Assembly (NCBI RefSeq): GCF_900113315.1
Contig: NZ_FOZG01000002.1
Coordinates: forward strand, 310,001 to 374,000
Reading direction: 5' to 3'
Origin: Sphingomonas jatrophae
GTDB lineage: Bacteria; Pseudomonadota; Alphaproteobacteria; Sphingomonadales; Sphingomonadaceae
Length of the DNA: 64,000 bases
The position numbers and the translations under genes were made by a program. Below, one piece after another: positions 1 through 64,000 of the stretch. The notes under the pieces were generated by a model. It saw only the letters and a program-made list of their open reading frames with translations, was not told the DNA's origin and ran no database searches. Every line of letters starts with the position of its first letter. Position 1 is the stretch's first letter.

Positions 1-1455
1 CAACCGCGCGGTGCGGAAGGCGAGCAGATCGCGCGCATAATTCTGGTGCACGCGCCACGGCGCCTTGCGGCCCTGCCGCGGCAGCATCTCGGCGGCACGC
101 TCGATATAGCCTGATTGCAGGTCGAGCATCGGCTCGTCACCGCGCACCCCCTGCCCTGCCTCCGCGCGCACCGACACATAGCCGCGCCGCCGCATGCGAT
201 TGAGCAGGCGGCTGACGAACCGCGCAGTCAGATCGCATTTCAGCGTCCACGAGGCATTGGTGTAGCCGACCGCAAAGGCGAAATTGGGCACGCCCTCCAG
301 CAGCGCTCCCTTGTAGAGCATCCGATCGCCCGGCTGCACCGCGACGCCGTCGACGGACAGCGTAGCCCCGCCCAGCATCCGCAGCTTCAGCCCCGTCGCG
401 GTGACAACGAGGTCGGCAGGCAGAGTCGCACCGGAGACGAGGCGAAGCCCGTCGGGCGTGAACCGCTCGACCGTATCGGTGACGATGGCGGCCGCGCCCG
501 ATTTCAGCGCCTCGAACAGATCGTTGTCGGGCACGAGGCAGAGGCGTTGGTCCCATGGCTGGTAGCGGGGCGTCAGGTGCGCCATGTCGAAATCGGGGCC
601 GAGGAGTCGCTGCTGATCGCGCGCGATCATCCGCTTGAACTGTGCGGGGAACCGCCGCGCGATCGTGTAGGCAGCGATGCTGGTCGCGATATTCTTCCAG
701 CGGATCGCCGCATCGGCCACCCGCCTCGGCAACCACTTGCGCAGCGCCCTGCCCCGCCGGTCCATGCCCGGCACCGAGACGATATAGCTGGGCGACCGCT
801 GGAGCATAGTGACATGCGCCGCGCCCTGCGCGACCAGCGCGGGCACCAGTGTAACCGCGGTGGCGCCCGATCCGATCACCACGATCCGCCGCCGGGCAAC
901 GTCGAGCCCCTCCGGCCAGAACTGCGGATGGACGACCTGACCGGTGAAGCGGTCCATGCCGGGCCAACGGGGCGCATGTCCCTCCGCATAATCATAATAG
1001 CCCGAGCAGAAGAACAGAAAGCCGCAGGTCAGCCGGCCGGGGCGCCCTTCCACCTCGTAATCGACCGTCCACGCCGCATCCTCGCTCGACCAGTTGGCCG
1101 CAACGACGCGGTGGCGGAAGCGGACGTGCCGATCCAGCCCGTAGTGCTGCGCGGTCTGGCGGATATAGCTGCTGATGTCGCCGCCCGCCGCGATCGCGCG
1201 ATCCTCCCGCCACGGATGAAAGGGGAAGCCGAGCGTGGTCATGTCGGAATCCGAGCGGATGCCCGGATAGCGGAACAGATCCCACGTACCCCCGATCGCC
1301 TCGCGCGCCTCGAAGACGGCGAAGCGCCGGTCGGGGCTTCCCGTCTGGATCCGATAGGCCGCATCGATGCCGGACAGGCCGGCGCCGACGACCAGCACGT
1401 CAAGATGCTCGTCAGCGATCGGAGGTAACGACGGCGCGGCTTGTGGCATGTTCAT
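1..1455 (-). CDS. Flavin-containing (Baeyer-Villiger type) monooxygenase, partial
   Basis: Reading the minus strand from the ATG at 1455 gives an open frame to the window edge with no stop, so the C-terminus is missing. Near the N-terminus is an FAD-binding GAGLSG motif followed by EAREAIGGTWDLFRYPGIRSD, the typical GGTW-x-x-x-RYPG signature of class B flavoprotein monooxygenases. A later stretch FTGQVVHPQFWP fits the Baeyer-Villiger fingerprint FxGxxxHxxxW, and VVIGSGATAV is the second (NADPH) Rossmann motif. Members use NADPH and O2 to oxygenate ketones or soft nucleophiles in the cytoplasm; the substrate cannot be read from sequence. The gene lies just outside the integrated element, on the side that was downstream of the tRNA-Leu before insertion. 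Confidence 0.9.
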   Translation of the reverse strand, partial: MNMPQAAPSLPPIADEHLDVLVVGAGLSGIDAAYRIQTGSPDRRFAVFEAREAIGGTWDLFRYPGIRSDSDMTTLGFPFHPWREDRAIAAGGDISSYIRQTAQHYGLDRHVRFRHRVVAANWSSEDAAWTVDYEVEGRPGRLTCGFLFFCSGYYDYAEGHAPRWPGMDRFTGQVVHPQFWPEGLDVARRRIVVIGSGATAVTLVPALVAQGAAHVTMLQRSPSYIVSVPGMDRRGRALRKWLPRRVADAAIRWKNIATSIAAYTIARRFPAQFKRMIARDQQRLLGPDFDMAHLTPRYQPWDQRLCLVPDNDLFEALKSGAAAIVTDTVERFTPDGLRLVSGATLPADLVVTATGLKLRMLGGATLSVDGVAVQPGDRMLYKGALLEGVPNFAFAVGYTNASWTLKCDLTARFVSRLLNRMRRRGYVSVRAEAGQGVRGDEPMLDLQSGYIERAAEMLPRQGRKAPWRVHQNYARDLLAFRTARL

Positions 1456-1509
1456 CGAGCCACGTGATGCACTGTCGCTGGAGCGCGACACAACAGCCCA
1501 GCCGTGTAG

Positions 1510-1536
1510 AAAATGGTGCCAGAAGAGGACTCGAAC
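1510..1536. repeat. Displaced att copy (tRNA-Leu 3'-end fragment), left end of element
   Basis: An 18-bp core, CCAGAAGAGGACTCGAAC (1519-1536), is identical to 24072-24089 inside the tRNA-Leu gene. Upstream AAAATGGTG also matches the right copy, but one C of the acceptor-stem CCC is missing here, so this copy could not encode a functional tRNA end. Beyond 1536 the match to the tRNA stops. This is what integration by a tRNA-targeting tyrosine recombinase leaves at the far boundary. Confidence 0.85.
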
Positions 1537-1680
1537 TGGTTGTTCGCGATTGAACGCTAGCGTTCGCTGTTCGCCGCTCGTTCCGTTTTCTGCATCACGT
1601 ACCCTTTCTGATCCAGTCCGCTAGCATTCGTTGACTTTCGCCAGCAGCCGCGCTTTGGTGAGGGAACAGGCGAGGGGTTA
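1537..1680 (+). promoter_or_regulatory. Integrase leader with candidate arm-type sites
   Basis: Between the att core and the integrase lie a perfect 14-bp palindrome GAACGCTAGCGTTC (1552-1565) and a 12-bp near-repeat (CGCTAGCGTTCG at 1555-1566, CGCTAGCATTCG at 1619-1630). There is also an 11-mer GGTGAGGGAAC at 1657-1667 that recurs at the other end of the element (23998-24008). A TTGACT hexamer at 1631 could be a -35 but no good -10 follows. GAGGGG just before the ATG is the ribosome binding site. Repeats of this kind are expected for integrase/Xis arm binding, which is inferred. Confidence 0.45.
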
Positions 1681-2901
1681 ATGGGCAAGCTGACGGTTGC
1701 AGGAGTAAGGAACGCCAAGCCCGGCCGTCACGCCGACGGCGACGGCCTGTACCTGCTCGTCAAGCCGACCGGCGCCCGCTCATGGCTGCTGCGCGTGCAG
1801 GTCGAGAAGCGCCGCCGGGACATAGGGCTTGGCTCTGTCGACCTTACTCCCAAGCCTGACCGCGACAAGGCTATCGACGATATACCCCTGCTCAGTCGCA
1901 AGGTGCTGAGCCTTGCCGAGGCGCGCGACAAGGCAACCCTGCTCCGCAAAGTGGCGATGGCGGGCCGCGATCCGGTCGTCGAGCGCGACAAGGAGCGGCA
2001 GAAGGTACCCACCTTTGAGGCGGCAGCGATCGCCTGTCACGCCGACCTGAAAAGCTCGTGGACTAAGCGGCACGAGGAGACATTCCTGACCTCGCTTCAG
2101 CGACACGCCTACCCTGCCCTCGGCAAGCTCCAGGTGGACCAGATCCACGCGCCCGAGATCCGCGACCTTCTGGCGCCGATCTGGGCGGAGATCCCCGACA
2201 TGGCTCGCAAGGTTCGGCAGCGCGTCGGCACTGTCCTGAACTACGCGCACTCAAAAGGCTGGCGCGCGGCAGAGGCGCCCGGCCGCTCGGTTACAGTCGG
2301 CCTCGCGCGGCGAGCAGCCAGCGGCAATCTGGCGGCCATGCCTTACGCGGAGGTACCGGCATTCGTCGCGGATCTCGCCAGCAAGCCTGAAACCGTGGGC
2401 CGGCTGGCGCTTCTATTCACGATTCACACCGCAGCACGATCGGGCGAGGTGCGCCATGCGCAGTGGTCGCACATCGACATCGAGCGCAAGCTGTGGAACC
2501 GCCCGGCCGAGCTGATGAAGTCGCGGGTGCCGCACAGCGTGACATTGACCGACGCCGCTGTGGCGGTGCTGGATCGAGCCAAGACGCTCCGGAAGTCGGC
2601 CGACGACGCGCTGGTGTTCCCCAGCACCAAGGGCAAGCCGCTGTCCGACATGACGCTCTCCAAGATCATGCGTGACGCCAAGCTGCCTTTCACCGTGCAT
2701 GGGTTCCGATCGTCGTTTCGCGACTGGGCGGCGGAGCAGATGCCGCACATTCCAGATCCGGTTGCGGAGGCCGCGCTGGCGCACGTCGTGCCTGACAAGG
2801 TGGAGCGCGCGTACAAGCGGACGGGATTCCTGGAGATGCGGCGGACGCTGCTGGAGGGGTGGGGCCGGCACTGCTCCGCGAGCGTCGTTGGCGTGGCCTA
2901 A
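1681..2901 (+). CDS. Tyrosine-type site-specific integrase (P4-like, DUF4102 N-terminus)
   Basis: A 406-aa protein, normal length for the P4/CP4-57-like integrases that target tRNA genes. The N-terminal ~90 residues (GKLTVAGVRNAKPG..DGDGLYLLVKPTGARSWLLR) are the DUF4102 arm-binding domain, and the middle is a SAM-like core-binding domain. The C-terminal catalytic domain shows the Arg in AARSGEVR, the H-x-x-R in VHGFRSSFRDW, the LAH box and the nucleophile Tyr in ERAYKRT. It acts on the att core at 1519-1536 / 24072-24089. It sits beside the displaced att copy rather than beside the intact tRNA. Confidence 0.95.
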   Translation: MGKLTVAGVRNAKPGRHADGDGLYLLVKPTGARSWLLRVQVEKRRRDIGLGSVDLTPKPDRDKAIDDIPLLSRKVLSLAEARDKATLLRKVAMAGRDPVVERDKERQKVPTFEAAAIACHADLKSSWTKRHEETFLTSLQRHAYPALGKLQVDQIHAPEIRDLLAPIWAEIPDMARKVRQRVGTVLNYAHSKGWRAAEAPGRSVTVGLARRAASGNLAAMPYAEVPAFVADLASKPETVGRLALLFTIHTAARSGEVRHAQWSHIDIERKLWNRPAELMKSRVPHSVTLTDAAVAVLDRAKTLRKSADDALVFPSTKGKPLSDMTLSKIMRDAKLPFTVHGFRSSFRDWAAEQMPHIPDPVAEAALAHVVPDKVERAYKRTGFLEMRRTLLEGWGRHCSASVVGVA

Positions 2902-2903
2902 GC

Positions 2904-3437
2904 ATGCCCGCGGCTGGCAAAATCTTGGTGCAGGCGAGCCCGCTGGAGGCCCGTAGCATCGCTGCGTGGCTCCGAGTGGCGCCGGCGCCAATTTGGGCCG
3001 CAGAGCGGCCCAACGTGCCGAGCCTTCCAAACGGTGTGCGGCTGGAGCTCGTCGAACAATTTGAGGCCATCGCTAACCGCAAGCGAAAAACCGGCCAGTT
3101 CACTCCTGTGGAGATCGTGCTTTTTCGAGAGGATGCAGAGTGGTTCGCCGCCAAGGTAAGTGGCGGGATGTTCGGTGGTGGTTCGCGCCGGTTTTTGCCT
3201 GCGACGGTGCGCACCTTTTGTGAGCGTTGCGCACTTGCAAAGAGCAAGAAGCGAGGGGTGAAACGGTGGCACGGCCGTGATCTGGCCAACGCGATCGACG
3301 CTCAGGCCGATGCGAACGACCCGCGTTTTCTAAAGCGCCTCCGGAAGCGTCAGCGCGATGAGCGCGCGGCACAGGAATTTTTTGCTGAATTCAGAGCACT
3401 CGTCCATCAGCGCGCCAGCCGGCAAAATCTCCCTTAA
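2904..3437 (+). CDS. Hypothetical protein (177 aa) downstream of integrase
   Basis: Starts two bases after the integrase stop and is probably co-transcribed with it. The 177-residue protein is basic near its C-terminus (KRLRKRQRDERA) and contains a Cys-x-x-Cys (FCERCALAKSKKRG). No family is recognised. The ATG at 2904 is preferred over upstream in-frame starts inside the integrase gene. It could be a DNA-binding accessory protein, but nothing proves it. Confidence 0.55.
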   Translation: MPAAGKILVQASPLEARSIAAWLRVAPAPIWAAERPNVPSLPNGVRLELVEQFEAIANRKRKTGQFTPVEIVLFREDAEWFAAKVSGGMFGGGSRRFLPATVRTFCERCALAKSKKRGVKRWHGRDLANAIDAQADANDPRFLKRLRKRQRDERAAQEFFAEFRALVHQRASRQNLP

Positions 3438-3528
3438 TTTCGGCCACTCCTCCGGCACGACGACCCGTGAACATTGGCGGGCGGTCACGAAAGGCCGCGG
3501 CGTCGCGGTCAAGACCGGGAGACCGGAT

Positions 3529-3702
3529 ATGGAACCTGTTACCGTCACCGTCGAAGGCGCCCGCAAGGCGCTCGGGATTGGCACCACCAAGATCTACGAA
3601 CTGATCAGCGCCGGCAAGCTTCGCACGGTAAAGCTCGGCCGCCGCACTCTTGTCCGCACCGACAGCATCCGCGCGCTGGTCGATCAGTTGGAAGCCGCGT
3701 GA
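3529..3702 (+). CDS. Excisionase-like helix-turn-helix protein (57 aa)
   Basis: A 57-residue protein of the MerR-like/Xis DNA-binding family (HTH_17 type): the EGARKALGIGTTKIYELISAGKLRTVKLGRRTLVRTDSI pattern is the family's helix-turn-helix plus wing. The ATG at 3529 has GGAG seven bases upstream; longer frames starting at 3358 lack a domain and overlap the previous gene. Proteins of this type control integration or excision, or act as element repressors. It is the first gene of a chain of overlapping genes that ends with the primase-helicase. Confidence 0.75.
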   Translation: MEPVTVTVEGARKALGIGTTKIYELISAGKLRTVKLGRRTLVRTDSIRALVDQLEAA

Positions 3703-3708
3703 TCCGCC

Positions 3709-3930
3709 ATGCGCTCCAGCAAAAGGCTGACGTCGCCTCCTAAGACGCGAAAGCCCCGCCGGTCGCCTCTCACCGCGACCAAACGGGGCTCCACGATTTT
3801 CGTCAACAACGGCACTGACGAGGATACTCTCACCACCCGCCGCGCGCAACGGCTCAGCCTTATGTTCGGGCTGCCTGAGCCTCGCGCCCGCGTCATCGCC
3901 TCCCTGGCTTTCGGAGGCGTGCATGGCTGA
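3709..3930 (+). CDS. Small basic hypothetical protein (73 aa)
   Basis: Begins six bases after the Xis-like gene and overlaps the next gene by eight bases, which supports translation in the same operon. The N-terminal third is Lys/Arg/Ser/Pro-rich (MRSSKRLTSPPKTRKPRRSP). No family recognised. Being short and compositionally biased, it is less certain than its neighbours. Confidence 0.45.
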   Translation: MRSSKRLTSPPKTRKPRRSPLTATKRGSTIFVNNGTDEDTLTTRRAQRLSLMFGLPEPRARVIASLAFGGVHG

Positions 3931-4237
3931 TGCTGGCAACTACCCCCATGCCCCCGCACCCGGTTGGACCGACACGTCGGCCGATGCTGCAGCGTCGTTG
4001 GAGGGTGTGACGGCACGCCTCCAGCGCATGGCGCTTCGTGCGATCCGCCGGGCGGGCCGCCGTGGCCTTACCGCGCACGAGCTGGCGACGACGCTCCACC
4101 TGGAGCGCACGACAATCCAGCCCCGCACCAGCGAGCTGCGCCGGCTCGGTCGCATCATCGACAGCGGCCAGCGTCGGTTCAATCCAAACCGGAAGAGGGC
4201 AATTGTCTGGGTTGTGAAGGAGGTGCGCGATGCGTGA
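3923..4237 (+). CDS. Winged-helix DNA-binding protein (104 aa)
   Basis: Residues ~30-100 (RLQRMALRAIRRAGRRGLTAHELATTLHLERTTIQPRTSELRRLGRII) read as a winged helix: three helices followed by a wing with SGQRRFNPNRKRAIVWV. This is typical of phage/plasmid replication or regulatory proteins that precede replicative helicases. It overlaps genes on both sides by eight bases, indicating translational coupling. Confidence 0.65.
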   Translation: MADAGNYPHAPAPGWTDTSADAAASLEGVTARLQRMALRAIRRAGRRGLTAHELATTLHLERTTIQPRTSELRRLGRIIDSGQRRFNPNRKRAIVWVVKEVRDA

Positions 4238-4427
4238 GTCCTTTGCCCTACCCAGCGATGCCGCACTGGCGCTGCTCAATTCGGACGCGACGCTTACCCG
4301 CAAGGCAGGCTCGTTCCTCGGGCAGACGGCAGTCGATCCGGCCCCGCTCACCGCTGCCCAAAGCAAGTGGCTGGCCGGCCTTCTCGAACACGCGGGCCTG
4401 CCGCCGCTGGAAGGCGGTGACGAATGA
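4230..4427 (+). CDS. Small hypothetical protein (65 aa) in replication operon
   Basis: A 65-residue acidic/hydrophobic protein with no recognised domain. The ATG overlaps the end of the winged-helix gene and its TGA overlaps the next ATG, so it is part of the coupled operon. Conserved position rather than sequence supports it. Confidence 0.5.
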   Translation: MRESFALPSDAALALLNSDATLTRKAGSFLGQTAVDPAPLTAAQSKWLAGLLEHAGLPPLEGGDE

Positions 4428-4672
4428 CCCGCCCGCCTAGCAAGCGAGCCGCCGTGATCCTGAAGCATCCCGCACGGATCTTCCGCTGCTGGCAGATCGT
4501 CGACGAGGGCGACGGCACGTTCACCGGCATCCTTTGCTCTCGACTGCGCAGTGAAGTGCGGACCGAGACCGGTGCGCTCGCGCTGGTCCGCGAGGCGATC
4601 GAGCATTGCTACCAGTATCGCGGGGCGCCCGTCTGGCCTGCGATCGTTCCCCGCAAGCGGGAGGCGCTCTGA
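4424..4672 (+). CDS. Small hypothetical protein (82 aa) in replication operon
   Basis: An 82-residue basic protein containing IFRCWQIVDEGDGTFTGILCSRL, which looks like a small beta-rich fold. It is coupled through an ATGA overlap upstream and a TGATG overlap downstream. No family recognised. Confidence 0.5.
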   Translation: MTRPPSKRAAVILKHPARIFRCWQIVDEGDGTFTGILCSRLRSEVRTETGALALVREAIEHCYQYRGAPVWPAIVPRKREAL

Positions 4673-4881
4673 TGCCTGCCGTAATCGTCGAACAGCTCAA
4701 TGCCAGCCAGTGGCATTCCTGCTGCCCCGATGGCTCGGGGAGCGGCGTCGGCAATTGGGTGCAGGCTGTCACGGACGGACTGCTCGCCGGATCGCTCTAC
4801 GGCTGGCGGGTCGAAAGCCTCGACCTCGATCATAACCGGCTGCTGCTCGCGCACGCTGAGCCTGTGATGGGGAGGCGCTGA
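4672..4881 (+). CDS. Small hypothetical protein (69 aa) preceding primase-helicase
   Basis: A 69-residue protein (MPAVIVEQLNASQWHSCCPD...) joined to both neighbours by TGATG stop-start overlaps. It carries a CC pair but no zinc-knuckle spacing. Function unknown; its location suggests an accessory role in replication of the element. Confidence 0.5.
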   Translation: MPAVIVEQLNASQWHSCCPDGSGSGVGNWVQAVTDGLLAGSLYGWRVESLDLDHNRLLLAHAEPVMGRR

Positions 4882-7022
4882 TGGCGACAGCCGCTCTCGA
4901 CTTCGGCGCGCTCATGCCGAAAGTCGCGCCGCTTCTGCTGGGCAAGCCGAACGAGCACCTATCCAAGGGGACGCGCCTGCGCTTCGGCACGCACGGCTCC
5001 CTCGAGATCGACACGGCCGAAGGCTGGTTCGACGATCATGAAGGAAAGGCACGAGGCGGCGTTCTGGAGCTGATCCAGCACAAGCGTGGCTGCTCGATGC
5101 ATGGCGCCCTGTCCTGGCTTGAGGATCAGGGATTGAAGGAGCGCAGCGAGAAGCCCACCCGGACCGAACCTCAGTTCTACGACTATGCGGATGCTGACGG
5201 CGTAGTCGCATATCGCGTCGAGCGTCGGGGCAAAGGCTGCGTGCCGCCGTTCCTCCAGCATGGACCCGATGGTCGCGGCGGCTTCCACGCTGCCCGCGGC
5301 TGCATGCAGGGCGTGCCTCGCCTGCCTTACCGTCTGCCGGAGCTGCTTGCAGCAGATCCGTCGCGGCCTGTGTTCGTCGTCGAGGGCGAGAAGGATGCCG
5401 ATCGGCTCGCTGCCGCTGGCGTCGTGGCTACTACCAACAGCGGCGGCGCAGGCAAGTTCGGCGCGGAACTGGTGTCGCACTTCGCTGGCCGGCGTGTCGT
5501 GATTATCCCCGACAACGACAAGCCGGGCGAGGAGCACGCCGTTGACGTCGCGGCCAAGCTGGAGGGGGTTGCCGCGGCCATCGCCGTCGTGCGCGTGCCA
5601 GGGTCGCTTAAGAGCGACGTGTCAGATTGGCTCGCCAGCGGTGGCACGGTCGCCAGCCTGATGAACATGGCTGAAGCCGCGCTTGCCGGCGAGACGGACA
5701 CCAGCGCGCCCGAAACCTTCCCGATTGCCGACCTGGCCGCGTGGGCTGCATCTGAACCGACGCCAAAGGCCTTCGTGATGGCGGGCTACATCCCTCATGG
5801 TGAAGTCACCTTGCTCACCGGCCCGGGCGGCACCAACAAGTCGACGCTTGGGCTCCAGCTCTGCATCAGCCGTGCTGCCGGGTTGCCGCTGCTCGGGGTG
5901 GACGTCGAACCCGGCGCTGCCCTCTACATTACCGCCGAGGACGATGATCCGCGCAATCACTGGATGGCGAAGAAGATCGCGGCGCGTGTTGGCACGACGC
6001 TGGATCGTCTCGTGGGGCGGCTTGCGATCGTGTCGCTGCGCGGCCGGCTGAACAACGAATTGGCGACCTTCGACAACGAGGGGCGCTTGCTCGTGCAGCC
6101 CACCTTCAAGCTGCTCCGGACGACGCTCGAGAAGACGGGCGCCAAGCTCGTCGTGCTCGACAATATCGCGCACCTGTTCGCGGGCAACGAGAACGACCGC
6201 ACGCACGTCACCGCCTTCATCAACCTGCTGTACCAGCTCTGCCGTGACCTCGACGTCACCGTCGTGCTGATCGGCCACCCGAATAAGGCCGGCGACAGCT
6301 ACTCAGGGTCAACCGCCTGGCTGAACGCGGTGCGCTCGCAGATCGTGCTTGGACGGCCGGAAGGTGACCCTGACGCGGACAAGCGTGTGCTGACGATCGG
6401 CAAGGCCAACTATGCCCGGCAAGACTCGATGCTCACCTTCCGCTGGCACGACTTCGCGCTGGTGCGTGACGCAGAGCTGCCCGCCGACGTGCGGCAGCAA
6501 CTGGCCGCCACCGCCGCCGCAGCGAGCGACAATCAGCTGTTTCTGGACTGCCTTCGTGCGCGCAACGAGCAGCGGCGAGCCGTGTCGGAGAAGGTCTCTC
6601 CGACCTACGCGCCCAAGGTTTTCTCCAGCATGGCGGAGGCGCGGGGCGTCAGTAAGCAGCGCCTGGAGCAGGCTATGGAACGGCTGTTCCGGGTAGGCGC
6701 GATCGAGCGCGCGCCGCTGTGGATCGGTGAGGATCGCAAGCCTGTTCACGGCCTGCGGGAGACTGCGGGAGACGTGCGGGACACGCCAGAAAATGGCGGC
6801 AATGCGTGCGGTCAACACTGTGCGGGAGACGTGCAGCCGATTGCGGGTGACTTCAGAGCGCCGACTGTGCCCAACACACATACCTATACTACGTATATGG
6901 GCGCGGCCCCTCAGGGGTCCGCCGCGCCCGATACCAAGCAGGAAGAAGCGACACGCCGCGGAGGAGTGATCCTTGCGCCAGGCGAGAGCGAGGACGACCC
7001 GGTGCCAGGATGGGAGCACTGA
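4881..7022 (+). CDS. TOPRIM primase fused to RepA-like replicative helicase/ATPase
   Basis: A 713-aa protein. The N-terminal ~100 residues resemble a primase zinc-finger region without the cysteines (WFDDHEGKARGGVLELIQHKRG). Residues ~165-260 are a TOPRIM domain (VFVVEGEKDADRL, then IIPDNDKPGEEHA). Residues ~300-480 are a RecA-fold AAA_25/RepA-like helicase with Walker A GPGGTNKST and Walker B AKLVVLDNIAH. A C-terminal helical/winged region and a low-complexity tail follow. Such fusions prime and unwind DNA for phage-plasmids and satellites. It is the last gene of the coupled operon starting at 3529. Its 3' end holds iteron-like repeats, so the replication origin may lie inside it. Confidence 0.88.
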   Translation: MATAALDFGALMPKVAPLLLGKPNEHLSKGTRLRFGTHGSLEIDTAEGWFDDHEGKARGGVLELIQHKRGCSMHGALSWLEDQGLKERSEKPTRTEPQFYDYADADGVVAYRVERRGKGCVPPFLQHGPDGRGGFHAARGCMQGVPRLPYRLPELLAADPSRPVFVVEGEKDADRLAAAGVVATTNSGGAGKFGAELVSHFAGRRVVIIPDNDKPGEEHAVDVAAKLEGVAAAIAVVRVPGSLKSDVSDWLASGGTVASLMNMAEAALAGETDTSAPETFPIADLAAWAASEPTPKAFVMAGYIPHGEVTLLTGPGGTNKSTLGLQLCISRAAGLPLLGVDVEPGAALYITAEDDDPRNHWMAKKIAARVGTTLDRLVGRLAIVSLRGRLNNELATFDNEGRLLVQPTFKLLRTTLEKTGAKLVVLDNIAHLFAGNENDRTHVTAFINLLYQLCRDLDVTVVLIGHPNKAGDSYSGSTAWLNAVRSQIVLGRPEGDPDADKRVLTIGKANYARQDSMLTFRWHDFALVRDAELPADVRQQLAATAAAASDNQLFLDCLRARNEQRRAVSEKVSPTYAPKVFSSMAEARGVSKQRLEQAMERLFRVGAIERAPLWIGEDRKPVHGLRETAGDVRDTPENGGNACGQHCAGDVQPIAGDFRAPTVPNTHTYTTYMGAAPQGSAAPDTKQEEATRRGGVILAPGESEDDPVPGWEH
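6754..6897. repeat. Iteron-like repeat cluster with adjacent AT-rich palindrome (candidate origin)
   Basis: Five copies of a 10-mer, TGCGGGAGAC (6754, 6764, 6821) with variants TGCGGGACAC (6775) and TGCGGGTGAC (6842), lie within 98 bp. They fall in two different codon phases of the primase gene, so the repetition is at DNA level. About 30 bp further is an AT-rich stretch with the inverted repeat TATAC-TAC-GTATA (6885-6897), unusual in this GC-rich element. Iterons beside an AT-rich segment are the classic form of a replication origin; the function is inferred. Confidence 0.5.
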
Positions 7023-7024
7023 CC

Positions 7025-7699
7025 ATGAGCGAGAAGCAGGACGCTGGGCACCTGAAGCTGCAGCGGATGCCCGGCAAGACCGACGAGCAGACGATGGCCT
7101 ACACCACGCTGCTGCCGCACGTTCGGCACGCGTACGCCATGGGGCGCTGGGCCGGTAAGGGGTTCCCTGAAGGGCAGCCCGGAATACAGGCGTCCGTCGA
7201 CATCGTTACCGAGCAGTGCAGCCTTGGACGAGCCGGCAATCTCGGTCCGCAAATTGATCTGCTCGTAACGCAGGCGATGACGCTTGATGCGGCCTTCACC
7301 GACCTGATGAACCAGGCGTCGGTGAATATGGGCAAGCACCCAGACGCGGTTGATCGCTATCTGCGTCTAGCGATGAAGGCACAGGCACAGAGCCGGGCGA
7401 CGATCGAGGCCCTAGCCGCGATCCATCGGCCGCGCGAGCAAACCGTCCGGCATGTCCATGTGCACGAGGGCGGGCAGGCCGTTGTCGCTGACGAGTTTCA
7501 CCATCACGCCGCAGGGGGGCAGATCGAAAATGATGACGGACAAGCCCATGCAGCCGGAGCCGGCAAGTCTCCGGAATGCACCGCGCTGCCTTGCGCAGAC
7601 CCGGTCGGGGCACCCCTGCCAATCCCCCATCGTGCGGGGAAAGAAGAGGTGCCGGATGCACGGCGGCGCACGCGGAAGCGGCGCACCGAAGGGCAATAG
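7025..7699 (+). CDS. Conserved hypothetical protein of alphaproteobacterial elements (224 aa)
   Basis: Starts two bases after the primase-helicase stop. The first ~150 residues are helical (QIDLLVTQAMTLDAAFTDLMNQASVNMGKHPDAVDRYLRLAMKAQAQSRATIEALAAI) and are followed by a VRHVHVHEGGQAVVADEFHHH segment that recurs in many alphaproteobacterial prophage-associated proteins. The last third is overlapped in another frame by the next gene and is of low-complexity type. Function unknown. Confidence 0.65.
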   Translation: MSEKQDAGHLKLQRMPGKTDEQTMAYTTLLPHVRHAYAMGRWAGKGFPEGQPGIQASVDIVTEQCSLGRAGNLGPQIDLLVTQAMTLDAAFTDLMNQASVNMGKHPDAVDRYLRLAMKAQAQSRATIEALAAIHRPREQTVRHVHVHEGGQAVVADEFHHHAAGGQIENDDGQAHAAGAGKSPECTALPCADPVGAPLPIPHRAGKEEVPDARRRTRKRRTEGQ

Positions 7700-7775
7700 C
7701 AACGCGCTAAAGCATGGTGCGCGCTCGGCGGAAATGGTGGAACTGGCACGCTACCTCCGAGCTTGTGAGGTCTGA
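7530..7775 (+). CDS. HGG(A/x)xGSGAPKGN small phage-associated protein (81 aa)
   Basis: Contains RCLAQTRSGHPCQSPIVRGKKRCRMHGG then GSGAPKGNSNALKHG, a pattern very common in small proteins near alphaproteobacterial phage genes. Three cysteines (RCLAQTRSGHPC, RCRMHGG) and a His look like a small metal-binding site. The start at 7530 (ATGATG) is preceded by a GGGGGG ribosome binding site. It overlaps the preceding gene by 170 bases in a different frame. Function unknown. Confidence 0.7.
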   Translation: MMTDKPMQPEPASLRNAPRCLAQTRSGHPCQSPIVRGKKRCRMHGGARGSGAPKGNSNALKHGARSAEMVELARYLRACEV

Positions 7776-7920
7776 ACGTCCATCGAGATCGTCGAATTAT
7801 TTGCGCGCTGGCAGTCTAATGACTTGCGTCCACGCCAACAGGGTGTAGAACAATCTCACGAGCCCAGCGTGCCCTAGCGCCGCAGCCGTTCCAACTCACT
7901 TCGGAACAGGCAGGCTCCCC

Positions 7921-8520
7921 ATGCGCAAGCAGAACAACCGCAAGTCCAACCGACAGGCTCATCTCGGCTTCCGTGCCGATCAGCGGCTGCATGCCTTAGT
8001 GGACGCAGAGGCGCGGCGACGGGGTGTCGCGGCAAGCGAGTTCCTCCGGCAAGCTGTTGAAGCGGAGCTGGCGAAGGAAGATCCTGCCGATCAGGGGCTG
8101 GACCCAAAGCTAGTCGCGCTGGCGGCGACTGGCCGCGTAGATGCTCAGCGGGCGATTGCTCAGCTGGCGATGGGCTGGGCGAACGATCCGAGCTTTCCCC
8201 AAGAGCAGGTGTTCGCCGTTGCGGAGTTTGCCGCCCGGCTGGCTGCCGCACACGGCGATCCCAGCGACTTCCTCTATCTCGCGGGCATCCTGATGCACCG
8301 GGCGAACAAGCTGGCGACTTCCCCGCGGGAGGAGGAGCTGTTGATGGCGCAGGCCATCGAGCTGGTGAACCGCGCAGCCGATATGGGCCACGGCCCCGCG
8401 ACTGAGCACCTGTCGAACGCCAAGCTGCTCGGCGTCCCTAACGAGATTTTCGAGTTGGCGGCCAACATTCAGGATTGCGGCTTGAGCGAGGTCGTCTGCA
8501 CTGCGGAGATGGGTGCATGA
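7921..8520 (+). CDS. Ribbon-helix-helix N-terminal protein with helical repeats (199 aa)
   Basis: Residues ~12-50 (QAHLGFRADQRLHALVDAEARRRGVAASEFLRQAVEAEL) match a ribbon-helix-helix DNA-binding segment. Residues ~65-180 are alpha-helical and Ala-rich with Sel1/TPR-like periodicity (FLYLAGILMHRANKLATS...AIELVNRAADMGHGPATEHL). It follows a 145-bp non-coding gap and starts the virion-like gene block; its TGA overlaps the next ATG. It may be a regulator of that block, by inference. Confidence 0.6.
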   Translation: MRKQNNRKSNRQAHLGFRADQRLHALVDAEARRRGVAASEFLRQAVEAELAKEDPADQGLDPKLVALAATGRVDAQRAIAQLAMGWANDPSFPQEQVFAVAEFAARLAAAHGDPSDFLYLAGILMHRANKLATSPREEELLMAQAIELVNRAADMGHGPATEHLSNAKLLGVPNEIFELAANIQDCGLSEVVCTAEMGA

Positions 8521-9236
8521 CATTCGCGCCGGTCGACCCTGGATCGCGCTGGGGCAACCCGTCCGCACCTCGGCTGCCCGAAGGCATGTTCGGGCGCCGC
8601 ACCCCTCTGTCGATCGAAGGCATGGGGCCGCTGAACCCTGTGTCCGGCGCCCCTGATGTGGGCACCGCCCCGCAGATCAAACCGCAGTTCTTCGACAAGG
8701 GCGGGCTTGGCTCCAAGCTCCTGCGCGGTCTGGCGGAAGTCGGCCTCCAGTGGGGAGCCAGCGCCGGCAACCCCGCGTCCATGGCTGTCATCCGCAACCG
8801 TTTTGCACAGCAGGCTGAGGATCGACGCCAGAAAGCGTTGCTGGATCTCGATGCACGAAAGCGCACCCTTGATAACAGCGATTGGATCGCCCGCGAGAAT
8901 TGGAAGCTCCAGCATCCGGACGACCAGTTCACGCAGTATATGAGGGCTGCTGGGATTGATCCCACCTCCCCACAGGGCCAGGCACTCTACCGCCAGCGCG
9001 CGGAGAGCATGGCCGCACCGCCGCTGATGGCGGTCGATGGCTTCGACGCGGCGGGCAACCCGACCAAGACGTTCATGCCGCGCACGGGGTTCGGGGCACC
9101 GACACCGCCCGCGCCCGTGGGGCCGCCTGTCGGCACTGTGCGCAATGGCTATCGCTTCATGGGCGGCGACCCGAAGGATCAGAACAACTGGTCGCCGACT
9201 GGAGGTGCTGGCTCCGGCCAGCAGGGCTTTCGTTGA
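8517..9236 (+). CDS. Phage virion-associated linker protein (239 aa)
   Basis: Starts at the ATG overlapping the previous stop (ATGA); an in-frame start 42 bases upstream is less likely. The protein is Pro/Gly-rich with a helical centre ([28 protein letters not shown]..). It ends in a Gly-rich tail [16 protein letters not shown]...[10 protein letters not shown] of the kind seen at the ends of podovirus-type internal virion proteins. Just past the stop, the +1 frame continues straight into an M15 peptidase domain, so this stop may be bypassed by frameshifting or be a mutation. Confidence 0.55.
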
Positions 9237-9492
9237 CCCGCGGGGCGCGCCGGGCACGATGACCAGCGGACGCCGCACCGTCGAGGGAAACCGGCTTGTG
9301 GGCGGCGTGCCGAACAGCCGGCACCTGGACGGGGACGCGGCGGACTACACCGGTACGACCCAAGCCGCCCTTCGCTCATACTTCGGGCCAGCGGCCTATA
9401 TCCTCAACGAAGGCGACCACCTCCACGTTGAGCAGCGCGGCTACGGTCGCACCCCCTATTTCGGCCGTCGTGGGACGGTGGGAGCACGATGA
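9205..9492 (+). CDS. M15-type D-Ala-D-Ala peptidase domain protein
   Basis: The frame encodes [20 protein letters not shown] then H-x-x-x-GDAADY and EGDHLHVE, the complete zinc/catalytic signature (SxHxxGxAxD ... ExDHxH) of M15 peptidases that cut the peptides of peptidoglycan. The start is uncertain: a GTG at 9205 is chosen because the domain needs residues upstream of the ATG at 9259. The alternative is translation as an extension of the upstream protein by a +1 shift near TTT-C (9228-9231). The stop overlaps the next ATG. In phages such domains open the cell wall during DNA entry or lysis. Confidence 0.65.
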
Positions 9493-12400
9493 TGCAGCGT
9501 CAGCTTATGCCATGGGAAGAGGATTGGTCCCAGCAGTCGGCTCCGGCTTCGATGGGCGGACCCGGCTACTCCACAATCACGATCCCGCGCGATCCGCGGC
9601 AGGTAAGGCGCGAGGATAGCGCCGACGCTCGGGCGCAGCGCAGCGAGGACCGAGCGAACAGCAATGCTGAGCGGGTGGCTCGAAATGATGAGGCGCGCTT
9701 GGACCTAGAGCGCAGACGGCTTGCTCTCGCTGAGGCGGCGGCGAAGGCCAAGCTGCCGGGCGAACAGGACATGGACAGCGTTCGCGCGGAGGCGCTGGAC
9801 AAGATCCGGCTGGCTCGCTCGCTTCAGCAACGGTCGCGTGACGGCTGGTTTACGACGGGCGTGGGCGCGGGCATCGCAAGCTCTATCGGTGGCACGCCTG
9901 CCTTTGACGTGAGCCAGGACACCGAGACGCTGAAGAATGCCGGCGCGCTTACCCGCATCATGGACATGGCAAAGCAGAACGGCGGCAAGAACCCGCTGAC
10001 GCCGCTTTCCAACAGCGACTTCCAGGCGCTCGCCAGCAGCCTGTCCAACCTCAACACCAGTCAGAGCGACGCCCAATATCAGGCGAACGTCCAGCGCGTC
10101 ATCGACCTCTACACGCGGGCTTATCAAGGCGCTGGCGGCACCGACCTAGAAGGCGATCTCGATCCGTCCAAGCGGCGTCGCAACGATGCGCCTCCGGTGG
10201 TTGGTGGCATCCCCGGCCGCCGCCCCCCGGGTGGAGTTGAGCGGTCGACGACTTACTACGGTGATGGCGGTTCTGGCGGCGCTGGCATGACCATCGCTGA
10301 CGGTGGATTCAAGGTCGTTCCGAACCCGGAGAAGGCGGGCTTGAACGCTCGCGTCAACGCGATGATGCGGCAGGGCGCCAGCGATCAGGACGTGCGCGCC
10401 TTCCTGTCCTCGATCGGCGCGCCGGGCGTGGCCGATCGCGCTTTGAACTTTCGCCGCAAGAACCCCGGCTACAAGGGCGGCTATTCGGTCGACCTGGAGA
10501 GCATGCAGGCTCCCACCTCCAGCTGGAACCGGGCTGTTGCGTCTCCCGTGGGCACCGGAATTATCGCGGGCGTGGATGCCAGCATGGCTGGCATGAGCGA
10601 CGAAGTCACCAGCCTATTGGGTGGCGGCACCCTTGCCGATCTGAACGCGCGCAAGCAGGCAGCTTTCGCGGCCAACCCGGGATCTGCGCTTGTCGGGCAA
10701 ACGGTCGGCACGATTGGTGGCATGGCTGGCCTCGGCGCCGCTACGCGCGGCATCGGCCTAACCGGTCGCTTGGCGGCTCCGTTCACGGGCGATCTGATTT
10801 TCGGGGCTGCGTCGGGTGCGGGTCAGAGCAACGACAATCGCTTTTTAGGCGCTGGGCTCGGCCTCGCTGGTGCCGGCGCTGGCAACCTTGTGGGTCAGGG
10901 CGTCGCCAGCGGCGTCGGTGCGCTCGCTCGAACCCGTCCGGGCCTTGCCGCCGTGAACGGCACCCGCCGCATGTTCGCGGGTCGCGCGCCTATCTCCCCA
11001 GCCCCGCAACTCAGCCCAGCAGAACAGGTCTTCACCTCCAGCCTGAACCGGGCAGGCGTGCAGGACGTGCGCTCCAGCCTCACCGAAGCGCAGGCGCTCG
11101 GTGTGCCCATGACGCTGGCGGACACGAACTCGAACTTCCGTGAGCTGGCCGGCGCGGCTGTCCGTCGCTCGCCTACGGCGTCGGCCTATGCTGAAGGTTC
11201 GCTCATCCCCCGCAATCGCGGGCAATATGACCGGTTCGTCGGCGCGGTAGAGCGCGACCTTGGCCCCACCACGAATATTCCCCAGCGCAGCGCGGATCTG
11301 ATGGCCGACGCTCGCGCCGCCTCCGCGCCGCTCTATGACCGCGCCTATGCCGCTTCGGTGCCCGACACGCCGGAGCTAGGCGCAGTCCTCGGCACGCCTT
11401 TCGGGCGACAGGCGCTTGGCCGTGCCCGGACTATCGCAGCGAATGAGCGCCGGTCGCCATCCGAGCTTGGCTTCGCTCTCGATGATGCCGGCAACACGGT
11501 CCTGAACCCGCGCCCCAACGAGGTTGTCGCTCGTCATCTCGACGCGCGCGCCGCGCTGGACGACGCGCAGGCGGCTTATAGGGCGGCGCGCAACTCCCCC
11601 GGCATGAGCCTGGAGGCGGCTCGCTCGCGAGTAGAAGCGGCCCGCGCTGCCTTGCGTGATGCCGAGCGAAGCCTCAATGCCGCACCCGACCCGAGCCTGT
11701 CAGCCAATGTCCCCGCCTACACGACGCAGACGCTCGACTATGTGAAGCGGGGCATGGACGACGTGCTGGAGGAGCGGCGCAATCCGCTTACCGGCCGCCT
11801 GCAGCTCGACGAGGCAGGGCGAGCACAGAACGGCGTGCGCAACCAGCTCGTCAACGAGGTGGATCGCCTGAACCCTGACTTCGCGGCTGCGCGGGCCGCC
11901 TATGCCGGACCAATGCAGGCCCGCGACGCGCTCGCCCGTGGGCAGGATGCTTATTCGCTTCACCCGGACGAGCTCGGCATGCAGGTCGGCGCGCAGACGC
12001 CCGAGCACCTAGCGCAGATGCAGCTCGGCTACCGCGGGGCCATGGTCGACCACGCCGGCCGGGTTCGCGATGCCAGCAATCCATGGGAAGCCACTCTCGG
12101 CTCGCCACTCTCCCGCGATCGACTCGGGGCGATGTATCCCGAGAACCCCGCCACCGATCGGCTTCTCCGCACGCGCGAGTTGGAAGGCACGCTCCAGCAG
12201 ACCGATCACGCGGTGCTCGGCAACTCGCGCACGGCGCGCAATCAGATCGCAGACCAGAGCTTCCTTGAAAGCCCGCTCGTCCAAGGTGCGGCCGATGTTG
12301 GCGCCAGCATGCTAACCGGCGGCGTGCCGGCAGCAACCATGATGCGCATCGCTGCCGGCCGCGGCCTTCGCGACGCTACCAAGCTTGGCCTGGGCAAGCG

Positions 12401-12602
12401 GGCGGTAAGGAAGGCCGACGATCTGGCGCCCCTCATGCTCAACCCCGATCCGGGTGCCGGGCTTTCGACGATCAGCGACGTGCTCGCCCGGCAGCAGGCA
12501 TATTCGGCCTACCTGGAGGCGACTACCCCGCGTCGCTTGCTTGGCATGTTCGGCCGTGGCGCCGGCAGCCAAGCCGCGCCAGCGCTGCTCAACTACTGGT
12601 GA
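9489..12602 (+). CDS. Large Gly/Ala-rich phage ejection-type (internal virion) protein, 1037 aa
   Basis: Coupled to the M15 peptidase frame by an ATGA overlap. Residues ~35-90 are a charged coiled coil. Residues ~345-480 hold several Gly/Ala-rich hydrophobic helices ([51 protein letters not shown]). Residues ~695-735 are again coiled coil, and the C-terminus has another hydrophobic stretch ([17 protein letters not shown]). This architecture, next to a peptidoglycan hydrolase, is that of podovirus DNA-ejection proteins which cross the envelope after leaving the capsid. No enzymatic motif is visible. Assignment is by architecture and context, not by a recognised family. Confidence 0.5.
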
Positions 12603-12856
12603 AGTGGCACGGGTGACGTCATCAACGTCCAGCCCATCGCGAGTCCCAGCACGATGATCGAGAGGTAGGCGAGCCAGAAGATGCGCTCGCCTCGCTTTAC
12701 CGAGAGATCGGGCACGTAGATCCCTCGCCAGTTTCGGCGAGCGGTTCTCACGCGCGGACCGTTCCGCCAGCGGAAATAGCGGTCGACCAAGGGCGAGACG
12801 ATGCCACGATAGATCGCGATGCCCACCGAGGTGGCGATGATCGGCTTCAGGTCCAT
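12593..12856 (-). CDS. Small membrane protein (87 aa)
   Basis: Convergent with and overlapping the end of the 1037-aa gene by ten bases. The protein starts MDLKPIIATSVGIAIYRGIVSPLV, an amphipathic or membrane helix. It then has a basic middle (RWRNGPRVRTARRNW) and ends with a clear transmembrane segment IFWLAYLSIIVLGLAMGWTLM. A holin-like or membrane accessory role is possible, but no family is recognised. Confidence 0.5.
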   Translation of the reverse strand: MDLKPIIATSVGIAIYRGIVSPLVDRYFRWRNGPRVRTARRNWRGIYVPDLSVKRGERIFWLAYLSIIVLGLAMGWTLMTSPVPLHQ

Positions 12857-12883
12857 GTCGGCCCAAGTTACATCCAAGCAACG

Positions 12884-13084
12884 CTAGACGCCAACCACAT
12901 TGCGTGGCTGATGCAGAGCGCGTGCGACAGAGATGGCGACTTGCTTCCCGTCACTGCTGATAGCGGTGGCTTGATGGTCGATAAGCTTGACGGACCAGCC
13001 TTCTCGAATCATATCTGCAACCGTCGCGCAGGCCAGAGGGGTCGGTAGACACCTAGAGCCGGCACCGCCGCCCCGTGATGGCAT
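12884..13084 (-). CDS. Possible small protein (up to 66 aa)
   Basis: A short frame whose second half (MIREGWSVKLIDHQATAISSDG) has ordinary composition and could start at an internal ATG at 13012. It lies between two minus-strand genes. There is no convincing ribosome binding site or family, so it is a weak candidate. Confidence 0.25.
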   Translation of the reverse strand: MPSRGGGAGSRCLPTPLACATVADMIREGWSVKLIDHQATAISSDGKQVAISVARALHQPRNVVGV

Positions 13085-13119
13085 CTGCCGACGGCGCAGA
13101 GCTTAGGGCGGCGGGACAC

Positions 13120-13902
13120 TCAGAAACCAAAGTAGAATCGCATCCACGCCAAGCGAGGGTCTGTCATCGGGAAGCTATCGGCCTCGCTGGGGAAAAGCTT
13201 CAGACTGTTTCCCCGGTAAACTTTTGCAGGCGCGTAATACCTGCTCAGGAGCTCTATCTGTGGGCGGTTATCGGTGATGCCGAACTCCGTAGACTCGACT
13301 GCCAGTGTAAGTGCACTCGCCGCCGCATCCGCAAACAGACACCCATCAGATTCATGGTGAGGCACAGCTGACAGCAGTGCAGGGTCGATATGCTCCCATG
13401 CCGCACGTGAGCTGCGATCCGCTTCTGGCAGCCTTTCGATATACTTCGCTAGTTCTTCGTACGGGAACTTGCTTCTTTTTGAGAAGACAAGCTGACAACG
13501 CTTGTCCTCACTTGTTGCACTTTTAGAATCCCGGCAAATCCAAGAAATGCGTTCGACTAGGAACTTCCCGTAATAGAAATAGAGGCGTTTGTGATCTGTG
13601 CGCAACTTCTCATTCGTAAGAGACGGCTTGTGAACCAGGATGCTGGTTATTAAAACCGGCATTTCCGCGAGCGCTTGGCAGATCCGGATCTTCCTCTTTG
13701 GATCTAGAGAAGTAAACTTGAAAGACCAATCGGGCGACCTCCTATACTCTGCTCTGAAGGCTGTAATTCGCTCGGAAAGCGTCGGCACGTGCGCTTGAGT
13801 GGTCACTACGGCGGTAAGGCCGAACCACTCACTGGCGCCCTTTCCATGATCCCCACCCTCGCAGCCAGATTCATCGATGTATGCGACAAAGGTCCCGGTC
13901 AT
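13120..13902 (-). CDS. DUF3800 domain protein (RNase H-like fold), 260 aa
   Basis: The N-terminus FVAYIDESGCEGG is the hallmark of DUF3800 (YxDESG), whose acidic residues resemble an RNase H-type active site. A second acidic cluster sits near ESDGCLFADAAASALTLAVES. The family is frequent in mobile elements and defence islands; its substrate is not established. The ATG at 13902 is used. The gene is visibly richer in A/T than its neighbours and stands alone on the minus strand, suggesting independently acquired cargo. Confidence 0.8.
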   Translation of the reverse strand: MTGTFVAYIDESGCEGGDHGKGASEWFGLTAVVTTQAHVPTLSERITAFRAEYRRSPDWSFKFTSLDPKRKIRICQALAEMPVLITSILVHKPSLTNEKLRTDHKRLYFYYGKFLVERISWICRDSKSATSEDKRCQLVFSKRSKFPYEELAKYIERLPEADRSSRAAWEHIDPALLSAVPHHESDGCLFADAAASALTLAVESTEFGITDNRPQIELLSRYYAPAKVYRGNSLKLFPSEADSFPMTDPRLAWMRFYFGF

Positions 13903-14133
13903 GCCGAACAAAAGGCCAGTCTACCGGTCGAGAGTCAACGTCGCACCCTCCGTCACTAATCCCGCGAATCGCGTGATTGCTACTGTTCTCGCGCGACACC
14001 TCAGCAGCCTCCTGACCCCTGAGGGGCCGTCTCCGCGTGCCCGCCCCGAACCGCTGGGGCACATGCCCGTCGCCGCGCCTGAGCGACGCAACCGCCCCTC
14101 TTTATATGCCGCCGCCAACAAAGGAGGCGAGCA

Positions 14134-14349
14134 ATGCACGACCGCTTATTACCTGCCGTCATGTCCGTGGCCGAGTTCAGCGCGTGGGCGCGGCTCGGTA
14201 AGACCCGCATCTATGAAGAGATCGCATCCGGCGCGCTGAAGACGTTCACTGTCGGCCGCCGCCGGTTGATCGCCACCGCCGACGCGCATGACTGGCTTGC
14301 GCGTTACCAGTGCGCCCGGCCCGCCCTGCGCTTGGTGGGCCGCGCCTGA
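14134..14349 (+). CDS. Xis/AlpA-like helix-turn-helix protein (71 aa)
   Basis: MSVAEFSAWARLGKTRIYEEIASGALKTFTVGRRRLIATADAHDWLARY is a MerR-like excisionase/AlpA-type HTH, the second one in the element and similar in plan to the one at 3529. AAAGGAGG precedes the ATG at 14134. An AT-rich TTTATAT upstream may be its -10. Its stop overlaps the next ATG. Confidence 0.7.
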   Translation: MHDRLLPAVMSVAEFSAWARLGKTRIYEEIASGALKTFTVGRRRLIATADAHDWLARYQCARPALRLVGRA

Positions 14350-14600
14350 TGAGCCGGCCAAAGCGCGTAATCAAGCGCAGCCTTTACGGCCCTAACTACA
14401 TGACCCTCGCTGAGGCGGCTAATTATTTGCGGATCACGCGAATGGATCTCCGTCGGCTTATTCGCGCCAAAGCCTTTAGGGAACATTACTCCAAAGAACT
14501 GCCGACTCTCGTCAGCACTATCGACGTTCTACGATGGGAACGCTTCCTGCCCAAGAACTACGACTGGTGGGACCATCCTCAATGGGCAATGCCGGTATGA
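14349..14600 (+). CDS. HTH-like small protein (83 aa)
   Basis: Joined to the previous gene by TGATG. The core NYMTLAEAANYLRITRMDLRRLIRAKAFREH reads as another helix-turn-helix of the excisionase type. The C-terminus is aromatic (NYDWWDHPQW). Probably a DNA-binding partner of its upstream neighbour. Confidence 0.55.
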   Translation: MSRPKRVIKRSLYGPNYMTLAEAANYLRITRMDLRRLIRAKAFREHYSKELPTLVSTIDVLRWERFLPKNYDWWDHPQWAMPV

Positions 14601-14893
14601 GAGGCGTGACTCCACGCATCGACCTGCGCGATGTCCGGTTTCAGCTGCCGGTCGATCTGCATTGGACCGGCGACGATGACCGGATCACGGAGGCGATTAA
14701 CTGGCTCACGCGCGCCGGCATCCCGCTTGCGCGCCCGTCCGCTATCCAGCTGAAGATCGGCCCGCTGTCCTTCTACCCCAAGAGTGGCACGCTGAACTTC
14801 GACAACCAAGCGCGGTTGCCAGAGCGCGGCCTGGTTGGGCTTCGCACCGTGCTGGAACAGGCGACCGGGCGTTCGCTCCCGCCCATCGACTAG
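14597..14893 (+). CDS. Hypothetical protein (98 aa)
   Basis: ATG at 14597 overlaps the previous stop. MRGVTPRIDLRDVRFQLPVDLHWTGDDDRITEAINWLTRAGIPLARPSAIQLKIGPLSFYPKSGTLNFD looks like a small alpha/beta protein. No family recognised; position within a three-gene coupled set of DNA-binding proteins is the only clue. Confidence 0.5.
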   Translation: MRGVTPRIDLRDVRFQLPVDLHWTGDDDRITEAINWLTRAGIPLARPSAIQLKIGPLSFYPKSGTLNFDNQARLPERGLVGLRTVLEQATGRSLPPID

Positions 14894-14958
14894 AACGCTG
14901 AGGCAGTCGCGTGCCGATGCGCCTGCGGCCCGGCTGCCCTCCCGCCTATCTATATCAA

Positions 14959-15004
14959 CACCTTCAGCTGCACCTTGAGCTTCAGCTTCTGTGTCACCTT
15001 CAGC
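14959..15004. repeat. Short degenerate CTTCAGC repeat tract
   Basis: Four copies of CTTCAGC or CTTGAGC occur in 43 bp, giving a roughly 6-nt periodicity. The tract lies between the 98-aa gene and the next start, where no convincing gene is seen. It would encode alternating hydrophobic/charged residues on either strand. Confidence 0.4.
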
Positions 15005-15033
15005 AACAACCCCTTCCGGCTGCGAGAGAACCA

Positions 15034-15294
15034 ATGTTTGAGAAGGAACCTTTTACTTCCGGTGCTACGACGTCTGCCTTTAGCGTACGCGTGAGCGCGC
15101 TCTCGTTCTCCTACGCCGCCGCGGTGCGCCAAGCCATCGGCGCTGGCTTGCTGGATGCCGAGGTACGCGGCGGTGAGTGCTACGTTAGCCGGTACGATCT
15201 GCTCGACCTAGCTGGGCCGATGGCGGACCAAGATGACCCCGCTGGCGGCTGCTATATTCCGCCGGAGGCAGTGGTGCAGCTGGGGCCTAGTTGA
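15034..15294 (+). CDS. Small hypothetical protein (86 aa), HTH-like
   Basis: Starting at ATG 15034, the frame gives SALSFSYAAAVRQAIGAGLLDAEVRGGECYVSRYDLLDLAG, which resembles the helix-turn-helix and wing of excisionase-type proteins (turn at AGLLDAEVRGGECYVSRYDL). A longer frame from 14911 runs through the CTTCAGC tract and is unlikely to be coding. Confidence 0.45.
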   Translation: MFEKEPFTSGATTSAFSVRVSALSFSYAAAVRQAIGAGLLDAEVRGGECYVSRYDLLDLAGPMADQDDPAGGCYIPPEAVVQLGPS

Positions 15295-15369
15295 GCATCC
15301 GACCCTCTTCAGAATGAGGAACTTAGGTGCCCCGACCCTCCAGTTCCGCACCCGATCCCTCTAGTTCGC

Positions 15370-16311
15370 CTAAAATCCTCCGGTTTCCCTAATTACCTTC
15401 AGCTGCGCGTAGAGCTCCCCATGGGTTAGAAAATGATCGCCCATGCGCAGATCTTCGAGGTCGTAGGCATCAGGCCACAGATGGACCTTGCCCCAGATCC
15501 GTTCGGCAGCCGCAAGCGCTTGGGGGCCAAGCGAGCGGGTTCGTCCAACCCGCGGGCCTTCGATCACACCTTGGGGCACAACCCGGCGGTCGAACTCTTC
15601 CAGAAGCAGCGAGAGATGCGTGTTGCCATACTGGTGAAGGTTGAGGATGCCCTCCGGATCGACGCCTTTCATCAGATAGTTAAACACCTTCCACTGCTCG
15701 CGCGTGCTGTCACCCAGCGGCGTGGAGAGGATCAGCCGCTCCTTAGGCTGTACGCGCCGCCGATCGGGTGCTGGCACTTCCGCAAGCTTGTGTGCTGCGC
15801 GACGTGCCCAGGTGCGGAAAGATGTAAAGTGCTCGCCCGGGACGTGCATGAGGAAGTGGCTGTGCAACCCAAGCACCTTGCCGACCTCCTTCACCCAGAT
15901 GCCGCCATAGGGCAGCTTGGGTCGCCCGCCTTCGTAGTTCGCCCAGGTCCGCATCAGCTCCAAAAAGCGGGCATGTAGGTGGCCGGCATAGCCAGCATGC
16001 CGCACGCCGCCGACTGACCACGAAACCGTCACGAAGGTGTTTAGGATCATCCGCTGGACGTTGGCCGTCGCCACCGCTTCGTACATGCGGCGGAACTCGG
16101 CCTCGGTGATCACGTCGGAGCTATGGCGTGGCGCAGGCGCCCGCATTGGCGTGCTCCCCACCACCACCCGCGATTGCGAGCCCTTGCCCAGCACGGCGCG
16201 GGCGCGGCCCTGCCGGTCAATCACGTCGTGACCATCGCGACGCAGGGCGGCTATGCGCTGCTCCCGTTCATCCAGGTGGCGGAAGCGGTCGCTGTCGGCG
16301 GGCTCGTCCAT
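15370..16311 (-). CDS. Candidate HUH-type replication initiator (Rep), 313 aa
   Basis: Three motifs of rolling-circle Rep/HUH endonucleases appear in order: motif I-like ILNTFVTVSW (~res 90-100), motif II GLHSHFLMHVP with the His-x-His pair (~150), and motif III-like VFNYLMKGVD with a single Tyr followed by Lys (~213). This fits a Y1 HUH enzyme that nicks one strand at an origin. The remainder is unrecognised. It is transcribed against its neighbours. An alternative is an uncharacterised phage protein with a fortuitous HxH, so the call is by motif order only. Confidence 0.5.
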   Translation of the reverse strand: MDEPADSDRFRHLDEREQRIAALRRDGHDVIDRQGRARAVLGKGSQSRVVVGSTPMRAPAPRHSSDVITEAEFRRMYEAVATANVQRMILNTFVTVSWSVGGVRHAGYAGHLHARFLELMRTWANYEGGRPKLPYGGIWVKEVGKVLGLHSHFLMHVPGEHFTSFRTWARRAAHKLAEVPAPDRRRVQPKERLILSTPLGDSTREQWKVFNYLMKGVDPEGILNLHQYGNTHLSLLLEEFDRRVVPQGVIEGPRVGRTRSLGPQALAAAERIWGKVHLWPDAYDLEDLRMGDHFLTHGELYAQLKVIRETGGF

Positions 16312-16402
16312 GTCGGTTAGGTACGGCGATGTCGTGAAGATCGTCTAGCCTGCTGTGAATCCTCCATGCCCGTCATCTCGGCGGGATCATTGGAGATCGA
16401 CG

Positions 16403-17392
16403 TTGGAACGAACGCACCTGCCCCTCATCCCCGAACCCATCCTTCGCCGGCACCATGTGCTGGAAAATCACGACAACCGCTTCCGCACCAACGTCCGGCT
16501 GCTTCAGGCTTTCTGGCGCACCGGCCGCGAACTGCGCATCGGCCGCCACACCGCCGCAGACGGCACCAAGCGCCTGCTCGGGTCCCGCATCAGCAATACC
16601 GCGGGGCGTGCCGGCGGCAACTTCATGTCGGCCGAGATCGCGCGGCTGGTCTATCGCGAGCACACCTACCGCGAGCCGTGGTCGAACTATGACGAGCAGC
16701 GGCTATGGACGAACCTCCTGTCCTCGCAGCCGCTGGTGTTCAACGCCTTCGGCCCGCTGCGGCTCGATCCGACGCTGGCAACCGCGATGCTCCGTGCGAT
16801 CTGCCCGGACCTGGCCGACGCGACGGCCGACGCCGTGCTGTTCGAGCACTCGCCCGGCCGCGGTGTCGCCGAGCTGACCGGCGATCACACCGCCTGGGAC
16901 GTGGCGATCACCTATACGCGTGAGGGTGGGGCCAGGGGCATCGTCGCGATCGAGGTCAAATACAGCGAGAGCGGCTGGGAGCCGGTCAAGGAGCTGCGGT
17001 CCCGTTATGCCGAGCTGATGCCGGCCACCGGGCTGTTCCTCGATCCGACCGCGCCCGAGCTGCGGAGGGCACCCATCCAGCAGCTGATGCGCGAGCATGT
17101 GCTGTTGCAGGCGACGATCGCGCGTGGTGACTATGCCGAGGGGCGTTTCATCGTGATTGCCCCCCAGCTGAACCGGCCGATGCAGTCGGCGTGCCGGCGG
17201 TATGCGGCGCAGCTAGCCGAGCCGGCCGAGGGTAAAGCGGGGTTTGGTGTCGTCACGCTGGAGGCGTTCATGGCCGCCATGCGGAAGGTCGGTGACGAAG
17301 CTTACTCCGACGCGCTGTTCGACCGCTACATCGACTGGTCGCAGATCGACGACGCTATCGAGGAGAGCTTCCTGGCCTCGCTGGCTGAGTGA
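16403..17392 (+). CDS. PD-(D/E)XK nuclease superfamily protein (PGN_0703-like), 329 aa
   Basis: The core TAWDVAITYTREGGARGIVAIEVKYSESGWEP gives the D...E-x-K catalytic pattern of PD-(D/E)XK nucleases (IEVKYSE), in the context seen in PGN_0703-family putative restriction endonucleases. The N-terminus ENHDNRFRTNVRLLQAFWRTGR and the central region LLSSQPLVFNAFGPL also fit that family. A TTG at 16403 with GGAG seven bases upstream is chosen; a GTG at 16355 lacks a ribosome binding site. No methyltransferase gene is nearby. A role in defence or in processing element DNA is inferred. Confidence 0.7.
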   Translation: MERTHLPLIPEPILRRHHVLENHDNRFRTNVRLLQAFWRTGRELRIGRHTAADGTKRLLGSRISNTAGRAGGNFMSAEIARLVYREHTYREPWSNYDEQRLWTNLLSSQPLVFNAFGPLRLDPTLATAMLRAICPDLADATADAVLFEHSPGRGVAELTGDHTAWDVAITYTREGGARGIVAIEVKYSESGWEPVKELRSRYAELMPATGLFLDPTAPELRRAPIQQLMREHVLLQATIARGDYAEGRFIVIAPQLNRPMQSACRRYAAQLAEPAEGKAGFGVVTLEAFMAAMRKVGDEAYSDALFDRYIDWSQIDDAIEESFLASLAE

Positions 17393-17407
17393 AGGACAGG
17401 GGCTAGG

Positions 17408-17602
17408 TTAGCCGCTCAGCCCCTTCTTCACCAACGTTCGTATGGCTTCCGGGCGTGAAGGCTTCGGGTCCGGTTGCTCCTCAACCCACGCGTCGAGATC
17501 AGCTCGCTCATCAGCCGGCATGCGAACCATGATGCCTACCTGCCGGCCACCCTGTGGCTTCCTGCCTCGCTTTTTCGGGGTATCCCCTATTGACGCGCTC
17601 AT
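17408..17602 (-). CDS. Ribbon-helix-helix type small regulator (64 aa)
   Basis: A basic N-terminus (KKRGRKPQGGRQ) is followed by VGIMVRMPADERADLDAWVEEQ...SRPEAIRTLVKKGL, the strand-helix-helix order of Arc/CopG-type proteins. It is convergent with the PD-(D/E)XK gene and divergent from the operon starting at 17694. An inverted repeat spans its start codon, consistent with autoregulation. Confidence 0.7.
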   Translation of the reverse strand: MSASIGDTPKKRGRKPQGGRQVGIMVRMPADERADLDAWVEEQPDPKPSRPEAIRTLVKKGLSG

Positions 17603-17620
17603 ACAATCGGGATACCCCGA
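17575..17620. promoter_or_regulatory. Inverted-repeat operator candidate at the RHH gene start
   Basis: Arms TCGGGGTATCCC (17575-17586) and GGGATACCCCGA (17609-17620) are perfect reverse complements, separated by 22 bp that include the RHH start codon (17602). One arm lies inside the coding region. The layout suits dimers of a ribbon-helix-helix protein repressing their own gene and perhaps the divergent operon 75 bp away. Confidence 0.55.
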
Positions 17621-17693
17621 ACAACAGAACGGCGCAAGGCTCCTACACCTCGCGCCGCTCCTAACCGCAACACCTGATCAGAGGTGATTGGCT

Positions 17694-18251
17694 ATGTCGA
17701 CTCTACCGCTGGGCGTGCGCCCGGCCAACCCCACACGCGCCATCGATAGCGACCAGACGGACGCGCTGGCATCCCTGACCGCCTCCGCCGACGCTATTGC
17801 ATCCACGGCGCAGCGCCTGCTGTCGTCGGCGTTTGCTGGCCTGTTCATGCGCTGGGCTGTCACCGCTGCGGCACTGTCCGGCATGACGACCGACGAGGAA
17901 GGCAACCAGCTATGCAGCGAGTTGAGCGTCGTTAGCGAAGAGATCGCGACCCTCGCCCCCGGCAACTCCCACGACCTCGCCCTCAAGCTCTACCTGCTGA
18001 TCATCGAAGCTGCGGATGCCTCCTGCATGGGGCCGGTGCGCGCCGAGGCACCGAACCCTTCTGACAGCAGCGTCGAGCATAGCGCGAAAGCCGTGCTCCC
18101 CGACCTCGAACGGCTTTCCGGATTGCCGGCGATGATCGAGGACATGGCGGAGGAAGCATGGCGCCTTTCTGGCAGCCCCACGGCTTGGTCGGCTGAAGTC
18201 CGCGCCACGGTGGCCGACGCGTTTAGCGCCCCCGTGCAGGAGGCGCAGTGA
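17694..18251 (+). CDS. Hypothetical protein (185 aa), first gene of five-gene coupled operon
   Basis: The ATG at 17694 is preceded by GAGGTG. The protein is mostly helical and Ala-rich with a moderately hydrophobic segment (LLSSAFAGLFMRWAVTAAALSGM) and acidic C-terminal half. No family is recognised. Its TGA overlaps the next ATG, and three of the four junctions in the operon are TGATG, implying fixed stoichiometry. Confidence 0.6.
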   Translation: MSTLPLGVRPANPTRAIDSDQTDALASLTASADAIASTAQRLLSSAFAGLFMRWAVTAAALSGMTTDEEGNQLCSELSVVSEEIATLAPGNSHDLALKLYLLIIEAADASCMGPVRAEAPNPSDSSVEHSAKAVLPDLERLSGLPAMIEDMAEEAWRLSGSPTAWSAEVRATVADAFSAPVQEAQ

Positions 18252-18889
18252 TGGACGCGCTGAACCCAACCCGCCGCGCGCTGCTCGGCTCGGCCTTGCT
18301 GGCGCCCATCGCTACGGCGGCCGTCGCAATCCCAGTCGCTGCGCCAGCGGTCGATCGCAGCGAGTGGGATCGGGCGAAGGCCGCCCAGGACGCCGCCAAG
18401 CGCGCGTATGAAGCGGCTACCAAGCCTGCCGCTGACGCGACCGCCGCTTATCAGGCGAACCCGGTTCCCGTGCCTGAGAAAGCGATCAAGCGCGAGTTCT
18501 GGAGCTATGCGCACCAGGATTACGTGCTCCGCGGGCTGGATCTGGATGACCACGAGCAGCGCATCCGCACTGACGGCTTCGGAACGCCAGAGAGCCGCGC
18601 CAAGCGCATTGCCGATGTGCAAGCCATCCGTGATCACCGTGCAGCAGATGACGCTCTCCGGGATCGCACAGGTTATGATCGGCTGCACGAGCTGAGCGAC
18701 GAGGCCTGCGACGCGTGGACCGACGCGGCGTGGGAGGCGATCCTGACGCCGGCACCAGACCTGTCCGCCATCCTGTGGAAGCTCGAATGGCTGTTTGGCT
18801 CGGATAAGAACAACAACAGCAGCTACAGCATCGAGGCGATCCGCACCGTCGAAGACGACCTGCGCCGACTGAACGGGGAGGCTGCCTGA
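18251..18889 (+). CDS. Tat-signal-like hypothetical protein (212 aa)
   Basis: The N-terminus NPTRRALLGSALLAPIATAAVAIPVAAPA has a twin-arginine followed by a hydrophobic run and an AxA-like site, resembling a Tat signal or membrane anchor. The mature part is helical and charged (DRAKAAQDAAKRAYEAATKPAADATAAY; LDDHEQRIRTDGF). Similar RR-ALLG proteins occur in sphingomonad phage-like regions. Whether it is exported is inferred. Confidence 0.6.
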   Translation: MDALNPTRRALLGSALLAPIATAAVAIPVAAPAVDRSEWDRAKAAQDAAKRAYEAATKPAADATAAYQANPVPVPEKAIKREFWSYAHQDYVLRGLDLDDHEQRIRTDGFGTPESRAKRIADVQAIRDHRAADDALRDRTGYDRLHELSDEACDAWTDAAWEAILTPAPDLSAILWKLEWLFGSDKNNNSSYSIEAIRTVEDDLRRLNGEAA

Positions 18890-19179
18890 TGGAGTGGCCG
18901 AACACCAGCAGCCGAGCCGCCTGGGACAAAGCGCTTGCCGAGTACCAGCGCCTGCGAGGCATCGCCGATGCAACCGCTGACGACGACAGCGTAGATCGGG
19001 CGGTAGACGCCTACCATGACGCGATGGACGTGCTGCTCGTGGAGACGCGCGCGCCCGACGCGGCGGCGGCCTGCCTCAAGATCGACCTGCTGCGATCGCG
19101 CTTCGACGGCTTCACCACGCCGGACGAGCACTGGAACGCGCTGAAGGCTGATCTCCACTCGCTGATAGGGGAGGCATGA
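18889..19179 (+). CDS. Hypothetical protein (96 aa)
   Basis: Coupled by TGATG to the Tat-signal-like gene. Acidic helical protein (WDKALAEYQRLRGIADATADDDSVDRAVDAYHDAMDVLL). It shares the DxAWDKA/AYxxAMD style of its upstream neighbour's helical part, so the two may be related or interact. No family recognised. Confidence 0.55.
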   Translation: MEWPNTSSRAAWDKALAEYQRLRGIADATADDDSVDRAVDAYHDAMDVLLVETRAPDAAAACLKIDLLRSRFDGFTTPDEHWNALKADLHSLIGEA

Positions 19180-19182
19180 GCG

Positions 19183-19419
19183 ATGGCCACTCAGCACACC
19201 GCTCCCGTCGCTCCCTTCCACCCCTCCGCCTGGCTCACCGCCTTCGAGCAGATCGGCGGCAGCTACGCGCTTGGCGCCGGGCAGACGCTCTACCTGTTCG
19301 TGTCGAACTGCACCGACGCGGATCTCGCCACTGTTATGCGGCACATCATCGGCCGGCCGGAGCGTCGCGACGCGATCAAGGCCGCGATCGAAGCCAAGCG
19401 CATGGGGGAGGCCGCGTGA
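19183..19419 (+). CDS. Hypothetical protein (78 aa)
   Basis: Starts three bases after the previous stop and is coupled to the next gene by TGATG. Contains GGSYALGAGQTLYLFVSNCTDADLATVMRHIIGRPERRDAIKAAIEAK, a compact alpha/beta-looking domain. No family recognised. Confidence 0.55.
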   Translation: MATQHTAPVAPFHPSAWLTAFEQIGGSYALGAGQTLYLFVSNCTDADLATVMRHIIGRPERRDAIKAAIEAKRMGEAA

Positions 19420-19943
19420 TGGCCGCTACGCCCTTCTTCGTCGCGTCCGCCGATCGCAACCGCGCCCAGCCATGGCGACGCTTCCGCTACCGGCGTTGGA
19501 CCCGGCCGAGCAGCCTTCCATCACCCGAGTCGATGCTGTCGGCGATCCCATCGCTCCCGCGCTCGATCCTATCACAGCTCACCCAACGCATGATCGACCG
19601 CATGGACGAGCTCGACGGCGATCCGGACATGGAGCTCGCCGGCTTCAACGAAGGCTATGTCCGCGACCACCGCAGCGCCGAACACCGCGACGTGGCCGCA
19701 TGCCTCGCCGCACTTGATGATGCCGAGGAAGACGATCCTGCCGAGGACGACGGGATCAGCAACGAGGATGACGATCCAGCCGGCGGCGACGTGGATGACA
19801 CAGGCGAGGGCTTCACCGCCATCGAAGGCGTCAACCAGACCGATTGGGCCGGCGCCTCCCTCGCGCATGGTGACGGCCTGCGCCATGAGGACGAGGAGGA
19901 CGATGATCCCCGTGGATGGCGTCGCCGGGTGAAACAGCGATGA
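19419..19943 (+). CDS. Acidic hypothetical protein (174 aa)
   Basis: Starts at the ATG overlapping the previous stop. After a basic N-terminal third (RRFRYRRWTRPSS) it contains RMIDRMDELDGDPDMELAGFNEG, then a strongly acidic region (DDAEEDDPAEDDGISNEDDD). The LxALDGDPDxE-type motif is common in alphaproteobacterial phage-linked proteins of unknown function. The polyacidic half could mimic DNA, which is speculation. Confidence 0.6.
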   Translation: MAATPFFVASADRNRAQPWRRFRYRRWTRPSSLPSPESMLSAIPSLPRSILSQLTQRMIDRMDELDGDPDMELAGFNEGYVRDHRSAEHRDVAACLAALDDAEEDDPAEDDGISNEDDDPAGGDVDDTGEGFTAIEGVNQTDWAGASLAHGDGLRHEDEEDDDPRGWRRRVKQR

Positions 19944-20048
19944 GGGCGCTCGCAACTCTCGCACAGCTGGAGATCGCCCACGACTAGCTCCCCAGCATAC
20001 CAGCCTCGGCACCAGCAGCCCGTCGCCCGCGACAAGCGAGCGGCGGGT

Positions 20049-20564
20049 TTGCCGCGTTCGCCGCGCGTTCACCGCTTCCACGACAGCCTCGCCATGTCCG
20101 AGGCGCACGCGGACAGCGACTGGTGGATGGACACCTATCGCCGCGCCTTCCCGCGGCTGCGGTCGGCCGTAGCGGTGCGACAAGACGGATGGGCGCAGCG
20201 GGCCGGCGTGGATCGGGTGCTGACGCTCGCGTGCGGGCGGACCTTCACCGTGGACGAAAAGGTGCGGGCGGAGGAGTGGCCGGACATCCTGCTGGAGCAG
20301 TGGAGCGACGAGCAGCGGCGCGTGCCAGGCTGGGTCCAGAAGCCGCTGGCCTGCGACTTCATCTGTTATGCCTACGCGCCAACCGGCGTTTGCTACCTGC
20401 TGCCCGTCCCAGCGCTCCAGCGCGCATGGCGGATGAACGGGCGGGCATGGATCAAGGAGTATGGCCAGCGCCGCGCGCAGAACTCCGGCTACGTGTCGGT
20501 CAGCGTGCCAGTGCCGCGAGCGGTGCTGATGTGGGCGTTGGTGGACGCAATGGTGGTCGCCTGA
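20049..20564 (+). CDS. Conserved mobile-element protein, possible restriction-fold (171 aa)
   Basis: RFHDSLAMSEAHADSDWWMDTYRRAFP, VDRVLTLACGRTFTVDEKVR, DILLEQWSDEQRRVPGWVQKPLACDFICYAYAPTGVCYLLPVPALQRAW match a family often found in bacterial and phage genomes. Its VxLxxGxxFxVDEKxR segment resembles the D-x-K half of a PD-(D/E)XK fold. A TTG at 20049 is used because RFHDSLA belongs to the conserved part; ATG 20094 is the alternative. Function is unproven. Confidence 0.6.
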   Translation: MPRSPRVHRFHDSLAMSEAHADSDWWMDTYRRAFPRLRSAVAVRQDGWAQRAGVDRVLTLACGRTFTVDEKVRAEEWPDILLEQWSDEQRRVPGWVQKPLACDFICYAYAPTGVCYLLPVPALQRAWRMNGRAWIKEYGQRRAQNSGYVSVSVPVPRAVLMWALVDAMVVA

Positions 20565-20569
20565 TGGAC

Positions 20570-20596
20570 CCGACTGAACGCCATGCGTTCAGTCGG
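20570..20596. terminator. Perfect 12-bp hairpin between operons
   Basis: Arms CCGACTGAACGC (20570-20581) and GCGTTCAGTCGG (20585-20596) pair perfectly around a CAT loop, six bases after the preceding stop. There is no T-run, so it may be a factor-assisted terminator. It could equally be the operator of the toxin-antitoxin promoter that starts four bases downstream. Confidence 0.5.
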
Positions 20597-20599
20597 TGA

Positions 20600-20628
20600 T
20601 TGACGTACCTGACGATCGGCTTTAGGCT
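20600..20628 (+). promoter_or_regulatory. Promoter of higB-higA, likely leaderless
   Basis: TTGACG (20600-20605), 17-bp spacer, TAGGCT (20623-20628). Transcription would begin about seven bases after the -10, at or next to the A of the higB ATG (20637). No ribosome binding site precedes that ATG, so a leaderless mRNA is expected. Confidence 0.5.
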
Positions 20629-20636
20629 GATTCCAC

Positions 20637-20933
20637 ATGAGGATCGAGTTCGCTGATGAAGCACTCAAACGAATATGCACGGACGAGGCTCACAAGCTCG
20701 GGCTTCCGTTCGCGGTCATCAAAGCCGCGCAGCGGAAGCTATTGCAGCTTGAGGCGGCTGTCGACGAGCGCGACCTCCGAAACCTGAAGAGCTTGCACTT
20801 TAAAAAGCTCCAAGGAGCCCGAAGTGGAAGACATTCGGTGAGGGTTAATGGTCAATATCGCATCGAGTTTACAATTTCAGAAGGCTTAAAACCCCCGGTG
20901 ATCACCATTCTGGAGATTGGTGATACACATTGA
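20637..20933 (+). CDS. higB: HigB/RelE-family toxin (98 aa)
   Basis: MRIEFADEALKRICTDE..., LHFKKLQGARSGRHSVRVNGQYRIEFTI...ITILEIGDTH is the standard HigB plan: a RelE-fold mRNA interferase that cleaves ribosome-bound mRNA. The RVNGQYRIxF strand and terminal VxIxEIGDxH are diagnostic, and length is normal. It precedes its antitoxin by ten bases, the usual HigBA order (toxin first). It probably stabilises the integrated element. Confidence 0.9.
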   Translation: MRIEFADEALKRICTDEAHKLGLPFAVIKAAQRKLLQLEAAVDERDLRNLKSLHFKKLQGARSGRHSVRVNGQYRIEFTISEGLKPPVITILEIGDTH

Positions 20934-20943
20934 AGGAAACAGT

Positions 20944-22077
20944 ATGAGCATTGCCGCTTGCCTTGATGATGTTCCCCATCCCGGCGAGTTCGTGCGTGAA
21001 GAGATCGAAGCGCGCGAGTGGTCGCAGCGCGACTTGGCTTACATCCTCGGCGTTCCGGAGCAGGCGGTGGGTCTGATCCTGTCGGGCAAGCGTGGCATCA
21101 GTCCCGAGATGGCGAAAGCGCTCGGAAAGGCTTTCGACGTATCCGCAGATTACTTCGCCAACTTGCAGCAGGCGTTCGAGATGTCGAATGCCCGTGCACC
21201 TGACCCTGCGGTAGAGCGGCGTGCGAGGTTGCAGAGCGCTTACCCGATCCGTGAAATGATCAAACGCGGCTGGTTGACGGACACCAATATCGGACTGCTC
21301 GAACAGCAGGTAATGCGCTTCTTCTGCCGGAACGACCTCGACGCCGTGCCCCACCTCGCTCATGCGGCGAAGAAGGCGGATTACAGAGAGACATCGCCAG
21401 TCCAGCTCGCATGGCTATTCAGGGTTCGTCAGATCGCTGCGGAAATGCCGACCGTTGGCTATTCCGCTTCTAAGCTGCGCGCCATGGTTGCGGATCTGCC
21501 GCGGTATATGCGAGACCCTGAGGAGATCAGGCACATTCCCCGGCTGCTGTCCGAGTGCGGTGTCCGCTTTGTTATTGTCGAGACACTGCCCAAGGCCAAC
21601 ATCGACGGCGCCTGTTTTTGGTTGGATAATAAGTCGCCTGTCGTGGGGATGACGGTCAGGCATGACCGCATCGACAACTTCTGGTTCGTTCTCCGGCACG
21701 AGCTCGAGCACGTGCTGAATGGCGACGGCCGCGGCGAGCTAGATGGCGGCCAGGTGGACGTTGATCTCGAAGCATCCGGATCTCGGGATGACCTGCCGCC
21801 AGCCGAGAAGAGGGCGAACGACGCAGCTCAAGACGCGTGCGTCCCGGCGGATGAGATGGAGTCATTCTACATCCGTAAATACCCTTACATTGCGGAGAAG
21901 GATGTCGTGGGTTTTGCAGGGCGTGTGGGGCGGCACCCCGGCATTGTCGTCGGTCAGCTGCAGCGGCGGATGAACCGCTACGACTGGCTCGCGCGCCACA
22001 AGGTGAAGATCAGGCAGTTCTTGATCGGCGCGAGCGTGGTCGATGGCTGGGGCAGCGTTGCCCCGGCGTCACTCTGA
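20944..22077 (+). CDS. HigA-type antitoxin fused to an ImmA/IrrE-like metallopeptidase (377 aa)
   Basis: Residues ~1-85 are a HigA HTH (PHPGEFVREEIEAREWSQRDLAYILGVPEQAVGLILSGKRGISPEMAKALGKAF). A linker of ~150 residues follows. The C-terminal ~130 residues carry RHELEHVLNGD, an HExxH zinc site of ImmA/IrrE-like peptidases, preceded by GMTVRHDRIDNFWFVL. HigA binds HigB and represses the operon, whereas ImmA/IrrE peptidases cut repressors on a signal. The fusion suggests an antitoxin with built-in proteolytic switching. The start at 20944 follows AAGGA. Confidence 0.85.
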   Translation: MSIAACLDDVPHPGEFVREEIEAREWSQRDLAYILGVPEQAVGLILSGKRGISPEMAKALGKAFDVSADYFANLQQAFEMSNARAPDPAVERRARLQSAYPIREMIKRGWLTDTNIGLLEQQVMRFFCRNDLDAVPHLAHAAKKADYRETSPVQLAWLFRVRQIAAEMPTVGYSASKLRAMVADLPRYMRDPEEIRHIPRLLSECGVRFVIVETLPKANIDGACFWLDNKSPVVGMTVRHDRIDNFWFVLRHELEHVLNGDGRGELDGGQVDVDLEASGSRDDLPPAEKRANDAAQDACVPADEMESFYIRKYPYIAEKDVVGFAGRVGRHPGIVVGQLQRRMNRYDWLARHKVKIRQFLIGASVVDGWGSVAPASL

Positions 22078-22089
22078 AGGAGCGTGCGG

Positions 22090-22557
22090 ATGACCTACAA
22101 TGAGCAGCTTCAGAAGGTTTGGCACTCCTTTGAGAAGGAGCACGGCCACGTGCCTGCAACTGCCCGCGATGCGGTCCAGTGGGGTGTTGAGCGGCGGATG
22201 ATCGAAACGCCGCCTGTCGACCCGTTGGCAAAGCTGGCCGAAGACATGTCTCGAGCTCTTCGCGAGGAATACGCCACCGATCGGGAGGGGCGACGCTATC
22301 GTGTGAACCACGCGGTTCGGGTTACTCGTGGTGGCGTCCAGTACACCTTTTGGGCGATGATGTCGGACGCGCCTCGTGAGCACATGCAGAAGGCTTTTAT
22401 CCAGCGACGCGAACAGATCGTTGGCGATTGCGTCCAGCTCGCCACCGACGTCGAAGCGTATAATGGAATGAAGAAGGGCGAACCGATCCCCATGCTGTTC
22501 GACTTCAGGGACGACGTAGAGGAGCGGCGCTACTGGGACGGCAAGAAGGCCGCGTAG
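22090..22557 (+). CDS. Hypothetical protein following the HigBA operon (155 aa)
   Basis: ATG 22090 has GGAG nine bases upstream and lies 12 bases after the antitoxin stop, so it is likely the third gene of that operon. VNHAVRVTRGGVQYTFWAMMSDAPREHMQKAFIQRREQIVGDCVQLATDVEAYN is well composed coding sequence, but no family is recognised. Its steady position behind an antitoxin-peptidase suggests a target or partner, by inference. Confidence 0.6.
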   Translation: MTYNEQLQKVWHSFEKEHGHVPATARDAVQWGVERRMIETPPVDPLAKLAEDMSRALREEYATDREGRRYRVNHAVRVTRGGVQYTFWAMMSDAPREHMQKAFIQRREQIVGDCVQLATDVEAYNGMKKGEPIPMLFDFRDDVEERRYWDGKKAA

Positions 22558-22781
22558 CGCACGCGTAACCCGTCTTTCACGATGCCGCGTGTTCAGACGA
22601 CGGCGCTGGCAGATCCGCTTCCAGCCCGCCGTTCGATCTCCGCGTCCGCAGCGTGCGGCAGCTGCACCAACAGGTCACATCAGCCCATGTGCTGGCTCAA
22701 GCTGGGAACGAACCCGTTTGCCCCAAAGTGGCGTTGCACCGCCTCTTTCTCTGCAATTCTGGATCTGCCAGCCTCGCCGCC

Positions 22782-23930
22782 ATGTACGGCTGGGCCAATC
22801 ATCGCATCACCCGAGACGACCTGATCGCATTCGCGTGGTCCGCGCCCATGCGCGAGCTCGCGAAGCAGGTGGGCCTCTCCGACGTCGGGCTGAAGAAGGC
22901 TTTGAAGGCGCACGGAGTCGCAGGCCCACCGCAGGGATATTGGAACAGGGTTCACGCAGGGCGACCAGTGCCCGATCGACCGAAGGCTCCCGCACGACGG
23001 CCCGGCGAACGCCCGTACATCCTTGTCGACAATCGGTTCAGCGGTCTGCCGACCGCACCCCTGCCCTCCTCAGCCGGCCCATTCGCATCGGCGAAGGTGC
23101 CGGAAGACCTTGAGCAGCTGCGCGTGCAGGAGCGAAGCGCGATCGGGCGAGCGGTGTCGGCCGGCAAGATCGTAGTCCCCCACTCCGCCATTCGGTCGCT
23201 CCTCGCCCGCGATGAGAAGGATCTGGCCAAGGCATCCACAACGCTTTGGCACCGACCGACGCCGCTGTTCGACAGCCCTTATGAGAAGCGTCGCCTGCGC
23301 ATCCTCAACGCCATATTCCTGACGCTGGCCAGGCGCGGCCATGGTGCCTCCGCCTACGTAGACGGAACGCACACCGAGTTCGCGGTGGTCATCGGCGACA
23401 CGCGAGTTCCGCTGCATCTCGGCGAGACCGGCAGAAAGAGCGGCAGTTACAACCGCTACAATGCGCCGCACCCGGACCCGAAGCGCGGAGCCTCGGTAAA
23501 GCTGGAGCTGACTGCCGAAACAGCTCGCTGGGCCGACGATGAAGATGGGACGCTCGAGACGAAGATTGCGGATATATGCGCCGGCCTCATCGTCGAGGGC
23601 GAGCGCGAGTATCGGTCTGAACTCCGTCGCCTTGAGGAGGCGGAGGAGCGCCAGCGGCTCGAGGCCGAAAAGCGCCGTCAGGAGCGATTGCGTAAAGCCA
23701 ACGAGGCTCGCGTCGCCGCGCTGGTGGAGAGCGGTCGCCTGCTTGCCGAGGCGGAGAACCTGCGGAGCCTCATAGCCAAGGTGGCCAAGGCAGTCGAAGC
23801 CGGTGCGCTGGATCTGCCGCCCAATGCGCTGGCGGAATGGCGAGCATGGGCCGACGGCGAGGCCGACAAGACCGACCCGGTCACATCCGGCCAGGTCCGC
23901 GCGCACCTTCTGCCGCCGACCGACGATTGA
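22782..23930 (+). CDS. Conserved island protein with SDvgLkKalkxxGVxxPPxGYW motif (382 aa)
   Basis: N-terminal DDLIAFAWSAPMRELAKQVGLSDVGLKKALKAHGVAGPPQGYWNRVHAG is a motif shared by many large prophage/island proteins and looks like a HTH. The middle is unassigned. The C-terminal third holds a long charged coiled coil (RRLEEAEERQRLEAEKRRQERLRKANEARVAALV). The ATG at 22782 fits the family N-terminus. It is the last gene before the right att site. The 224 bp upstream of it hold no gene that I can support. Confidence 0.65.
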   Translation: MYGWANHRITRDDLIAFAWSAPMRELAKQVGLSDVGLKKALKAHGVAGPPQGYWNRVHAGRPVPDRPKAPARRPGERPYILVDNRFSGLPTAPLPSSAGPFASAKVPEDLEQLRVQERSAIGRAVSAGKIVVPHSAIRSLLARDEKDLAKASTTLWHRPTPLFDSPYEKRRLRILNAIFLTLARRGHGASAYVDGTHTEFAVVIGDTRVPLHLGETGRKSGSYNRYNAPHPDPKRGASVKLELTAETARWADDEDGTLETKIADICAGLIVEGEREYRSELRRLEEAEERQRLEAEKRRQERLRKANEARVAALVESGRLLAEAENLRSLIAKVAKAVEAGALDLPPNALAEWRAWADGEADKTDPVTSGQVRAHLLPPTDD

Positions 23931-24004
23931 AGCTGCGGCGCCGTGGCCGCGTACGTTCGCCCCGGATCGCGGCCGATCGGAGGGCGAAGTGGGTTTCGGT
24001 GAGG

Positions 24005-24042
24005 GAACGCCGAAGCAAAGCCGCGCCGCTTTCGCGGCGTTC
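24005..24042 (+). terminator. Hairpin between last element gene and att site
   Basis: GAACGCCG (24005-24012) pairs with CGGCGTTC (24035-24042), with further GC pairing in the loop. No T-run follows. It lies 75 bp past the stop at 23930, beside an 11-mer (23998-24008) repeated in the integrase leader. It could end transcription before the tRNA or form part of the recombination site. Confidence 0.35.
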
Positions 24043-24061
24043 TCAACGACTTAGCTGTAGG

Positions 24062-24089
24062 AAAATGGTGCCCAGAAGAGGACTCGAAC
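24062..24089. repeat. att copy within tRNA-Leu 3' end, right end of element
   Basis: Contains the 18-bp core (24072-24089) identical to 1519-1536, covering the acceptor stem 3' strand and part of the T arm. The outer ten bases, which complete the acceptor stem and CCA, were presumably supplied by the element so that the tRNA stayed functional. Confidence 0.85.
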
Positions 24090-24152
24090 CTCCACGACCT
24101 TGCGATCGCCAGCACCTGAAGCTGGTGCGTCTACCAATTCCGCCATCTGGGC
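24066..24152 (-). tRNA. tRNA-Leu (anticodon CAG)
   Basis: Reverse complement folds as a class II tRNA: acceptor stem GCCCAGA/TCTGGGC, D arm TGGCGGAATTGGTAGACGCA, anticodon stem CCAGC/GCTGG with loop TTCAGGT (anticodon CAG), a long variable arm, and a T arm with GGTTCGAGTCC. The discriminator is A and CCA is encoded (24066-24068). It is the integration target of the element to its left. Confidence 0.95.
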
Positions 24153-24253
24153 ACGGGGTAGGCGGCGGCCTTTAGGGGTGGCGGCACGGCCTTGTCAACG
24201 GCCCTTTCGCCCGGCATTGGCTGCGGCGCAGCACGACGAGGGTATCGCGAGAC

Positions 24254-25192
24254 ATGACGCAACTGGTGACGCTGTTCGGCGGCGGCGGATTTCTCGGCCG
24301 CTATCTGGCGCGCGAACTGATGAAGACGGGCACGCGCGTGCGCTTCGCCGCGCGCCGTCCGGAGCGGGCCTGGTTCCTGAAGCCGCAGGGCGGCCTCGGC
24401 CAGACCCAGTTCGTCGCGGCCGACGTGCGCCGCCCCGAGACGGTGGAGCGCGCGCTGCTCGGCGCCGATGCGGCGGTGAACCTGGTCGGCGTGCTGAAGG
24501 GCGATTTCGACGCCTATCATGTCGATGGCGCATGCAACGTGGCGGAGGCGGCGGCGCGGCTGGGCGTCAAGGCGCTGGTGCAGATCTCCGCGCTCGGCGC
24601 GGATCCGGCGGGCACGTCGCGATACCAGCGCAGCAAGGGCGAAGGTGAAGCGGCGGTGCGCGCCGCCTTCCCCGCCGCCACGATCCTGCGCCCGTCGGTG
24701 CTGTTCGGTCCCGAGGACGGCTTCGTGAACCTGTTTGCGAAGCTTGCGCGCGTCGCGCCGTTCCTGCCGGTGATCCGCCCGCAAGCGAAGTTGCAGCCGG
24801 CGTGGGTCGCGGATGTGGCGCGTGCGGCGGCGCAGGCGGTGCTCGATCCCGCGCGCCATGGCGGGCACACCTATTCGCTCGGCGGCCCGCAGGTGCTGAC
24901 CATGGCGGAGCTGAACCGCATGATCCTCGGCTGGATCGGCCGCGATTCGCGTGTCTGGGAGGTGCCCGATGCGCTGTCGCAGGGGCTGGTCTCGATGACG
25001 GGGTGGCTGCCGGGTGCGCCGGTCACCGCGGACCGGTTCCAGACGCTAGGCCAGGACAATGTCGTGCCCGCGGGAGCGGAAGGCTTCGCCGCCTTCGGGA
25101 TCGAGCCGACGCCGCTCGGCGCGGTCGCGCCCGGCTGGCTGGTCCAGTACCGCCGCCACGGCCGTTTCGGGCTGAACCAAGCCGCTCGCTAA
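24254..25192 (+). CDS. Complex I NDUFA9-like NAD(P)-binding protein
   Basis: A 312-aa atypical short-chain dehydrogenase. The N-terminal TLFGGGGFLGRYLARELMKTG is the GGxGFLG nucleotide-binding motif. QISALGADPAGTSRYQRSKGEGEAAVRAAFPAATILRPSVLFGPEDGFVNLFAKLARVAPFLPVI is the signature of the NDUFA9 subunit family of alphaproteobacteria and mitochondria, which binds NADPH and supports complex I. A catalytic YxxxK is replaced by YQRSK. First chromosomal gene past the tRNA. Confidence 0.9.
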   Translation: MTQLVTLFGGGGFLGRYLARELMKTGTRVRFAARRPERAWFLKPQGGLGQTQFVAADVRRPETVERALLGADAAVNLVGVLKGDFDAYHVDGACNVAEAAARLGVKALVQISALGADPAGTSRYQRSKGEGEAAVRAAFPAATILRPSVLFGPEDGFVNLFAKLARVAPFLPVIRPQAKLQPAWVADVARAAAQAVLDPARHGGHTYSLGGPQVLTMAELNRMILGWIGRDSRVWEVPDALSQGLVSMTGWLPGAPVTADRFQTLGQDNVVPAGAEGFAAFGIEPTPLGAVAPGWLVQYRRHGRFGLNQAAR

Positions 25193-25234
25193 CCGCCGGG
25201 CGCCCCTCCCCCCTCTCCCGCAAAGGCCCTCGCC

Positions 25235-26038
25235 ATGGATGCCTCCTGGCTGACCATCGTCCTGCTCGGCATCGTCGAGGGGCTGACCGAGTTCATCCCC
25301 GTCTCCTCGACCGGGCATCTCGTTCTCGCCGGCGAGCTGCTCGGTTTCCGTAGTGCCGCGTCGGCGACGTTCGACATCGTGATCCAGCTGGGCGCGATCC
25401 TGGCGGTGCTGGTTTATTACCATCGCCGCTTCACGGGCGTGCTGGCGGGCCTTGCGCGGCGCGATCCGGCGGCATGGGCGTTCAGCCGCAACGTGGCGCT
25501 GGGCTTCGTGCCGACGCTGATCGTGGGCGCGCTCGCTTATTCGGCGATCAAGGCGATGCTGGAGACGCCGGCGATCGTGGCGTGGGCGCTGATCATCGGC
25601 GGTGTCGCGATCCTGGTGATCGAACGGCTGGTGAAGCGACTGACGATCCACTCGGTCGAGACGATCCCGCCGGCCAAGGCGGTGCTGATCGGCCTGATCC
25701 AGTGCCTGTCGATGATTCCGGGTGTCAGCCGCTCGGGCGCGACGATCATGGGTGCGCTCAGCCTTGGCGTCGAGCGGCGCGTGGCGGCGGAATATAGCTT
25801 CTTCCTCGCGGTGCCCGTCATGCTGGCCGCCTCCGCCAAGGAATTGTGGCAAGTGCGCGACACGCTGGGCGACAGCGCATGGGGCCAGATCGGGCTTGGC
25901 TTCGTCGTCTCGTTCGTGGTGGCGCTGGCGGTGATCCGTGGCTTCCTGGCGATCGTCACGCGGCATGGGTTCGCACCATTCGCGATCTACCGGATCGTCG
26001 TTGGCGGTATCGCTCTGGTGTGGCTAGCTGGACGGTAG
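25235..26038 (+). CDS. uppP: Undecaprenyl-diphosphatase (BacA/UppP)
   Basis: A 267-aa polytopic membrane protein with the two family motifs [15 protein letters not shown] and [11 protein letters not shown], which hold the catalytic residues. It dephosphorylates undecaprenyl pyrophosphate to recycle the lipid carrier of peptidoglycan synthesis. It follows the NDUFA9-like gene by 42 bases and may be co-transcribed with it. Confidence 0.97.
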
Positions 26039-26194
26039 GTCCGCATCGGCATCATCTACTCGACTGAGATTAGAGCCGGTCCTTAGAGGGCAAGCTGCAG
26101 CAAGTTTTTAGGTCAGCATTGCTGATGCATTAGCCAGATTGCACGTGACAGCGGACGTTTTCGCCGCCAGACGAGCGGCGGAAGGAGCCGCCGT

Positions 26195-27652
26195 ATGGCC
26201 GAGAACCCGATGCTCAAGTTCGTTCGCGTGGAGCAGTCCTACCCGTCCAAGCGGGAGGCCGACGTTCGGCGCGAGGATTTCCGCGAGATTGCGGATCGGT
26301 TCGCAGTGGAGAAGGCGGAGGAACAATCGGCGCGCTGCTCGCAATGTGGCGTGCCCTATTGCTCGACGCACTGCCCGCTACACAATCACATTCCCGATTG
26401 GCTCCGCCTGACTGCCGAAGGCCGTCTGCGCGAAGCCTATGAGCTCTCCAACGCGACCTCGACCATGCCCGAAATCTGCGGCCGCATCTGCCCGCAGGAC
26501 CGGTTGTGCGAGGGCAATTGCGTGATCGAATTCTCCGGCCACGGCGCTGTGACGATCGGGTCGGTCGAGAAGTTCATCAGCGATACCGCTTGGGCCGAGG
26601 GCTGGGTCGCGCCGCTCGCTCCGCTGGCGGATCGCGGCCAGTCGATCGGCGTGATCGGTGCAGGTCCGGCCGGGCTGACCGCAGCGGAGCTGCTGCGCGT
26701 GCGCGGCTATGAGGTGCACGTCTATGACCGGCACGACCGCGCGGGTGGGCTGCTGACCTACGGCATCCCCGGCTTCAAGCTGGAGAAGGAAGTGGTCATG
26801 CGCCGCATCCGCCGGCTGGAGGAAGGCGGCATCATCTTCCACACCGGCTTCGACGTCGGCCGTGACGCGACGATGGCGGATCTGCGCGAGAAGCACGACG
26901 CGTTGCTGATCGCCACGGGCGTCTACAAGCCGCGGGCGATCAAGGCGCCCGGCGTCGGCTCCGCCGGTGTCGTCGAGGCGCTCGACTATCTGATCGCGTC
27001 CAACCGCAAGGGCTTTGGCGACGACGTGCCTGCGTGGGACGATGGCAGCCTCAATGCCGCGGGCAAGAACGTGATCGTTATCGGCGGCGGCGACACCGCG
27101 ATGGACTGCGTCCGTACCGCGGTCCGGCAGGGCGCGGCATCGGTGAAGTGCCTCTACCGCCGCGACCGGGCGAACATGCCCGGTTCGCAGCGCGAGGTCG
27201 CCAATGCGGAGGAGGAAGGCGTCGAGTTCGCCTGGCTCTCTGCGCCTGAGGGGTTCGAGGCGGCCGACGAGGGTCACGTCAGCGCCGTCCGCGCCACGCG
27301 GATGCGGCTGGGCGCGGCGGACGCCTCCGGTCGGCGCGCGCCGGAGGCGGATCCCGGCTCCGAGCACAGCCTGCCTGCCGATCTCGTCATCAAGGCGCTC
27401 GGCTTCGATGCGGAGGAGCTGCCGCGCCTGTTCGACGCGCCCGATCTGTCGGTGACGCGCTGGGGCACGCTGCGGATCGATCACCGCACGATGCAGACGA
27501 ACATGGAGGGCGTGTTCGCCGCGGGCGATATCGTGCGCGGCGCCAGCTTGGTCGTCTGGGCGATCCGCGACGGCCGCGACGTGGCGGAGCGGATGCACGC
27601 CTGGCTGAAGGCGCGCGCGCCGGTGCGGACGCAGGCGGTGGTGGCGGCGTGA
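26195..27652 (+). CDS. gltD: Glutamate synthase [NADPH] small subunit
   Basis: A 485-aa protein of normal length. The N-terminal 4Fe-4S region has CSQCGVPYCSTHCPLHN and CGRICPQDRLCEGNC, followed by FAD (GVIGAGPAGLTAAELLRVRGYEVHVYD) and NADPH (VIGGGDTAMDC) Rossmann motifs. It passes electrons from NADPH to the GltB subunit for glutamate formation from glutamine and 2-oxoglutarate. AAGGAG precedes the ATG. A GCCGCC/GGCGGC hairpin (about 26162-26181) just before the ribosome binding site could affect its translation. Unusually, gltB follows only after three other genes. Confidence 0.97.
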   Translation: MAENPMLKFVRVEQSYPSKREADVRREDFREIADRFAVEKAEEQSARCSQCGVPYCSTHCPLHNHIPDWLRLTAEGRLREAYELSNATSTMPEICGRICPQDRLCEGNCVIEFSGHGAVTIGSVEKFISDTAWAEGWVAPLAPLADRGQSIGVIGAGPAGLTAAELLRVRGYEVHVYDRHDRAGGLLTYGIPGFKLEKEVVMRRIRRLEEGGIIFHTGFDVGRDATMADLREKHDALLIATGVYKPRAIKAPGVGSAGVVEALDYLIASNRKGFGDDVPAWDDGSLNAAGKNVIVIGGGDTAMDCVRTAVRQGAASVKCLYRRDRANMPGSQREVANAEEEGVEFAWLSAPEGFEAADEGHVSAVRATRMRLGAADASGRRAPEADPGSEHSLPADLVIKALGFDAEELPRLFDAPDLSVTRWGTLRIDHRTMQTNMEGVFAAGDIVRGASLVVWAIRDGRDVAERMHAWLKARAPVRTQAVVAA

Positions 27653-28368
27653 TCACGCTGCTGATCGCCCTCGCCGCGGTCGGTGCGCCTGCTGCTGCGC
27701 CCGCCGCGACGACGGCACAGCCGGGATCATCGACGCGTGCGCAGGCGGAGGCGTTCGGCAGGCTCCACGTGCCAACGGACGTGACCATCGCTTCGGCACG
27801 CACGATGTTCGCGAGGACCTTCACAGCCAGCTTCGACGCGTCGGCCGAAAGCCTTGCGGCGGAAGCGCGTTTCCCCGGCATCCGCAATGCCGCGCTTGCC
27901 GCCGGCACGCAGGCGCTGGAGGATGGCGCGATGCGCGAGGTGCCGGCGCTGCAGTCGCAGATCGCCGACCTGGTGCAGGCGCGTCTTTCCGCCGGCGATC
28001 TGGCGGCGGTGCTGCGCTTCTACCAGCAGCCCGCAGTTCGGCGGCTGCAAGCCGCGGCGGGCACGTCCATGCCGGTGGACGCGATGATCGCCAAGGCCAA
28101 GGCGCAGCCGGTGCCGAGCTTCAGCGCGGCCGAGCTCGTGGATCATGCCGCGCGCGGGGCCGAGGCGGCCGCGACGCCGGCCGATCGCGCCGCTGTCGCC
28201 GCGTTCATGGCAACGCCCGCAGGGCGCCGCTTCGGCGCGCTGATGCCCGACTTGATGGAGCTGGTGACCGCCCGCACCAACGCCATGATCGAAGGGCTGC
28301 AACCGCAGATCCTCGCCGCCTCGCAGGCCGCCGCCCGCGACTTCGTGCGCAGCGCCGGGACGAAGTAG
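27649..28368 (+). CDS. Secreted DUF2059-like protein 1 (239 aa)
   Basis: Starts with GTG overlapping the gltD stop (GTGA). An N-terminal signal peptide (ITLLIALAAVGAPAAAPAATTAQ) precedes two DUF2059-like stretches: QSQIADLVQARLSAGDLAAVLRFYQQPAVRRLQAA and ADRAAVAAFMATPAGRRFGALMPDL. The family (L..ll.FY.sP.G..l) is periplasmic with unknown function. It is locked into the gltD-gltB operon. Confidence 0.75.
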   Translation: MITLLIALAAVGAPAAAPAATTAQPGSSTRAQAEAFGRLHVPTDVTIASARTMFARTFTASFDASAESLAAEARFPGIRNAALAAGTQALEDGAMREVPALQSQIADLVQARLSAGDLAAVLRFYQQPAVRRLQAAAGTSMPVDAMIAKAKAQPVPSFSAAELVDHAARGAEAAATPADRAAVAAFMATPAGRRFGALMPDLMELVTARTNAMIEGLQPQILAASQAAARDFVRSAGTK

Positions 28369-28369
28369 G

Positions 28370-28915
28370 ATGCGCCGTGCGCTCGTCCTCACGCTCGCTT
28401 TGATCGGCGGTGTCGCGCCGGCACAGCTGCCCGAGCCCGAGGGCGACGACCCGGCGACGACGCTGGCGCTGGAGGTGGAGCCGCACCGGCTGGTCGGCGC
28501 TGCGCTGGTGCGCGAGGAGGATGCCGCCGCCTATCTGACCCGCTATCTGCTCAGCCCCCGGCCGAAAGGGGCCAGGCGCGCCTGCGATCCGGCGAACGCC
28601 GCCTGCATCGCCGCCGCGGACGCGCTGGGCAAGGAAGCCGCGCCCGAGTTCCTGCGGCTTCAGGCGCGGGTCCATGCCGAGCGGCTGGCCAACGGTTTCA
28701 AGGCACGCATGACCGAGGCCGAGATCGAGCAGGTTCGCGCCGCGATCGACACGCCTGCTGCGCGCAAGTTCGTCGATGCGCTGCTCGCCTATCGCCGTGG
28801 GCCGCAGGATGCGGAGGCCGCAGTCGCGAACGAGCCGCTGATCACCGCCTTCCACCAGCAAATCTACGATTATTTCATCAACGAGACGGCGAAGCTGCCG
28901 AAGGCGAGGAAGTGA
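28370..28915 (+). CDS. Secreted hypothetical protein (181 aa), DUF2059-like
   Basis: Begins one base after the previous stop, with signal peptide RRALVLTLALIGGVAPAQ. The body contains KARMTEAEIEQVRAAIDTPAARKFVDALLAY, matching the FYxxPxG-type DUF2059 repeat in degenerate form. It is coupled to the next gene by TGATG. Function unknown; probably a paralogue of its neighbours. Confidence 0.7.
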   Translation: MRRALVLTLALIGGVAPAQLPEPEGDDPATTLALEVEPHRLVGAALVREEDAAAYLTRYLLSPRPKGARRACDPANAACIAAADALGKEAAPEFLRLQARVHAERLANGFKARMTEAEIEQVRAAIDTPAARKFVDALLAYRRGPQDAEAAVANEPLITAFHQQIYDYFINETAKLPKARK

Positions 28916-29619
28916 TGCGGCACCGCCTCGCACCCGTGGCAGCCGCCGCACTGCTGCTTGCCGTGCCCGCCAGCGCGCGGCCCGCTGCCCCTGCCCTGAC
29001 CGCGAGCCAGACGCAGGTCGATACCCTGCTCGGCATCCTTTTCCCGATCGATCGGCTGCTCCAGCTGAACCTGGCGGCTTGGCAGGAGGAGCTGGCGGCC
29101 ACGTTCGACGCCGATCCCGCCCTCGTCGCGCGCGAGAAGGCGGCACCGGGCCTGCGCGCCCGCGTTATAGAAGCAGGATTGGCTGAGGTGCGCGACGCTT
29201 ATGGCGGCGAGCTGCCGGTAATGGCCCGCGAGCTGCGGCCAATCTATGCCGAGCTGACGCCCGCCGATGCGGACACGCTGATCGCCTTCTTCCGCACGCC
29301 GACCGGCGCCAAGCTGGTCGCGCAGATGCATGCCGGCGTCGCGCAATCCGCCAGCCTGACGGTGCGTGGCGTTGCCGACGATGGACGACGCAAGGCGCTC
29401 GCCAGCCTCGAGCCGTCCGACGTGCCCGCTCTCAAGGCGTTCGCCGCTACGCCCGCCAGCGCGCGTGCGCGGGCGATGGCGCCCCGCATCGCCGAGGTGA
29501 GCGACCGGCATATCACCGCTGTCACCAAACGGCTCGAGACCGCCGTTCCCGCTGCCCGCGCCCGCGCGCTCGCAACCCCATCCACCCGCACGACCGATCA
29601 GAAGGCATCCGGCCAATGA
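28915..29619 (+). CDS. Secreted DUF2059-like protein 3 (234 aa)
   Basis: The ATG at 28915 overlaps the previous stop. Signal peptide RHRLAPVAAAALLLAVPASARPA, then a helical body including LPVMARELRPIYAELTPADADTLIAFFRTPTGAKLVAQM, a clear DUF2059 motif. Its stop overlaps the gltB start (ATGA). Third of three tandem related genes between the two glutamate synthase subunits. Confidence 0.75.
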   Translation: MRHRLAPVAAAALLLAVPASARPAAPALTASQTQVDTLLGILFPIDRLLQLNLAAWQEELAATFDADPALVAREKAAPGLRARVIEAGLAEVRDAYGGELPVMARELRPIYAELTPADADTLIAFFRTPTGAKLVAQMHAGVAQSASLTVRGVADDGRRKALASLEPSDVPALKAFAATPASARARAMAPRIAEVSDRHITAVTKRLETAVPAARARALATPSTRTTDQKASGQ

Positions 29620-32600
29620 CCACCGAAGCCGAACGCATCCGCCTTGCCAGCGAAGGCATGTATCGCCCCGAATTTGAAGGCGATGCCTGCGGTGTCGGCC
29701 TCGTCGCCGCGACGGACGGCAAGGCCTCGCGCCGTGTCGTCACCGCGGCGATCGATGCGTTGAAGGCGGTGTGGCACCGCGGCGCGGTCGATGCGGACGG
29801 CAAGACGGGTGACGGCGCGGGCATCCATGTCGACCTGCCCGCCGCCTTCTTCGACGACGCGATCGAACTGAGCGGCCATCGCCCCCTGCCCAATCGGCTG
29901 GCGGTCGGCATGATCTTCCTGCCGCGCACCGATCTCGGCGCGCAGGAAATGTGCCGCACCATCGTCGAATCCGAGATCATCGATTTCGGCTACACCATCT
30001 ATGGCTGGCGGCAGGTGCCGGTCGACGTGTCGGTCATCGGCGACAAGGCGATGATGACGCGGCCCGAGATTGAGCAGATCATGATCGCCGGCCCCATGCC
30101 CGATCAGGAAAGCATCGAGGAGTTCGAGAAGAAGCTCTACCTCGTCCGCCGCCGGATCGAGCGCAAGGTGATCGAGGCGCAGATCCAGGGCTTCTACGTC
30201 TGCTCGCTGTCCGCCCGCTCGATCATCTACAAGGGCCTGTTCCTCGCCGCCGAACTGTCCGTCTTCTACCCGGACCTGCAGGACGAGCGGTTCGTCAGCC
30301 GCGTCGCCGTGTTCCACCAGCGTTATTCCACCAACACCTTTCCGCAATGGTGGCTGGCGCAGCCGTTCCGGACGCTCGCGCATAACGGCGAGATCAACAC
30401 GATCCGCGGCAACAAGAACTGGATGAAGAGCCACGAGATCAAGATGGCCTCGCTCGCCTTCGGGGAGCATTCGGAGGAGATCAAGCCGCTCATTCCGGCG
30501 GGTGCCAGCGACACCGCCGCGCTGGATGCGGTGTTCGAGGCGATCTGCCGCTCTGGCAGGGACGCGCCCACCGCCAAGCTGATGCTGGTGCCGGAGGCGT
30601 GGCAGAACGATCCCTCGCTGCCGGCCCCGGTCGCGGACATGTATCGCTATTTCGGATCGGTGATGGAGCCGTGGGACGGACCCGCCGCGCTCGCCATGAC
30701 GGACGGGCGCTGGGTGGTGGCGGGCGTCGATCGCAATGCGCTCCGCCCGCTGCGCACGACACGGACGGCGGACAATCTGCTGATCGTGGGATCGGAAACC
30801 GGCATGGTCGTCGTTCCCGAATCCACCGTCGTGGCCAAGGGGGCGCTCGGGCCCGGGCAGATGGTGGCGATCGATCTGGATGAGGGGCGCCTCTACGGCG
30901 ACGCCGAGGTGAAGGCGCGGATCGCGGGCGAGCATCCTTATGGCGAGTGGGTGCAGGGCTTCCGCACGCTTGGCGACCTGCCGATCCCCGATGATGCCGC
31001 GCCGACCCGGTTCGAGCGGGCGGACCTGCTCCGCCGTCAGGTGGCGGCCGGGCAGACGATGGAGGACATGGAGCTGATCCTCAGCCCACAGGTGGAGGAG
31101 GCGAAGGAAGCCATCGGCTCGATGGGCGACGATACGCCGCTCGCCGTCATCTCGGACCGGCCGCGGCTGATCAGCCACTTCTTCCGCCAGAACTTCAGCC
31201 AGGTGACCAACCCGCCGATCGACTCGCTGCGCGAGACGCGGGTCATGTCGCTGAAGACGCGCTTCGGCAATCTCGCCAACATCCTCGATATCGGGCCCGT
31301 CCAGTCGGATGTGCTGGTGCTCGACAGTCCCGTTCTCGGCAGTGCCGAGTGGACCACGCTGAAGGCACATTTCGGAGACCGCGCCGCGGATATCGACTGC
31401 ACCTTCGCCGCGCCCGTCGGCCCGGATTCATTGCGCCAGGCGATCGCCGCGGTGCGCGCACAGGCCGAGCAGGCGGTGCGCGAGGGGCGGACCGAGCTGT
31501 TCCTGACGGACGAGCATGTCGGCCCCGATCGCATCGCCATCCCGGCGGTGCTCGCTGCGGCCGCGGTCCACACCCACTTGGTCCGCCGCGGTCTGCGTTC
31601 CTATGCGTCGGTCAATGTGCGCGCGGCGGAGTGCCTCGACACGCATTATTTCGCGGTGCTGATCGGCGTCGGCGCGACCACGGTGAACGCCTATCTGGCA
31701 GAGGCCGCGATCGTCGATCGGCAGGCGCGCGGCCTGTTCGGGCGCTTGAGCGTCGAGGAATGCCTCAAGCGTCACCGCAAGGCGATCGACGATGGCCTGC
31801 TGAAGATCATGTCGAAGATGGGGATCGCGGTGATCTCCTCCTATCGCGGCGGCTATAATTTCGAGGCGGTCGGCCTCAGCCGCGCGCTGGTGAACGACAT
31901 GTTCCCCGGCATGCCCGCCAAGATTTCGGGCGAGGGCTATGCCTCGCTCCAGCTCAACGCGGTCGAGCGGCATGAGGCGGCGTTCGACGACGTGGTCGTC
32001 GCCCTGCCCGTCGGCGGCTTCTACCGGCAGCGTGGCGGCGGCGAGGCGCATGCCTATTCGGCGCAATTGATGCACCTGCTGCAGACCGCGGTCGCGACCG
32101 ACAGCTACTCCACCTATCTGCAATTCTCGCGCGGGGTGAAGGATTTGCCCCCCGTCTATCTGCGCGATCTGCTTGAGTTCAACTGGGCGCGCGAAGCCAT
32201 CCCGATCGACTCGGTCGAGGCGATCACCGAAATCCGCAAGCGCTTCGTCACGCCCGGCATGTCGCTCGGCGCGCTCAGCCCGGAGGCACATGAGACGCTG
32301 GCGATCGCGATGAACCGGATCGGCGCCAAGGCGGTGTCGGGCGAGGGCGGCGAGGACAAGTCGCGCTACAAGCCCTATGCAAATGGCGACAACGCGAATT
32401 CGGTGATCAAGCAGATCGCCTCCGGCCGCTTTGGCGTCACCGCCGAATATCTCGGCTCTGCGGAGGAGCTGGAGATCAAGGTCGCGCAAGGGGCCAAGCC
32501 CGGCGAGGGCGGGCAGCTGCCCGGCTTCAAGGTGACGGAGATGATCGCGCGACTGCGCCACGCCACGCCCGGCGTCACGCTCATCTCGCCGCCGCCGCAC

Positions 32601-34139
32601 CACGACATCTACTCGATCGAGGATCTGGCGCAGCTCATCTACGACCTGAAGCAGATCAATCCGCGCGCCCGCGTCTGCGTGAAGCTCGTCTCCTCCGCCG
32701 GCATCGGCACCGTCGCGGCGGGCGTCGCCAAGGCGCATGCCGACGTGATCCTCGTTGCCGGCCATGTCGGCGGCACCGGCGCGTCCCCCCAGACCAGCAT
32801 CAAATATGCCGGTACGCCGTGGGAGATGGGCTTAAGCGAAACCAATCAGGTGCTGACGCTGAACGGCCTGCGCCACCGCATCAAGCTGCGCACCGACGGC
32901 GGCCTGAAGACCGGGCGTGACATCGTCATCGCCGCGATCCTGGGAGCCGAGGAATTCGGCATCGGCACGCTCAGCCTCATTGCAATGGGCTGCATCATGG
33001 TGCGCCAGTGTCATTCGAACACCTGCCCGGTCGGCGTCTGCACGCAGGACGATGCGCTCAGGAAGAAGTTCGTCGGCACGCCGGAGAAGGTCATCAACCT
33101 GATGACCTTCATCGCCGAGGAAGTGCGCGAGATCCTCGCCAAGCTGGGCGTCAAGTCGCTCGACGAGATCATCGGCCGCACCGAGCTGCTCCGCCAGGTC
33201 AGCCGCGGGGCCGAGCACCTCGACGACCTCGATCTCAACCCCATCCTCGCCAAGGTGGACGCGCCGGATCATCACCGCCGCTTCGCCATCAACACCTTCC
33301 GCAACGAAGTGCCCGACAGCCTCGACGCGCAGATGATCGCGGATGCCAAGCCCGTATTCGAGCGGCGGGAGAAGATGCAGCTGACCTACACGGTCAGGAA
33401 CACGCACCGCGCCGTCGGGACGCGCCTGTCGGCCGAGATCACCAAGCTCTACGGGCAGGACACGCTGTCGGACGGGCATGTCACCGTCCGCCTGCGCGGC
33501 TCGGCCGGCCAGTCGCTCGGCGCGTTCCTGTGCAAGGGCATCAAGCTGGAGGTGTTCGGCGACGCCAACGACTATGTCGGCAAGGGCCTGTCCGGTGGCG
33601 TCATCACGATCCGGCCGATGGTCTCCTCCCCGCTCGTCACGCGGGACAATACGATCATCGGCAACACCGTCCTTTACGGCGCGACCAGCGGCAAGCTGTA
33701 CGCGGCCGGTCAGGCGGGCGAGCGCTTCGCGGTGCGTAATTCGGGCGCGACCGTGGTCGTCGAGGGCTGCGGCGCGAACGGCTGCGAATATATGACAGGC
33801 GGCGTCGCCGTGATCCTGGGCCGGACCGGCGAGAATTTCGGTGCGGGCATGACGGGCGGCATGGCCTTCGTGCTGGACGAGGACGGCGCCTTCCCCGATC
33901 TCGCCAATCCCGACAGCATCGTCTGGCAGCGGCTCGCCTCCGCCCGGTGGGAGGCGCGCGCCAAGTCGCTGATCGCGGAGCATGCGGTGGCGACCGACAG
34001 CAAGTGGGCGCACAGCCTGCTGGACGATTGGGAGCGCACCCGGCTGAAGCTGTGGCAGGTGGTGCCGAAGGAGATGCTGAGCCGCCTGCCCCACCCGCTC
34101 GACGACCGTGCCGAGGCGGAAGCCGTCGCCGCTGAATAG
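29616..34139 (+). CDS. gltB: Glutamate synthase [NADPH] large subunit
   Basis: A 1507-aa protein with all domains. A propeptide is followed by the Ntn-type amidotransferase with nucleophile Cys25 (GDACGVG). Then come a central domain, the FMN/glutamate synthase barrel (GEGGEDKSRYKPY, GAKPGEGGQLPGFKV, GHVGGTGASPQTSIKYAG) with the 3Fe-4S cysteines in CIMVRQCHSNTCPVGVC, and a C-terminal beta-helix (GxxxGxG repeats). It hydrolyses glutamine and channels ammonia to 2-oxoglutarate. Last gene of the gltD operon; a strong hairpin follows. Confidence 0.98.
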   Translation: MTTEAERIRLASEGMYRPEFEGDACGVGLVAATDGKASRRVVTAAIDALKAVWHRGAVDADGKTGDGAGIHVDLPAAFFDDAIELSGHRPLPNRLAVGMIFLPRTDLGAQEMCRTIVESEIIDFGYTIYGWRQVPVDVSVIGDKAMMTRPEIEQIMIAGPMPDQESIEEFEKKLYLVRRRIERKVIEAQIQGFYVCSLSARSIIYKGLFLAAELSVFYPDLQDERFVSRVAVFHQRYSTNTFPQWWLAQPFRTLAHNGEINTIRGNKNWMKSHEIKMASLAFGEHSEEIKPLIPAGASDTAALDAVFEAICRSGRDAPTAKLMLVPEAWQNDPSLPAPVADMYRYFGSVMEPWDGPAALAMTDGRWVVAGVDRNALRPLRTTRTADNLLIVGSETGMVVVPESTVVAKGALGPGQMVAIDLDEGRLYGDAEVKARIAGEHPYGEWVQGFRTLGDLPIPDDAAPTRFERADLLRRQVAAGQTMEDMELILSPQVEEAKEAIGSMGDDTPLAVISDRPRLISHFFRQNFSQVTNPPIDSLRETRVMSLKTRFGNLANILDIGPVQSDVLVLDSPVLGSAEWTTLKAHFGDRAADIDCTFAAPVGPDSLRQAIAAVRAQAEQAVREGRTELFLTDEHVGPDRIAIPAVLAAAAVHTHLVRRGLRSYASVNVRAAECLDTHYFAVLIGVGATTVNAYLAEAAIVDRQARGLFGRLSVEECLKRHRKAIDDGLLKIMSKMGIAVISSYRGGYNFEAVGLSRALVNDMFPGMPAKISGEGYASLQLNAVERHEAAFDDVVVALPVGGFYRQRGGGEAHAYSAQLMHLLQTAVATDSYSTYLQFSRGVKDLPPVYLRDLLEFNWAREAIPIDSVEAITEIRKRFVTPGMSLGALSPEAHETLAIAMNRIGAKAVSGEGGEDKSRYKPYANGDNANSVIKQIASGRFGVTAEYLGSAEELEIKVAQGAKPGEGGQLPGFKVTEMIARLRHATPGVTLISPPPHHDIYSIEDLAQLIYDLKQINPRARVCVKLVSSAGIGTVAAGVAKAHADVILVAGHVGGTGASPQTSIKYAGTPWEMGLSETNQVLTLNGLRHRIKLRTDGGLKTGRDIVIAAILGAEEFGIGTLSLIAMGCIMVRQCHSNTCPVGVCTQDDALRKKFVGTPEKVINLMTFIAEEVREILAKLGVKSLDEIIGRTELLRQVSRGAEHLDDLDLNPILAKVDAPDHHRRFAINTFRNEVPDSLDAQMIADAKPVFERREKMQLTYTVRNTHRAVGTRLSAEITKLYGQDTLSDGHVTVRLRGSAGQSLGAFLCKGIKLEVFGDANDYVGKGLSGGVITIRPMVSSPLVTRDNTIIGNTVLYGATSGKLYAAGQAGERFAVRNSGATVVVEGCGANGCEYMTGGVAVILGRTGENFGAGMTGGMAFVLDEDGAFPDLANPDSIVWQRLASARWEARAKSLIAEHAVATDSKWAHSLLDDWERTRLKLWQVVPKEMLSRLPHPLDDRAEAEAVAAE

Positions 34140-34148
34140 CCTGCGATC

Positions 34149-34177
34149 GGGGCCGGCGGCGATGCGTCGCCGGCCCC
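34149..34177 (+). terminator. Terminator after gltB
   Basis: GGGGCCGGCG (34149-34158) pairs perfectly with CGCCGGCCCC (34168-34177), nine bases after the gltB stop, followed by TTCCCC. Very stable stem with a poor T-run. Confidence 0.6.
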
Positions 34178-34213
34178 TTCCCCTGCACCGCAGGCGCGCC
34201 TAACAGACCAGCC

Positions 34214-34882
34214 ATGTGGCAGCTTTTTCAGTTCCCGCTCTGCCCCTTCTCCCGCAAGGTCCGCCTGCTGCTGGGTGAGAAGGGCGTGGGCTATGATCTC
34301 GTGCGCGAGTCCCCGTGGCTGCGACGTGACGAGTTTCTCGACATGAACCCGGCCGGCCAGACACCGGTCGTCGCCGGCGAAGGCGGCATCACGCTGATCC
34401 ACAGCCAGGCGATCTGCGAATATTTCGAAGAGACCTGCCCCCGCCCGCCGATGATCGTCGGCAGCGCGACCGAGCGCGCCGAGATCCGCCGGCTGGTCGC
34501 GCTGTTCGACGAGACGGTGCATAACGAGGTCGTCGCCCCGCTCATGTCGGAGCGGATGCTGAAGCGCATCGTGCTGCGCACCTCCCCCGATGCCAAGGCG
34601 CTGCGCGAGGCGATGAAGATCGCCAACACGCACCTCGATTATGTCGACTGGCTGCTGGATCACCGTCGCTGGCTGGCGGGTGCGGTGCTTAGCCTCGCCG
34701 ATCTGGCCGCCGCGGCACAGATCTCCGTCGCCGATTATTTGGGCGGCATCGACTGGCGCGGACATGAGCGGACCAAGGAATGGTATGCGGCGCTGAAATC
34801 GCGCCCCAGCTTCCGGCCGCTCCTGTCCGAGCGGATGGAGATCGTCACGCCGCCCCCGCATTACGACAAGGTCGATTTCTGA
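34214..34882 (+). CDS. Glutathione S-transferase family protein
   Basis: A 222-aa protein with a thioredoxin-fold N-terminus (QFPLCPFSRKVRLLLGEKGV) carrying the Cys/Ser G-site, the cis-Pro segment NPAGQTPVV and the glutathione-binding HSQAICEYFEE (E-S/A equivalent). A helical C-terminal domain includes the N-capping SLADLAAAAQISVADY. Cytoplasmic conjugation or reduction with glutathione; substrate unknown. Confidence 0.92.
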   Translation: MWQLFQFPLCPFSRKVRLLLGEKGVGYDLVRESPWLRRDEFLDMNPAGQTPVVAGEGGITLIHSQAICEYFEETCPRPPMIVGSATERAEIRRLVALFDETVHNEVVAPLMSERMLKRIVLRTSPDAKALREAMKIANTHLDYVDWLLDHRRWLAGAVLSLADLAAAAQISVADYLGGIDWRGHERTKEWYAALKSRPSFRPLLSERMEIVTPPPHYDKVDF

Positions 34883-34891
34883 TCCGATCGC

Positions 34892-34913
34892 CGCCCCGGC
34901 CTGTGCCGGGGCG
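34892..34913. terminator. Bidirectional terminator between convergent genes
   Basis: CGCCCCGGC (34892-34900), CTGT loop, GCCGGGGCG (34905-34913): perfect 9-bp stem between the GST gene (plus) and the NTF2-like gene (minus). No T-run on either side. Confidence 0.5.
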
Positions 34914-34924
34914 ACGAGATGCGA

Positions 34925-35290
34925 TCAGCCCGCTCCGCCCGTCAGCGGCGGCGTCTGCTGGTGCTGCACCACCGTCCACACCTCATGCTCGATGCGGCGA
35001 TAGGTTGAGGTGCAATGCGCCTCATAGGGCTGCGCATCCTGCTTGGACGCGCGCGCATGATAAGCGACGACGATCATGCCTTCCTGCGGCCGCGCGACCT
35101 GCCGCTCGCTCAGCTCGACCGAGGACCAGCGTGGCGTCTGCTGGACTGCCTTGATCGCTGCTTCGCCGGTGAAGACATAAGGCGGCTCCGGCAGCACCAT
35201 CAGGCACTCGTCGTCGATCGACTCCTCGTAATGTTCGGCATCCGCAGTCCACAGGCTTTCCTCGAAAGCCCAGATGCGCTCGTCGTTCAT
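34925..35290 (-). CDS. NTF2-like/DUF4440-type small protein (121 aa)
   Basis: Starts MNDERIWAFEESLWTADAEHYEESIDDECLMVLPEPPYVFTGEAAIKAVQQTPRW, the helix-plus-cone layout of the NTF2-like superfamily (DUF4440 style). It ends with VVAYHARASKQ...YEAHCTSTYRRIEHEVWTVVQHQQTP. The ATG at 35290 is preceded by AAGGAG. Ligand or enzymatic activity is unknown. Confidence 0.75.
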   Translation of the reverse strand: MNDERIWAFEESLWTADAEHYEESIDDECLMVLPEPPYVFTGEAAIKAVQQTPRWSSVELSERQVARPQEGMIVVAYHARASKQDAQPYEAHCTSTYRRIEHEVWTVVQHQQTPPLTGGAG

Positions 35291-35352
35291 GGCCGGCTCC
35301 TTGTTGGGGGACGGAGCGGCAATGGGCGGGACGCGCCGGGGTTCCGATCGTT

Positions 35353-35703
35353 TCAGCGGCGGCGCGGCGGGAGATTGCAGGGCGGCAGCTTCAGCTGCGC
35401 CAGATCGCGGCAGGGGCGCACCTGCACCGAGCCGTCGAGCCCGAGAAAGGCGCCGTAATCGGCTCCGCGATCGCACCGCACCGACCACATGTCGAGATTG
35501 CGATAAGGGCCGCGATGCGTGACCAGCTCGACCTTGCGGCAATATTGCCGGGAGTCGAGCACCGCGCGCCGCATCGCCGCGCGCCGCTGCAGATCCGACA
35601 GTTTCGCCAGCTGCGCGCTGAACGGATTGGCCTGGGGCCGCTGCGCCGCCGCGCCGCTGGCCAGCGCCGCCAGCGCCACGCCGAAAGTGACCAGTCGCCG
35701 CAT
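35353..35703 (-). CDS. Secreted hypothetical protein (116 aa)
   Basis: An N-terminal signal peptide (RRLVTFGVALAALASGAAAQ) is followed by a small domain with three Cys (YCRKVELV, VRCDRGADY, VRPCRDL, plus PPCNL near the end), so disulphides are likely in the periplasm. Its start overlaps the ubiG stop (TGATG). No family recognised. Confidence 0.7.
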   Translation of the reverse strand: MRRLVTFGVALAALASGAAAQRPQANPFSAQLAKLSDLQRRAAMRRAVLDSRQYCRKVELVTHRGPYRNLDMWSVRCDRGADYGAFLGLDGSVQVRPCRDLAQLKLPPCNLPPRRR

Positions 35704-36437
35704 CACGCCCTCCGCGCCGTTATCAGATAGTCGAGATCGAGATTGCTCCCCAGCCGGAAGCCACGCGCCGGATCGAACATGATGCCGCGCGTGTCGATCA
35801 CCTCCAGCCCGGCCGCGCGCACCATGTCGCCCAGCTCACCCGGCGCGACGAAGCGCGACCAATCATGCGTGCCGCGCGGAATGCCGCCGAAGCGCTCCGC
35901 CAGCTCCACCACCAGCAGACGGGAGAGCGGCGTGCGGTTGGGGGTGGAGAGGATCATCAGCCCGCCGGGCGCCAGCAGGTGCGCCAGGCGCGCGACGAAG
36001 GCGGCGGGATCGGCGGCATGCTCGATCACCTCGAGGCTGACGACGAGGTCGAACGTCTCGCCCGCCACCGCATCCGCATCGCCGACGCGGTAATCGATGG
36101 TGAGGCCCTGCCCCGCCGCATGCGCCCGCGCCACCGCCACGCCCTCGAACGCGGCATCGACCCCCGTCACCACGCCGCCCAGCCGTGCCAGCGGCTCACT
36201 GAGCAGCCCCGCGCCGCAGCCCATGTCGAGCACGCGGGCGCCCGCCAGCGGCTTCAGCCCGCGTGCGTCGCCATGGACGTGCGCATCCCATTGTTCGCGG
36301 ATGTAGCCGAGGCGCACCGGATTGAGCCGGTGCAGCATCGCGGAGGAGCCGCGCGGATCCCACCATTCCGCCGCCATGGCGCCGAAATGCGCCGCTTCGC
36401 GCGGATCCACGGTGGTCGTCACAGTTGCCATCGCCAT
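35703..36437 (-). CDS. ubiG: Ubiquinone biosynthesis O-methyltransferase
   Basis: A 244-aa class I SAM methyltransferase with motif I VLDMGCGAGLLSEPLARLG. It carries the UbiG-specific EAAHFGAMAAEWWDPRGSSAMLHRLNPVRLGYI N-terminus and STPNRTPLSRLLVVELAE with GTHDWSRFV. It performs both O-methylations of ubiquinone synthesis. GGGAG lies six bases before the ATG. Divergent from lysC. Confidence 0.97.
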   Translation of the reverse strand: MAMATVTTTVDPREAAHFGAMAAEWWDPRGSSAMLHRLNPVRLGYIREQWDAHVHGDARGLKPLAGARVLDMGCGAGLLSEPLARLGGVVTGVDAAFEGVAVARAHAAGQGLTIDYRVGDADAVAGETFDLVVSLEVIEHAADPAAFVARLAHLLAPGGLMILSTPNRTPLSRLLVVELAERFGGIPRGTHDWSRFVAPGELGDMVRAAGLEVIDTRGIMFDPARGFRLGSNLDLDYLITARRA

Positions 36438-36503
36438 ATCGGCTCCCTATCAGCCGCGCCGCACCCCTTTTCAACGCCTTTCCCGAGGATACAGGCCCGG
36501 CCC

Positions 36504-37757
36504 ATGGCGCGCATCGTGATGAAGTTCGGCGGCACCTCGATGGCGGGGATCGAGCGCATCCGCAACGTCGCCCGACGCGTGCGCCGCGAGGTGGAGGCGG
36601 GCAACGAGGTTGCCGTCGTCGTCTCCGCCATGGCGGGCGAGACGGACCGGCTCGTCCAGTTCTGCCGCGAAGCCTCCTCGCTCTACGATCCGCGCGAATA
36701 TGACGTGGTCGTCTCCTCGGGCGAACAGGTGACGAGCGGGCTGCTCGCCATCGCGCTCCAGGCGATGGGCGTGCGCGCGCGCAGCTGGCTCGGCTGGCAG
36801 ATGCCGATCCGCACGTCGGATGCGCACGCCTCCGCCCGGATCGGCGAGATCGAGACGGCCGGCCTGCTCGCCGCGATGCGCGACGGCGAGGTGGCGGTGA
36901 TCCCCGGCTTCCAGGGCGTGGCGCCGGGGGAGCGGATCACCACGCTCGGCCGGGGTGGTTCGGATACGTCGGCCGTGGCCGTGGCAGCGGCGGTGGGCGC
37001 CGATCGGTGCGACATCTACACCGACGTGGACGGCGTCTACACGACCGATCCGCGCATCGTTCCCAAGGCCCGCAAGCTCGCCCGCGTCACCTATGAGGAG
37101 ATGCTGGAGCTGGCGAGCGTCGGTGCCAAGGTGCTCCAGACCCGCTCGGTCGGGCTGGCGATGAAGGAGAAGGTGCGCGTGCAGGTGCTGTCGTCGTTCG
37201 ACGACGCGCCCGACGCGGCAACGCTGCCCGGAACGATGATCGTGGGCGAGGACGAGGTCGAGACGATGGAACGACAGCTGATTACCGGCATCGCGCACGA
37301 CAAGAACGAGGCGAAGGTGACGCTCACCGCCGTGCCTGACCGGCCGGGCGCGGTGGCGACGATCTTCTCGCCGCTGGCCGATGCGTCGATCAACGTCGAC
37401 ATGATCGTGCAGAATGTCGCGCATTCGACCGGATCGACGGACGTCACCTTCACCGTGCCGCAGGCGGAGCTCGCCCGCGCGCTCGACGTGCTGGAAAAGC
37501 AGCGTCCCACCATCGGCTATGAAAGCCTAGTGCACGATACGTCGGTCGCGAAGATCAGCGTGGTCGGCGTCGGCATGCGCAGCCATGCGGGCGTTGCAGC
37601 CGCCATGTTCAAGGCGCTGGCGGACCGCGGCATCAACATCCTCGCCATCACGACGAGCGAGATCAAGGTCTCGGTGCTGATCCACGAGGATTATACCGAG
37701 CTTGCAGTGCGTGTGCTGCACACCACGTACGGGCTCGACGCCGACGAGGCGGCCTGA
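36504..37757 (+). CDS. lysC: Aspartate kinase
   Basis: A 417-aa protein. KFGGTSMAGIERIRNVA is the N-terminal kinase signature, TLGRGGSDTSAVAVAAAVGADRCDIYTDVDGVYTTDPR the aspartate/ATP-binding region, and two ACT domains follow from residue ~265 (allosteric control by lysine/threonine). First step of Lys/Thr/Met synthesis. The ATG at 36504 gives the family N-terminus; longer frames upstream are antisense to ubiG. Confidence 0.97.
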   Translation: MARIVMKFGGTSMAGIERIRNVARRVRREVEAGNEVAVVVSAMAGETDRLVQFCREASSLYDPREYDVVVSSGEQVTSGLLAIALQAMGVRARSWLGWQMPIRTSDAHASARIGEIETAGLLAAMRDGEVAVIPGFQGVAPGERITTLGRGGSDTSAVAVAAAVGADRCDIYTDVDGVYTTDPRIVPKARKLARVTYEEMLELASVGAKVLQTRSVGLAMKEKVRVQVLSSFDDAPDAATLPGTMIVGEDEVETMERQLITGIAHDKNEAKVTLTAVPDRPGAVATIFSPLADASINVDMIVQNVAHSTGSTDVTFTVPQAELARALDVLEKQRPTIGYESLVHDTSVAKISVVGVGMRSHAGVAAAMFKALADRGINILAITTSEIKVSVLIHEDYTELAVRVLHTTYGLDADEAA

Positions 37758-37777
37758 TTTCTTCGGAGTTTCCGACC

Positions 37778-38845
37778 ATGACGACCACCGCCCGCTCCTA
37801 TGCCGTGCAGGACGCGCACACCCCTTTCGCGCCCTTCTCCTTCGAACGGCGCGATGTCGGCCCGCGTGATGTCGCGATCGACATCCTGTTCTGCGGCATC
37901 TGCCACTCGGATCTGCATACGGCGCGCAGCGAGTGGGACGGCACGCTCTACCCCTGCGTGCCCGGCCACGAGATCGTCGGCCGCGTGACCGTGGTCGGAC
38001 CTGAGGTGACGAAGTTCGCGGTGGGCGACATTGCGGGCGTCGGCTGCATGGTGGACAGCTGCGGCACCTGCCCGTCCTGCCACGAGGGCGAGGAGCAATA
38101 TTGCACCGGCACCGGCTTCGTCGGCACCTACAATGGCGCGGACACGGTGCTGGGCGGGCACACGTTCGGCGGCTATTCCGACCATATCGTCGTCGACGAG
38201 GGCTTCGTGCTTCGCATCGGCCATGACGAGAAGGATCTCGCCGCTGTGGCGCCGTTGCTGTGCGCCGGGATCACCACCTATTCGCCGCTGAAGCACTGGA
38301 AGGTCGGGCCTGGCCAGAAGGTCGGCGTGGTGGGCCTCGGCGGGCTCGGCCATATGGGCGTGAAGATCGCCGCCGCGCTGGGTGCGGAGGTGACCGTGTT
38401 CACCACTTCGCCGAACAAGCGTGAGGATGCGCTGCGGCTTGGCGCCACCGACGTGATCGTCTCGCGCGATGCCGATCAGATGGCGGCGGCCGCCGGCACG
38501 TTCGACTTCATCCTCAACACCGTCGCCGCGCCGCACGATCTCGATCCGCTGCTCGCCGCGCTTAAGCGCGACGGCACGATGGTGCTGGTGGGCGTGCCGG
38601 ACTCGGCGCACCCCTCGCCCAGCGTCGGCAATCTGATCTTCCGCCGCCGCGCGCTCGCCGGATCGCTGATCGGCGGCATCGCCGAGACGCAGGAGATGCT
38701 CGATTTCTGCCAGCAGCACGGCCTGACGGCAGACGTGGAGGTGATCCCGATCCAGCAGATCGAGGATGCCTATGCGCGCATGGTGAAGAGCGACGTGAAG
38801 TATCGCTTCTCCATCGACATGCAGTCGCTGAAGCAGGACGCCTGA
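37778..38845 (+). CDS. Zinc-dependent NAD(P) alcohol dehydrogenase (YahK/CAD type)
   Basis: A 355-aa MDR protein. The catalytic zinc site is CGICHSDLHTARSEW with PGHEIVGRV. The structural zinc loop is CGTCPSCHEGEEQYC, and the nucleotide-binding motif is GVVGLGGLGHMGVKIAAALG. This layout is that of the YahK/cinnamyl alcohol dehydrogenase family of broad aldehyde reductases. It follows lysC by 20 bases but is probably functionally unrelated. Confidence 0.93.
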   Translation: MTTTARSYAVQDAHTPFAPFSFERRDVGPRDVAIDILFCGICHSDLHTARSEWDGTLYPCVPGHEIVGRVTVVGPEVTKFAVGDIAGVGCMVDSCGTCPSCHEGEEQYCTGTGFVGTYNGADTVLGGHTFGGYSDHIVVDEGFVLRIGHDEKDLAAVAPLLCAGITTYSPLKHWKVGPGQKVGVVGLGGLGHMGVKIAAALGAEVTVFTTSPNKREDALRLGATDVIVSRDADQMAAAAGTFDFILNTVAAPHDLDPLLAALKRDGTMVLVGVPDSAHPSPSVGNLIFRRRALAGSLIGGIAETQEMLDFCQQHGLTADVEVIPIQQIEDAYARMVKSDVKYRFSIDMQSLKQDA

Positions 38846-38847
38846 GC

Positions 38848-39861
38848 TTGGGACAGGATCGGCTTCATGCGCTGATGGCGCGCGGCACCGCCTTCCTCGG
38901 CTGCGAGGTGGCGGTGCTGGGCGGTGCGATGTCGTGGGTGAGCGAGCGCAATCTCGTCGCCGCCATCTCCAATGCAGGCGGCTTCGGTGTGATCGCGTGC
39001 GGCGCGATGACGCCGGCACTGCTCGATGCCGAGATTGCCGGCACCAAGGCGCTGACGGACAAGCCGTTCGGCGTGAACCTGATCACCATGCACCCGGACT
39101 TGTCCGAGCTGATCGACGTGTGCGCGCGTCACGGCGTCGGCCATGTCGTGCTGGCGGGCGGCCTGCCACCGGCGGGGTCGCTCGAGCGGATCAAGGGATC
39201 GGGTGCCAAGCTGATCTGCTTCGCGCCGGCACTTGCGCTGGCCAAGAAGCTGATCCGCTCGGGCGTGGACGCGCTGGTGATCGAAGGCATGGAGGCTGGC
39301 GGCCATATCGGCCCCGTCTCCACCAGCGTGCTGGCGCAGGAGATGCTGCCCGAGATCGCGGACAAGCTGCCCGTCTTCGTGGCAGGCGGCATCGGCCGCG
39401 GTGAGGCAATTGCGGGCTATCTGGAGATGGGCGCCGCCGGCGTGCAGCTCGGCACGCGCTTCGTCTGCGCGACCGAGAGCATCGCGCATGCGAACTTCAA
39501 ACGCGCCTTCATCCGCGCATCAGCACGTGATGCGGTGGCCAGCGTGCAGATCGATCCGCGCCTGCCGGTCATCCCGGTGCGCGCGCTGAAAAATGCAGGG
39601 GGTGAGCTGTTCACCGCCAAGCAGCGCGAAGTGGCCCAATCGCTGGACGAGGGCCGTGTCGCGATGGCCGAGGCACAGCTTCAGATCGAACATTATTGGG
39701 CGGGCGCGCTGCGCCGGGCCGTAGTCGACGGTGATGTCGAGCACGGGTCGGTCATGGCCGGTCAGTCGGTGGGCATGGTCAGCCGCGAGGAGCCGGTGGC
39801 GGCGATCCTGGCCGAGTTGATGACGCAAGCCGCCGCCGCGCTGGAAAAGCGGGCGGCCTGA
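38848..39861 (+). CDS. Nitronate monooxygenase / FabK-like FMN enzyme
   Basis: A 337-aa TIM-barrel flavoprotein starting with TTG two bases after the previous stop. AISNAGGFGVIACGAMTPALLDAEI, GVDALVIEGMEAGGHIGPVS and PVFVAGGIGRGEAIAGYLEMGAAGVQLGTRFV are the family's FMN and phosphate-binding motifs, with the conserved GGHxG His. It may oxidise nitronates or act as an FabK-type enoyl reductase; the sequence alone does not decide. Confidence 0.88.
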   Translation: MGQDRLHALMARGTAFLGCEVAVLGGAMSWVSERNLVAAISNAGGFGVIACGAMTPALLDAEIAGTKALTDKPFGVNLITMHPDLSELIDVCARHGVGHVVLAGGLPPAGSLERIKGSGAKLICFAPALALAKKLIRSGVDALVIEGMEAGGHIGPVSTSVLAQEMLPEIADKLPVFVAGGIGRGEAIAGYLEMGAAGVQLGTRFVCATESIAHANFKRAFIRASARDAVASVQIDPRLPVIPVRALKNAGGELFTAKQREVAQSLDEGRVAMAEAQLQIEHYWAGALRRAVVDGDVEHGSVMAGQSVGMVSREEPVAAILAELMTQAAAALEKRAA

Positions 39862-39871
39862 CAGCGCCGTG

Positions 39872-39911
39872 CCACCCGGCCTGAACCTGTAGGCAGGCTC
39901 AGGCCGGGTGG
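39872..39911. terminator. Bidirectional terminator between convergent genes
   Basis: CCACCCGGCCTGA (39872-39884) pairs perfectly with TCAGGCCGGGTGG (39899-39911) around a 14-base loop, between the stop at 39861 (plus) and the small minus-strand gene ending at 39920. Confidence 0.6.
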
Positions 39912-39919
39912 AGCGTGGC

Positions 39920-40108
39920 TCAGCGGCCGCGCAGCGTGTTCAGTAGCGCGAGACCGATCACGCCCGCTGCGGTGTAGCTGGCCCACTTGTTCGCCTTCAC
40001 GAACGACTTGGCCTTGTCGAGGTGCGGCTGCACCTGCGCCTGCAGGCCGGGCTTCGCGGAATCGTTGGCGGTGTGCGCGGTGGTGCCGGAGAAGGTGTCG
40101 GTCGCCAT
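39920..40108 (-). CDS. Small single-helix membrane-associated protein (62 aa)
   Basis: GLQAQVQPHLDKAKSFVKANKWASYTAAGVIGLALLNTLRGR gives an amphipathic segment and one short hydrophobic C-terminal helix with a basic tail, like ElaB/YqjD-type proteins in plan. The ATG at 40108 has GGAGCACC upstream. No firm family. Confidence 0.65.
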   Translation of the reverse strand: MATDTFSGTTAHTANDSAKPGLQAQVQPHLDKAKSFVKANKWASYTAAGVIGLALLNTLRGR

Positions 40109-40184
40109 GATGGTGCTCCTGGGGTTTGATTGAACCGCGCCCCTAACGACCGGCTGGCGAGTCGGTGCCATGATCCACCGCCGA

Positions 40185-40586
40185 TCAGGCCCGGATTGTC
40201 GCCCCTAAAGACCAGCTATGGCCGAACGGATCGCGCAGCTGGCCATAGCGATCGCCCCAGAAGGCGTCGGCCAGCGGCATCGTGACCTCGGCGCCGGCGG
40301 CCACCGCACGCTCGAACAGCGCATCGGCATCCTCGACCTGCAGGTGGATCGTCACGCCCGAGGCAGGGGGTGCCGGCGGCTGCCATTCGGGGAACTCATC
40401 GAACAGGATTAGGTGCGCGCCGTTCAGCAGGAGCCCGGCATACATCAGCCTTTTGCCATCCTCGGCGAAGTTCTGCTCCGCCACCTCCGCACCGAAAGCG
40501 GCGGCATAGAAGCGACACGCCTCCGCGCCGCGGCCATCCTTGATCGTCAGGCAGGGCGTGACGCCGCTGGTTGGCCGGCCGGTCAT
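40185..40586 (-). CDS. VOC (glyoxalase/PhnB-like) family protein
   Basis: A 133-aa protein: TPCLTIKDGRGAEACRFYAAAFGAEVAEQ, HLILFDEFPEW, GVTIHLQVEDADALFERAVAAGAEVTMPLADAFWGDRYGQLRDPFGHSWSLG. This is the paired beta-alpha-beta-beta-beta fold of PhnB-like VOC proteins. Substrate unknown; starts at ATG 40586. Confidence 0.88.
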   Translation of the reverse strand: MTGRPTSGVTPCLTIKDGRGAEACRFYAAAFGAEVAEQNFAEDGKRLMYAGLLLNGAHLILFDEFPEWQPPAPPASGVTIHLQVEDADALFERAVAAGAEVTMPLADAFWGDRYGQLRDPFGHSWSLGATIRA

Positions 40587-40672
40587 CGCAATCTCCTCTG
40601 CATGGCATGAGTCTGCCGCCACCTAGCATAATATGCTTCGCCTTGCGGCGATCGGGCCGCTAGCGTCGCCTC

Positions 40673-42952
40673 ATGGGTCTATCTTCCGCCGCCGCCTCCG
40701 CCCGTGAGATCCTGACGCGGCTGCACGACGTGATGGCGGCGCGCAGCCCGGCGCAGGCCAAGCTCGATCAGGTCGTCCGGATCATCGGTGAGGCGCTGTC
40801 GAGCGAGGTGGTCTCGCTCTATCTGCTGCGGGACGGCTGCCTGGAACTGTTCGCCACGCGCGGACTGAAGCCGGACGCTGTCCACGTCACCAAGCTGGCG
40901 ATGGGTGAAGGCCTGGTCGGCACCATCGCCGAGGATGTCGAGACGCTGAACCTCGACGAGGCGACCAGCCATCCCGATTTCGCCTATCGGCCGGAGACGG
41001 GCGAGGAGCTGTTCCACAGCTTCTGCGGCGTGCCCATCGTGCGTCGCGAACGCTCGATCGGTGTGCTGTGCGTGCAGCACGAGGCGAGCCGCAGATATGA
41101 CGATGTCGAAGTGGAGGCGCTGCAGACCGTCGCGATGGTGTTGGCGGAGCTGATCGCGGGCGCCGGCCTCGTCGATGAAACGGCAGGTGCAACAGGCGCG
41201 CGCGACACGGGCACGCTGCGCCTGACGGGGCTGAAGCTGGTCGACGGCATGGCCCGCGGCCGCGCCGTCTTCCACCAGCCGCGCGTGCAGATCGAGCAGA
41301 CGGTGGCCGAGGATACGGAGGCCGAGCGCCAGCGGGTTCTCTCCGCCTTCCGCCATATGCGCGAGCAGATCGACCGGATGACCAGCCAGGCCGAGTTCGG
41401 CGTGGCGGGCGAGCATCAGGACGTGCTCGCGACCTACAAGATGTTCGCCTATGACGAGGGCTGGGCACGCCGGATCAACGAGGCGATCGACAGCGGCCTG
41501 ACCGCGGAGGCCGCGATCGAGCGGGTACAGCAGCGCACCCGCATGCGCATGCGCGAGATCAGCGATCCATTGCTGGCGGACCGGATGCACGATCTGGAGG
41601 ATCTCTCCAACCGGCTGCTGCGCATCGTCTCGGGCCAGCTCGGGACGGCGGCGCAGCTCGGCCTGCGGCAGGATTCCATCCTGATCGCGCGCAATCTGGG
41701 ACCGGCCGAGCTGCTCGAATATGACCGGCGTCGCCTGAAGGGCGTAGTGCTGGAAGAAGGCTCGCTCACCGCGCACGTCACCATCGTTGCGCGGGCGATG
41801 GGCGTGCCGGTGCTCGGGCGTGTCCGCGACGTGCGCCGTCAGATCGGCGAAGGCGACCTGCTGCTGCTGGATACAGGCGAAGGACAGGCGATCATCCGTC
41901 CCTCCGGCCCGCTGGAAGAAGCGTTCGACGCCAAGCTGGCACTGGGTCAGAAGCGTCGCGCGCAGTTCCAGGCGCTCCGCGAACTGCCGCCCGTCACCCT
42001 CGATGGGCAGCGGATCACGGTCATGATCAACGCCGGCCTGCGCGACGACATCCCGGCGCTGGACGTGACCGGCGCCGACGGCATCGGCTTGTTCCGCACC
42101 GAGTTCCAGTTCCTCGTCTCCGCCACGCTGCCGCAGCGCGAGCGACAGCAGCGCCTCTACCGCGACGTGCTGGATGCAGCAGGCGATCGGCCGGTGGTGT
42201 TCCGCACCGTCGACATCGGCGGCGACAAGGCGCTGCCGTACATGAACACGGAAGGGGACGCGCTGGAGGAAAATCCGGCGATGGGCTGGCGCGCCATCCG
42301 ACTGGCGCTGGAACGCAGCGCGCTAATGAAGGCGCAGGCGCGCGCGCTGATCGAGGCATCGGCCGGGCGGACGCTGGCCGTCATGTTCCCGATGGTGTCA
42401 GAGCCGTGGGAATATCACGAGGCCCGCGCGCTGTTCGAGGCACAGCGCACGTGGATTGCGGAGCGCAACCGCATGCTACCCCTCTCCATCCGCTACGGCG
42501 CGATGCTGGAGGTGCCAGCGCTGGCCGAGATGCTCGACATGCTGCTGCCGCAGCTCGACTTCCTGTCGATCGGCACCAACGATCTGACGCAGTTCCTGTT
42601 TGCCGCAGACCGCGCGCACCCGAAGCTGGCGGAACGGTTCGACTGGCTGTCCCCCGCAATCCTCCGCTTCCTGGCGCGCGTGCTGGCGCAGGGCCGCGCG
42701 GCGGACGTGCCGATCAGCGTCTGCGGCGAGATGGGCGGGCGGCCGTTGGAGGCGATGGCACTGATCGGCCTCGGCATCGATCGCCTGTCGATCACGCCCG
42801 CCGCGGTCGGGCCGGTCAAGGCGATGGTGCGCAGCCTCGATGCGGGACGCCTGCGCAACGCGATGAAGGAATGGCTCGCCGCGCCGACCGCCCGATCGCT
42901 GCGGCCACAGATCGCCGCATGGGCCGAAGCCGAGGGGGTTCAGGTCAGCTGA
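40673..42952 (+). CDS. ptsP: Phosphoenolpyruvate-protein phosphotransferase, GAF-containing (EI-Ntr)
   Basis: A 759-aa protein. The N-terminal GAF domain is residues ~15-165 (GEGLVGTIAEDVETLNLDEATSHPDF). The PEP-utilising N-terminal domain follows, with the phosphoacceptor His in SLTAHVTIVARAMGVPVLG. The C-terminal TIM barrel has GLFRTEFQFL, FRTVDIGGDKALPYM, MFPMVSEPWEYHEAR and the active Cys in SVCGEMGG. It starts the nitrogen-PTS relay (PtsP to NPr to EIIA-Ntr); the GAF domain is thought to sense glutamine/2-oxoglutarate. Confidence 0.96.
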   Translation: MGLSSAAASAREILTRLHDVMAARSPAQAKLDQVVRIIGEALSSEVVSLYLLRDGCLELFATRGLKPDAVHVTKLAMGEGLVGTIAEDVETLNLDEATSHPDFAYRPETGEELFHSFCGVPIVRRERSIGVLCVQHEASRRYDDVEVEALQTVAMVLAELIAGAGLVDETAGATGARDTGTLRLTGLKLVDGMARGRAVFHQPRVQIEQTVAEDTEAERQRVLSAFRHMREQIDRMTSQAEFGVAGEHQDVLATYKMFAYDEGWARRINEAIDSGLTAEAAIERVQQRTRMRMREISDPLLADRMHDLEDLSNRLLRIVSGQLGTAAQLGLRQDSILIARNLGPAELLEYDRRRLKGVVLEEGSLTAHVTIVARAMGVPVLGRVRDVRRQIGEGDLLLLDTGEGQAIIRPSGPLEEAFDAKLALGQKRRAQFQALRELPPVTLDGQRITVMINAGLRDDIPALDVTGADGIGLFRTEFQFLVSATLPQRERQQRLYRDVLDAAGDRPVVFRTVDIGGDKALPYMNTEGDALEENPAMGWRAIRLALERSALMKAQARALIEASAGRTLAVMFPMVSEPWEYHEARALFEAQRTWIAERNRMLPLSIRYGAMLEVPALAEMLDMLLPQLDFLSIGTNDLTQFLFAADRAHPKLAERFDWLSPAILRFLARVLAQGRAADVPISVCGEMGGRPLEAMALIGLGIDRLSITPAAVGPVKAMVRSLDAGRLRNAMKEWLAAPTARSLRPQIAAWAEAEGVQVS

Positions 42953-43056
42953 GCCGCACGCGCGGCGGACGCCCCGCCCCGCCGGTTTGATTTTTGACGC
43001 GCACGAAGCGACAAGGTGCGGGTGGCCGCGCCGTCCCGCGTGCGGCAGGAGGCGGA

Positions 43057-43905
43057 ATGGAAGAAACGGTCCGGAGCGGTGACGGTCGCGTCGGCGCGCA
43101 ACTGGCGGCGGCACGCGAGGAGCGTGGCCTGTCGCTGGACGAGATCGCCGAGCGTACGCGCATCCCGATGCGAAGCCTGGAGCTGATCGAAGCGGGCGCC
43201 AAGGATGGCCTGCCCGCCCTCACCTACTCGGCCGGGTTCGTCCGCTCCTATGCGGCAGCGCTCGGGCTCGACGGACAGGCAATGGCGCAGCAATTCCGGG
43301 CCGAGATGGGCCGCCCGGTCCGCCGCGACGTGCCGGAACCTTATGCCCCCGCCGATCCCGCCCGCGTCCCCACCCGGCTGCTGGTGATCGTGGCGCTGGT
43401 GCTGGCGCTGCTGGTTGCCGGCGGATATGCGATCTGGCGCGGCGATGCGCTGTTCGGCAGCGGCGCGGAGCAGCGCGAGCAGTTGGCAGCCGGTACCGAC
43501 CCCGCAGTCTATCCGCCGCCCGAAAGTGGACAGCCACAGGCACCGCTGGTTCAGCCCGGCGCTTCCCCTGCCGGTCCGGTCGGCGGGCCGGTGACGGTGA
43601 CGGCGCGCGAAGAGGTGTGGCTGCGCATCGCCGAACGGGAGGGCAAGACGCTGTTCCTCGGCACGATGACGCCGGGGCAGAGCTTTACCGTGCCCGACGA
43701 CGCGATTGATCCGGTGCTGCGGACGGGTCGTCCACAGGCGCTGGACGTGAAGGTGGGCACGGCGGTGATGGCGTCTCTCGGCCCGCCCGACACGCTGGTG
43801 CGAGAGGCGAGCCTGAAACGCGACGCGCTCAGCCAGGCGGCCGCGCTGCCGCCGCCGGCGGCACAGCCCATCGCGCCGCTGGTGCCGCCCTCCACCAGGC
43901 CGTAA
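43057..43905 (+). CDS. RodZ-like HTH membrane protein
   Basis: 282 aa. Residues ~8-75 are an HTH_25 domain (RVGAQLAAAREERGLSLDEIAERTRIPMRSLELIEAGAKDGLPALTYSAGFVRSYAAALGL). A transmembrane helix (LLVIVALVLALLVAGGYAIW) at ~110 and a C-terminal periplasmic DUF4115-type beta domain (VTVTAREEVWLRIAEREGKTLFLGTMTPGQSFTVP) follow. RodZ links MreB to the membrane for rod shape. The ATG at 43057 fits the domain start. Confidence 0.88.
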   Translation: MEETVRSGDGRVGAQLAAAREERGLSLDEIAERTRIPMRSLELIEAGAKDGLPALTYSAGFVRSYAAALGLDGQAMAQQFRAEMGRPVRRDVPEPYAPADPARVPTRLLVIVALVLALLVAGGYAIWRGDALFGSGAEQREQLAAGTDPAVYPPPESGQPQAPLVQPGASPAGPVGGPVTVTAREEVWLRIAEREGKTLFLGTMTPGQSFTVPDDAIDPVLRTGRPQALDVKVGTAVMASLGPPDTLVREASLKRDALSQAAALPPPAAQPIAPLVPPSTRP

Positions 43906-43965
43906 AGGCTGGCGACAGGCGGACGGGTGCAGGGGCGCATGGTCATGGTCAAAGGAAGTTCGGGC

Positions 43966-44898
43966 ATGAAGCGGATCGTGGCCGCATTGATGCTGAGCGC
44001 GATGGCGCCGGCTTATGCGCAATCGGGAGCACAGCCGGGGGTGACCCAGCGTGTCGATCGGCTGGAGCGCGAGATGCGCGCGGTGCAACGCAAGGTGTTC
44101 CCCGGATCGAGCAAGGCGCCCGGCTATCTCGAGCCTGAGATCAGCGCGCCAGCCGCTCCCGCACCGACCGGGGGCATCCCCGCCTCCGCTCCGATCACCG
44201 ACCTGACCGCGCGCGTGAACTCGCTGGAGCAGGAAATGTCGCGCATGACGGGGCAGCTGGAGCAGAACAGCTTCAAGCTGCGCCAACTCGAGGAGCAGGT
44301 GCAACGCCTGCGCGCTGACTCCGACGCGCGACTGGATGCGAGCATGGCGGCGCCGACCACGGGGGCGATCGGACCAGCGGCCACGCCGAGCCGCCCCGCG
44401 GCGGAGCCCTCCCGCCCCGCCTCAGGTCGCCCGGGCACGACAGCCCCGGTCGAGGCCGAGCCCGAACAGGCGGCGGCCCCGGCCGGGTCCGGCGATGCGG
44501 GAGAGGACGCCTATCTCGCGGGCTATCGCCTCTGGTCGAACAAGAAATATCCGGAGGCGGAGACCGCGCTGAAGGCGTTCGTCGCCAAATATCCGAACCA
44601 CAAGCGTGCAAGCTTCGCGCAGAACCTGCTCGGCCGGACTTACCTCGACAGCGGTCGGCCGGCGGCGGCAGCGGTGGCGTTCCACAAGAACTTCACCGGC
44701 AACCCGCGTGGCGAGCGCGCGCCGGACAGTCTCTACTTCCTCGGTCAGTCGCTGATGAAGCTGGACAAGCCGAATGCGGCCAAGGCGTGCGAGGCCTATG
44801 ATGCGCTGCTGCGTGAATATGGCACCACCATCTCGGCAGACCTGAAGGCGAAGGTCGCCAAGGGCCAGACGGATGCCAAGTGCAAGGTGGGCGCGTAG
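43966..44898 (+). CDS. cpoB: Tol-Pal associated cell division coordinator CpoB (YbgF)
   Basis: 310 aa with signal peptide (KRIVAALMLSAMAPAYAQ), two coiled-coil stretches (VTQRVDRLEREMRAVQRKVF; LTARVNSLEQEMSRMTGQLEQNSFKLRQLEEQVQRL) and C-terminal TPRs (DAYLAGYRLWSNKKYPEAETALKAFVAKYPNHKRASFAQNLLGRTYLDSG). Periplasmic; couples Tol-Pal constriction with peptidoglycan synthesis. The ATG at 43966 has AAAGGAAG upstream. Confidence 0.93.
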   Translation: MKRIVAALMLSAMAPAYAQSGAQPGVTQRVDRLEREMRAVQRKVFPGSSKAPGYLEPEISAPAAPAPTGGIPASAPITDLTARVNSLEQEMSRMTGQLEQNSFKLRQLEEQVQRLRADSDARLDASMAAPTTGAIGPAATPSRPAAEPSRPASGRPGTTAPVEAEPEQAAAPAGSGDAGEDAYLAGYRLWSNKKYPEAETALKAFVAKYPNHKRASFAQNLLGRTYLDSGRPAAAAVAFHKNFTGNPRGERAPDSLYFLGQSLMKLDKPNAAKACEAYDALLREYGTTISADLKAKVAKGQTDAKCKVGA

Positions 44899-44983
44899 AC
44901 GCTGGCATCCGTTCGTCAGCGGAGTTGCGACCTGCGCTGATGTTCCGGGTCACAGGCCGGCCATCGCGAGCGGCTAGGCGGAG

Positions 44984-45985
44984 GTGACGACCGCACCCGA
45001 TCCTATGCTGGTCGAGCGCTTCCGCGCGGCAATGCGGCGATTGGTCGGTTCCGATCACGGCCCGATCGGCATCGCGGTGTCCGGAGGGGCGGACAGCCTC
45101 GCCCTGCTGTTTCTCGCGCACGCCGCTTGTCCGGGCCAGATCCACGCCGCCACGGTCGACCATGGATTGCGCGCGGAGGCTCAAGCGGAGGCGCGCTTCG
45201 TCGCTTCGGTCTGCGAAGGGCTGAGCGTCCCACATGCTACGCTGACCATCCCGGCAGCCGCCGCGGACAGGCTGCGCGCGGGGGGCAATCTCCAGGCGAC
45301 TGCGCGGGCGTGGCGCTTTCGCCTGCTCTGTGCATGGTGCCGCGACAACGGGCTTGCGTGGCTCGCCACTGCGCATCACGCAGACGATCAGGCGGAGACG
45401 CTGCTCATGCGTCTGGCGCGCGGGGCCGGACTGGCGGGCCTGTCCGGTGTCCGCGCCCGACGTGAGGGGAGCCCCGCGATCATTCGGCCGCTGCTCGGTT
45501 TCACGAAGGCCGAACTGGTCGGCTTCTGCGCCGCCGCCGGCATCACCCCGGTGGCCGACCCGTCTAATGAAGACCCCCGTTTCGACCGAACGCACGTCCG
45601 AATATTGCTGGGCTCGACGCAATGGCTCGATCCTCTCCGCCTAGCCGCCGCCGCGCACCATCTGGCTGAGTCGGAAGTCGCGTTAGCGTGGGCCGCCGAT
45701 CGCTTGATGGAAGAGCGCCGCAGGGCCGACACCGAGTCTGCCTTCGGTTACGACCTGTCGGGACTGCCGGCCGAGCTGCTCCGCCGCATCGCAGCCCGGG
45801 CAATCGCGCATGTGGACGCCATCGCCACGCTCGATCCAAACCGCCCACCCCCGCGCGGCCCCGAATTGCAGCGGCTGATCGAGACTGTCGCCTCCGGGCA
45901 GGCCGCAACCCTCGGCCATACACGCGTGCATCGCCGCGGCGACCTCTGGATCTTCGCCGCTGCCCCGCCGCGCCGCTCACACTGA
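44984..45985 (+). CDS. tilS: tRNA(Ile)-lysidine synthase
   Basis: 333 aa. The PP-loop ATP-binding motif is [17 protein letters not shown], with [43 protein letters not shown] and [19 protein letters not shown], all TilS signatures. It converts C34 of tRNA-Ile2 to lysidine. The C-terminal substrate-binding domains are shorter than in E. coli, as usual in this group. GTG 44984 is used; ATG 45005 is the alternative. Adjacent to ftsH, a classic neighbourhood. Confidence 0.96.
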
Positions 45986-46050
45986 TCGACACTGTTCCAT
46001 TGCCATTAACACCCGCGCTCCTATCTTGCGTGGGATCCCGAGGAGCAGGC

Positions 46051-47988
<1,938 letters not shown>

Positions 47989-48013
47989 CGCGAGCCAGTC
48001 GAAAGCTTCTCAG

Positions 48014-48045
48014 CCCCGGTCACCAGTTTGGTGGCCGGGGTTTTT
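48014..48045 (+). terminator. Rho-independent terminator of ftsH
   Basis: CCCCGGTCACC (48014-48024), AGTTT loop, GGTGGCCGGGG (48030-48040, one wobble pair), then TTTTT. Textbook intrinsic terminator 26 bp past the ftsH stop. Confidence 0.9.
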
Positions 48046-48062
48046 CTATGGTTTAGACCAGC

Positions 48063-48091
48063 AAAAAGGCGCCGAGCCGAAGCCCGACGCC
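48063..48091 (-). terminator. Rho-independent terminator of msrA
   Basis: On the minus strand, GGCGTCGGGC, a TTCG tetraloop, GCTCGGCGCC (two wobble pairs), then TTTTT (48067-48063). It lies 29 bp past the msrA stop and faces the ftsH terminator. Confidence 0.85.
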
Positions 48092-48119
48092 CTGAACACC
48101 GTAGCAGTCTGACGTTCAA

Positions 48120-48665
48120 CTAAGCCGCAGCGCCTGCCTTCAGCCGTGCCGCATAGCTTTTGCGCAACTTCGCAAGCTTGGGTGGGATGGTCGCGAGACA
48201 ATAGGGATTACGCTGGCCTTCACTCTCCCAGTAACTCTGATGGTAATCCTCCGCAGGATACCAAGGCGCGTCAGGCTCGATGGTGGTCACGATCGGCGGG
48301 TTGAAATCCGCCTGAGCGCGCGTCTTGGCCTCATGTGCCACACGCTCCTGCTCCGCATTTGCGGGGAAAATAGCCGAGCGATATTGCGTGCCAACGTCGT
48401 TGCCCTGCCGGTTCAGCTGCGTCGGATCATGGGTATGGAAGAAGATGTCGAGCAGGGTCGCGAAGTCGATCACCTCGGGATCGAACCACACACGGATCGC
48501 CTCGGCATGGCCGGTATCGCCACCACACACCTGGCGGTAGGTGGGATCAACCGTCGCACCTCCGATATAGCCGCTCTCGACGCGGTTCACCCCGGTTACA
48601 TCGTTGAACACCGCCTCGGTGCACCAGAAACACCCACCGGCGAGGGTCGCCACCTGATCGGCCAT
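48120..48665 (-). CDS. msrA: Peptide-methionine (S)-S-oxide reductase
   Basis: 181 aa. The catalytic GCFWC lies near the N-terminus ([17 protein letters not shown]), with [30 protein letters not shown] and [26 protein letters not shown]. It reduces the S-epimer of methionine sulfoxide with thioredoxin. AGGAG lies nine bases before the ATG at 48665. Confidence 0.97.
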
Positions 48666-49233
48666 GTGCCGCATCTCCTTGCTATGTCGCCCCATCATAT
48701 GGGAGCGCCCTAGCCCGGGCGGAAGTCTGTGCCGCATCAGTCGCTGGCGACCGCGTCTGCCCCCTTCACTTTAGAGCGGAAGCACGACCGGCCACGCCAG
48801 CAGACAGCGGCTTAGACGATGCGAAGCCGAAGTCTTTTAGGCAAGCAAAGGGATTAGTTCCAGCCGCGGCTGTAGGCGTAGCAGTCGAAAGCTGCACATG
48901 CACTAGTCGGGCAGCCGAGGCGCCGTGCAGCCGCATCAACCGACATCGTAGTTCGCCGTATCATCACCTTGGCTCGGTCGAGCCCACGGCCTTGCAGCAA
49001 GCGCCTATCGGGCCGCGCAGAAGGGTTTTGTCACGGGTTCGCTGCTTGCTTGAGCGTGCTCGCAAACACAGGCGGCGGGGTTCCAAGTCGCTCACGCTTC
49101 GACTTCGGCCAGCTGGAGCTCATCGCCGCCTTGCCTGGCAGCCACAAGGAAAGGGCCGGCGCATCGCTGCCCCGACCCCTTCATTTCTCTCCAATGGAGA
49201 ACCGTTCCGCCCGTCGCCAGGCGGCACGGCGCC
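48666..49233. other. Gene-free interval between msrA and ompA-like gene
   Basis: 568 bp with no frame I can support as coding on either strand: the short frames here have arginine/serine-rich shadow composition and no ribosome binding sites. It must hold the msrA promoter, and the region past the ompA-like gene's stop may include its terminator, though no clear hairpin with a T-run was found. Confidence 0.5.
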
Positions 49234-50346
49234 TTACATGCCCGAACCCGGACCGAAGGTGATCTCCACGCGGCGGTTCTGCGGCTCGCGCACGCCATCT
49301 GCAGTCTCGACCAGCGGGCGGCTCTCGCCGAACGCTTCGGTCGACACGGCCGTGTCAGGCACGCCCTTGCCGGCAAGGTAGCTCTTCACCGCATCCGCAC
49401 GGCGCTGCGACAGGCCGACGTTATACTGGTCGGAACCCGACTTGTCGGCGTGACCCGCAAGCATAACGCTCGCCTGACCGGTCGTGGCATAAGCCTGCGC
49501 CGCGTTGTCGAGGATGCCAGCGGCTTCCGGCGTGATGTCCGACTTATCCCAGTCGAAGAACACGATGAACGGACCCGGCTGCGTCGGAGCCGGCGGAGGC
49601 GGCGGCGGCGGCGGCGGCGGGGGCGGGGGCGGCGGGGGCGGCGGCGGAGGCGGCGGAGCAGCCGGCTCGCCGAAGTTGAAGATCAGGCTGGCGAGCAGCG
49701 AGTGCGAGCGGAAGCGCGAGTTCGTCACCGCACCGTTCGTCGCCACCATCTTCAGATCGTCGACGTTGAAGAAGCGATACTTCAGGCCGAGATCGATGTT
49801 CTCCGTCACCGGCGCACGGATGCCGGCGATCGCCTGCCAAGCGAACTTGGTGTCGCGGTCGCTGAGCAGCGTGGTCTGGTTGGTCGGCTGATAGTTCACC
49901 GCCGACACGCGGGCGACGCCCGCACCACCGCCGATGTAGCCCGACAGGCCGTCATCCGACCCGAAGTCGAGCAGGCCGTTGACCATGAAGCTGAGCGCGC
50001 TGGTGCGGCCGTCCGCATCAGGCAGCGGACCGCTGACCAGCGTTGTGGTCGCCGGCGGGCCAACGATCGGCACAGCCGCGTTCATCTCGTCGATGTTGGC
50101 GCTCTTGTAGCCAACTTCACCTTCGAGGCGGAACGCGCCGAAGTCGTAGCCGATGATGCCGTCGACGTCATAGCCGTACTTGGAGTCGACCGTGAACGCG
50201 TTGTTGGTCGCGCCCAGATCGTAATCCATGTCCTCGACGATCATAGCGCCGCCCTCGACGCCGACGTACCAGGCATTGTCGCGTGCGAGCGCCGGCGATG
50301 CCAGCGCCGACGTAGCGAGCGCTGCCATGATGGCGAGCTTACGCAT
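49234..50346 (-). CDS. OmpA-family outer membrane protein with poly-proline linker
   Basis: 370 aa. Signal peptide RKLAIMAALATSALASPALA, then an eight-stranded outer-membrane beta-barrel (DNAWYVGVEGGAMIVEDMDYDL...GLKYRFFNV...SLIFNFGEP). A run of 22 prolines and the peptidoglycan-binding OmpA C-terminal domain follow (FIVFFDWDKSDITPEAAGILDNAAQAY, GHADKSGSDQYNVGLSQRRADAVKSYLAGKGV, NRRVEITF). It tethers the outer membrane to the wall and is probably abundant. The ATG at 50346 is preceded by AAAGGGG. Confidence 0.95.
   Translation of the reverse strand: MRKLAIMAALATSALASPALARDNAWYVGVEGGAMIVEDMDYDLGATNNAFTVDSKYGYDVDGIIGYDFGAFRLEGEVGYKSANIDEMNAAVPIVGPPATTTLVSGPLPDADGRTSALSFMVNGLLDFGSDDGLSGYIGGGAGVARVSAVNYQPTNQTTLLSDRDTKFAWQAIAGIRAPVTENIDLGLKYRFFNVDDLKMVATNGAVTNSRFRSHSLLASLIFNFGEPAAPPPPPPPPPPPPPPPPPPPPPPAPTQPGPFIVFFDWDKSDITPEAAGILDNAAQAYATTGQASVMLAGHADKSGSDQYNVGLSQRRADAVKSYLAGKGVPDTAVSTEAFGESRPLVETADGVREPQNRRVEITFGPGSGM
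49592..49657. repeat. Trinucleotide (GGN)22 tract encoding the OmpA proline linker
   Basis: Twenty-two consecutive proline codons (CCG/GCC-type, seen as GGC/GGG/GGA on the plus strand). Slippage would change linker length in whole codons without breaking the frame. Confidence 0.9.
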
Positions 50347-50389
50347 ATTCGTCCCCTTTCGTTCGCGTTCCAAATGGAACCGCGGAGCC

Positions 50390-50418
50390 TAACTAAGCAA
50401 AACGGGTAATTGGCGCAA
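50390..50418 (-). promoter_or_regulatory. Promoter of the OmpA-like gene
   Basis: On the minus strand TTGCGC (50418-50413), 17-bp spacer, TAGTTA (50395-50390), giving a ~35-base leader. A small inverted repeat GTTCC-AAAT-GGAAC (50367-50380) lies in the leader. The rest of 50347-50549 shows no gene. Confidence 0.5.
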
Positions 50419-50549
50419 GCTCGCCCCACCCCGTTGTGTTGCCGAAATGCCCCGCTCCGCGCCAAAGCGCGGCGTCGGTGCACCACGGCAAGACGCCCCC
50501 TAAACACGGCGACGCGGCTCTGGTTTCGACCCAAATGAAAAAAATAAAG

Positions 50550-51050
50550 TTAGCGGCTGATCAACCCATGTCCGCGAAGGGCATCCAGGATCTCGGCGAT
50601 GGCCGAACGCGCCTGAACGTCAATCGACTCACCGCCACTTGGGTCCGCTACTGCGCCCCGCCTCGCCCCCACGACAGCCTGCCCGCCCACCGTTAAGGAT
50701 TTCGCCGGAATCGCGCCGAGCTGCCACCCCGCGGCCGTGTGCAGCGCCCAGCACTCCGCATCACGCACCCAAAGCACCATCCCGTCTCGCGGTTCGGCGA
50801 AGCGCCAGCCGCCGGTACTCCACCATGCGATGTCGTGCGCTCTGTCTGCCCACGCTCCGCCCGGCGTGCCGCCCAAGATCCATGCCTTACCTTCGGCGGG
50901 GTTCGCGGGCGGTATCTCGGCGCCCATCGTCTCGACAGCGCCCTGCACGAGGGCATCGAGCCGCACGAGCGCCTCATTGTGGAACACGTCCTTCTGCGCC
51001 TGCCCCGCCGCGATCAGCGGCAGCGCCAGCCGAGCCGTATCCTGCATCAT
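50550..51050 (-). CDS. DUF2793 domain protein, end of GTA cluster (166 aa)
   Basis: Begins MMQDTARLALPLIAAGQAQKDVFHNEALVRLDALVQGAVE, the DUF2793 signature, with GKAWILGGTPGGAWADRAHDIAWWSTGGWRF following. DUF2793 proteins sit at the tail end of GTA and prophage tail modules and are thought to be tail-fibre or host-contact parts. ATGATG overlaps the stop of the gp15 gene. Confidence 0.85.
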   Translation of the reverse strand: MMQDTARLALPLIAAGQAQKDVFHNEALVRLDALVQGAVETMGAEIPPANPAEGKAWILGGTPGGAWADRAHDIAWWSTGGWRFAEPRDGMVLWVRDAECWALHTAAGWQLGAIPAKSLTVGGQAVVGARRGAVADPSGGESIDVQARSAIAEILDALRGHGLISR

Positions 51051-53218
51051 GATTCCTCCTCTTCCCCGAAGACGATCTCGACTGGATCGGACACCGCGAT
51101 CGTGCCCAGCTGGCGCACGGCGATGGCGATCGGCCCTGTCTGCCTGTCGGCTGCCTGCGCTGCGGGCGAATAACGCCACACCGGCGAACCGGTCTCTTCC
51201 GTTCGTCCGCCAATGGTGAGCCGATAAGCTTCGCGCTCCTCGCCCAATGGCGCATCCGCCCCGTCCAGCCAGTCCCAGCCGGTGCGGCTCCGGCGCGTCC
51301 AGCGAACCACGACGGTCCCGTCCGGCAGCCGCTCCGCCGTCAGCGCCACAGGGGCCGGCGGGCGCACTGCGCGCGCGCCTACTATCGCCTGCGCCTCCAC
51401 GCCGTCGCGCGTATCGCCACGGCCGACGGCCAGCACGCGAACCGAGCGGCCAATCTGCGCCAGCGGAAGATCGATGGGCAGCAAGGTTTCGCGTTCGACG
51501 AGAACGAAACTCTCGCCCTCGGCATGATGCGTCATAGCCCCCTCGCTCCCGCGCCGCCCACGCAACAGTCTGGACAGGCGGAAGCGGCGTGCGCCCAAGG
51601 GTTCCGCCACGCCGAACTGGATCAGCTCCCCGCCGAGCATCGCCAGGTTGGCCCCGCGAGAGAGCGCGGCATCGTCCCGGCTTTCCAGCCACATCGCATC
51701 ATTGGCGAGCGTCACCTCCACCGCCCCAGTCATGTCAAATTGGAGCGACGATCCCGCCGGCAGCACCGTATCGGCCCACCCCATCGTCGCGGCGGGCGCC
51801 GTGCCGCCCGCCTCTGCCCAGCTGGCGCCCTCGTCCAGGCTGACGAGCAACGCCGCCCGCCGCCAGCCGACACCGGTTCCCGCTGCCGCCACCCACAGCT
51901 GCGGTCGATCCGCGGGAACGCCGTCCAGCGGCGGCAGGTCGAGCAATGCCAACACCGTCTGACCTGCAATCAGGTCGGCATCTCCGGTCACACGCCCGGC
52001 TGCTGCTGGCAGCACCAGCGCTGATGCCGCGCCATGCGCCACCAGCCCCAGTTCGACGATCATGCCGTCCAGTGCCGCGCTCTCCACTCGCCAGCGGCCC
52101 GGCAGTTCGGGCACGGTCACCAGATCGCCCGGCGCAATGCTCATCCGCTGGAACGGCAGCCGCACCGTCGCCCGCCGCCGCTCCGTCCAGTGCAGCGCCA
52201 GCCGCGCTTCCGCGATCGCCTTCGCCTCGCCCGCCGCGAGCGCCGCGGGCAGCTCGACGCGCATCGCCCTGCGCCCCGGCCCGGCACCCGCCCGCGCGCG
52301 CTGGAGGCTCGCCTGCCAGTCACGCGCAGGCTCGTAATAGCTGATTGCCACCTCGTCCGGCAGCGTCCCAGCAGCATCGCGTGAGCGGGCCAACCGCGCC
52401 GCCGGGGCCTCGCCACCCGTGCCCGCCTCCTCGGCAGAGAGCGTGATCTGCGCTCCCGTCCCGAGCGACAGCGCGGTGCCGGTGTCCCGCAGCGGCAGAG
52501 GCAACGCATCCGCCAACGCTTCGATCGCACCGCGCAGACTGTCACCGGTCGCAGCGAAGCCCGCCAGCAGCGGCGTCGCCGGCCCCTCCAGCCCACCGCC
52601 GCTCAGCGCCGCGGTGATCGCGCCAAGGCTCACCGGCCCATCGTCCGCCCTCACCTCGAAGGTGAGCGACGGAATGCGGTTGCCGAAGTCGGCCAGTTCC
52701 AGCCCTTCGAACACCGCATAAGCAATGCCGCGATAAGCCGGCGCTTCGCCCTCCAGCGATGCGATCAGCGGATCGGCCGGCTGCCCTTCGCCGCCATGAT
52801 GCAGGCGAAAGGCAGCGATCCCGCTCTTCCAGTCACCGCCCGCTCCGCGCAGCAGCTTGCCGTCCGCCCAGATCCGCCCAACGCCTCGGATCGCCCGGCC
52901 CGACAGCGCCACTGCGAACGAGGCGGAGTAGCTGTAGTTCGTCACCTTCGGCTGGCCCTTGCCGCCGCCGCTCTTGTATCGATCCTCGATCAGGTCGGTC
53001 GACCAGATCACCGTGCCCGCCACCCGCAGCATGCCGAAGATGTGCGGGATTGCGCTGCCATAGCTGGATGTCTGGACGCTCAGATCGCCCAGCCGCGGCC
53101 CGCGGCGCGACGGCGCCAGCATCCGCTGATCCAACGATTGCCCGATCAGTGCGCCCACCGCACCGCCGATCGGCCCACCCACCAGCGTGCCGACGGTCGA
53201 TAGCACCAGCGTCGCCAT
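51047..53218 (-). CDS. GTA host-specificity/baseplate hub protein (gp15-like, compact form)
   Basis: 723 aa. The N-terminus ATLVLSTVGTLVGGPIGGAVGALIGQSLDQ, the SYGSAIPHIFGMLRVAGTVIWSTDL segment and GRIWADGKLL...AYRGIAYAVFEGLELADFGNRIPSLTFEV match the start of the RcGTA 'megatron'. The second half is the Phage-tail_3 hub. The GTA_TIM domain found between these parts in Rhodobacter-type proteins (about 1300 aa) is absent. Length and content show a compact version. Start at ATG 53218. Confidence 0.88.
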   Translation of the reverse strand: MATLVLSTVGTLVGGPIGGAVGALIGQSLDQRMLAPSRRGPRLGDLSVQTSSYGSAIPHIFGMLRVAGTVIWSTDLIEDRYKSGGGKGQPKVTNYSYSASFAVALSGRAIRGVGRIWADGKLLRGAGGDWKSGIAAFRLHHGGEGQPADPLIASLEGEAPAYRGIAYAVFEGLELADFGNRIPSLTFEVRADDGPVSLGAITAALSGGGLEGPATPLLAGFAATGDSLRGAIEALADALPLPLRDTGTALSLGTGAQITLSAEEAGTGGEAPAARLARSRDAAGTLPDEVAISYYEPARDWQASLQRARAGAGPGRRAMRVELPAALAAGEAKAIAEARLALHWTERRRATVRLPFQRMSIAPGDLVTVPELPGRWRVESAALDGMIVELGLVAHGAASALVLPAAAGRVTGDADLIAGQTVLALLDLPPLDGVPADRPQLWVAAAGTGVGWRRAALLVSLDEGASWAEAGGTAPAATMGWADTVLPAGSSLQFDMTGAVEVTLANDAMWLESRDDAALSRGANLAMLGGELIQFGVAEPLGARRFRLSRLLRGRRGSEGAMTHHAEGESFVLVERETLLPIDLPLAQIGRSVRVLAVGRGDTRDGVEAQAIVGARAVRPPAPVALTAERLPDGTVVVRWTRRSRTGWDWLDGADAPLGEEREAYRLTIGGRTEETGSPVWRYSPAAQAADRQTGPIAIAVRQLGTIAVSDPVEIVFGEEEES

Positions 53219-53219
53219 G

Positions 53220-53591
53220 TCAGATTCTCCAGCAGCCGATGATCTGCCCCGCAGGCGGCCCCGGCACTTCGACGACGCGGCCCGCCCGCGCACAGGCATG
53301 GACGTGGCCACCCGGCACCAGCACCGCCAGATGCAGCTGCCGCGCACCCGCATCGATCAGCATCACGTCGCCTGCATGGCCCGTTGCCACCCTCTCAAGG
53401 CCGGCCGCGTCCAGCGCGGCGACCGCGCCCGCGATATCACCCAAGCGGCGTGGATAGTCGCCCCGCCGCGACACTCCCGCCACGGCCAGCGCCACGCCGA
53501 CACAATCCAGCCCAAGCGCCGGATCGCGCCCCTGCGCGCGAAAGCGCACGCCCACCAGCGCGCGTGCCCGCGCCACCGCATCCTCGGTCAT
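53220..53591 (-). CDS. GTA NlpC/P60-family peptidase (gp14-like)
   Basis: 123 aa. ALVGVRFRAQGRDPALGLDCVGVALAVAG holds the catalytic Cys (DCVG), and GHAGDVMLIDAGARQLHLAVLVPGGHVHACARAGRVVEVP supplies the His. It cuts peptidoglycan peptides at the tail tip during cell entry. It overlaps the DUF2163 gene by four bases upstream. Confidence 0.9.
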   Translation of the reverse strand: MTEDAVARARALVGVRFRAQGRDPALGLDCVGVALAVAGVSRRGDYPRRLGDIAGAVAALDAAGLERVATGHAGDVMLIDAGARQLHLAVLVPGGHVHACARAGRVVEVPGPPAGQIIGCWRI

Positions 53592-54400
53592 GCGCCGGGA
53601 TACCGGGTCAGCAGGTCATTGCCCGGCAGGTGCGGCTCACCGCGGAAGTTCGCCGCATTGGCAAAGCGCGCCACGCACGTCTCGAACCGCCCGTCACACC
53701 CTTCGCGCAGCTCCACCATCTTTCCGGGCGACACCGCAAAGACGGGCGGCTCGCGCAATGTCACCGTCACGCCGTCTGAGCGGAGGATGGCTGCGGCAAG
53801 CCCGCTATTCTCCCCACCGATCCAGCGCAGCCGGCCATAAGCCCAGCCGTTCGGCACAGGCTCGGCCGTGTCCAGCGTCACCGTCGTGCCGTCCACGTCC
53901 AGCACGCGCGCGATCCGCACCCGCGCCGCCATGTCGACCCGGCACCGCGCATCGCCCAGCACGGCCCGGCATTCGGGTGACGTCTGCTCCACCACCGCTC
54001 GGTCCAGGATCGCGCTCGGGCCGATCAGTTCGGCGGTGAAGCGCGCATCCTCCAGCCCCACTGCCCCGAGTTCGCCTCGCGCCAGCAGCAGCGGCGGGGC
54101 GGCCGGATCGCTCCAGTCGCAGGCGGACAGGGTCACCCGCGCCCCATCCCAGCGCCCGGCGGCAAGATCCGCCTCGTTCATCCCCTCTCCGGTCAGCGCG
54201 CCCGCCACATCCAGCGTATCCGCTTCCATCCCATCGGTGCGGCGGATCGCGGACGGCATCATGCCCGGGCTCGCGCGATAGACGAGCCCGCTTATCTCCA
54301 GGTCATGGTCATGGCCGGTAAAGCCCAGCGCCACGCCGTCGCGCCGATCCAGCCGCCACAGGAAGGCGATGGTCGTCAGCGCCGGGTCCAGCCAGCTCAT
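53588..54400 (-). CDS. GTA DUF2163/BR0599-family tail protein (gp13-like)
   Basis: 270 aa. TTIAFLWRLDRRDGVALGFTGHDHDLEISGLVYRASPGMMPSAI and the C-terminal GCDGRFETCVARFANAANFRGEPHLPGNDLL, with paired cysteines, are diagnostic of the DUF2163 plus BR0599 arrangement. It forms part of the iron-sulphur-binding distal tail in RcGTA. Overlaps both neighbours by four bases. Confidence 0.93.
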   Translation of the reverse strand: MSWLDPALTTIAFLWRLDRRDGVALGFTGHDHDLEISGLVYRASPGMMPSAIRRTDGMEADTLDVAGALTGEGMNEADLAAGRWDGARVTLSACDWSDPAAPPLLLARGELGAVGLEDARFTAELIGPSAILDRAVVEQTSPECRAVLGDARCRVDMAARVRIARVLDVDGTTVTLDTAEPVPNGWAYGRLRWIGGENSGLAAAILRSDGVTVTLREPPVFAVSPGKMVELREGCDGRFETCVARFANAANFRGEPHLPGNDLLTRYPGA

Positions 54401-56697
54401 TCGCGCACCTCCACCAGCGGCACGCTCGGCGCCTCGCCGGCGAGGAAGGTGGCGCGGTTCACCTCCAGCCGGTCCTCCTCGAAGCGCACCGGCACGTCGA
54501 AGCGATACCCCGCAGTCACCGCCACGCCAGCGGCCGGCGGCACATCGAACCGAATCTCGCCGAGCGGTCCCAAGGTCCAGCCGCCCACCTGCACGCCATC
54601 CAGCGCCACGCGGACGCTGCCCGCCACCGGGCGCGTGATCCGGCGCACGGCCGCCTCGGGCCCCGCACCATAGCGCTTCACCAGCGGAAAGCCCGTCGCC
54701 ACGCCGTCGCCCGTGCCGATCGCTTGGTCGGTCGCGGCGGGCGCGCCTGTCATGCCCGCCGAACTGTCGTCGAACGGATCGCGGAAACGGAAAGCCTTGG
54801 CCGCACCCCGCCGCGCGCGAAAGAAGGCCAGCAGCGTCTCGATGTCGGCCTGCGCCCGCACGCCGGGGCCTGCGTCATAGCGCATCCGCGCATCTGCCCA
54901 TGCCGTGTTCCGCTGCTCGTGCCCGCCCGCACTCGTCACGATCGCAGTGGAGAAGCCGGGCGCCGCACTCGCCTCCCGCCCCAGCGCCAGCGGGAAATCC
55001 ACCTCATCGAACGCGTCCACCGCCGCCTCCCTCAGATCGAATGCCACGAAGCCGTCGCGCGCCACTTGGGGCAGCGCCCAGACGAAGGTTTCCGCCACAC
55101 CGCGGGCACGCGCCGCCTCCGCCGCCTCGGCGATGGCGCGCCATTGCCGCCGGTCCTCGGCGCGCAGCACGAAGCCGCTGAGCAAATGCTGCTCGCTCAC
55201 CGGATAGCCGAGGCGGGCCTCCATCGCGGCCACGCCCCGCGCGGTGCCGGCCGCATCGCCTGCCACCGTCCAGTCGTAGTCCTCCAGCTGAAGCACGTCA
55301 TAGGCCGGCCGCACCCAGCCCACCGGCACGTTCGCGCGTCTCAGCTCCGGCGCCGCCCGATCGAGCACGGTCGGCAGATAGACGAGCAACAGCACCTCGG
55401 CCCTGGGCGCCGCCGCGCGCACCGCATCCCGCAGCGCGCCGGTGGACGCCGCCAGCATCTCCCCCGCCTGGTCGAGCAACGCGATCTCGCCGGGCGACAG
55501 TGGCGCGCGCACGCTCGCAATCTCGGGCGGGCTCCCGCCGAACGCCGCCCGCGCCGCTTCGTCATAGAGGCAGGGTCGCCCATCCGGCATAACCCACCAC
55601 CACGGCTCACCGATCTGGAACCGCGGCGCATGCCCCGCCGCCACCGCAATCCCGACAAACGCCACCGCGACAGCCTGCAGATAAGACATCGCCGCCTCGT
55701 TCGCGGGCGACAGCAGGGTCGAAGGCGGCACCCAGCCGGTCAGCGCCGGGCTGCCATCCGCCGCCCGCTGCTTCCACGCATCCGGCGCATAGGCATCGAA
55801 CAGCTCGTAGGAGAGCGACACGATCAGCCCGTAATCCAGCGCCTTCGCGCGCGTCGCAAAGTCCCGGTGCCATGCCGCACACGGCCCGCTCAGCGCGCCG
55901 CCCGTAAGCGTCGCCCGTCCGTCCGCGTCCAGCCGCGGATAATGGCTCATGCCGACATAATGGTTGATCGGGCCGCGATAGCCGAGCTGCAGCACCTGCC
56001 GCAGCACCCGGGCGGGCGTCAGATTGTAGCAATCGTCATAGCCCGTCGCGATGCGCAGGCCATGTTCCGGCACCATCGCCTCGCCGATCGCCAGCACGGA
56101 TTTCGCGCCGTCGCAGGCGATCTCGCTCAGGCTCACCCACGCTTCGCTCGGGCTCGCTTCGGCGCCGCCAGGCACATGTCCCAGTGCCACCAGCGACATG
56201 AACAGGCGGTCGATGTCCGCCGGCCACACCCGCTCCGCCTCGCCCGGCAGCAGGAAGCCGCCGTCCAGCGCATCGAAGTCGAGCGTCACCGCCGCGTCGT
56301 CCGGATCGCCCTCGGCATAGTTCCACAGCCGCACGTGCCAGATGCGCGGCGCTCCGCCCCCATCACGCCCCTCGATAGTCAGGGTCGGCCCGTTCACCGC
56401 GTCGAGCGGCATCAGCCCGCCCGAGCGCCAGCGAAACCGCAGCACGCAGCCGGAGAAATCGCGGTCCGTGGCATAGGCCAGCAGCGGATGATCCCACCGA
56501 TCCTCCGCCTCCCAGATCAGGCCCGCCAGATCGCCTGTTTGCTGGAATTGCAGGTCCACGCGCAGCGCATCGGGCGCGATCGTCGTCGCCGCCGCCATCA
56601 TCGGCCGCGGGAAATCCACCGTCCAGAAGCGCGCGTCGAACCGCTTGATCGTGCCCTGTTCCAACGCGTCGTCGCGCGTGGCCAGCCGCCAGCCCAT
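54397..56697 (-). CDS. TIM-barrel-like domain fused to GTA distal tail protein (gp12-like, DUF2460)
   Basis: 766 aa. The C-terminal ~200 residues (DEVDFPLALGREASAAPGFSTAIVTSAGGHEQRNTAWADARMRYDAGPGVRAQADIETLLAFFRARRGAAKAFRFRDPFD) are DUF2460/TIGR02217. The N-terminal ~550 residues are unlike RcGTA gp12: a beta-rich part, then an alpha/beta region with glycoside-hydrolase-like stretches (INHYVGMSHYPRL, GLIVSLSYELFDAYAPDAWKQRAADGSPALTGWVPPS, RFQIGEPWWWV, YDVLQLEDYDW). GGAGG precedes ATG 56697. A TIM barrel is inferred from pattern. Confidence 0.8.
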   Translation of the reverse strand: MGWRLATRDDALEQGTIKRFDARFWTVDFPRPMMAAATTIAPDALRVDLQFQQTGDLAGLIWEAEDRWDHPLLAYATDRDFSGCVLRFRWRSGGLMPLDAVNGPTLTIEGRDGGGAPRIWHVRLWNYAEGDPDDAAVTLDFDALDGGFLLPGEAERVWPADIDRLFMSLVALGHVPGGAEASPSEAWVSLSEIACDGAKSVLAIGEAMVPEHGLRIATGYDDCYNLTPARVLRQVLQLGYRGPINHYVGMSHYPRLDADGRATLTGGALSGPCAAWHRDFATRAKALDYGLIVSLSYELFDAYAPDAWKQRAADGSPALTGWVPPSTLLSPANEAAMSYLQAVAVAFVGIAVAAGHAPRFQIGEPWWWVMPDGRPCLYDEAARAAFGGSPPEIASVRAPLSPGEIALLDQAGEMLAASTGALRDAVRAAAPRAEVLLLVYLPTVLDRAAPELRRANVPVGWVRPAYDVLQLEDYDWTVAGDAAGTARGVAAMEARLGYPVSEQHLLSGFVLRAEDRRQWRAIAEAAEAARARGVAETFVWALPQVARDGFVAFDLREAAVDAFDEVDFPLALGREASAAPGFSTAIVTSAGGHEQRNTAWADARMRYDAGPGVRAQADIETLLAFFRARRGAAKAFRFRDPFDDSSAGMTGAPAATDQAIGTGDGVATGFPLVKRYGAGPEAAVRRITRPVAGSVRVALDGVQVGGWTLGPLGEIRFDVPPAAGVAVTAGYRFDVPVRFEEDRLEVNRATFLAGEAPSVPLVEVRE

Positions 56698-56734
56698 GCT
56701 GTTCCCCCTCCATGGTTCACGAAGACCCGTTCGG

Positions 56735-57292
56735 CTATCCCGCCCGCTCCAGCGCCGCGCGCACCGCCCGCGCCACCTGCCGGCCGGATTTCGCCAGCGC
56801 CTGCGGCTCGCTCGCGCCCGCGCCATCAATGCGGATGCTCACCCGCACCTCGCGCGCCGCGCCGCTGCCGCCCGTCTCCACCCGCCCGCTGGCGGTCGGC
56901 ACGAACAGCTCGGGGCCGCGCTCGCCAACCAGGTAGGCGCGGCCCGGCGCCACCGGCCCGCCCGTCGCCCGCCCGGGCAGCCCCGCCGCTCCGCCGAGCA
57001 CTCGGCCGAACAGCCCGCCCAAGCCCCCGCCGCCCGCCACCGCCCCGATCCCGGCGGAGACCGCCGCCGCCGCAATCTCGCCCAACACGGACATCGCCGT
57101 CCGCTTCAGGTCGTCGAAGCCCAGCTTGCCGCTCCGCACGCCGCGCAGCAGCGCGCGCTCGATCCGCTCACCCGCCGCATCGCCGACGCGTCCTGCGTCC
57201 GCCAGGCCGCCCCGCAGCCGCGCCACTTCGCCATCGAAGCCGCGCGTGTCGGCACGGACGCGCAGCAGCAGCGTCTCCACCTCGTCATCCAT
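56735..57292 (-). CDS. GTA tape measure protein (gp11-like), short
   Basis: 185 aa. An N-terminal helical part (LLLRVRADTRGFDGEVARLRGGLADAGRVGDAAGERIERAL), a Gly/Ala-rich hydrophobic centre (GEIAAAAVSAGIGAVAGGGGLGGLFGRVLGG) and the GRAYLVGERGPELFVPTASGRVE motif are typical of the GTA tape measure. Much shorter than most phage tape measures, but RcGTA's is also short. Overlaps the chaperone gene by eight bases. Confidence 0.88.
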   Translation of the reverse strand: MDDEVETLLLRVRADTRGFDGEVARLRGGLADAGRVGDAAGERIERALLRGVRSGKLGFDDLKRTAMSVLGEIAAAAVSAGIGAVAGGGGLGGLFGRVLGGAAGLPGRATGGPVAPGRAYLVGERGPELFVPTASGRVETGGSGAAREVRVSIRIDGAGASEPQALAKSGRQVARAVRAALERAG

Positions 57293-57476
57293 CGGGAAAC
57301 CTTTCCATCAGCCGCGCGAGGTCCGCGCCGTCCGCACGCTCGGGCGCATCGCCGGCCAGCGCCTCCAGCACCGCCGCCACTTCCTCCGGCGTTGCCTGCC
57401 AGAAGGCGTCGGGCGACCAGCCCAGCAGCGCCCCCGCCAGCCCGCTCAGCCGGCGGGCTCCTTCGGCGAACGTCAC
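57285..57476 (-). CDS. GTA tail assembly chaperone-like protein (63 aa)
   Basis: MTFAEGARRLSGLAGALLGWSPDAFWQATPEEVAAVLEALAG is the small rcc01693-like protein between gp10 and gp11. It overlaps both neighbours (4 and 8 bases). Presumed to chaperone the tape measure. Confidence 0.85.
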   Translation of the reverse strand: MTFAEGARRLSGLAGALLGWSPDAFWQATPEEVAAVLEALAGDAPERADGADLARLMERFPDG

Positions 57477-57778
57477 CGCCCTTTCAGGATCTGGCGGATC
57501 AGCGCCGCCAGCACCGGCGTCGCCGCCGCCAGCCCCTCTGCCAGCAGCGCCTCGCCCAGCCGTGCGCGGTCCCAGCCCTCGGGCGGATCGACCAGGCAGA
57601 ACCAGAACAGCGCGACCACGTCGCCGAGCGCCAGCTGCCCCGCCGCTGCCCGCTCCACCAGCGCGAACAGCGGCCCCAGCTCCGCCTCCGCCGCCACCAG
57701 CGCGGCGAAGCTCGGCCGCAGCGTCAGCTCCAGCCCGCCCGCGCGAAAGCTCGCCTCCCCGCGTGCGGCGTTAGCCAT
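57473..57778 (-). CDS. GTA gp10-like tail tube/terminator-region protein (101 aa)
   Basis: ANAARGEASFRAGGLELTLRPSFAALVAAEAELGPLFALVERAAAGQLALGDVVALFWFCL matches the GTA gene-transfer-agent family (DUF3356-like) protein that follows the major tail protein. The ATG at 57778 overlaps the major tail gene by eight bases; a longer frame lacks family sequence. Confidence 0.85.
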   Translation of the reverse strand: MANAARGEASFRAGGLELTLRPSFAALVAAEAELGPLFALVERAAAGQLALGDVVALFWFCLVDPPEGWDRARLGEALLAEGLAAATPVLAALIRQILKGR

Positions 57779-58178
57779 TGGCCACCGCGCCGGAGCTTTC
57801 CAGCGCCAGCGTGTAGCTGCGCTCACCATTGAAATCGCCGGCATAATCCAGCCGCGTGACGAGGAACCGGCCTGTCATCGTCTCACCGCTTTCGAAGCTC
57901 AGGCGATAATCGTCGATCGTGCCCGCCAGCGCATTGGCCTTCACCCGCGCCTCGGCGGCGGAGCCCGTGAACACGCCCGCCGCGCTCACCGACACGGATC
58001 GCACGCCCGCGCCCGACAGCAGCTCGCGCCATCCGCCCGAACCCTTGTTGGTGACAACCACCGCTTCGCCGTTGATCGACAGCTGCGTTGTCCGCATCCC
58101 CGCCACGGTCGAGAAGACGGGCACCGTGCCGCCATCCCCCACCTTCAGCAGAAAGGCCGAACCCTTCTCGATCGCCAT
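57771..58178 (-). CDS. GTA major tail protein (TP901-1 family, gp9-like)
   Basis: 135 aa: AIEKGSAFLLKVGDGGTVPVFSTVAGMRTTQLSINGEAVVVTNKGSGGWRELLSGAGVRSVSVSAAGVFTGS, the TP901-1 tail tube fold. It polymerises into the tail tube. ATG 58178 preceded by GGGACGGG-type ribosome binding site (GGAGGGACGGG upstream). Confidence 0.93.
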   Translation of the reverse strand: MAIEKGSAFLLKVGDGGTVPVFSTVAGMRTTQLSINGEAVVVTNKGSGGWRELLSGAGVRSVSVSAAGVFTGSAAEARVKANALAGTIDDYRLSFESGETMTGRFLVTRLDYAGDFNGERSYTLALESSGAVANG

Positions 58179-58214
58179 GTCCCGTCCCTCCATGATTGTG
58201 GTCCGCGCGAGGGC

Positions 58215-58610
58215 TCAGCCCGCCACCGCCCGCGCCCGGAATTCGATGATCGCCGCCCACGGTCCCCGCGGGTCGCGCACCACGCGCGATCGGACGAAGA
58301 CGAGGCTCACGATCCGCCAGCCATCCAGCTCGCGCGCCATGCCCTCGATCGCGGCTTCCGCCGCTGCCGCCAGCGCATGCAGCCGTGCCGCCCGCCCGCC
58401 CTCGTCCCACGCGATCACCGCCAGGTTCAGCTCGCGCCCGGTCATCCCCTTGGCGCTCCAGTCGCGCGCCAGCGTCTCGCCGATGGCGACATAGGGGAAG
58501 GCTGCACGCGCCGGCGGGCCGTCGAACACGCCGCTCGCCGTCGCCGCCACCGTCGCATCACCGCGCAGTGCCGCCACCATCGCCGCCTGCACCGCCGCCA
58601 CCGCGCTCAT
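58215..58610 (-). CDS. GTA DUF3168 tail completion protein (gp8-like)
   Basis: 131 aa: SAVAAVQAAMVAALRGDATVAATASGVFDGPPARAAFPYVAIGETLARDWSAKGMTGRELNLAVIAWDEGG is DUF3168, the tail terminator of GTAs. Overlaps the next small gene by four bases. Confidence 0.92.
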   Translation of the reverse strand: MSAVAAVQAAMVAALRGDATVAATASGVFDGPPARAAFPYVAIGETLARDWSAKGMTGRELNLAVIAWDEGGRAARLHALAAAAEAAIEGMARELDGWRIVSLVFVRSRVVRDPRGPWAAIIEFRARAVAG

Positions 58611-58804
58611 GCCAAAGCCCCCGGCACGCGCAGCAGCGGCTCGTCGATCCGCCGCCGGTGAAGGCCTCGGGCGGACAGCCGCACCTCCGCGCCGGTCACG
58701 TCCGCCGACACGCCGGCCTGGGCCTCGGCCGCAGCCGCGATCCGCGCCGCCACCGCCCCCGCCCGCACCGCACCGATCCGCGCCGCCTCTTGCTCCAGCG
58801 TCAT
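58607..58804 (-). CDS. Small GTA-cluster protein (65 aa)
   Basis: TLEQEAARIGAVRAGAVAARIAAAAEAQAGVSADVTGAEVRLSARGLHRRRIDEPLLRVPGALA, starting at ATG 58804, is joined to both neighbours by 4-base overlaps. A small protein here is not in the standard RcGTA list. It may be a minor head-tail part (HK97 gp10-like remnant), by inference. Confidence 0.7.
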   Translation of the reverse strand: MTLEQEAARIGAVRAGAVAARIAAAAEAQAGVSADVTGAEVRLSARGLHRRRIDEPLLRVPGALA

Positions 58805-59121
58805 GCCACCTCCTCCGCGTGGACGAGAATGCGGTCCGGCGTCGCCGGATCGCGCTCCACCGCCGTCACCGCCAGCAGCCCGTCGCCGCGCGCCAGCCGG
58901 TCGCCCACCGCCACCGGGCACGGCCGCAGCGCCACCGTCCAGCGCAGCGCCCCCCGCACCGCGCCGTCCTTGCTGGCGACACTCCGCTCCGGCCGCGGCG
59001 CCGCCCAGACGCGCGCCACCTCCACCCAGTCACCGGCCGCGCCCCCCAGCGCGTCGCGCTCCGCCCCCTGCCGCAGCACCGTCACCCGCTCGCGCAGCGT
59101 CCCCGCCAGCCCGCCGCTCAC
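58801..59121 (-). CDS. GTA head-tail adaptor/stopper protein (gp7-like)
   Basis: 106 aa: AGTLRERVTVLRQGAERDALGGAAGDWVEVARVWAAPRPERSVASKDG...ALRPCPVAVGDRLARGDGLLAVTAVERDP fits the phage head-closure (SPP1 gp16-like) family. Overlaps both neighbours by four bases. Confidence 0.9.
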   Translation of the reverse strand: MSGGLAGTLRERVTVLRQGAERDALGGAAGDWVEVARVWAAPRPERSVASKDGAVRGALRWTVALRPCPVAVGDRLARGDGLLAVTAVERDPATPDRILVHAEEVA

Positions 59122-59639
59122 CGCCGCACCTCATGGCCGAAGCCGATCCGCCGCCACGGCCGCCACAGCGCCGCCACGGCTGCAGGAGGCGCGCCCTCGT
59201 CGGCAGCGTCACGGTGCGCGTGGCAATGCGCCACCAGCCGTGCGACACCCTGCCGCAGTGGCGCGGGCACCTCCTCCGCTGTCTCCGCCAGCCCGGCGCG
59301 ATAGGTCACGCGCAGCCCGGCGGCCCCGCGCACCCACCCGTCGCCCGCTGCGTCGATGTCCACCGCATAGGCATCCACCGGCAGTGTCACCCCGTCCGCC
59401 CCCGCCACGCCGGTGATCGCAATCACCGGCGTCTGCCCCAGCCGCTGCCAGCCGGCTGCACCACGCAGCGTTTCCGTCACCTCGCGCGCCACCAGCGCCT
59501 GTCCGGTGAAGCGCTCCGCCAATGCCGTCGCGACATCCACCAGCCGTGCGAACAGCGCATCCTCGTCGGCCCCATCGACGCGCGCATAGGCCTTCGCCTC
59601 CGCCGGCGTGATCGCCGGCGGGCTCATGCTTCGAAGCAT
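59118..59639 (-). CDS. GTA head-tail connector (gp6-like)
   Basis: 173 aa: AITPAEAKAYARVDGADEDALFARLVDVATALAERFTGQALVAREVTETLRG...VPAPLRQGVARLVAHCHAHRD is the DUF3168-independent connector (gp6/HK97 gp6-like) family. ATG 59639 has GGGGGA seven bases upstream; an alternative start is 59627. Confidence 0.88.
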   Translation of the reverse strand: MLRSMSPPAITPAEAKAYARVDGADEDALFARLVDVATALAERFTGQALVAREVTETLRGAAGWQRLGQTPVIAITGVAGADGVTLPVDAYAVDIDAAGDGWVRGAAGLRVTYRAGLAETAEEVPAPLRQGVARLVAHCHAHRDAADEGAPPAAVAALWRPWRRIGFGHEVRR

Positions 59640-59666
59640 CGCCGTCCCCCGTATCCGCTTGCAACT

Positions 59667-59690
59667 GCCCCTCCCCGATCGGGGAGGGGC
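59667..59690. repeat. Perfect 24-bp GC palindrome between capsid and connector genes
   Basis: GCCCCTCCCCGA (59667-59678) and its exact complement TCGGGGAGGGGC (59679-59690) form a 24-bp palindrome 11 bp past the capsid stop. As RNA it makes a very stable hairpin with no T-run. Likely protects capsid mRNA or partly stops transcription; similar intergenic palindromes are common in sphingomonads. Confidence 0.7.
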
Positions 59691-59701
59691 CCGGTCACGG
59701 C

Positions 59702-60862
59702 TCAGGCGGCGGAGAAGCGCATCAGCTTGATCGCCTCGCTGTTCGCCACACCGCCGCCGATCCGCTTGGTGGCGTAGAAGTGGACGAACGGCTTGTTGCT
59801 GTAAGGATCGCGCAGGATCCCCGTCTCGCGCCGCTCGGCGATCAGATAACCGACGGCGAAGTTGCCGAATGCGATGCTCAGCGAGCCCGCCTCGATGTCC
59901 GGCATGTCCTCGCTCTCCACCACCGGATAGCCGAGCAGGCTGTCCGGCTGGCCGGCGGCGAGGCCCGGCTGCCACAGGAAGGCGCCGTCCGCGGTCTTGA
60001 ACTTGCGGATGGTGGCGCTGGTCGCGGCATTCATCACGAAGCTGGCGCCCTGGCGATAGGGCGCGCGCAGCGCCTGCACCAGGTCGATCAGCTTGTCCGC
60101 GGCTCCTACCGGGAAGGCGCCAGCCACGCCCGTTGGCAGCACCTGCACCGTGCCGAACGGCCGCGTCGCATCGCTCGCGGTCGACATCGGATAGTTCAGG
60201 AAGCCCTTCGGCCGGTTGATCCCCGATCCGTTGACGAAGGCTGCCCCCTCCGCCCGAGCGAACTCGGCCGCAATCTCGCGCGCCAGCCAGTCCTCCACGT
60301 CGAACGCGGCATCGTCCAGCATCGCCTGGCTCGCCGCCGGATTGGCGTAGAGATCACCCATGGGCGGCGCCACCTCGACGAAGGTCGGCGTCTCGCCCAG
60401 CGGACGCACACCGTCCTCCGCCGCCCAGCCCGAGGCGACACCACCCGTCGTGATCAGCTTGCGGTAGCCGGCCGAACCGACCTTCACCACATTGGCCAGC
60501 GACCGGATCGGGCTGATCGACTTCAGCACCGCGTCGATCCGCGCGTCGATCTCCTCCGGCACGGCATAGCCGCCCGCCCCGTCGCTCGTGCCGACGAAGC
60601 TCTTCAGCTCCACGCCCGCCATCGCGCCCTGCCGCAGATAGCGTTCGACGAATGCGCGCGCCGTCCCGTCCTCGCTCTTGGCGCCGGTCAGCGCCGGCCG
60701 CCCGTCGGCCCGCACGCGCGCCTCCACCTGTTGGCGCAGCGTCCCCAGCTCCGCCTTCAGCGCGCCGATCGCCGCCTCCGCCGCCACCGCGTCGAAGCTC
60801 GCCTCCAGCACGTCCGTGCCCGTATCCGCCTTCGTCTCGTAATCCATGCCCGCCGTCTCCAT
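59702..60862 (-). CDS. GTA major capsid protein (HK97 fold, gp5-like)
   Basis: 386 aa. An N-terminal coiled-coil scaffold region (ASFDAVAAEAAIGALKAELGTLRQQVEARV) is followed by the capsid domain: FVGTSDGAGGYAVPEEIDARIDAVLKSISPIRSLANVVKVGSAGYRKLITTGGVASGWAAEDG...FVNGSGINRPKGFLNYP...LLGYPVVESEDMPDI. The scaffold is removed by the gp4 protease. Start ATG 60862 or 60847. Confidence 0.95.
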   Translation of the reverse strand: METAGMDYETKADTGTDVLEASFDAVAAEAAIGALKAELGTLRQQVEARVRADGRPALTGAKSEDGTARAFVERYLRQGAMAGVELKSFVGTSDGAGGYAVPEEIDARIDAVLKSISPIRSLANVVKVGSAGYRKLITTGGVASGWAAEDGVRPLGETPTFVEVAPPMGDLYANPAASQAMLDDAAFDVEDWLAREIAAEFARAEGAAFVNGSGINRPKGFLNYPMSTASDATRPFGTVQVLPTGVAGAFPVGAADKLIDLVQALRAPYRQGASFVMNAATSATIRKFKTADGAFLWQPGLAAGQPDSLLGYPVVESEDMPDIEAGSLSIAFGNFAVGYLIAERRETGILRDPYSNKPFVHFYATKRIGGGVANSEAIKLMRFSAA

Positions 60863-60865
60863 GAG

Positions 60866-61261
60866 TTACTCCTCCACCACCGCGTGCACCCGGGCGTCCG
60901 GCTGCATCGGGAATGTCACTAGGCTGATCTCCACCAGGTCTAGGTCGGTCAGCTGCCGGGTCGCGCCGTCGATCTTGCCGCGCACCCGGTATCCGAAGCT
61001 CAGGCCGTCCAGCGCCCGCTCGCGCAGCAGCGCCGCCGCCGGCCCCGCCCCCGCACTCAACCGGCCGATCACGCGCAGGCCCCGCGCGTCCTCGCGCATC
61101 GCCTCGATCGTGCCGATCGGCCGCTTGGGATCGTGCTGCCAGAGGAGCGGCACCTGCCCCCGCTCCTTCAGCGTCCGCGCGAAGGCGCCCGCGCGCACTA
61201 CGTCGCCGCCCCGGTCGCGCCGATCGAACAGGGCGGCATAGCCGGCGAAGCGCAGCGTCAC
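60866..61261 (-). CDS. GTA prohead protease (HK97 family, gp4-like)
   Basis: 131 aa: RFAGYAALFDRRDRGGDVVRAGAFARTLKERGQVPLLWQHDPKRPIGTIEAMREDARGLRVIGRLSAGAGPAAALLRERALDGLSFGYRV. It contains the catalytic His (WQHD) and Ser (GLSFGY) of the S78 protease family. GTG start at 61261 overlaps the DUF6127 stop (GTGA). Confidence 0.93.
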   Translation of the reverse strand: MTLRFAGYAALFDRRDRGGDVVRAGAFARTLKERGQVPLLWQHDPKRPIGTIEAMREDARGLRVIGRLSAGAGPAAALLRERALDGLSFGYRVRGKIDGATRQLTDLDLVEISLVTFPMQPDARVHAVVEE

Positions 61262-61572
61262 GCCAGCTTCCCCAGCAGCCCGGTCTTCACCGCCACGCCG
61301 ACCAGGATCAGCGCCAGCAGCAGCCGCGTTACCCAGGCCGCCGCCGCCTTCCAGGCCGAGCTCTTGGCATCGCGCCACGCGCCCAGCAGCTCGCGAAGTT
61401 CGCCGAGGTCGCCGCGCGCCCGCGCATCGTCCAGCCCCAGCCGCCGGCACGCCGCCTCCGCGCCCGTCGCGCTCGCCTCCTCCACCAGCGCGCGCAGCGT
61501 CACCAGCGCCGCGCCCTCCGCCTCCGCTTGCGCGATCAGCCGCGCCAGCATCATCGTCTCCGTCGTGGACAT
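61258..61572 (-). CDS. DUF6127 family protein in GTA cluster (104 aa)
   Basis: STTETMMLARLIAQAEAEGAALVTLRALVEEASATGAEAACRRLGLDDARARGDLGELRELLGAWRDAKSSAWKAAAAWVTRLLLALILVGVAVKTGLLGKL: helical, with one C-terminal membrane helix. This is the DUF6127 protein placed between portal and protease in sphingomonad GTAs. A membrane-anchored role in head assembly or release is inferred. Confidence 0.8.
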   Translation of the reverse strand: MSTTETMMLARLIAQAEAEGAALVTLRALVEEASATGAEAACRRLGLDDARARGDLGELRELLGAWRDAKSSAWKAAAAWVTRLLLALILVGVAVKTGLLGKLA

Positions 61573-61595
61573 CGCATCCTCCTCCCGGACCCGGT

Positions 61596-62714
61596 TCAGC
61601 CTGCCGCCTCGATCCCCAGCATCGCCCGCTTCTCGTCCGGCGACAGGAAGTCCGCCGCCGCCACCTGCCGCCAAAGCAGCTCGCGGTCCGCCGCCAGCGC
61701 GGGCACCGCGTCGAGGTCCGGCGCCAGCGCCGCCTCCGGCCACCAGCCGCGCAGGGCCTGCACCAGCCCGTCGAGAATCTTGGTCGCGAGCGGCAGGATG
61801 GTCAGGCGCCACAAAGCGCGGTTCGCCTCGGCATAATTGGCGTAGGTGGCGTCGCCCGGCAGGCCGAGCAGCATCGGCGGCACGCCGAACGCCAGCGCGA
61901 TCTCGCGCGCCGCCGCCGCCTTCAACCCGACGAAGTCCATGTCGGCGGGCGACAGGCTCAGCGCCTGCCACTTCAGCCCGCCTTCCAGCAGCATCGGCCG
62001 CCCGGCATTGGCGGCCCCCGCGAAGGTCCGCTCCATCTCCGCCTGCAGGCGCTCATATTGCTCGCGGGTCAGCGCCGCACCGCGCTCGCCGGGATCATAG
62101 ACCAGCGCGCCCGAGGGCCGCGCCGCATTGTCCAGCAGCGCGCGGTTCCAGCGCGTCGCCGGATTGTGCAGCGTCACCGCCCCCATCGCCGCGCCCAGGC
62201 ACCCGATGCCGAGATGATCGTCCAGCGGATGCTGCGTCCGGATATGGATCGCCTGCGGCTGCCCGTCCGGCCCTGCCGTCGCGAAACGCTGCACCGTCTC
62301 GCCGGCGCGGTAGCGATAGGCGACCGGCCAGCCCCGCGCGTCCAGCTCGGGCGTCACCCGCTCCGGCCGCAGCGCATAGAGCTCGCACGGCATGCCGTCC
62401 GCGCCTGCCGCGACCTGGACGTAAGCGTTGCCGTGCAGCACCAGCTGCGCCGCCACCGCCTCCAACAGCGATTGGCCCGCGCTCGTCGTCCGCACCAGCG
62501 CGATCAGCCGCGCCTCGCCCTTCAGCGTCAGCGAGGCGACGCCCTCCGCCACGATCCGCACCGCGCGCTGCGCCACCGGATTGCGCAGATAGGCCTCGCG
62601 CAGCTCCGTCTCATAGCTGATCGGCGTGTCGCCGCCGACCGTCCCCATCCTCATGCCGCCGCTGAGCGCCGGGCGCACGCCCTCGCCCGCCGGCCGCCTG
62701 CCGAACAGCTTCAT
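61596..62714 (-). CDS. GTA portal protein (HK97 family, gp3-like)
   Basis: 372 aa: SYETELREAYLRNPVAQRAVRIVAEGVASLTLKGE, SLLEAVAAQLVLHGNAYVQVAAGADGMPCELYALRPERVTPELDARGWPVAYRY, PMLLEGGLKWQALSLSPADMDFVGLKAAAAREIALAFGVPPMLLGLPGDATYANYAEANRALWRLTILPLATKIL. All are portal family hallmarks. ATG 62714 has AAGGA eight bases upstream. Confidence 0.95.
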   Translation of the reverse strand: MKLFGRRPAGEGVRPALSGGMRMGTVGGDTPISYETELREAYLRNPVAQRAVRIVAEGVASLTLKGEARLIALVRTTSAGQSLLEAVAAQLVLHGNAYVQVAAGADGMPCELYALRPERVTPELDARGWPVAYRYRAGETVQRFATAGPDGQPQAIHIRTQHPLDDHLGIGCLGAAMGAVTLHNPATRWNRALLDNAARPSGALVYDPGERGAALTREQYERLQAEMERTFAGAANAGRPMLLEGGLKWQALSLSPADMDFVGLKAAAAREIALAFGVPPMLLGLPGDATYANYAEANRALWRLTILPLATKILDGLVQALRGWWPEAALAPDLDAVPALAADRELLWRQVAAADFLSPDEKRAMLGIEAAG

Positions 62715-62799
62715 CGCCCATCCTTTCGAGTTCACGTTCATCCCGGCGCCAGGTCGGGCTCGCAGGAGACGAAGCGCACCGCCGCTCCGCCTCACCCCC

Positions 62800-63999
62800 T
62801 CACAACAGCCGCATCCCCGGTGCCGCGCTCCGCTCCAGCATCAGCGCGCTCAGCGCCCACACCAGCGCGTCCGCGCGGTCGGGCGATCCCTCGCCCGTCC
62901 AGCCGGTCGCGGAGAAGCCCGACAGCTCCTCCTCCAGCTCCGCCATGCGCCCGACATGGCGCACCCGGCCCCGCGCATAGAGCGTGGCCACCGGCTCCGC
63001 CCGCGCCGCCTTGCCGCGCGCGGCATGGACCAAAGTCACCGGCAGCCGGTCGTCCGCCGCATGCAGCACCGCGCGCACCATCGCGCCGCCATTGTTCGCC
63101 TCCGCCACCACCCGATCAGCGGCGTGGCGGCCTGCGGCATCGGCCACCGCCCGCGCCCACCGGTCGGGGCTGCCCGCCGAGACGCTCGCATCTTCCAGCA
63201 CATAACCGTTGCCGTCCGCCCCCAGCCCGGCCGCGACGATGCCGCACGCATCGCCCTGCTCCCCCGCCGGCGGATCGACGCCGATCACCACCCGCACCAG
63301 ATCGGGCGCCGCCGCGATCCGGCAGCGGGCCAGCGCAGCGGGCGTCCACAGCGCATCCTCCGCCACCTCGACCAGCAGGCCGTCCAGCTCCTGCCGGCCG
63401 ACCGGCGTGCCGTCATATTGCGCGCGCATCTCCGCCAGGAAGGCGCGCGGCAGGGTGGAGCGGGCGTCCCATGTCGTCCCCCGCGTCACCGCCGCCTTCG
63501 CCGCCAGGTCGCGCAGAAACGGCGTCGGCCGCGGCGTGGTCGTCGCCACCGCCCGGGGACGCGCGCCGATCCGCAGGCCCAGCTGCAAGTTGGTCCACGC
63601 CTTGTTCGGCTGCGTCCACTTGGCCACCTCGTCTGCCCAGGCCGCGTTGAACTGCGGCCCGCGCAAACTGTCCGGCTCGGCCGCCGAATAGACCTCCGCC
63701 ACCGCGCCGTTCGGCCAGCGCAGCCGGCCGAGACTCGGCTCCCAGCGCGGCCGCATCGCCGGCGGCCCCAGCGAGAGCAGCCCGCTCGCCCCCTCCACCA
63801 TCACGCTGCGCGCCTCACCCGCGGTCGCGCCGACCAGTGCGATGCGGAAGCTCGGATGCGCCTCCGCCTGTGCGCGCACCCACTCCGCCCCAGCCCGCGT
63901 CTTGCCGAAGCCGCGGCCCGCGAGGATCAGCCACGTCGCCCAGTCACCCTCCGGCGGCAGCTGCGCCGGCCGCGCCCACAGGCTCCAGTCATGCTCCAT
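62800..63999 (-). CDS. GTA large terminase subunit (gp2-like), 5' end at window edge
   Basis: Visible 399 aa. ATPase: LILAGRGFGKTRAGAEWVRAQ (Walker A) and AAWADEVAKW (Walker B region). Nuclease: VRVVIGVDPPAGEQGDACGIVAAG and VVAEANNGGAMVRAVL with RADALVWALSAL. It packages host DNA into GTA heads. The first ATG visible ends at the last base of the window, so the true N-terminus may lie outside. Confidence 0.93.
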   Translation of the reverse strand: MEHDWSLWARPAQLPPEGDWATWLILAGRGFGKTRAGAEWVRAQAEAHPSFRIALVGATAGEARSVMVEGASGLLSLGPPAMRPRWEPSLGRLRWPNGAVAEVYSAAEPDSLRGPQFNAAWADEVAKWTQPNKAWTNLQLGLRIGARPRAVATTTPRPTPFLRDLAAKAAVTRGTTWDARSTLPRAFLAEMRAQYDGTPVGRQELDGLLVEVAEDALWTPAALARCRIAAAPDLVRVVIGVDPPAGEQGDACGIVAAGLGADGNGYVLEDASVSAGSPDRWARAVADAAGRHAADRVVAEANNGGAMVRAVLHAADDRLPVTLVHAARGKAARAEPVATLYARGRVRHVGRMAELEEELSGFSATGWTGEGSPDRADALVWALSALMLERSAAPGMRLL

Positions 64000-64000
64000 C

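Follow-up and report, generated by a model that had tools for sequence, protein, structure and literature searches.

A phage N4 sheath-type barrel on the distal tail protein of a sphingomonad gene transfer agent cluster

Has a barrel changed place within the tail tip of a gene transfer agent (GTA), or do different tail tips carry different barrels? The question is raised by a stretch of 64,000 nucleotides from Sphingomonas jatrophae (hereafter the window), where an earlier note had described a local rearrangement, with a glycoside-hydrolase-like barrel fused to gp12 and missing from a gp15 of 723 amino acids that it called the hub. Both genes lie on the minus strand where that note had placed them, within the following array:

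50550..51062, minus strand: DUF2793 protein at the cluster end (PF10983, E 3e-27)
51047..53218, minus strand: gp15 homologue, a short megatron of 723 aa without peripheral barrel (family searches, RcGTA alignment, model)
53220..53591, minus strand: short protein at the g14 (tail peptidase) position (position and gene order; PHROG minor-tail match, E 5e-6)
53588..54400, minus strand: gp13 homologue, baseplate hub (PF09931, TIGR02218)
54397..56697, minus strand: gp12 homologue of 766 aa, a Dit (distal tail) fusion protein (Pfam and RcGTA Dit match)
54403..55008, minus strand: DUF2460/RcGTA-type Dit domain, residues 564–765 of the fused protein (PF09343, E 6e-77; RcGTA Dit 6tba_6B, E 2e-47)
55048..56070, minus strand: TIM-barrel_NCTSP, residues 210–550 of the fused protein (PF23845, E 8e-166; pLDDT mostly >90)
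56083..56649, minus strand: NCTSP_N beta-rich domain, residues 17–205 of the fused protein (PF23844, E 6e-92; model)
56735..57292, minus strand: short protein of 185 aa at the tape-measure position (gene order; function-unknown PHROG, E 1e-57; tape-measure PHROGs, E 4e-8 at best)
57473..57844, minus strand: GTA gp10 homologue (PF11836)
57771..58193, minus strand: tail tube protein (PF06199)
59702..60862, minus strand: presumably the major capsid protein, named by sequence and position (gene order)
61596..62795, minus strand: presumably the portal protein, named by sequence and position (gene order)
62800..64000, minus strand: large terminase, continuing past the window (PF03237/PF17289 on the whole gene, L386:2801-4090)

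The cluster, its fused Dit and its short megatron

These genes form a compact head–tail cluster in RcGTA order, with the capsid and portal identities, and in part the RcGTA gene numbers, being those we take them to be; the hub, recognized by TIGR02218, adds to the likeness. The protein at the g14 position matches no Pfam or NCBIfam family. Among 80 genome loci, 53 show the ten-gene order from portal to DUF2793; the order is partial or slightly different in the others, many of which end at contig or flank edges. By its genes, the locus would encode the head and tail of a sphingomonad-type, RcGTA-like gene transfer agent.

The fused Dit gene starts at an ATG with the ribosome-binding-site-like GGAGGGGG just ahead of it. 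Its product joins a beta-sandwich (NCTSP_N) and a (beta/alpha)8 barrel to a complete RcGTA-type Dit domain, with NCTSP_N and TIM-barrel_NCTSP both scoring above the Pfam cut-offs. An AlphaFold2 model based on 62 aligned rows (pLDDT 88.8, pTM 0.82) predicts the barrel at residues 210–550 and leaves residues 1–205 as a beta-rich region outside it, so that domains and model together bear out a glycoside-hydrolase-like TIM barrel fused to gp12. The fusion is not a matter of chance, since all three parts share a single reading frame in 79 of 80 relatives retained from genome contigs; in the remaining one (L018) they are split over two frames, and broken or shortened copies of the gene occur in some relatives.

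The gp15 homologue aligns with the 1,304-aa RcGTA megatron in two blocks (residues 8–195 with 20–208, and 217–706 with 790–1290) that flank the peripheral domain of the latter, residues 230–744 (PMC7296036), and nothing here corresponds to the region between, so the peripheral TIM domain is absent. The predicted structure (pLDDT 86.8) consists of an N-terminal helix and beta-rich domains, and no eightfold beta/alpha run was found in it. GTA_TIM (PF13547) matched neither the fused Dit protein nor the short megatron at E 1, and none was found in the genome from which the window comes. The size and barrel-free state given for gp15 in the earlier note therefore hold; the label does not, as in RcGTA the hub is g13 and g15 is the megatron (PMC7296036). 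Neither outcome that the note had named as contrary, a fold other than a TIM barrel in the N-terminal region of gp12 or a barrel retained in gp15, was observed. A further match of the short megatron model is to tail-tip proteins of comparable size in JBD30 and Chi, which hints that a barrel-free megatron is the general siphophage state.

Relatives, rim and distribution of the barrel

The best solved match of the Dit barrel, among the best 50 of the structure search, is gp64, a sheath subunit of phage N4 (Z 29.9, 300 residues, 31% identity). It is followed by the Thermus beta-galactosidase 1kwg, which we take to be GH42 (Z 23.4), by the PgaB C-terminal domain, presumably GH153 (Z 22.2), and further by beta-amylases and GH35 enzymes. 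With these non-N4 matches (Z about 19–23) the Dit barrel has the fold in common; identities are 8–17% and the catalytic arrangement is not matched.

Active sites of TIM barrels lie at the C-terminal rim. Across 61 barrels, 15 of them from outside Dit-fused frames, residues conserved in at least 95% are enriched at this rim (20/64 against 34/279 elsewhere; Fisher P 4e-4) and not at the N-terminal rim, which served as control (9/63 against 45/280; P 0.7). The conserved rim residues are D221, E298, E364, W366–368, E472 and W540, and the motifs DD, GMSHY, IGEPWWW and Q[IL]EDYDW are kept in N4. Enzymes of clan GH-A have a conserved Glu after strand 4 and an acidic nucleophile after strand 7. The Dit barrel has the (beta/alpha)8 fold, and its strand-4 Glu, E364, is present in 61/61 rows; no conserved acid occurs at positions 504–513, where the strand-7 nucleophile was sought in the same 61 barrels, and we accordingly do not file it as a GH-A enzyme. 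To judge from these residues, catalysis may have been lost or be of a different type. The earlier note had suggested that surface recognition could be altered. In degree of conservation the barrel resembles the portal protein and exceeds both hub and megatron, which disfavours a fast-changing receptor-binding role; its distances track those of Dit, hub, megatron, capsid and portal (r 0.67–0.77 over 49 loci, with 0/500 permutations as high).

The arrangement is not confined to this genome. In Sphingomonadales the sheath-type barrel was detected in 104 of 197 genomes and GTA_TIM in none (0/197). Three arrangements recur: a sheath-type barrel on Dit, as here; a sheath-type barrel ahead of the hub, in 10 prophage-like loci; and GTA_TIM inside the megatron. 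Each occupies one side of a branch in the Dit and megatron trees (subsampled and unrooted), and the two kinds of barrel were together in 0 of 325 classified loci. Being common throughout the order and on one side of the tree branches, the sheath-type barrel is an order-wide trait, and the idea of a local rearrangement falls away. A barrel is not obligatory, for in the class sample neither kind was found in 11 of 33 genomes that carry DUF2460.

A proposed glycan collar and competing explanations

We propose, and think it rather probable, that six barrels, able to bind or to cleave glycans, form a collar on the Dit hexamer, with a conserved surface or matrix polysaccharide as ligand. Six are proposed because Dit is hexameric in both RcGTA and roseophage R4C, where the megatron is a trimer (PMC10276861, PMC7296036). 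The N-terminal two-domain module of Dit, beta-sandwich plus glycoside-hydrolase-like barrel, belongs to the family whose members build the non-contractile tail sheath of N4. Its six copies would encircle the end of the tube, with the three-fold baseplate and its barrel-free megatron lying below them, and the collar would bind, and perhaps cleave, the polysaccharide en route to the recipient outer membrane.

The module might instead act purely as a sheath or collar that stiffens the joint between tube and baseplate, the sugar role of the barrel having been lost. Such a part would suit the sheath subunit as best match, the six-fold N4 sheath that wraps the tail as described in PMC12633501, the missing strand-7 acid and a conservation equal to that of the portal. 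However, the conserved positions gather at the open C-terminal rim, where D221, E298, E364, E472 and several Trp are composed like a sugar pocket, no such enrichment is seen at the opposite rim, and N4 gp65 is itself described as the receptor binder (PMC12633501); we therefore regard a solely structural role as unlikely.

More doubtful still is a prophage or decaying remnant, in which the barrel would serve a phage in the usual way, for receptor binding or as a depolymerase, and have no role in a GTA. The sheath-type module is indeed widespread in phages: 431 records show a match somewhere along the protein, those to Dit alone counted in, and of the 60 that were listed 59 cover the N-terminal module and not the Dit domain. 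One prophage-like relative (L227) is matched at 100% within a 41-kb viral contig (L233), and some copies of the gene are broken, as noted above. Against this, the locus is a single compact cluster that adjoins metabolic and envelope genes, with no integrase or replication genes beside it (seven ORFs scanned beyond the terminase, none an integrase, and two on the other side). GC is raised, at 0.71–0.745 from 51 kb on as against 0.63–0.71 at 40–51 kb in 2-kb windows, a modest contrast in that two flank windows reach 0.70–0.71. The genome encodes a GafA-type (DUF6456) regulator elsewhere (E 2.5e-40), the intact frame persists in 79/80 relatives, distances track across the cluster, and by a published classifier 110 of the 169 Sphingomonadales OTUs have clusters of RcGTA-like type (PMC6821227).

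Although the two barrels never meet in the 325 loci and both are glycoside-hydrolase-like TIM folds, it is highly improbable that one ancestral barrel moved from gp15 to gp12 within the tail module, as the earlier note had it, because they belong to separate Pfam families without cross-match (N4 tail-sheath type on Dit; GTA_TIM on megatrons, 14 of 16 of which also match GH113), and the Dit barrel has its own partner, NCTSP_N, and its own kin in N4 and Loki-like phages. When profiles were compared, the Dit barrel (62 rows) reached a probability of 1.1% against the peripheral region of the megatron (16 rows) and NCTSP_N one of 0.2%, values that are not decisive given the shallow megatron profile. 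Neither RcGTA nor R4C contributes a megatron chain to the best 50 structure matches listed, which is no sign of difference. Dit thus looks to carry a different barrel, rather than a transposed one.

A UDP-GlcNAc 2-epimerase (wecB-like) gene and a UDP-sugar dehydrogenase gene lie just upstream of the terminase, and N4 infection is described as requiring wecB. We treat a link to the N4 receptor glycan as coincidence, neither gene being present in the 10-kb upstream stretches of 20 relatives (0/20; 19 stretches contain the terminase). wecB was found in 0/80 genome loci, just 16 of which had >600 nt before the terminase frame. A dehydrogenase homologue occurs in 9 of the 80 loci; in 8 of these it shares the strand of the cluster and lies some 5 kb past the end of the fused gene.

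For the six-barrel collar, the wider setting invites a more tentative proposal, for which the case is not quite even: alphaproteobacterial GTA-type tail tips may have a replaceable glycan barrel with three addresses. One, that of GTA_TIM, would be the interior of the trimeric megatron; the other two, both for barrels of sheath type, would precede the hub and the hexameric Dit. The sphingomonad ancestor would have fixed the Dit version, giving six covalently held barrels, where Rhodobacterales GTAs have three on the megatron and, around the same ring, TspA, a detachable tailspike that degrades biofilm. The collar would be the order's built-in device for crossing exopolysaccharide. A 2026 preprint (PMC13420450) presents the biofilm-degrading tailspike as a Rhodobacterales trait that other Alphaproteobacteria do not have, and states that what exactly the TIM barrel of the megatron, the sugar-binding domain of the hub and the insertion domain of Dit do has stayed unknown. 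An order with a different barrel on a different protein offers a natural experiment on what tail-tip barrels do and on whether three-fold or six-fold display is needed, and the different carrier makes their job easier to test. Surveys in which RcGTA g12 or g15 must be covered would presumably also profit from taking this arrangement into account.

Comparison with known tail tips

Within the open-access PMC literature, the scope of our search, no description of a Dit–barrel fusion was found, and DUF2460 and a TIM barrel are never mentioned together. In the available text of an Erythrobacter phage paper, a DUF2460 ORF is simply listed.

RcGTA of Rhodobacter capsulatus (6tba/6teh; PMC7296036) is matched directly in the Dit domain and in the iris/adhesin and central/fibre-binding regions of the megatron. 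Its Dit is 210 aa long and has no barrel, whereas the protein here has 766 aa and carries one; conversely, its megatron has the peripheral TIM domain that is missing here, a trait of RcGTA itself and not of GTAs as a class.

The phage N4 sheath, gp64:gp65 (9lc0, 9yf4, 9yf5), has an NCTSP_N-like stretch and the same barrel family with the same rim motifs. There the barrel sequence is divided between two proteins (gp65 374–416 and gp64 115–407) instead of lying in one, and no Dit domain was matched in either.

The prophage-like loci L224 and L227 and eight viral hub-type loci contain NCTSP_N with the barrel, Dit and hub domains and, where the contig reaches, a short megatron. Their barrel lies ahead of the hub, and Dit is a separate preceding gene in eight of the ten (the contig is cut in two). 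In Acinetobacter phage Loki ORF17 (900 aa) and its counterpart in Escherichia phage Halfdan (915 aa), NCTSP_N and the barrel belong to a tail-tip gene block with a separate distal tail gene annotated ahead of the barrel gene. Neither Dit nor hub profile matched the C termini of these two proteins (Pfam and the hub profile), and we do not count them as barrel-on-hub, an arrangement found only in L224, L227 and the eight viral loci; a hub role for both is suggested only by PHROG 6040. Roseophage R4C, finally, shares the RcGTA-type Dit, hub and megatron with the locus described here, but its baseplate (8gtc; PMC10276861) holds a mannanase-like peripheral domain within the megatron and a Dit of 214 aa.

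A sheath-type barrel on the distal tail protein

A minus-strand head-tail gene cluster occupies the end of the window, in the order terminase, portal, capsid, tail tube, gp10, a short protein at the tape-measure position, Dit (the distal tail protein, a gp12 homologue), hub (gp13 homologue), a short protein at the g14 position, megatron (gp15 homologue) and DUF2793; the portal and capsid are named from sequence and position. Two genes are central here:

54397-56697, minus strand, fused Dit gene, 766 aa
51047-53218, minus strand, megatron homologue, 723 aa

The fused Dit protein carries three Pfam domains, all well over cut-off: NCTSP_N (PF23844; NTD below), TIM-barrel_NCTSP (PF23845; the sheath-type barrel) and DUF2460. 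Its last 205 residues match the Dit of RcGTA, the gene transfer agent (GTA) of Rhodobacter capsulatus, over nearly the full length of the latter (E 2e-47), as well as the Dit of roseophage R4C (E 1e-44), while residues 271-551 and 14-90 match the N4 non-contractile sheath proteins gp64 (E 6e-43) and gp65, respectively. The AlphaFold2 model (62 rows; pLDDT 88.8) is beta-rich over residues 1-205 and forms an eight-stranded barrel over 210-550, in which E364 follows strand 4 and E472 lies where strand 6 ends. VIA-align ranked N4 gp64 as the closest structure to this barrel (Z 29.9, rmsd 2.6, 300 residues), followed by Thermus beta-galactosidase (23.4), PgaB (22.2) and then beta-amylases and GH35 enzymes.

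The megatron homologue aligns to RcGTA megatron residues 20-208 and 790-1290 in two blocks separated by 21 residues, which leaves no room for a barrel. Barrel families in Pfam, searched at E 0.01, were found in 0 of 44 members of the megatron alignment (the window protein and 43 relatives). The model of the window's megatron homologue (pLDDT 86.8), an N-terminal helix plus beta-rich domains, matches the megatrons of R4C and RcGTA as well as tail-tip proteins from JBD30, Chi, T5 and lambda. Across 71 complete frames from named genomes, megatron length ranged from 439 to 900 aa stop to stop, the sole frame below 700 aa (locus L084) belonging to an apparently broken gene.

Three arrangements and their distribution

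Using profile models built in this analysis, we classified loci as Dit-type (barrel fused to Dit), hub-type (barrel ahead of the hub) or carrying the RcGTA megatron barrel GTA_TIM (PF13547) in the megatron. NTD, barrel and Dit shared a single frame in 79 of 80 named-genome loci (L034 among them having an additional Dit piece) and in 79 of 80 viral loci from the same query; in the remaining named-genome locus, L018, they span two frames. In both L018 and L158 the Dit domain is in a separate frame from NTD and barrel. A hub-type query added 74 viral loci (51 Dit-type, 8 hub-type, 15 with the barrel alone or unresolved), and a megatron query returned 80 viral loci, all of which have GTA_TIM and none the sheath-type barrel; a separate Dit is visible in 74 of them. 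Both barrels occurred together in 0 of 325 loci; as these sets were query-chosen and many contigs are short, the counts establish the existence of the patterns and their lack of overlap, and give no frequencies.

Two hub-type loci, L224 and L227, have open frames for a separate Dit (216 and 211 aa) and a barrel-hub fusion (919 and 1078 aa). L227 is a second cluster in a related genome; it is matched at 100% within a 41-kb viral contig and resembles a prophage. The phages Loki and Halfdan encode barrel proteins (900 and 915 aa) next to a separate annotated distal tail gene, and the C termini of these barrel proteins gave no hub profile match.

PF23845 was present in 104 and DUF2460 in 107 of 197 genomes of the window's order (its own counted), and GTA_TIM in none; by row lists, three DUF2460 genomes lack the barrel (G001, G232, G245). 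A smaller sample of 40 relatives gave 22 and 0 for the two barrels. Among 192 genomes of the class, 33 have DUF2460 (19 with GTA_TIM, 3 with PF23845, 11 with neither), 2 more have GTA_TIM without DUF2460, and none, compared by row, has both barrels. Of the three PF23845 genomes, two of the window's family are fused and one of another family is hub-type. The named-genome scan gave at least 551 relatives among at least 595 pattern hits; of the 80 loci retained, 77 carry titles with sphingomonad taxa and 3 have unspecific titles (L046, L059, L078).

The barrel profile matched in part or in two pieces in G243, G251, G275, G328, G332, G387:C47 and G399, because the frames are broken or the gene has insertions or internal deletions; in some lineages it is therefore decaying or altered. 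IMG/VR (L089-L168) lists as viral many short contigs that resemble these chromosomal GTA clusters, and L089 (14 kb) encodes a protein with 100% identity to the fused one of the window. L172 (MT840053.1, 'Bacteriophage sp.', human faeces), an unannotated 5.4-kb fragment of the same cluster type at 58% identity with the fused gene split over two frames, may not be a phage.

Inheritance and genomic setting

Quick maximum-likelihood trees on subsets were built for Dit (43 rows: 19 Dit-type including the window, 6 hub-type, 18 GTA_TIM) and the megatron N terminus (46 rows: 19, 9 and 18). Every arrangement fell on one side of a branch in both, with SH-aLRT values (Dit, megatron) of 99 and 99 for GTA_TIM, 98 and 87 for hub-type and just 52 and 89 for Dit-type. 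Hub-type formed one branch (99) in the 61-row barrel tree, where Dit-type required three changes because L018, L158 and L251, scored broken or unresolved, fall inside it. Over the 49 of 80 loci having all seven segments, mean p-distances were 0.340 (barrel), 0.337 (NTD), 0.380 (Dit), 0.458 (hub), 0.538 (megatron), 0.285 (capsid) and 0.341 (portal), and barrel distances correlated with those of other segments at r 0.67-0.77. The barrel module has thus been inherited as part of the cluster, under sustained constraint.

The window's cluster, known here from genome evidence, is likely a GTA, given that the flanking ORFs scanned are all metabolic or envelope genes except one without a match, that GC is 0.71-0.745 from 51 kb to the window end versus 0.63-0.71 at 40-51 kb (a modest contrast), that its genome encodes a GafA-type gene, and that a published classifier reported 132 RcGTA-like clusters among 207 Sphingomonadales genomes, equivalent to 110 of 169 OTUs (PMC6821227). 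Upstream of the terminase, a wecB-like UDP-GlcNAc 2-epimerase and a UDP-sugar dehydrogenase adjoin the cluster on the same strand (L386:4692-7258, a stretch of the window's genome), a neighbourhood common to 0 of 20 relatives checked. A UDP-sugar dehydrogenase homologue appears in the fetched downstream flank of 9 of 80 genome loci (for example L012:16575-17891); eight of these nine homologues lie on the cluster strand, about 5 kb past the end of the fused gene.

A putative collar compared with known tails

Because Dit is a hexamer in RcGTA and R4C, where the megatron is a trimer (PMC10276861, PMC7296036), the N-terminal module of the fused protein would be present in six copies, as with the N4 sheath, which occurs six times around the tail (PMC12633501). 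Conserved residues concentrate at the barrel's C-terminal rim, not its N-terminal rim, and the main motifs are kept in N4; together these look like a putative sugar pocket. As regards possible cleavage, the strand-4 glutamate is invariant, but strand 7 is followed by no conserved acid.

In N4 (PDB 9lc0 chains I and M) the counterpart of the window barrel (55047-56070) is divided between two proteins, the first beta-alpha units corresponding to gp65 374-416 and the remainder to gp64 115-407; two chains of the N4 sheath heterodimer may thus together make up a single TIM barrel. RcGTA carries TspA, a detachable tailspike that degrades biofilm, as six trimers on the tube, the Dit insertion (OB) domain and the megatron peripheral domain, and its authors describe it as absent outside Rhodobacterales (PMC13420450); a Dit-fused collar could take its place in sphingomonads. 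It was noted in 2020, in a passage that offers no explanation, that g12 and g15 differ in length in Sphingomonadales. The two N-terminal domains are already named in Pfam, and the open-access papers searched yielded no description of a barrel-Dit fusion; the fusion is thus a clear order-wide variation on a known machine, with a putative and testable function.
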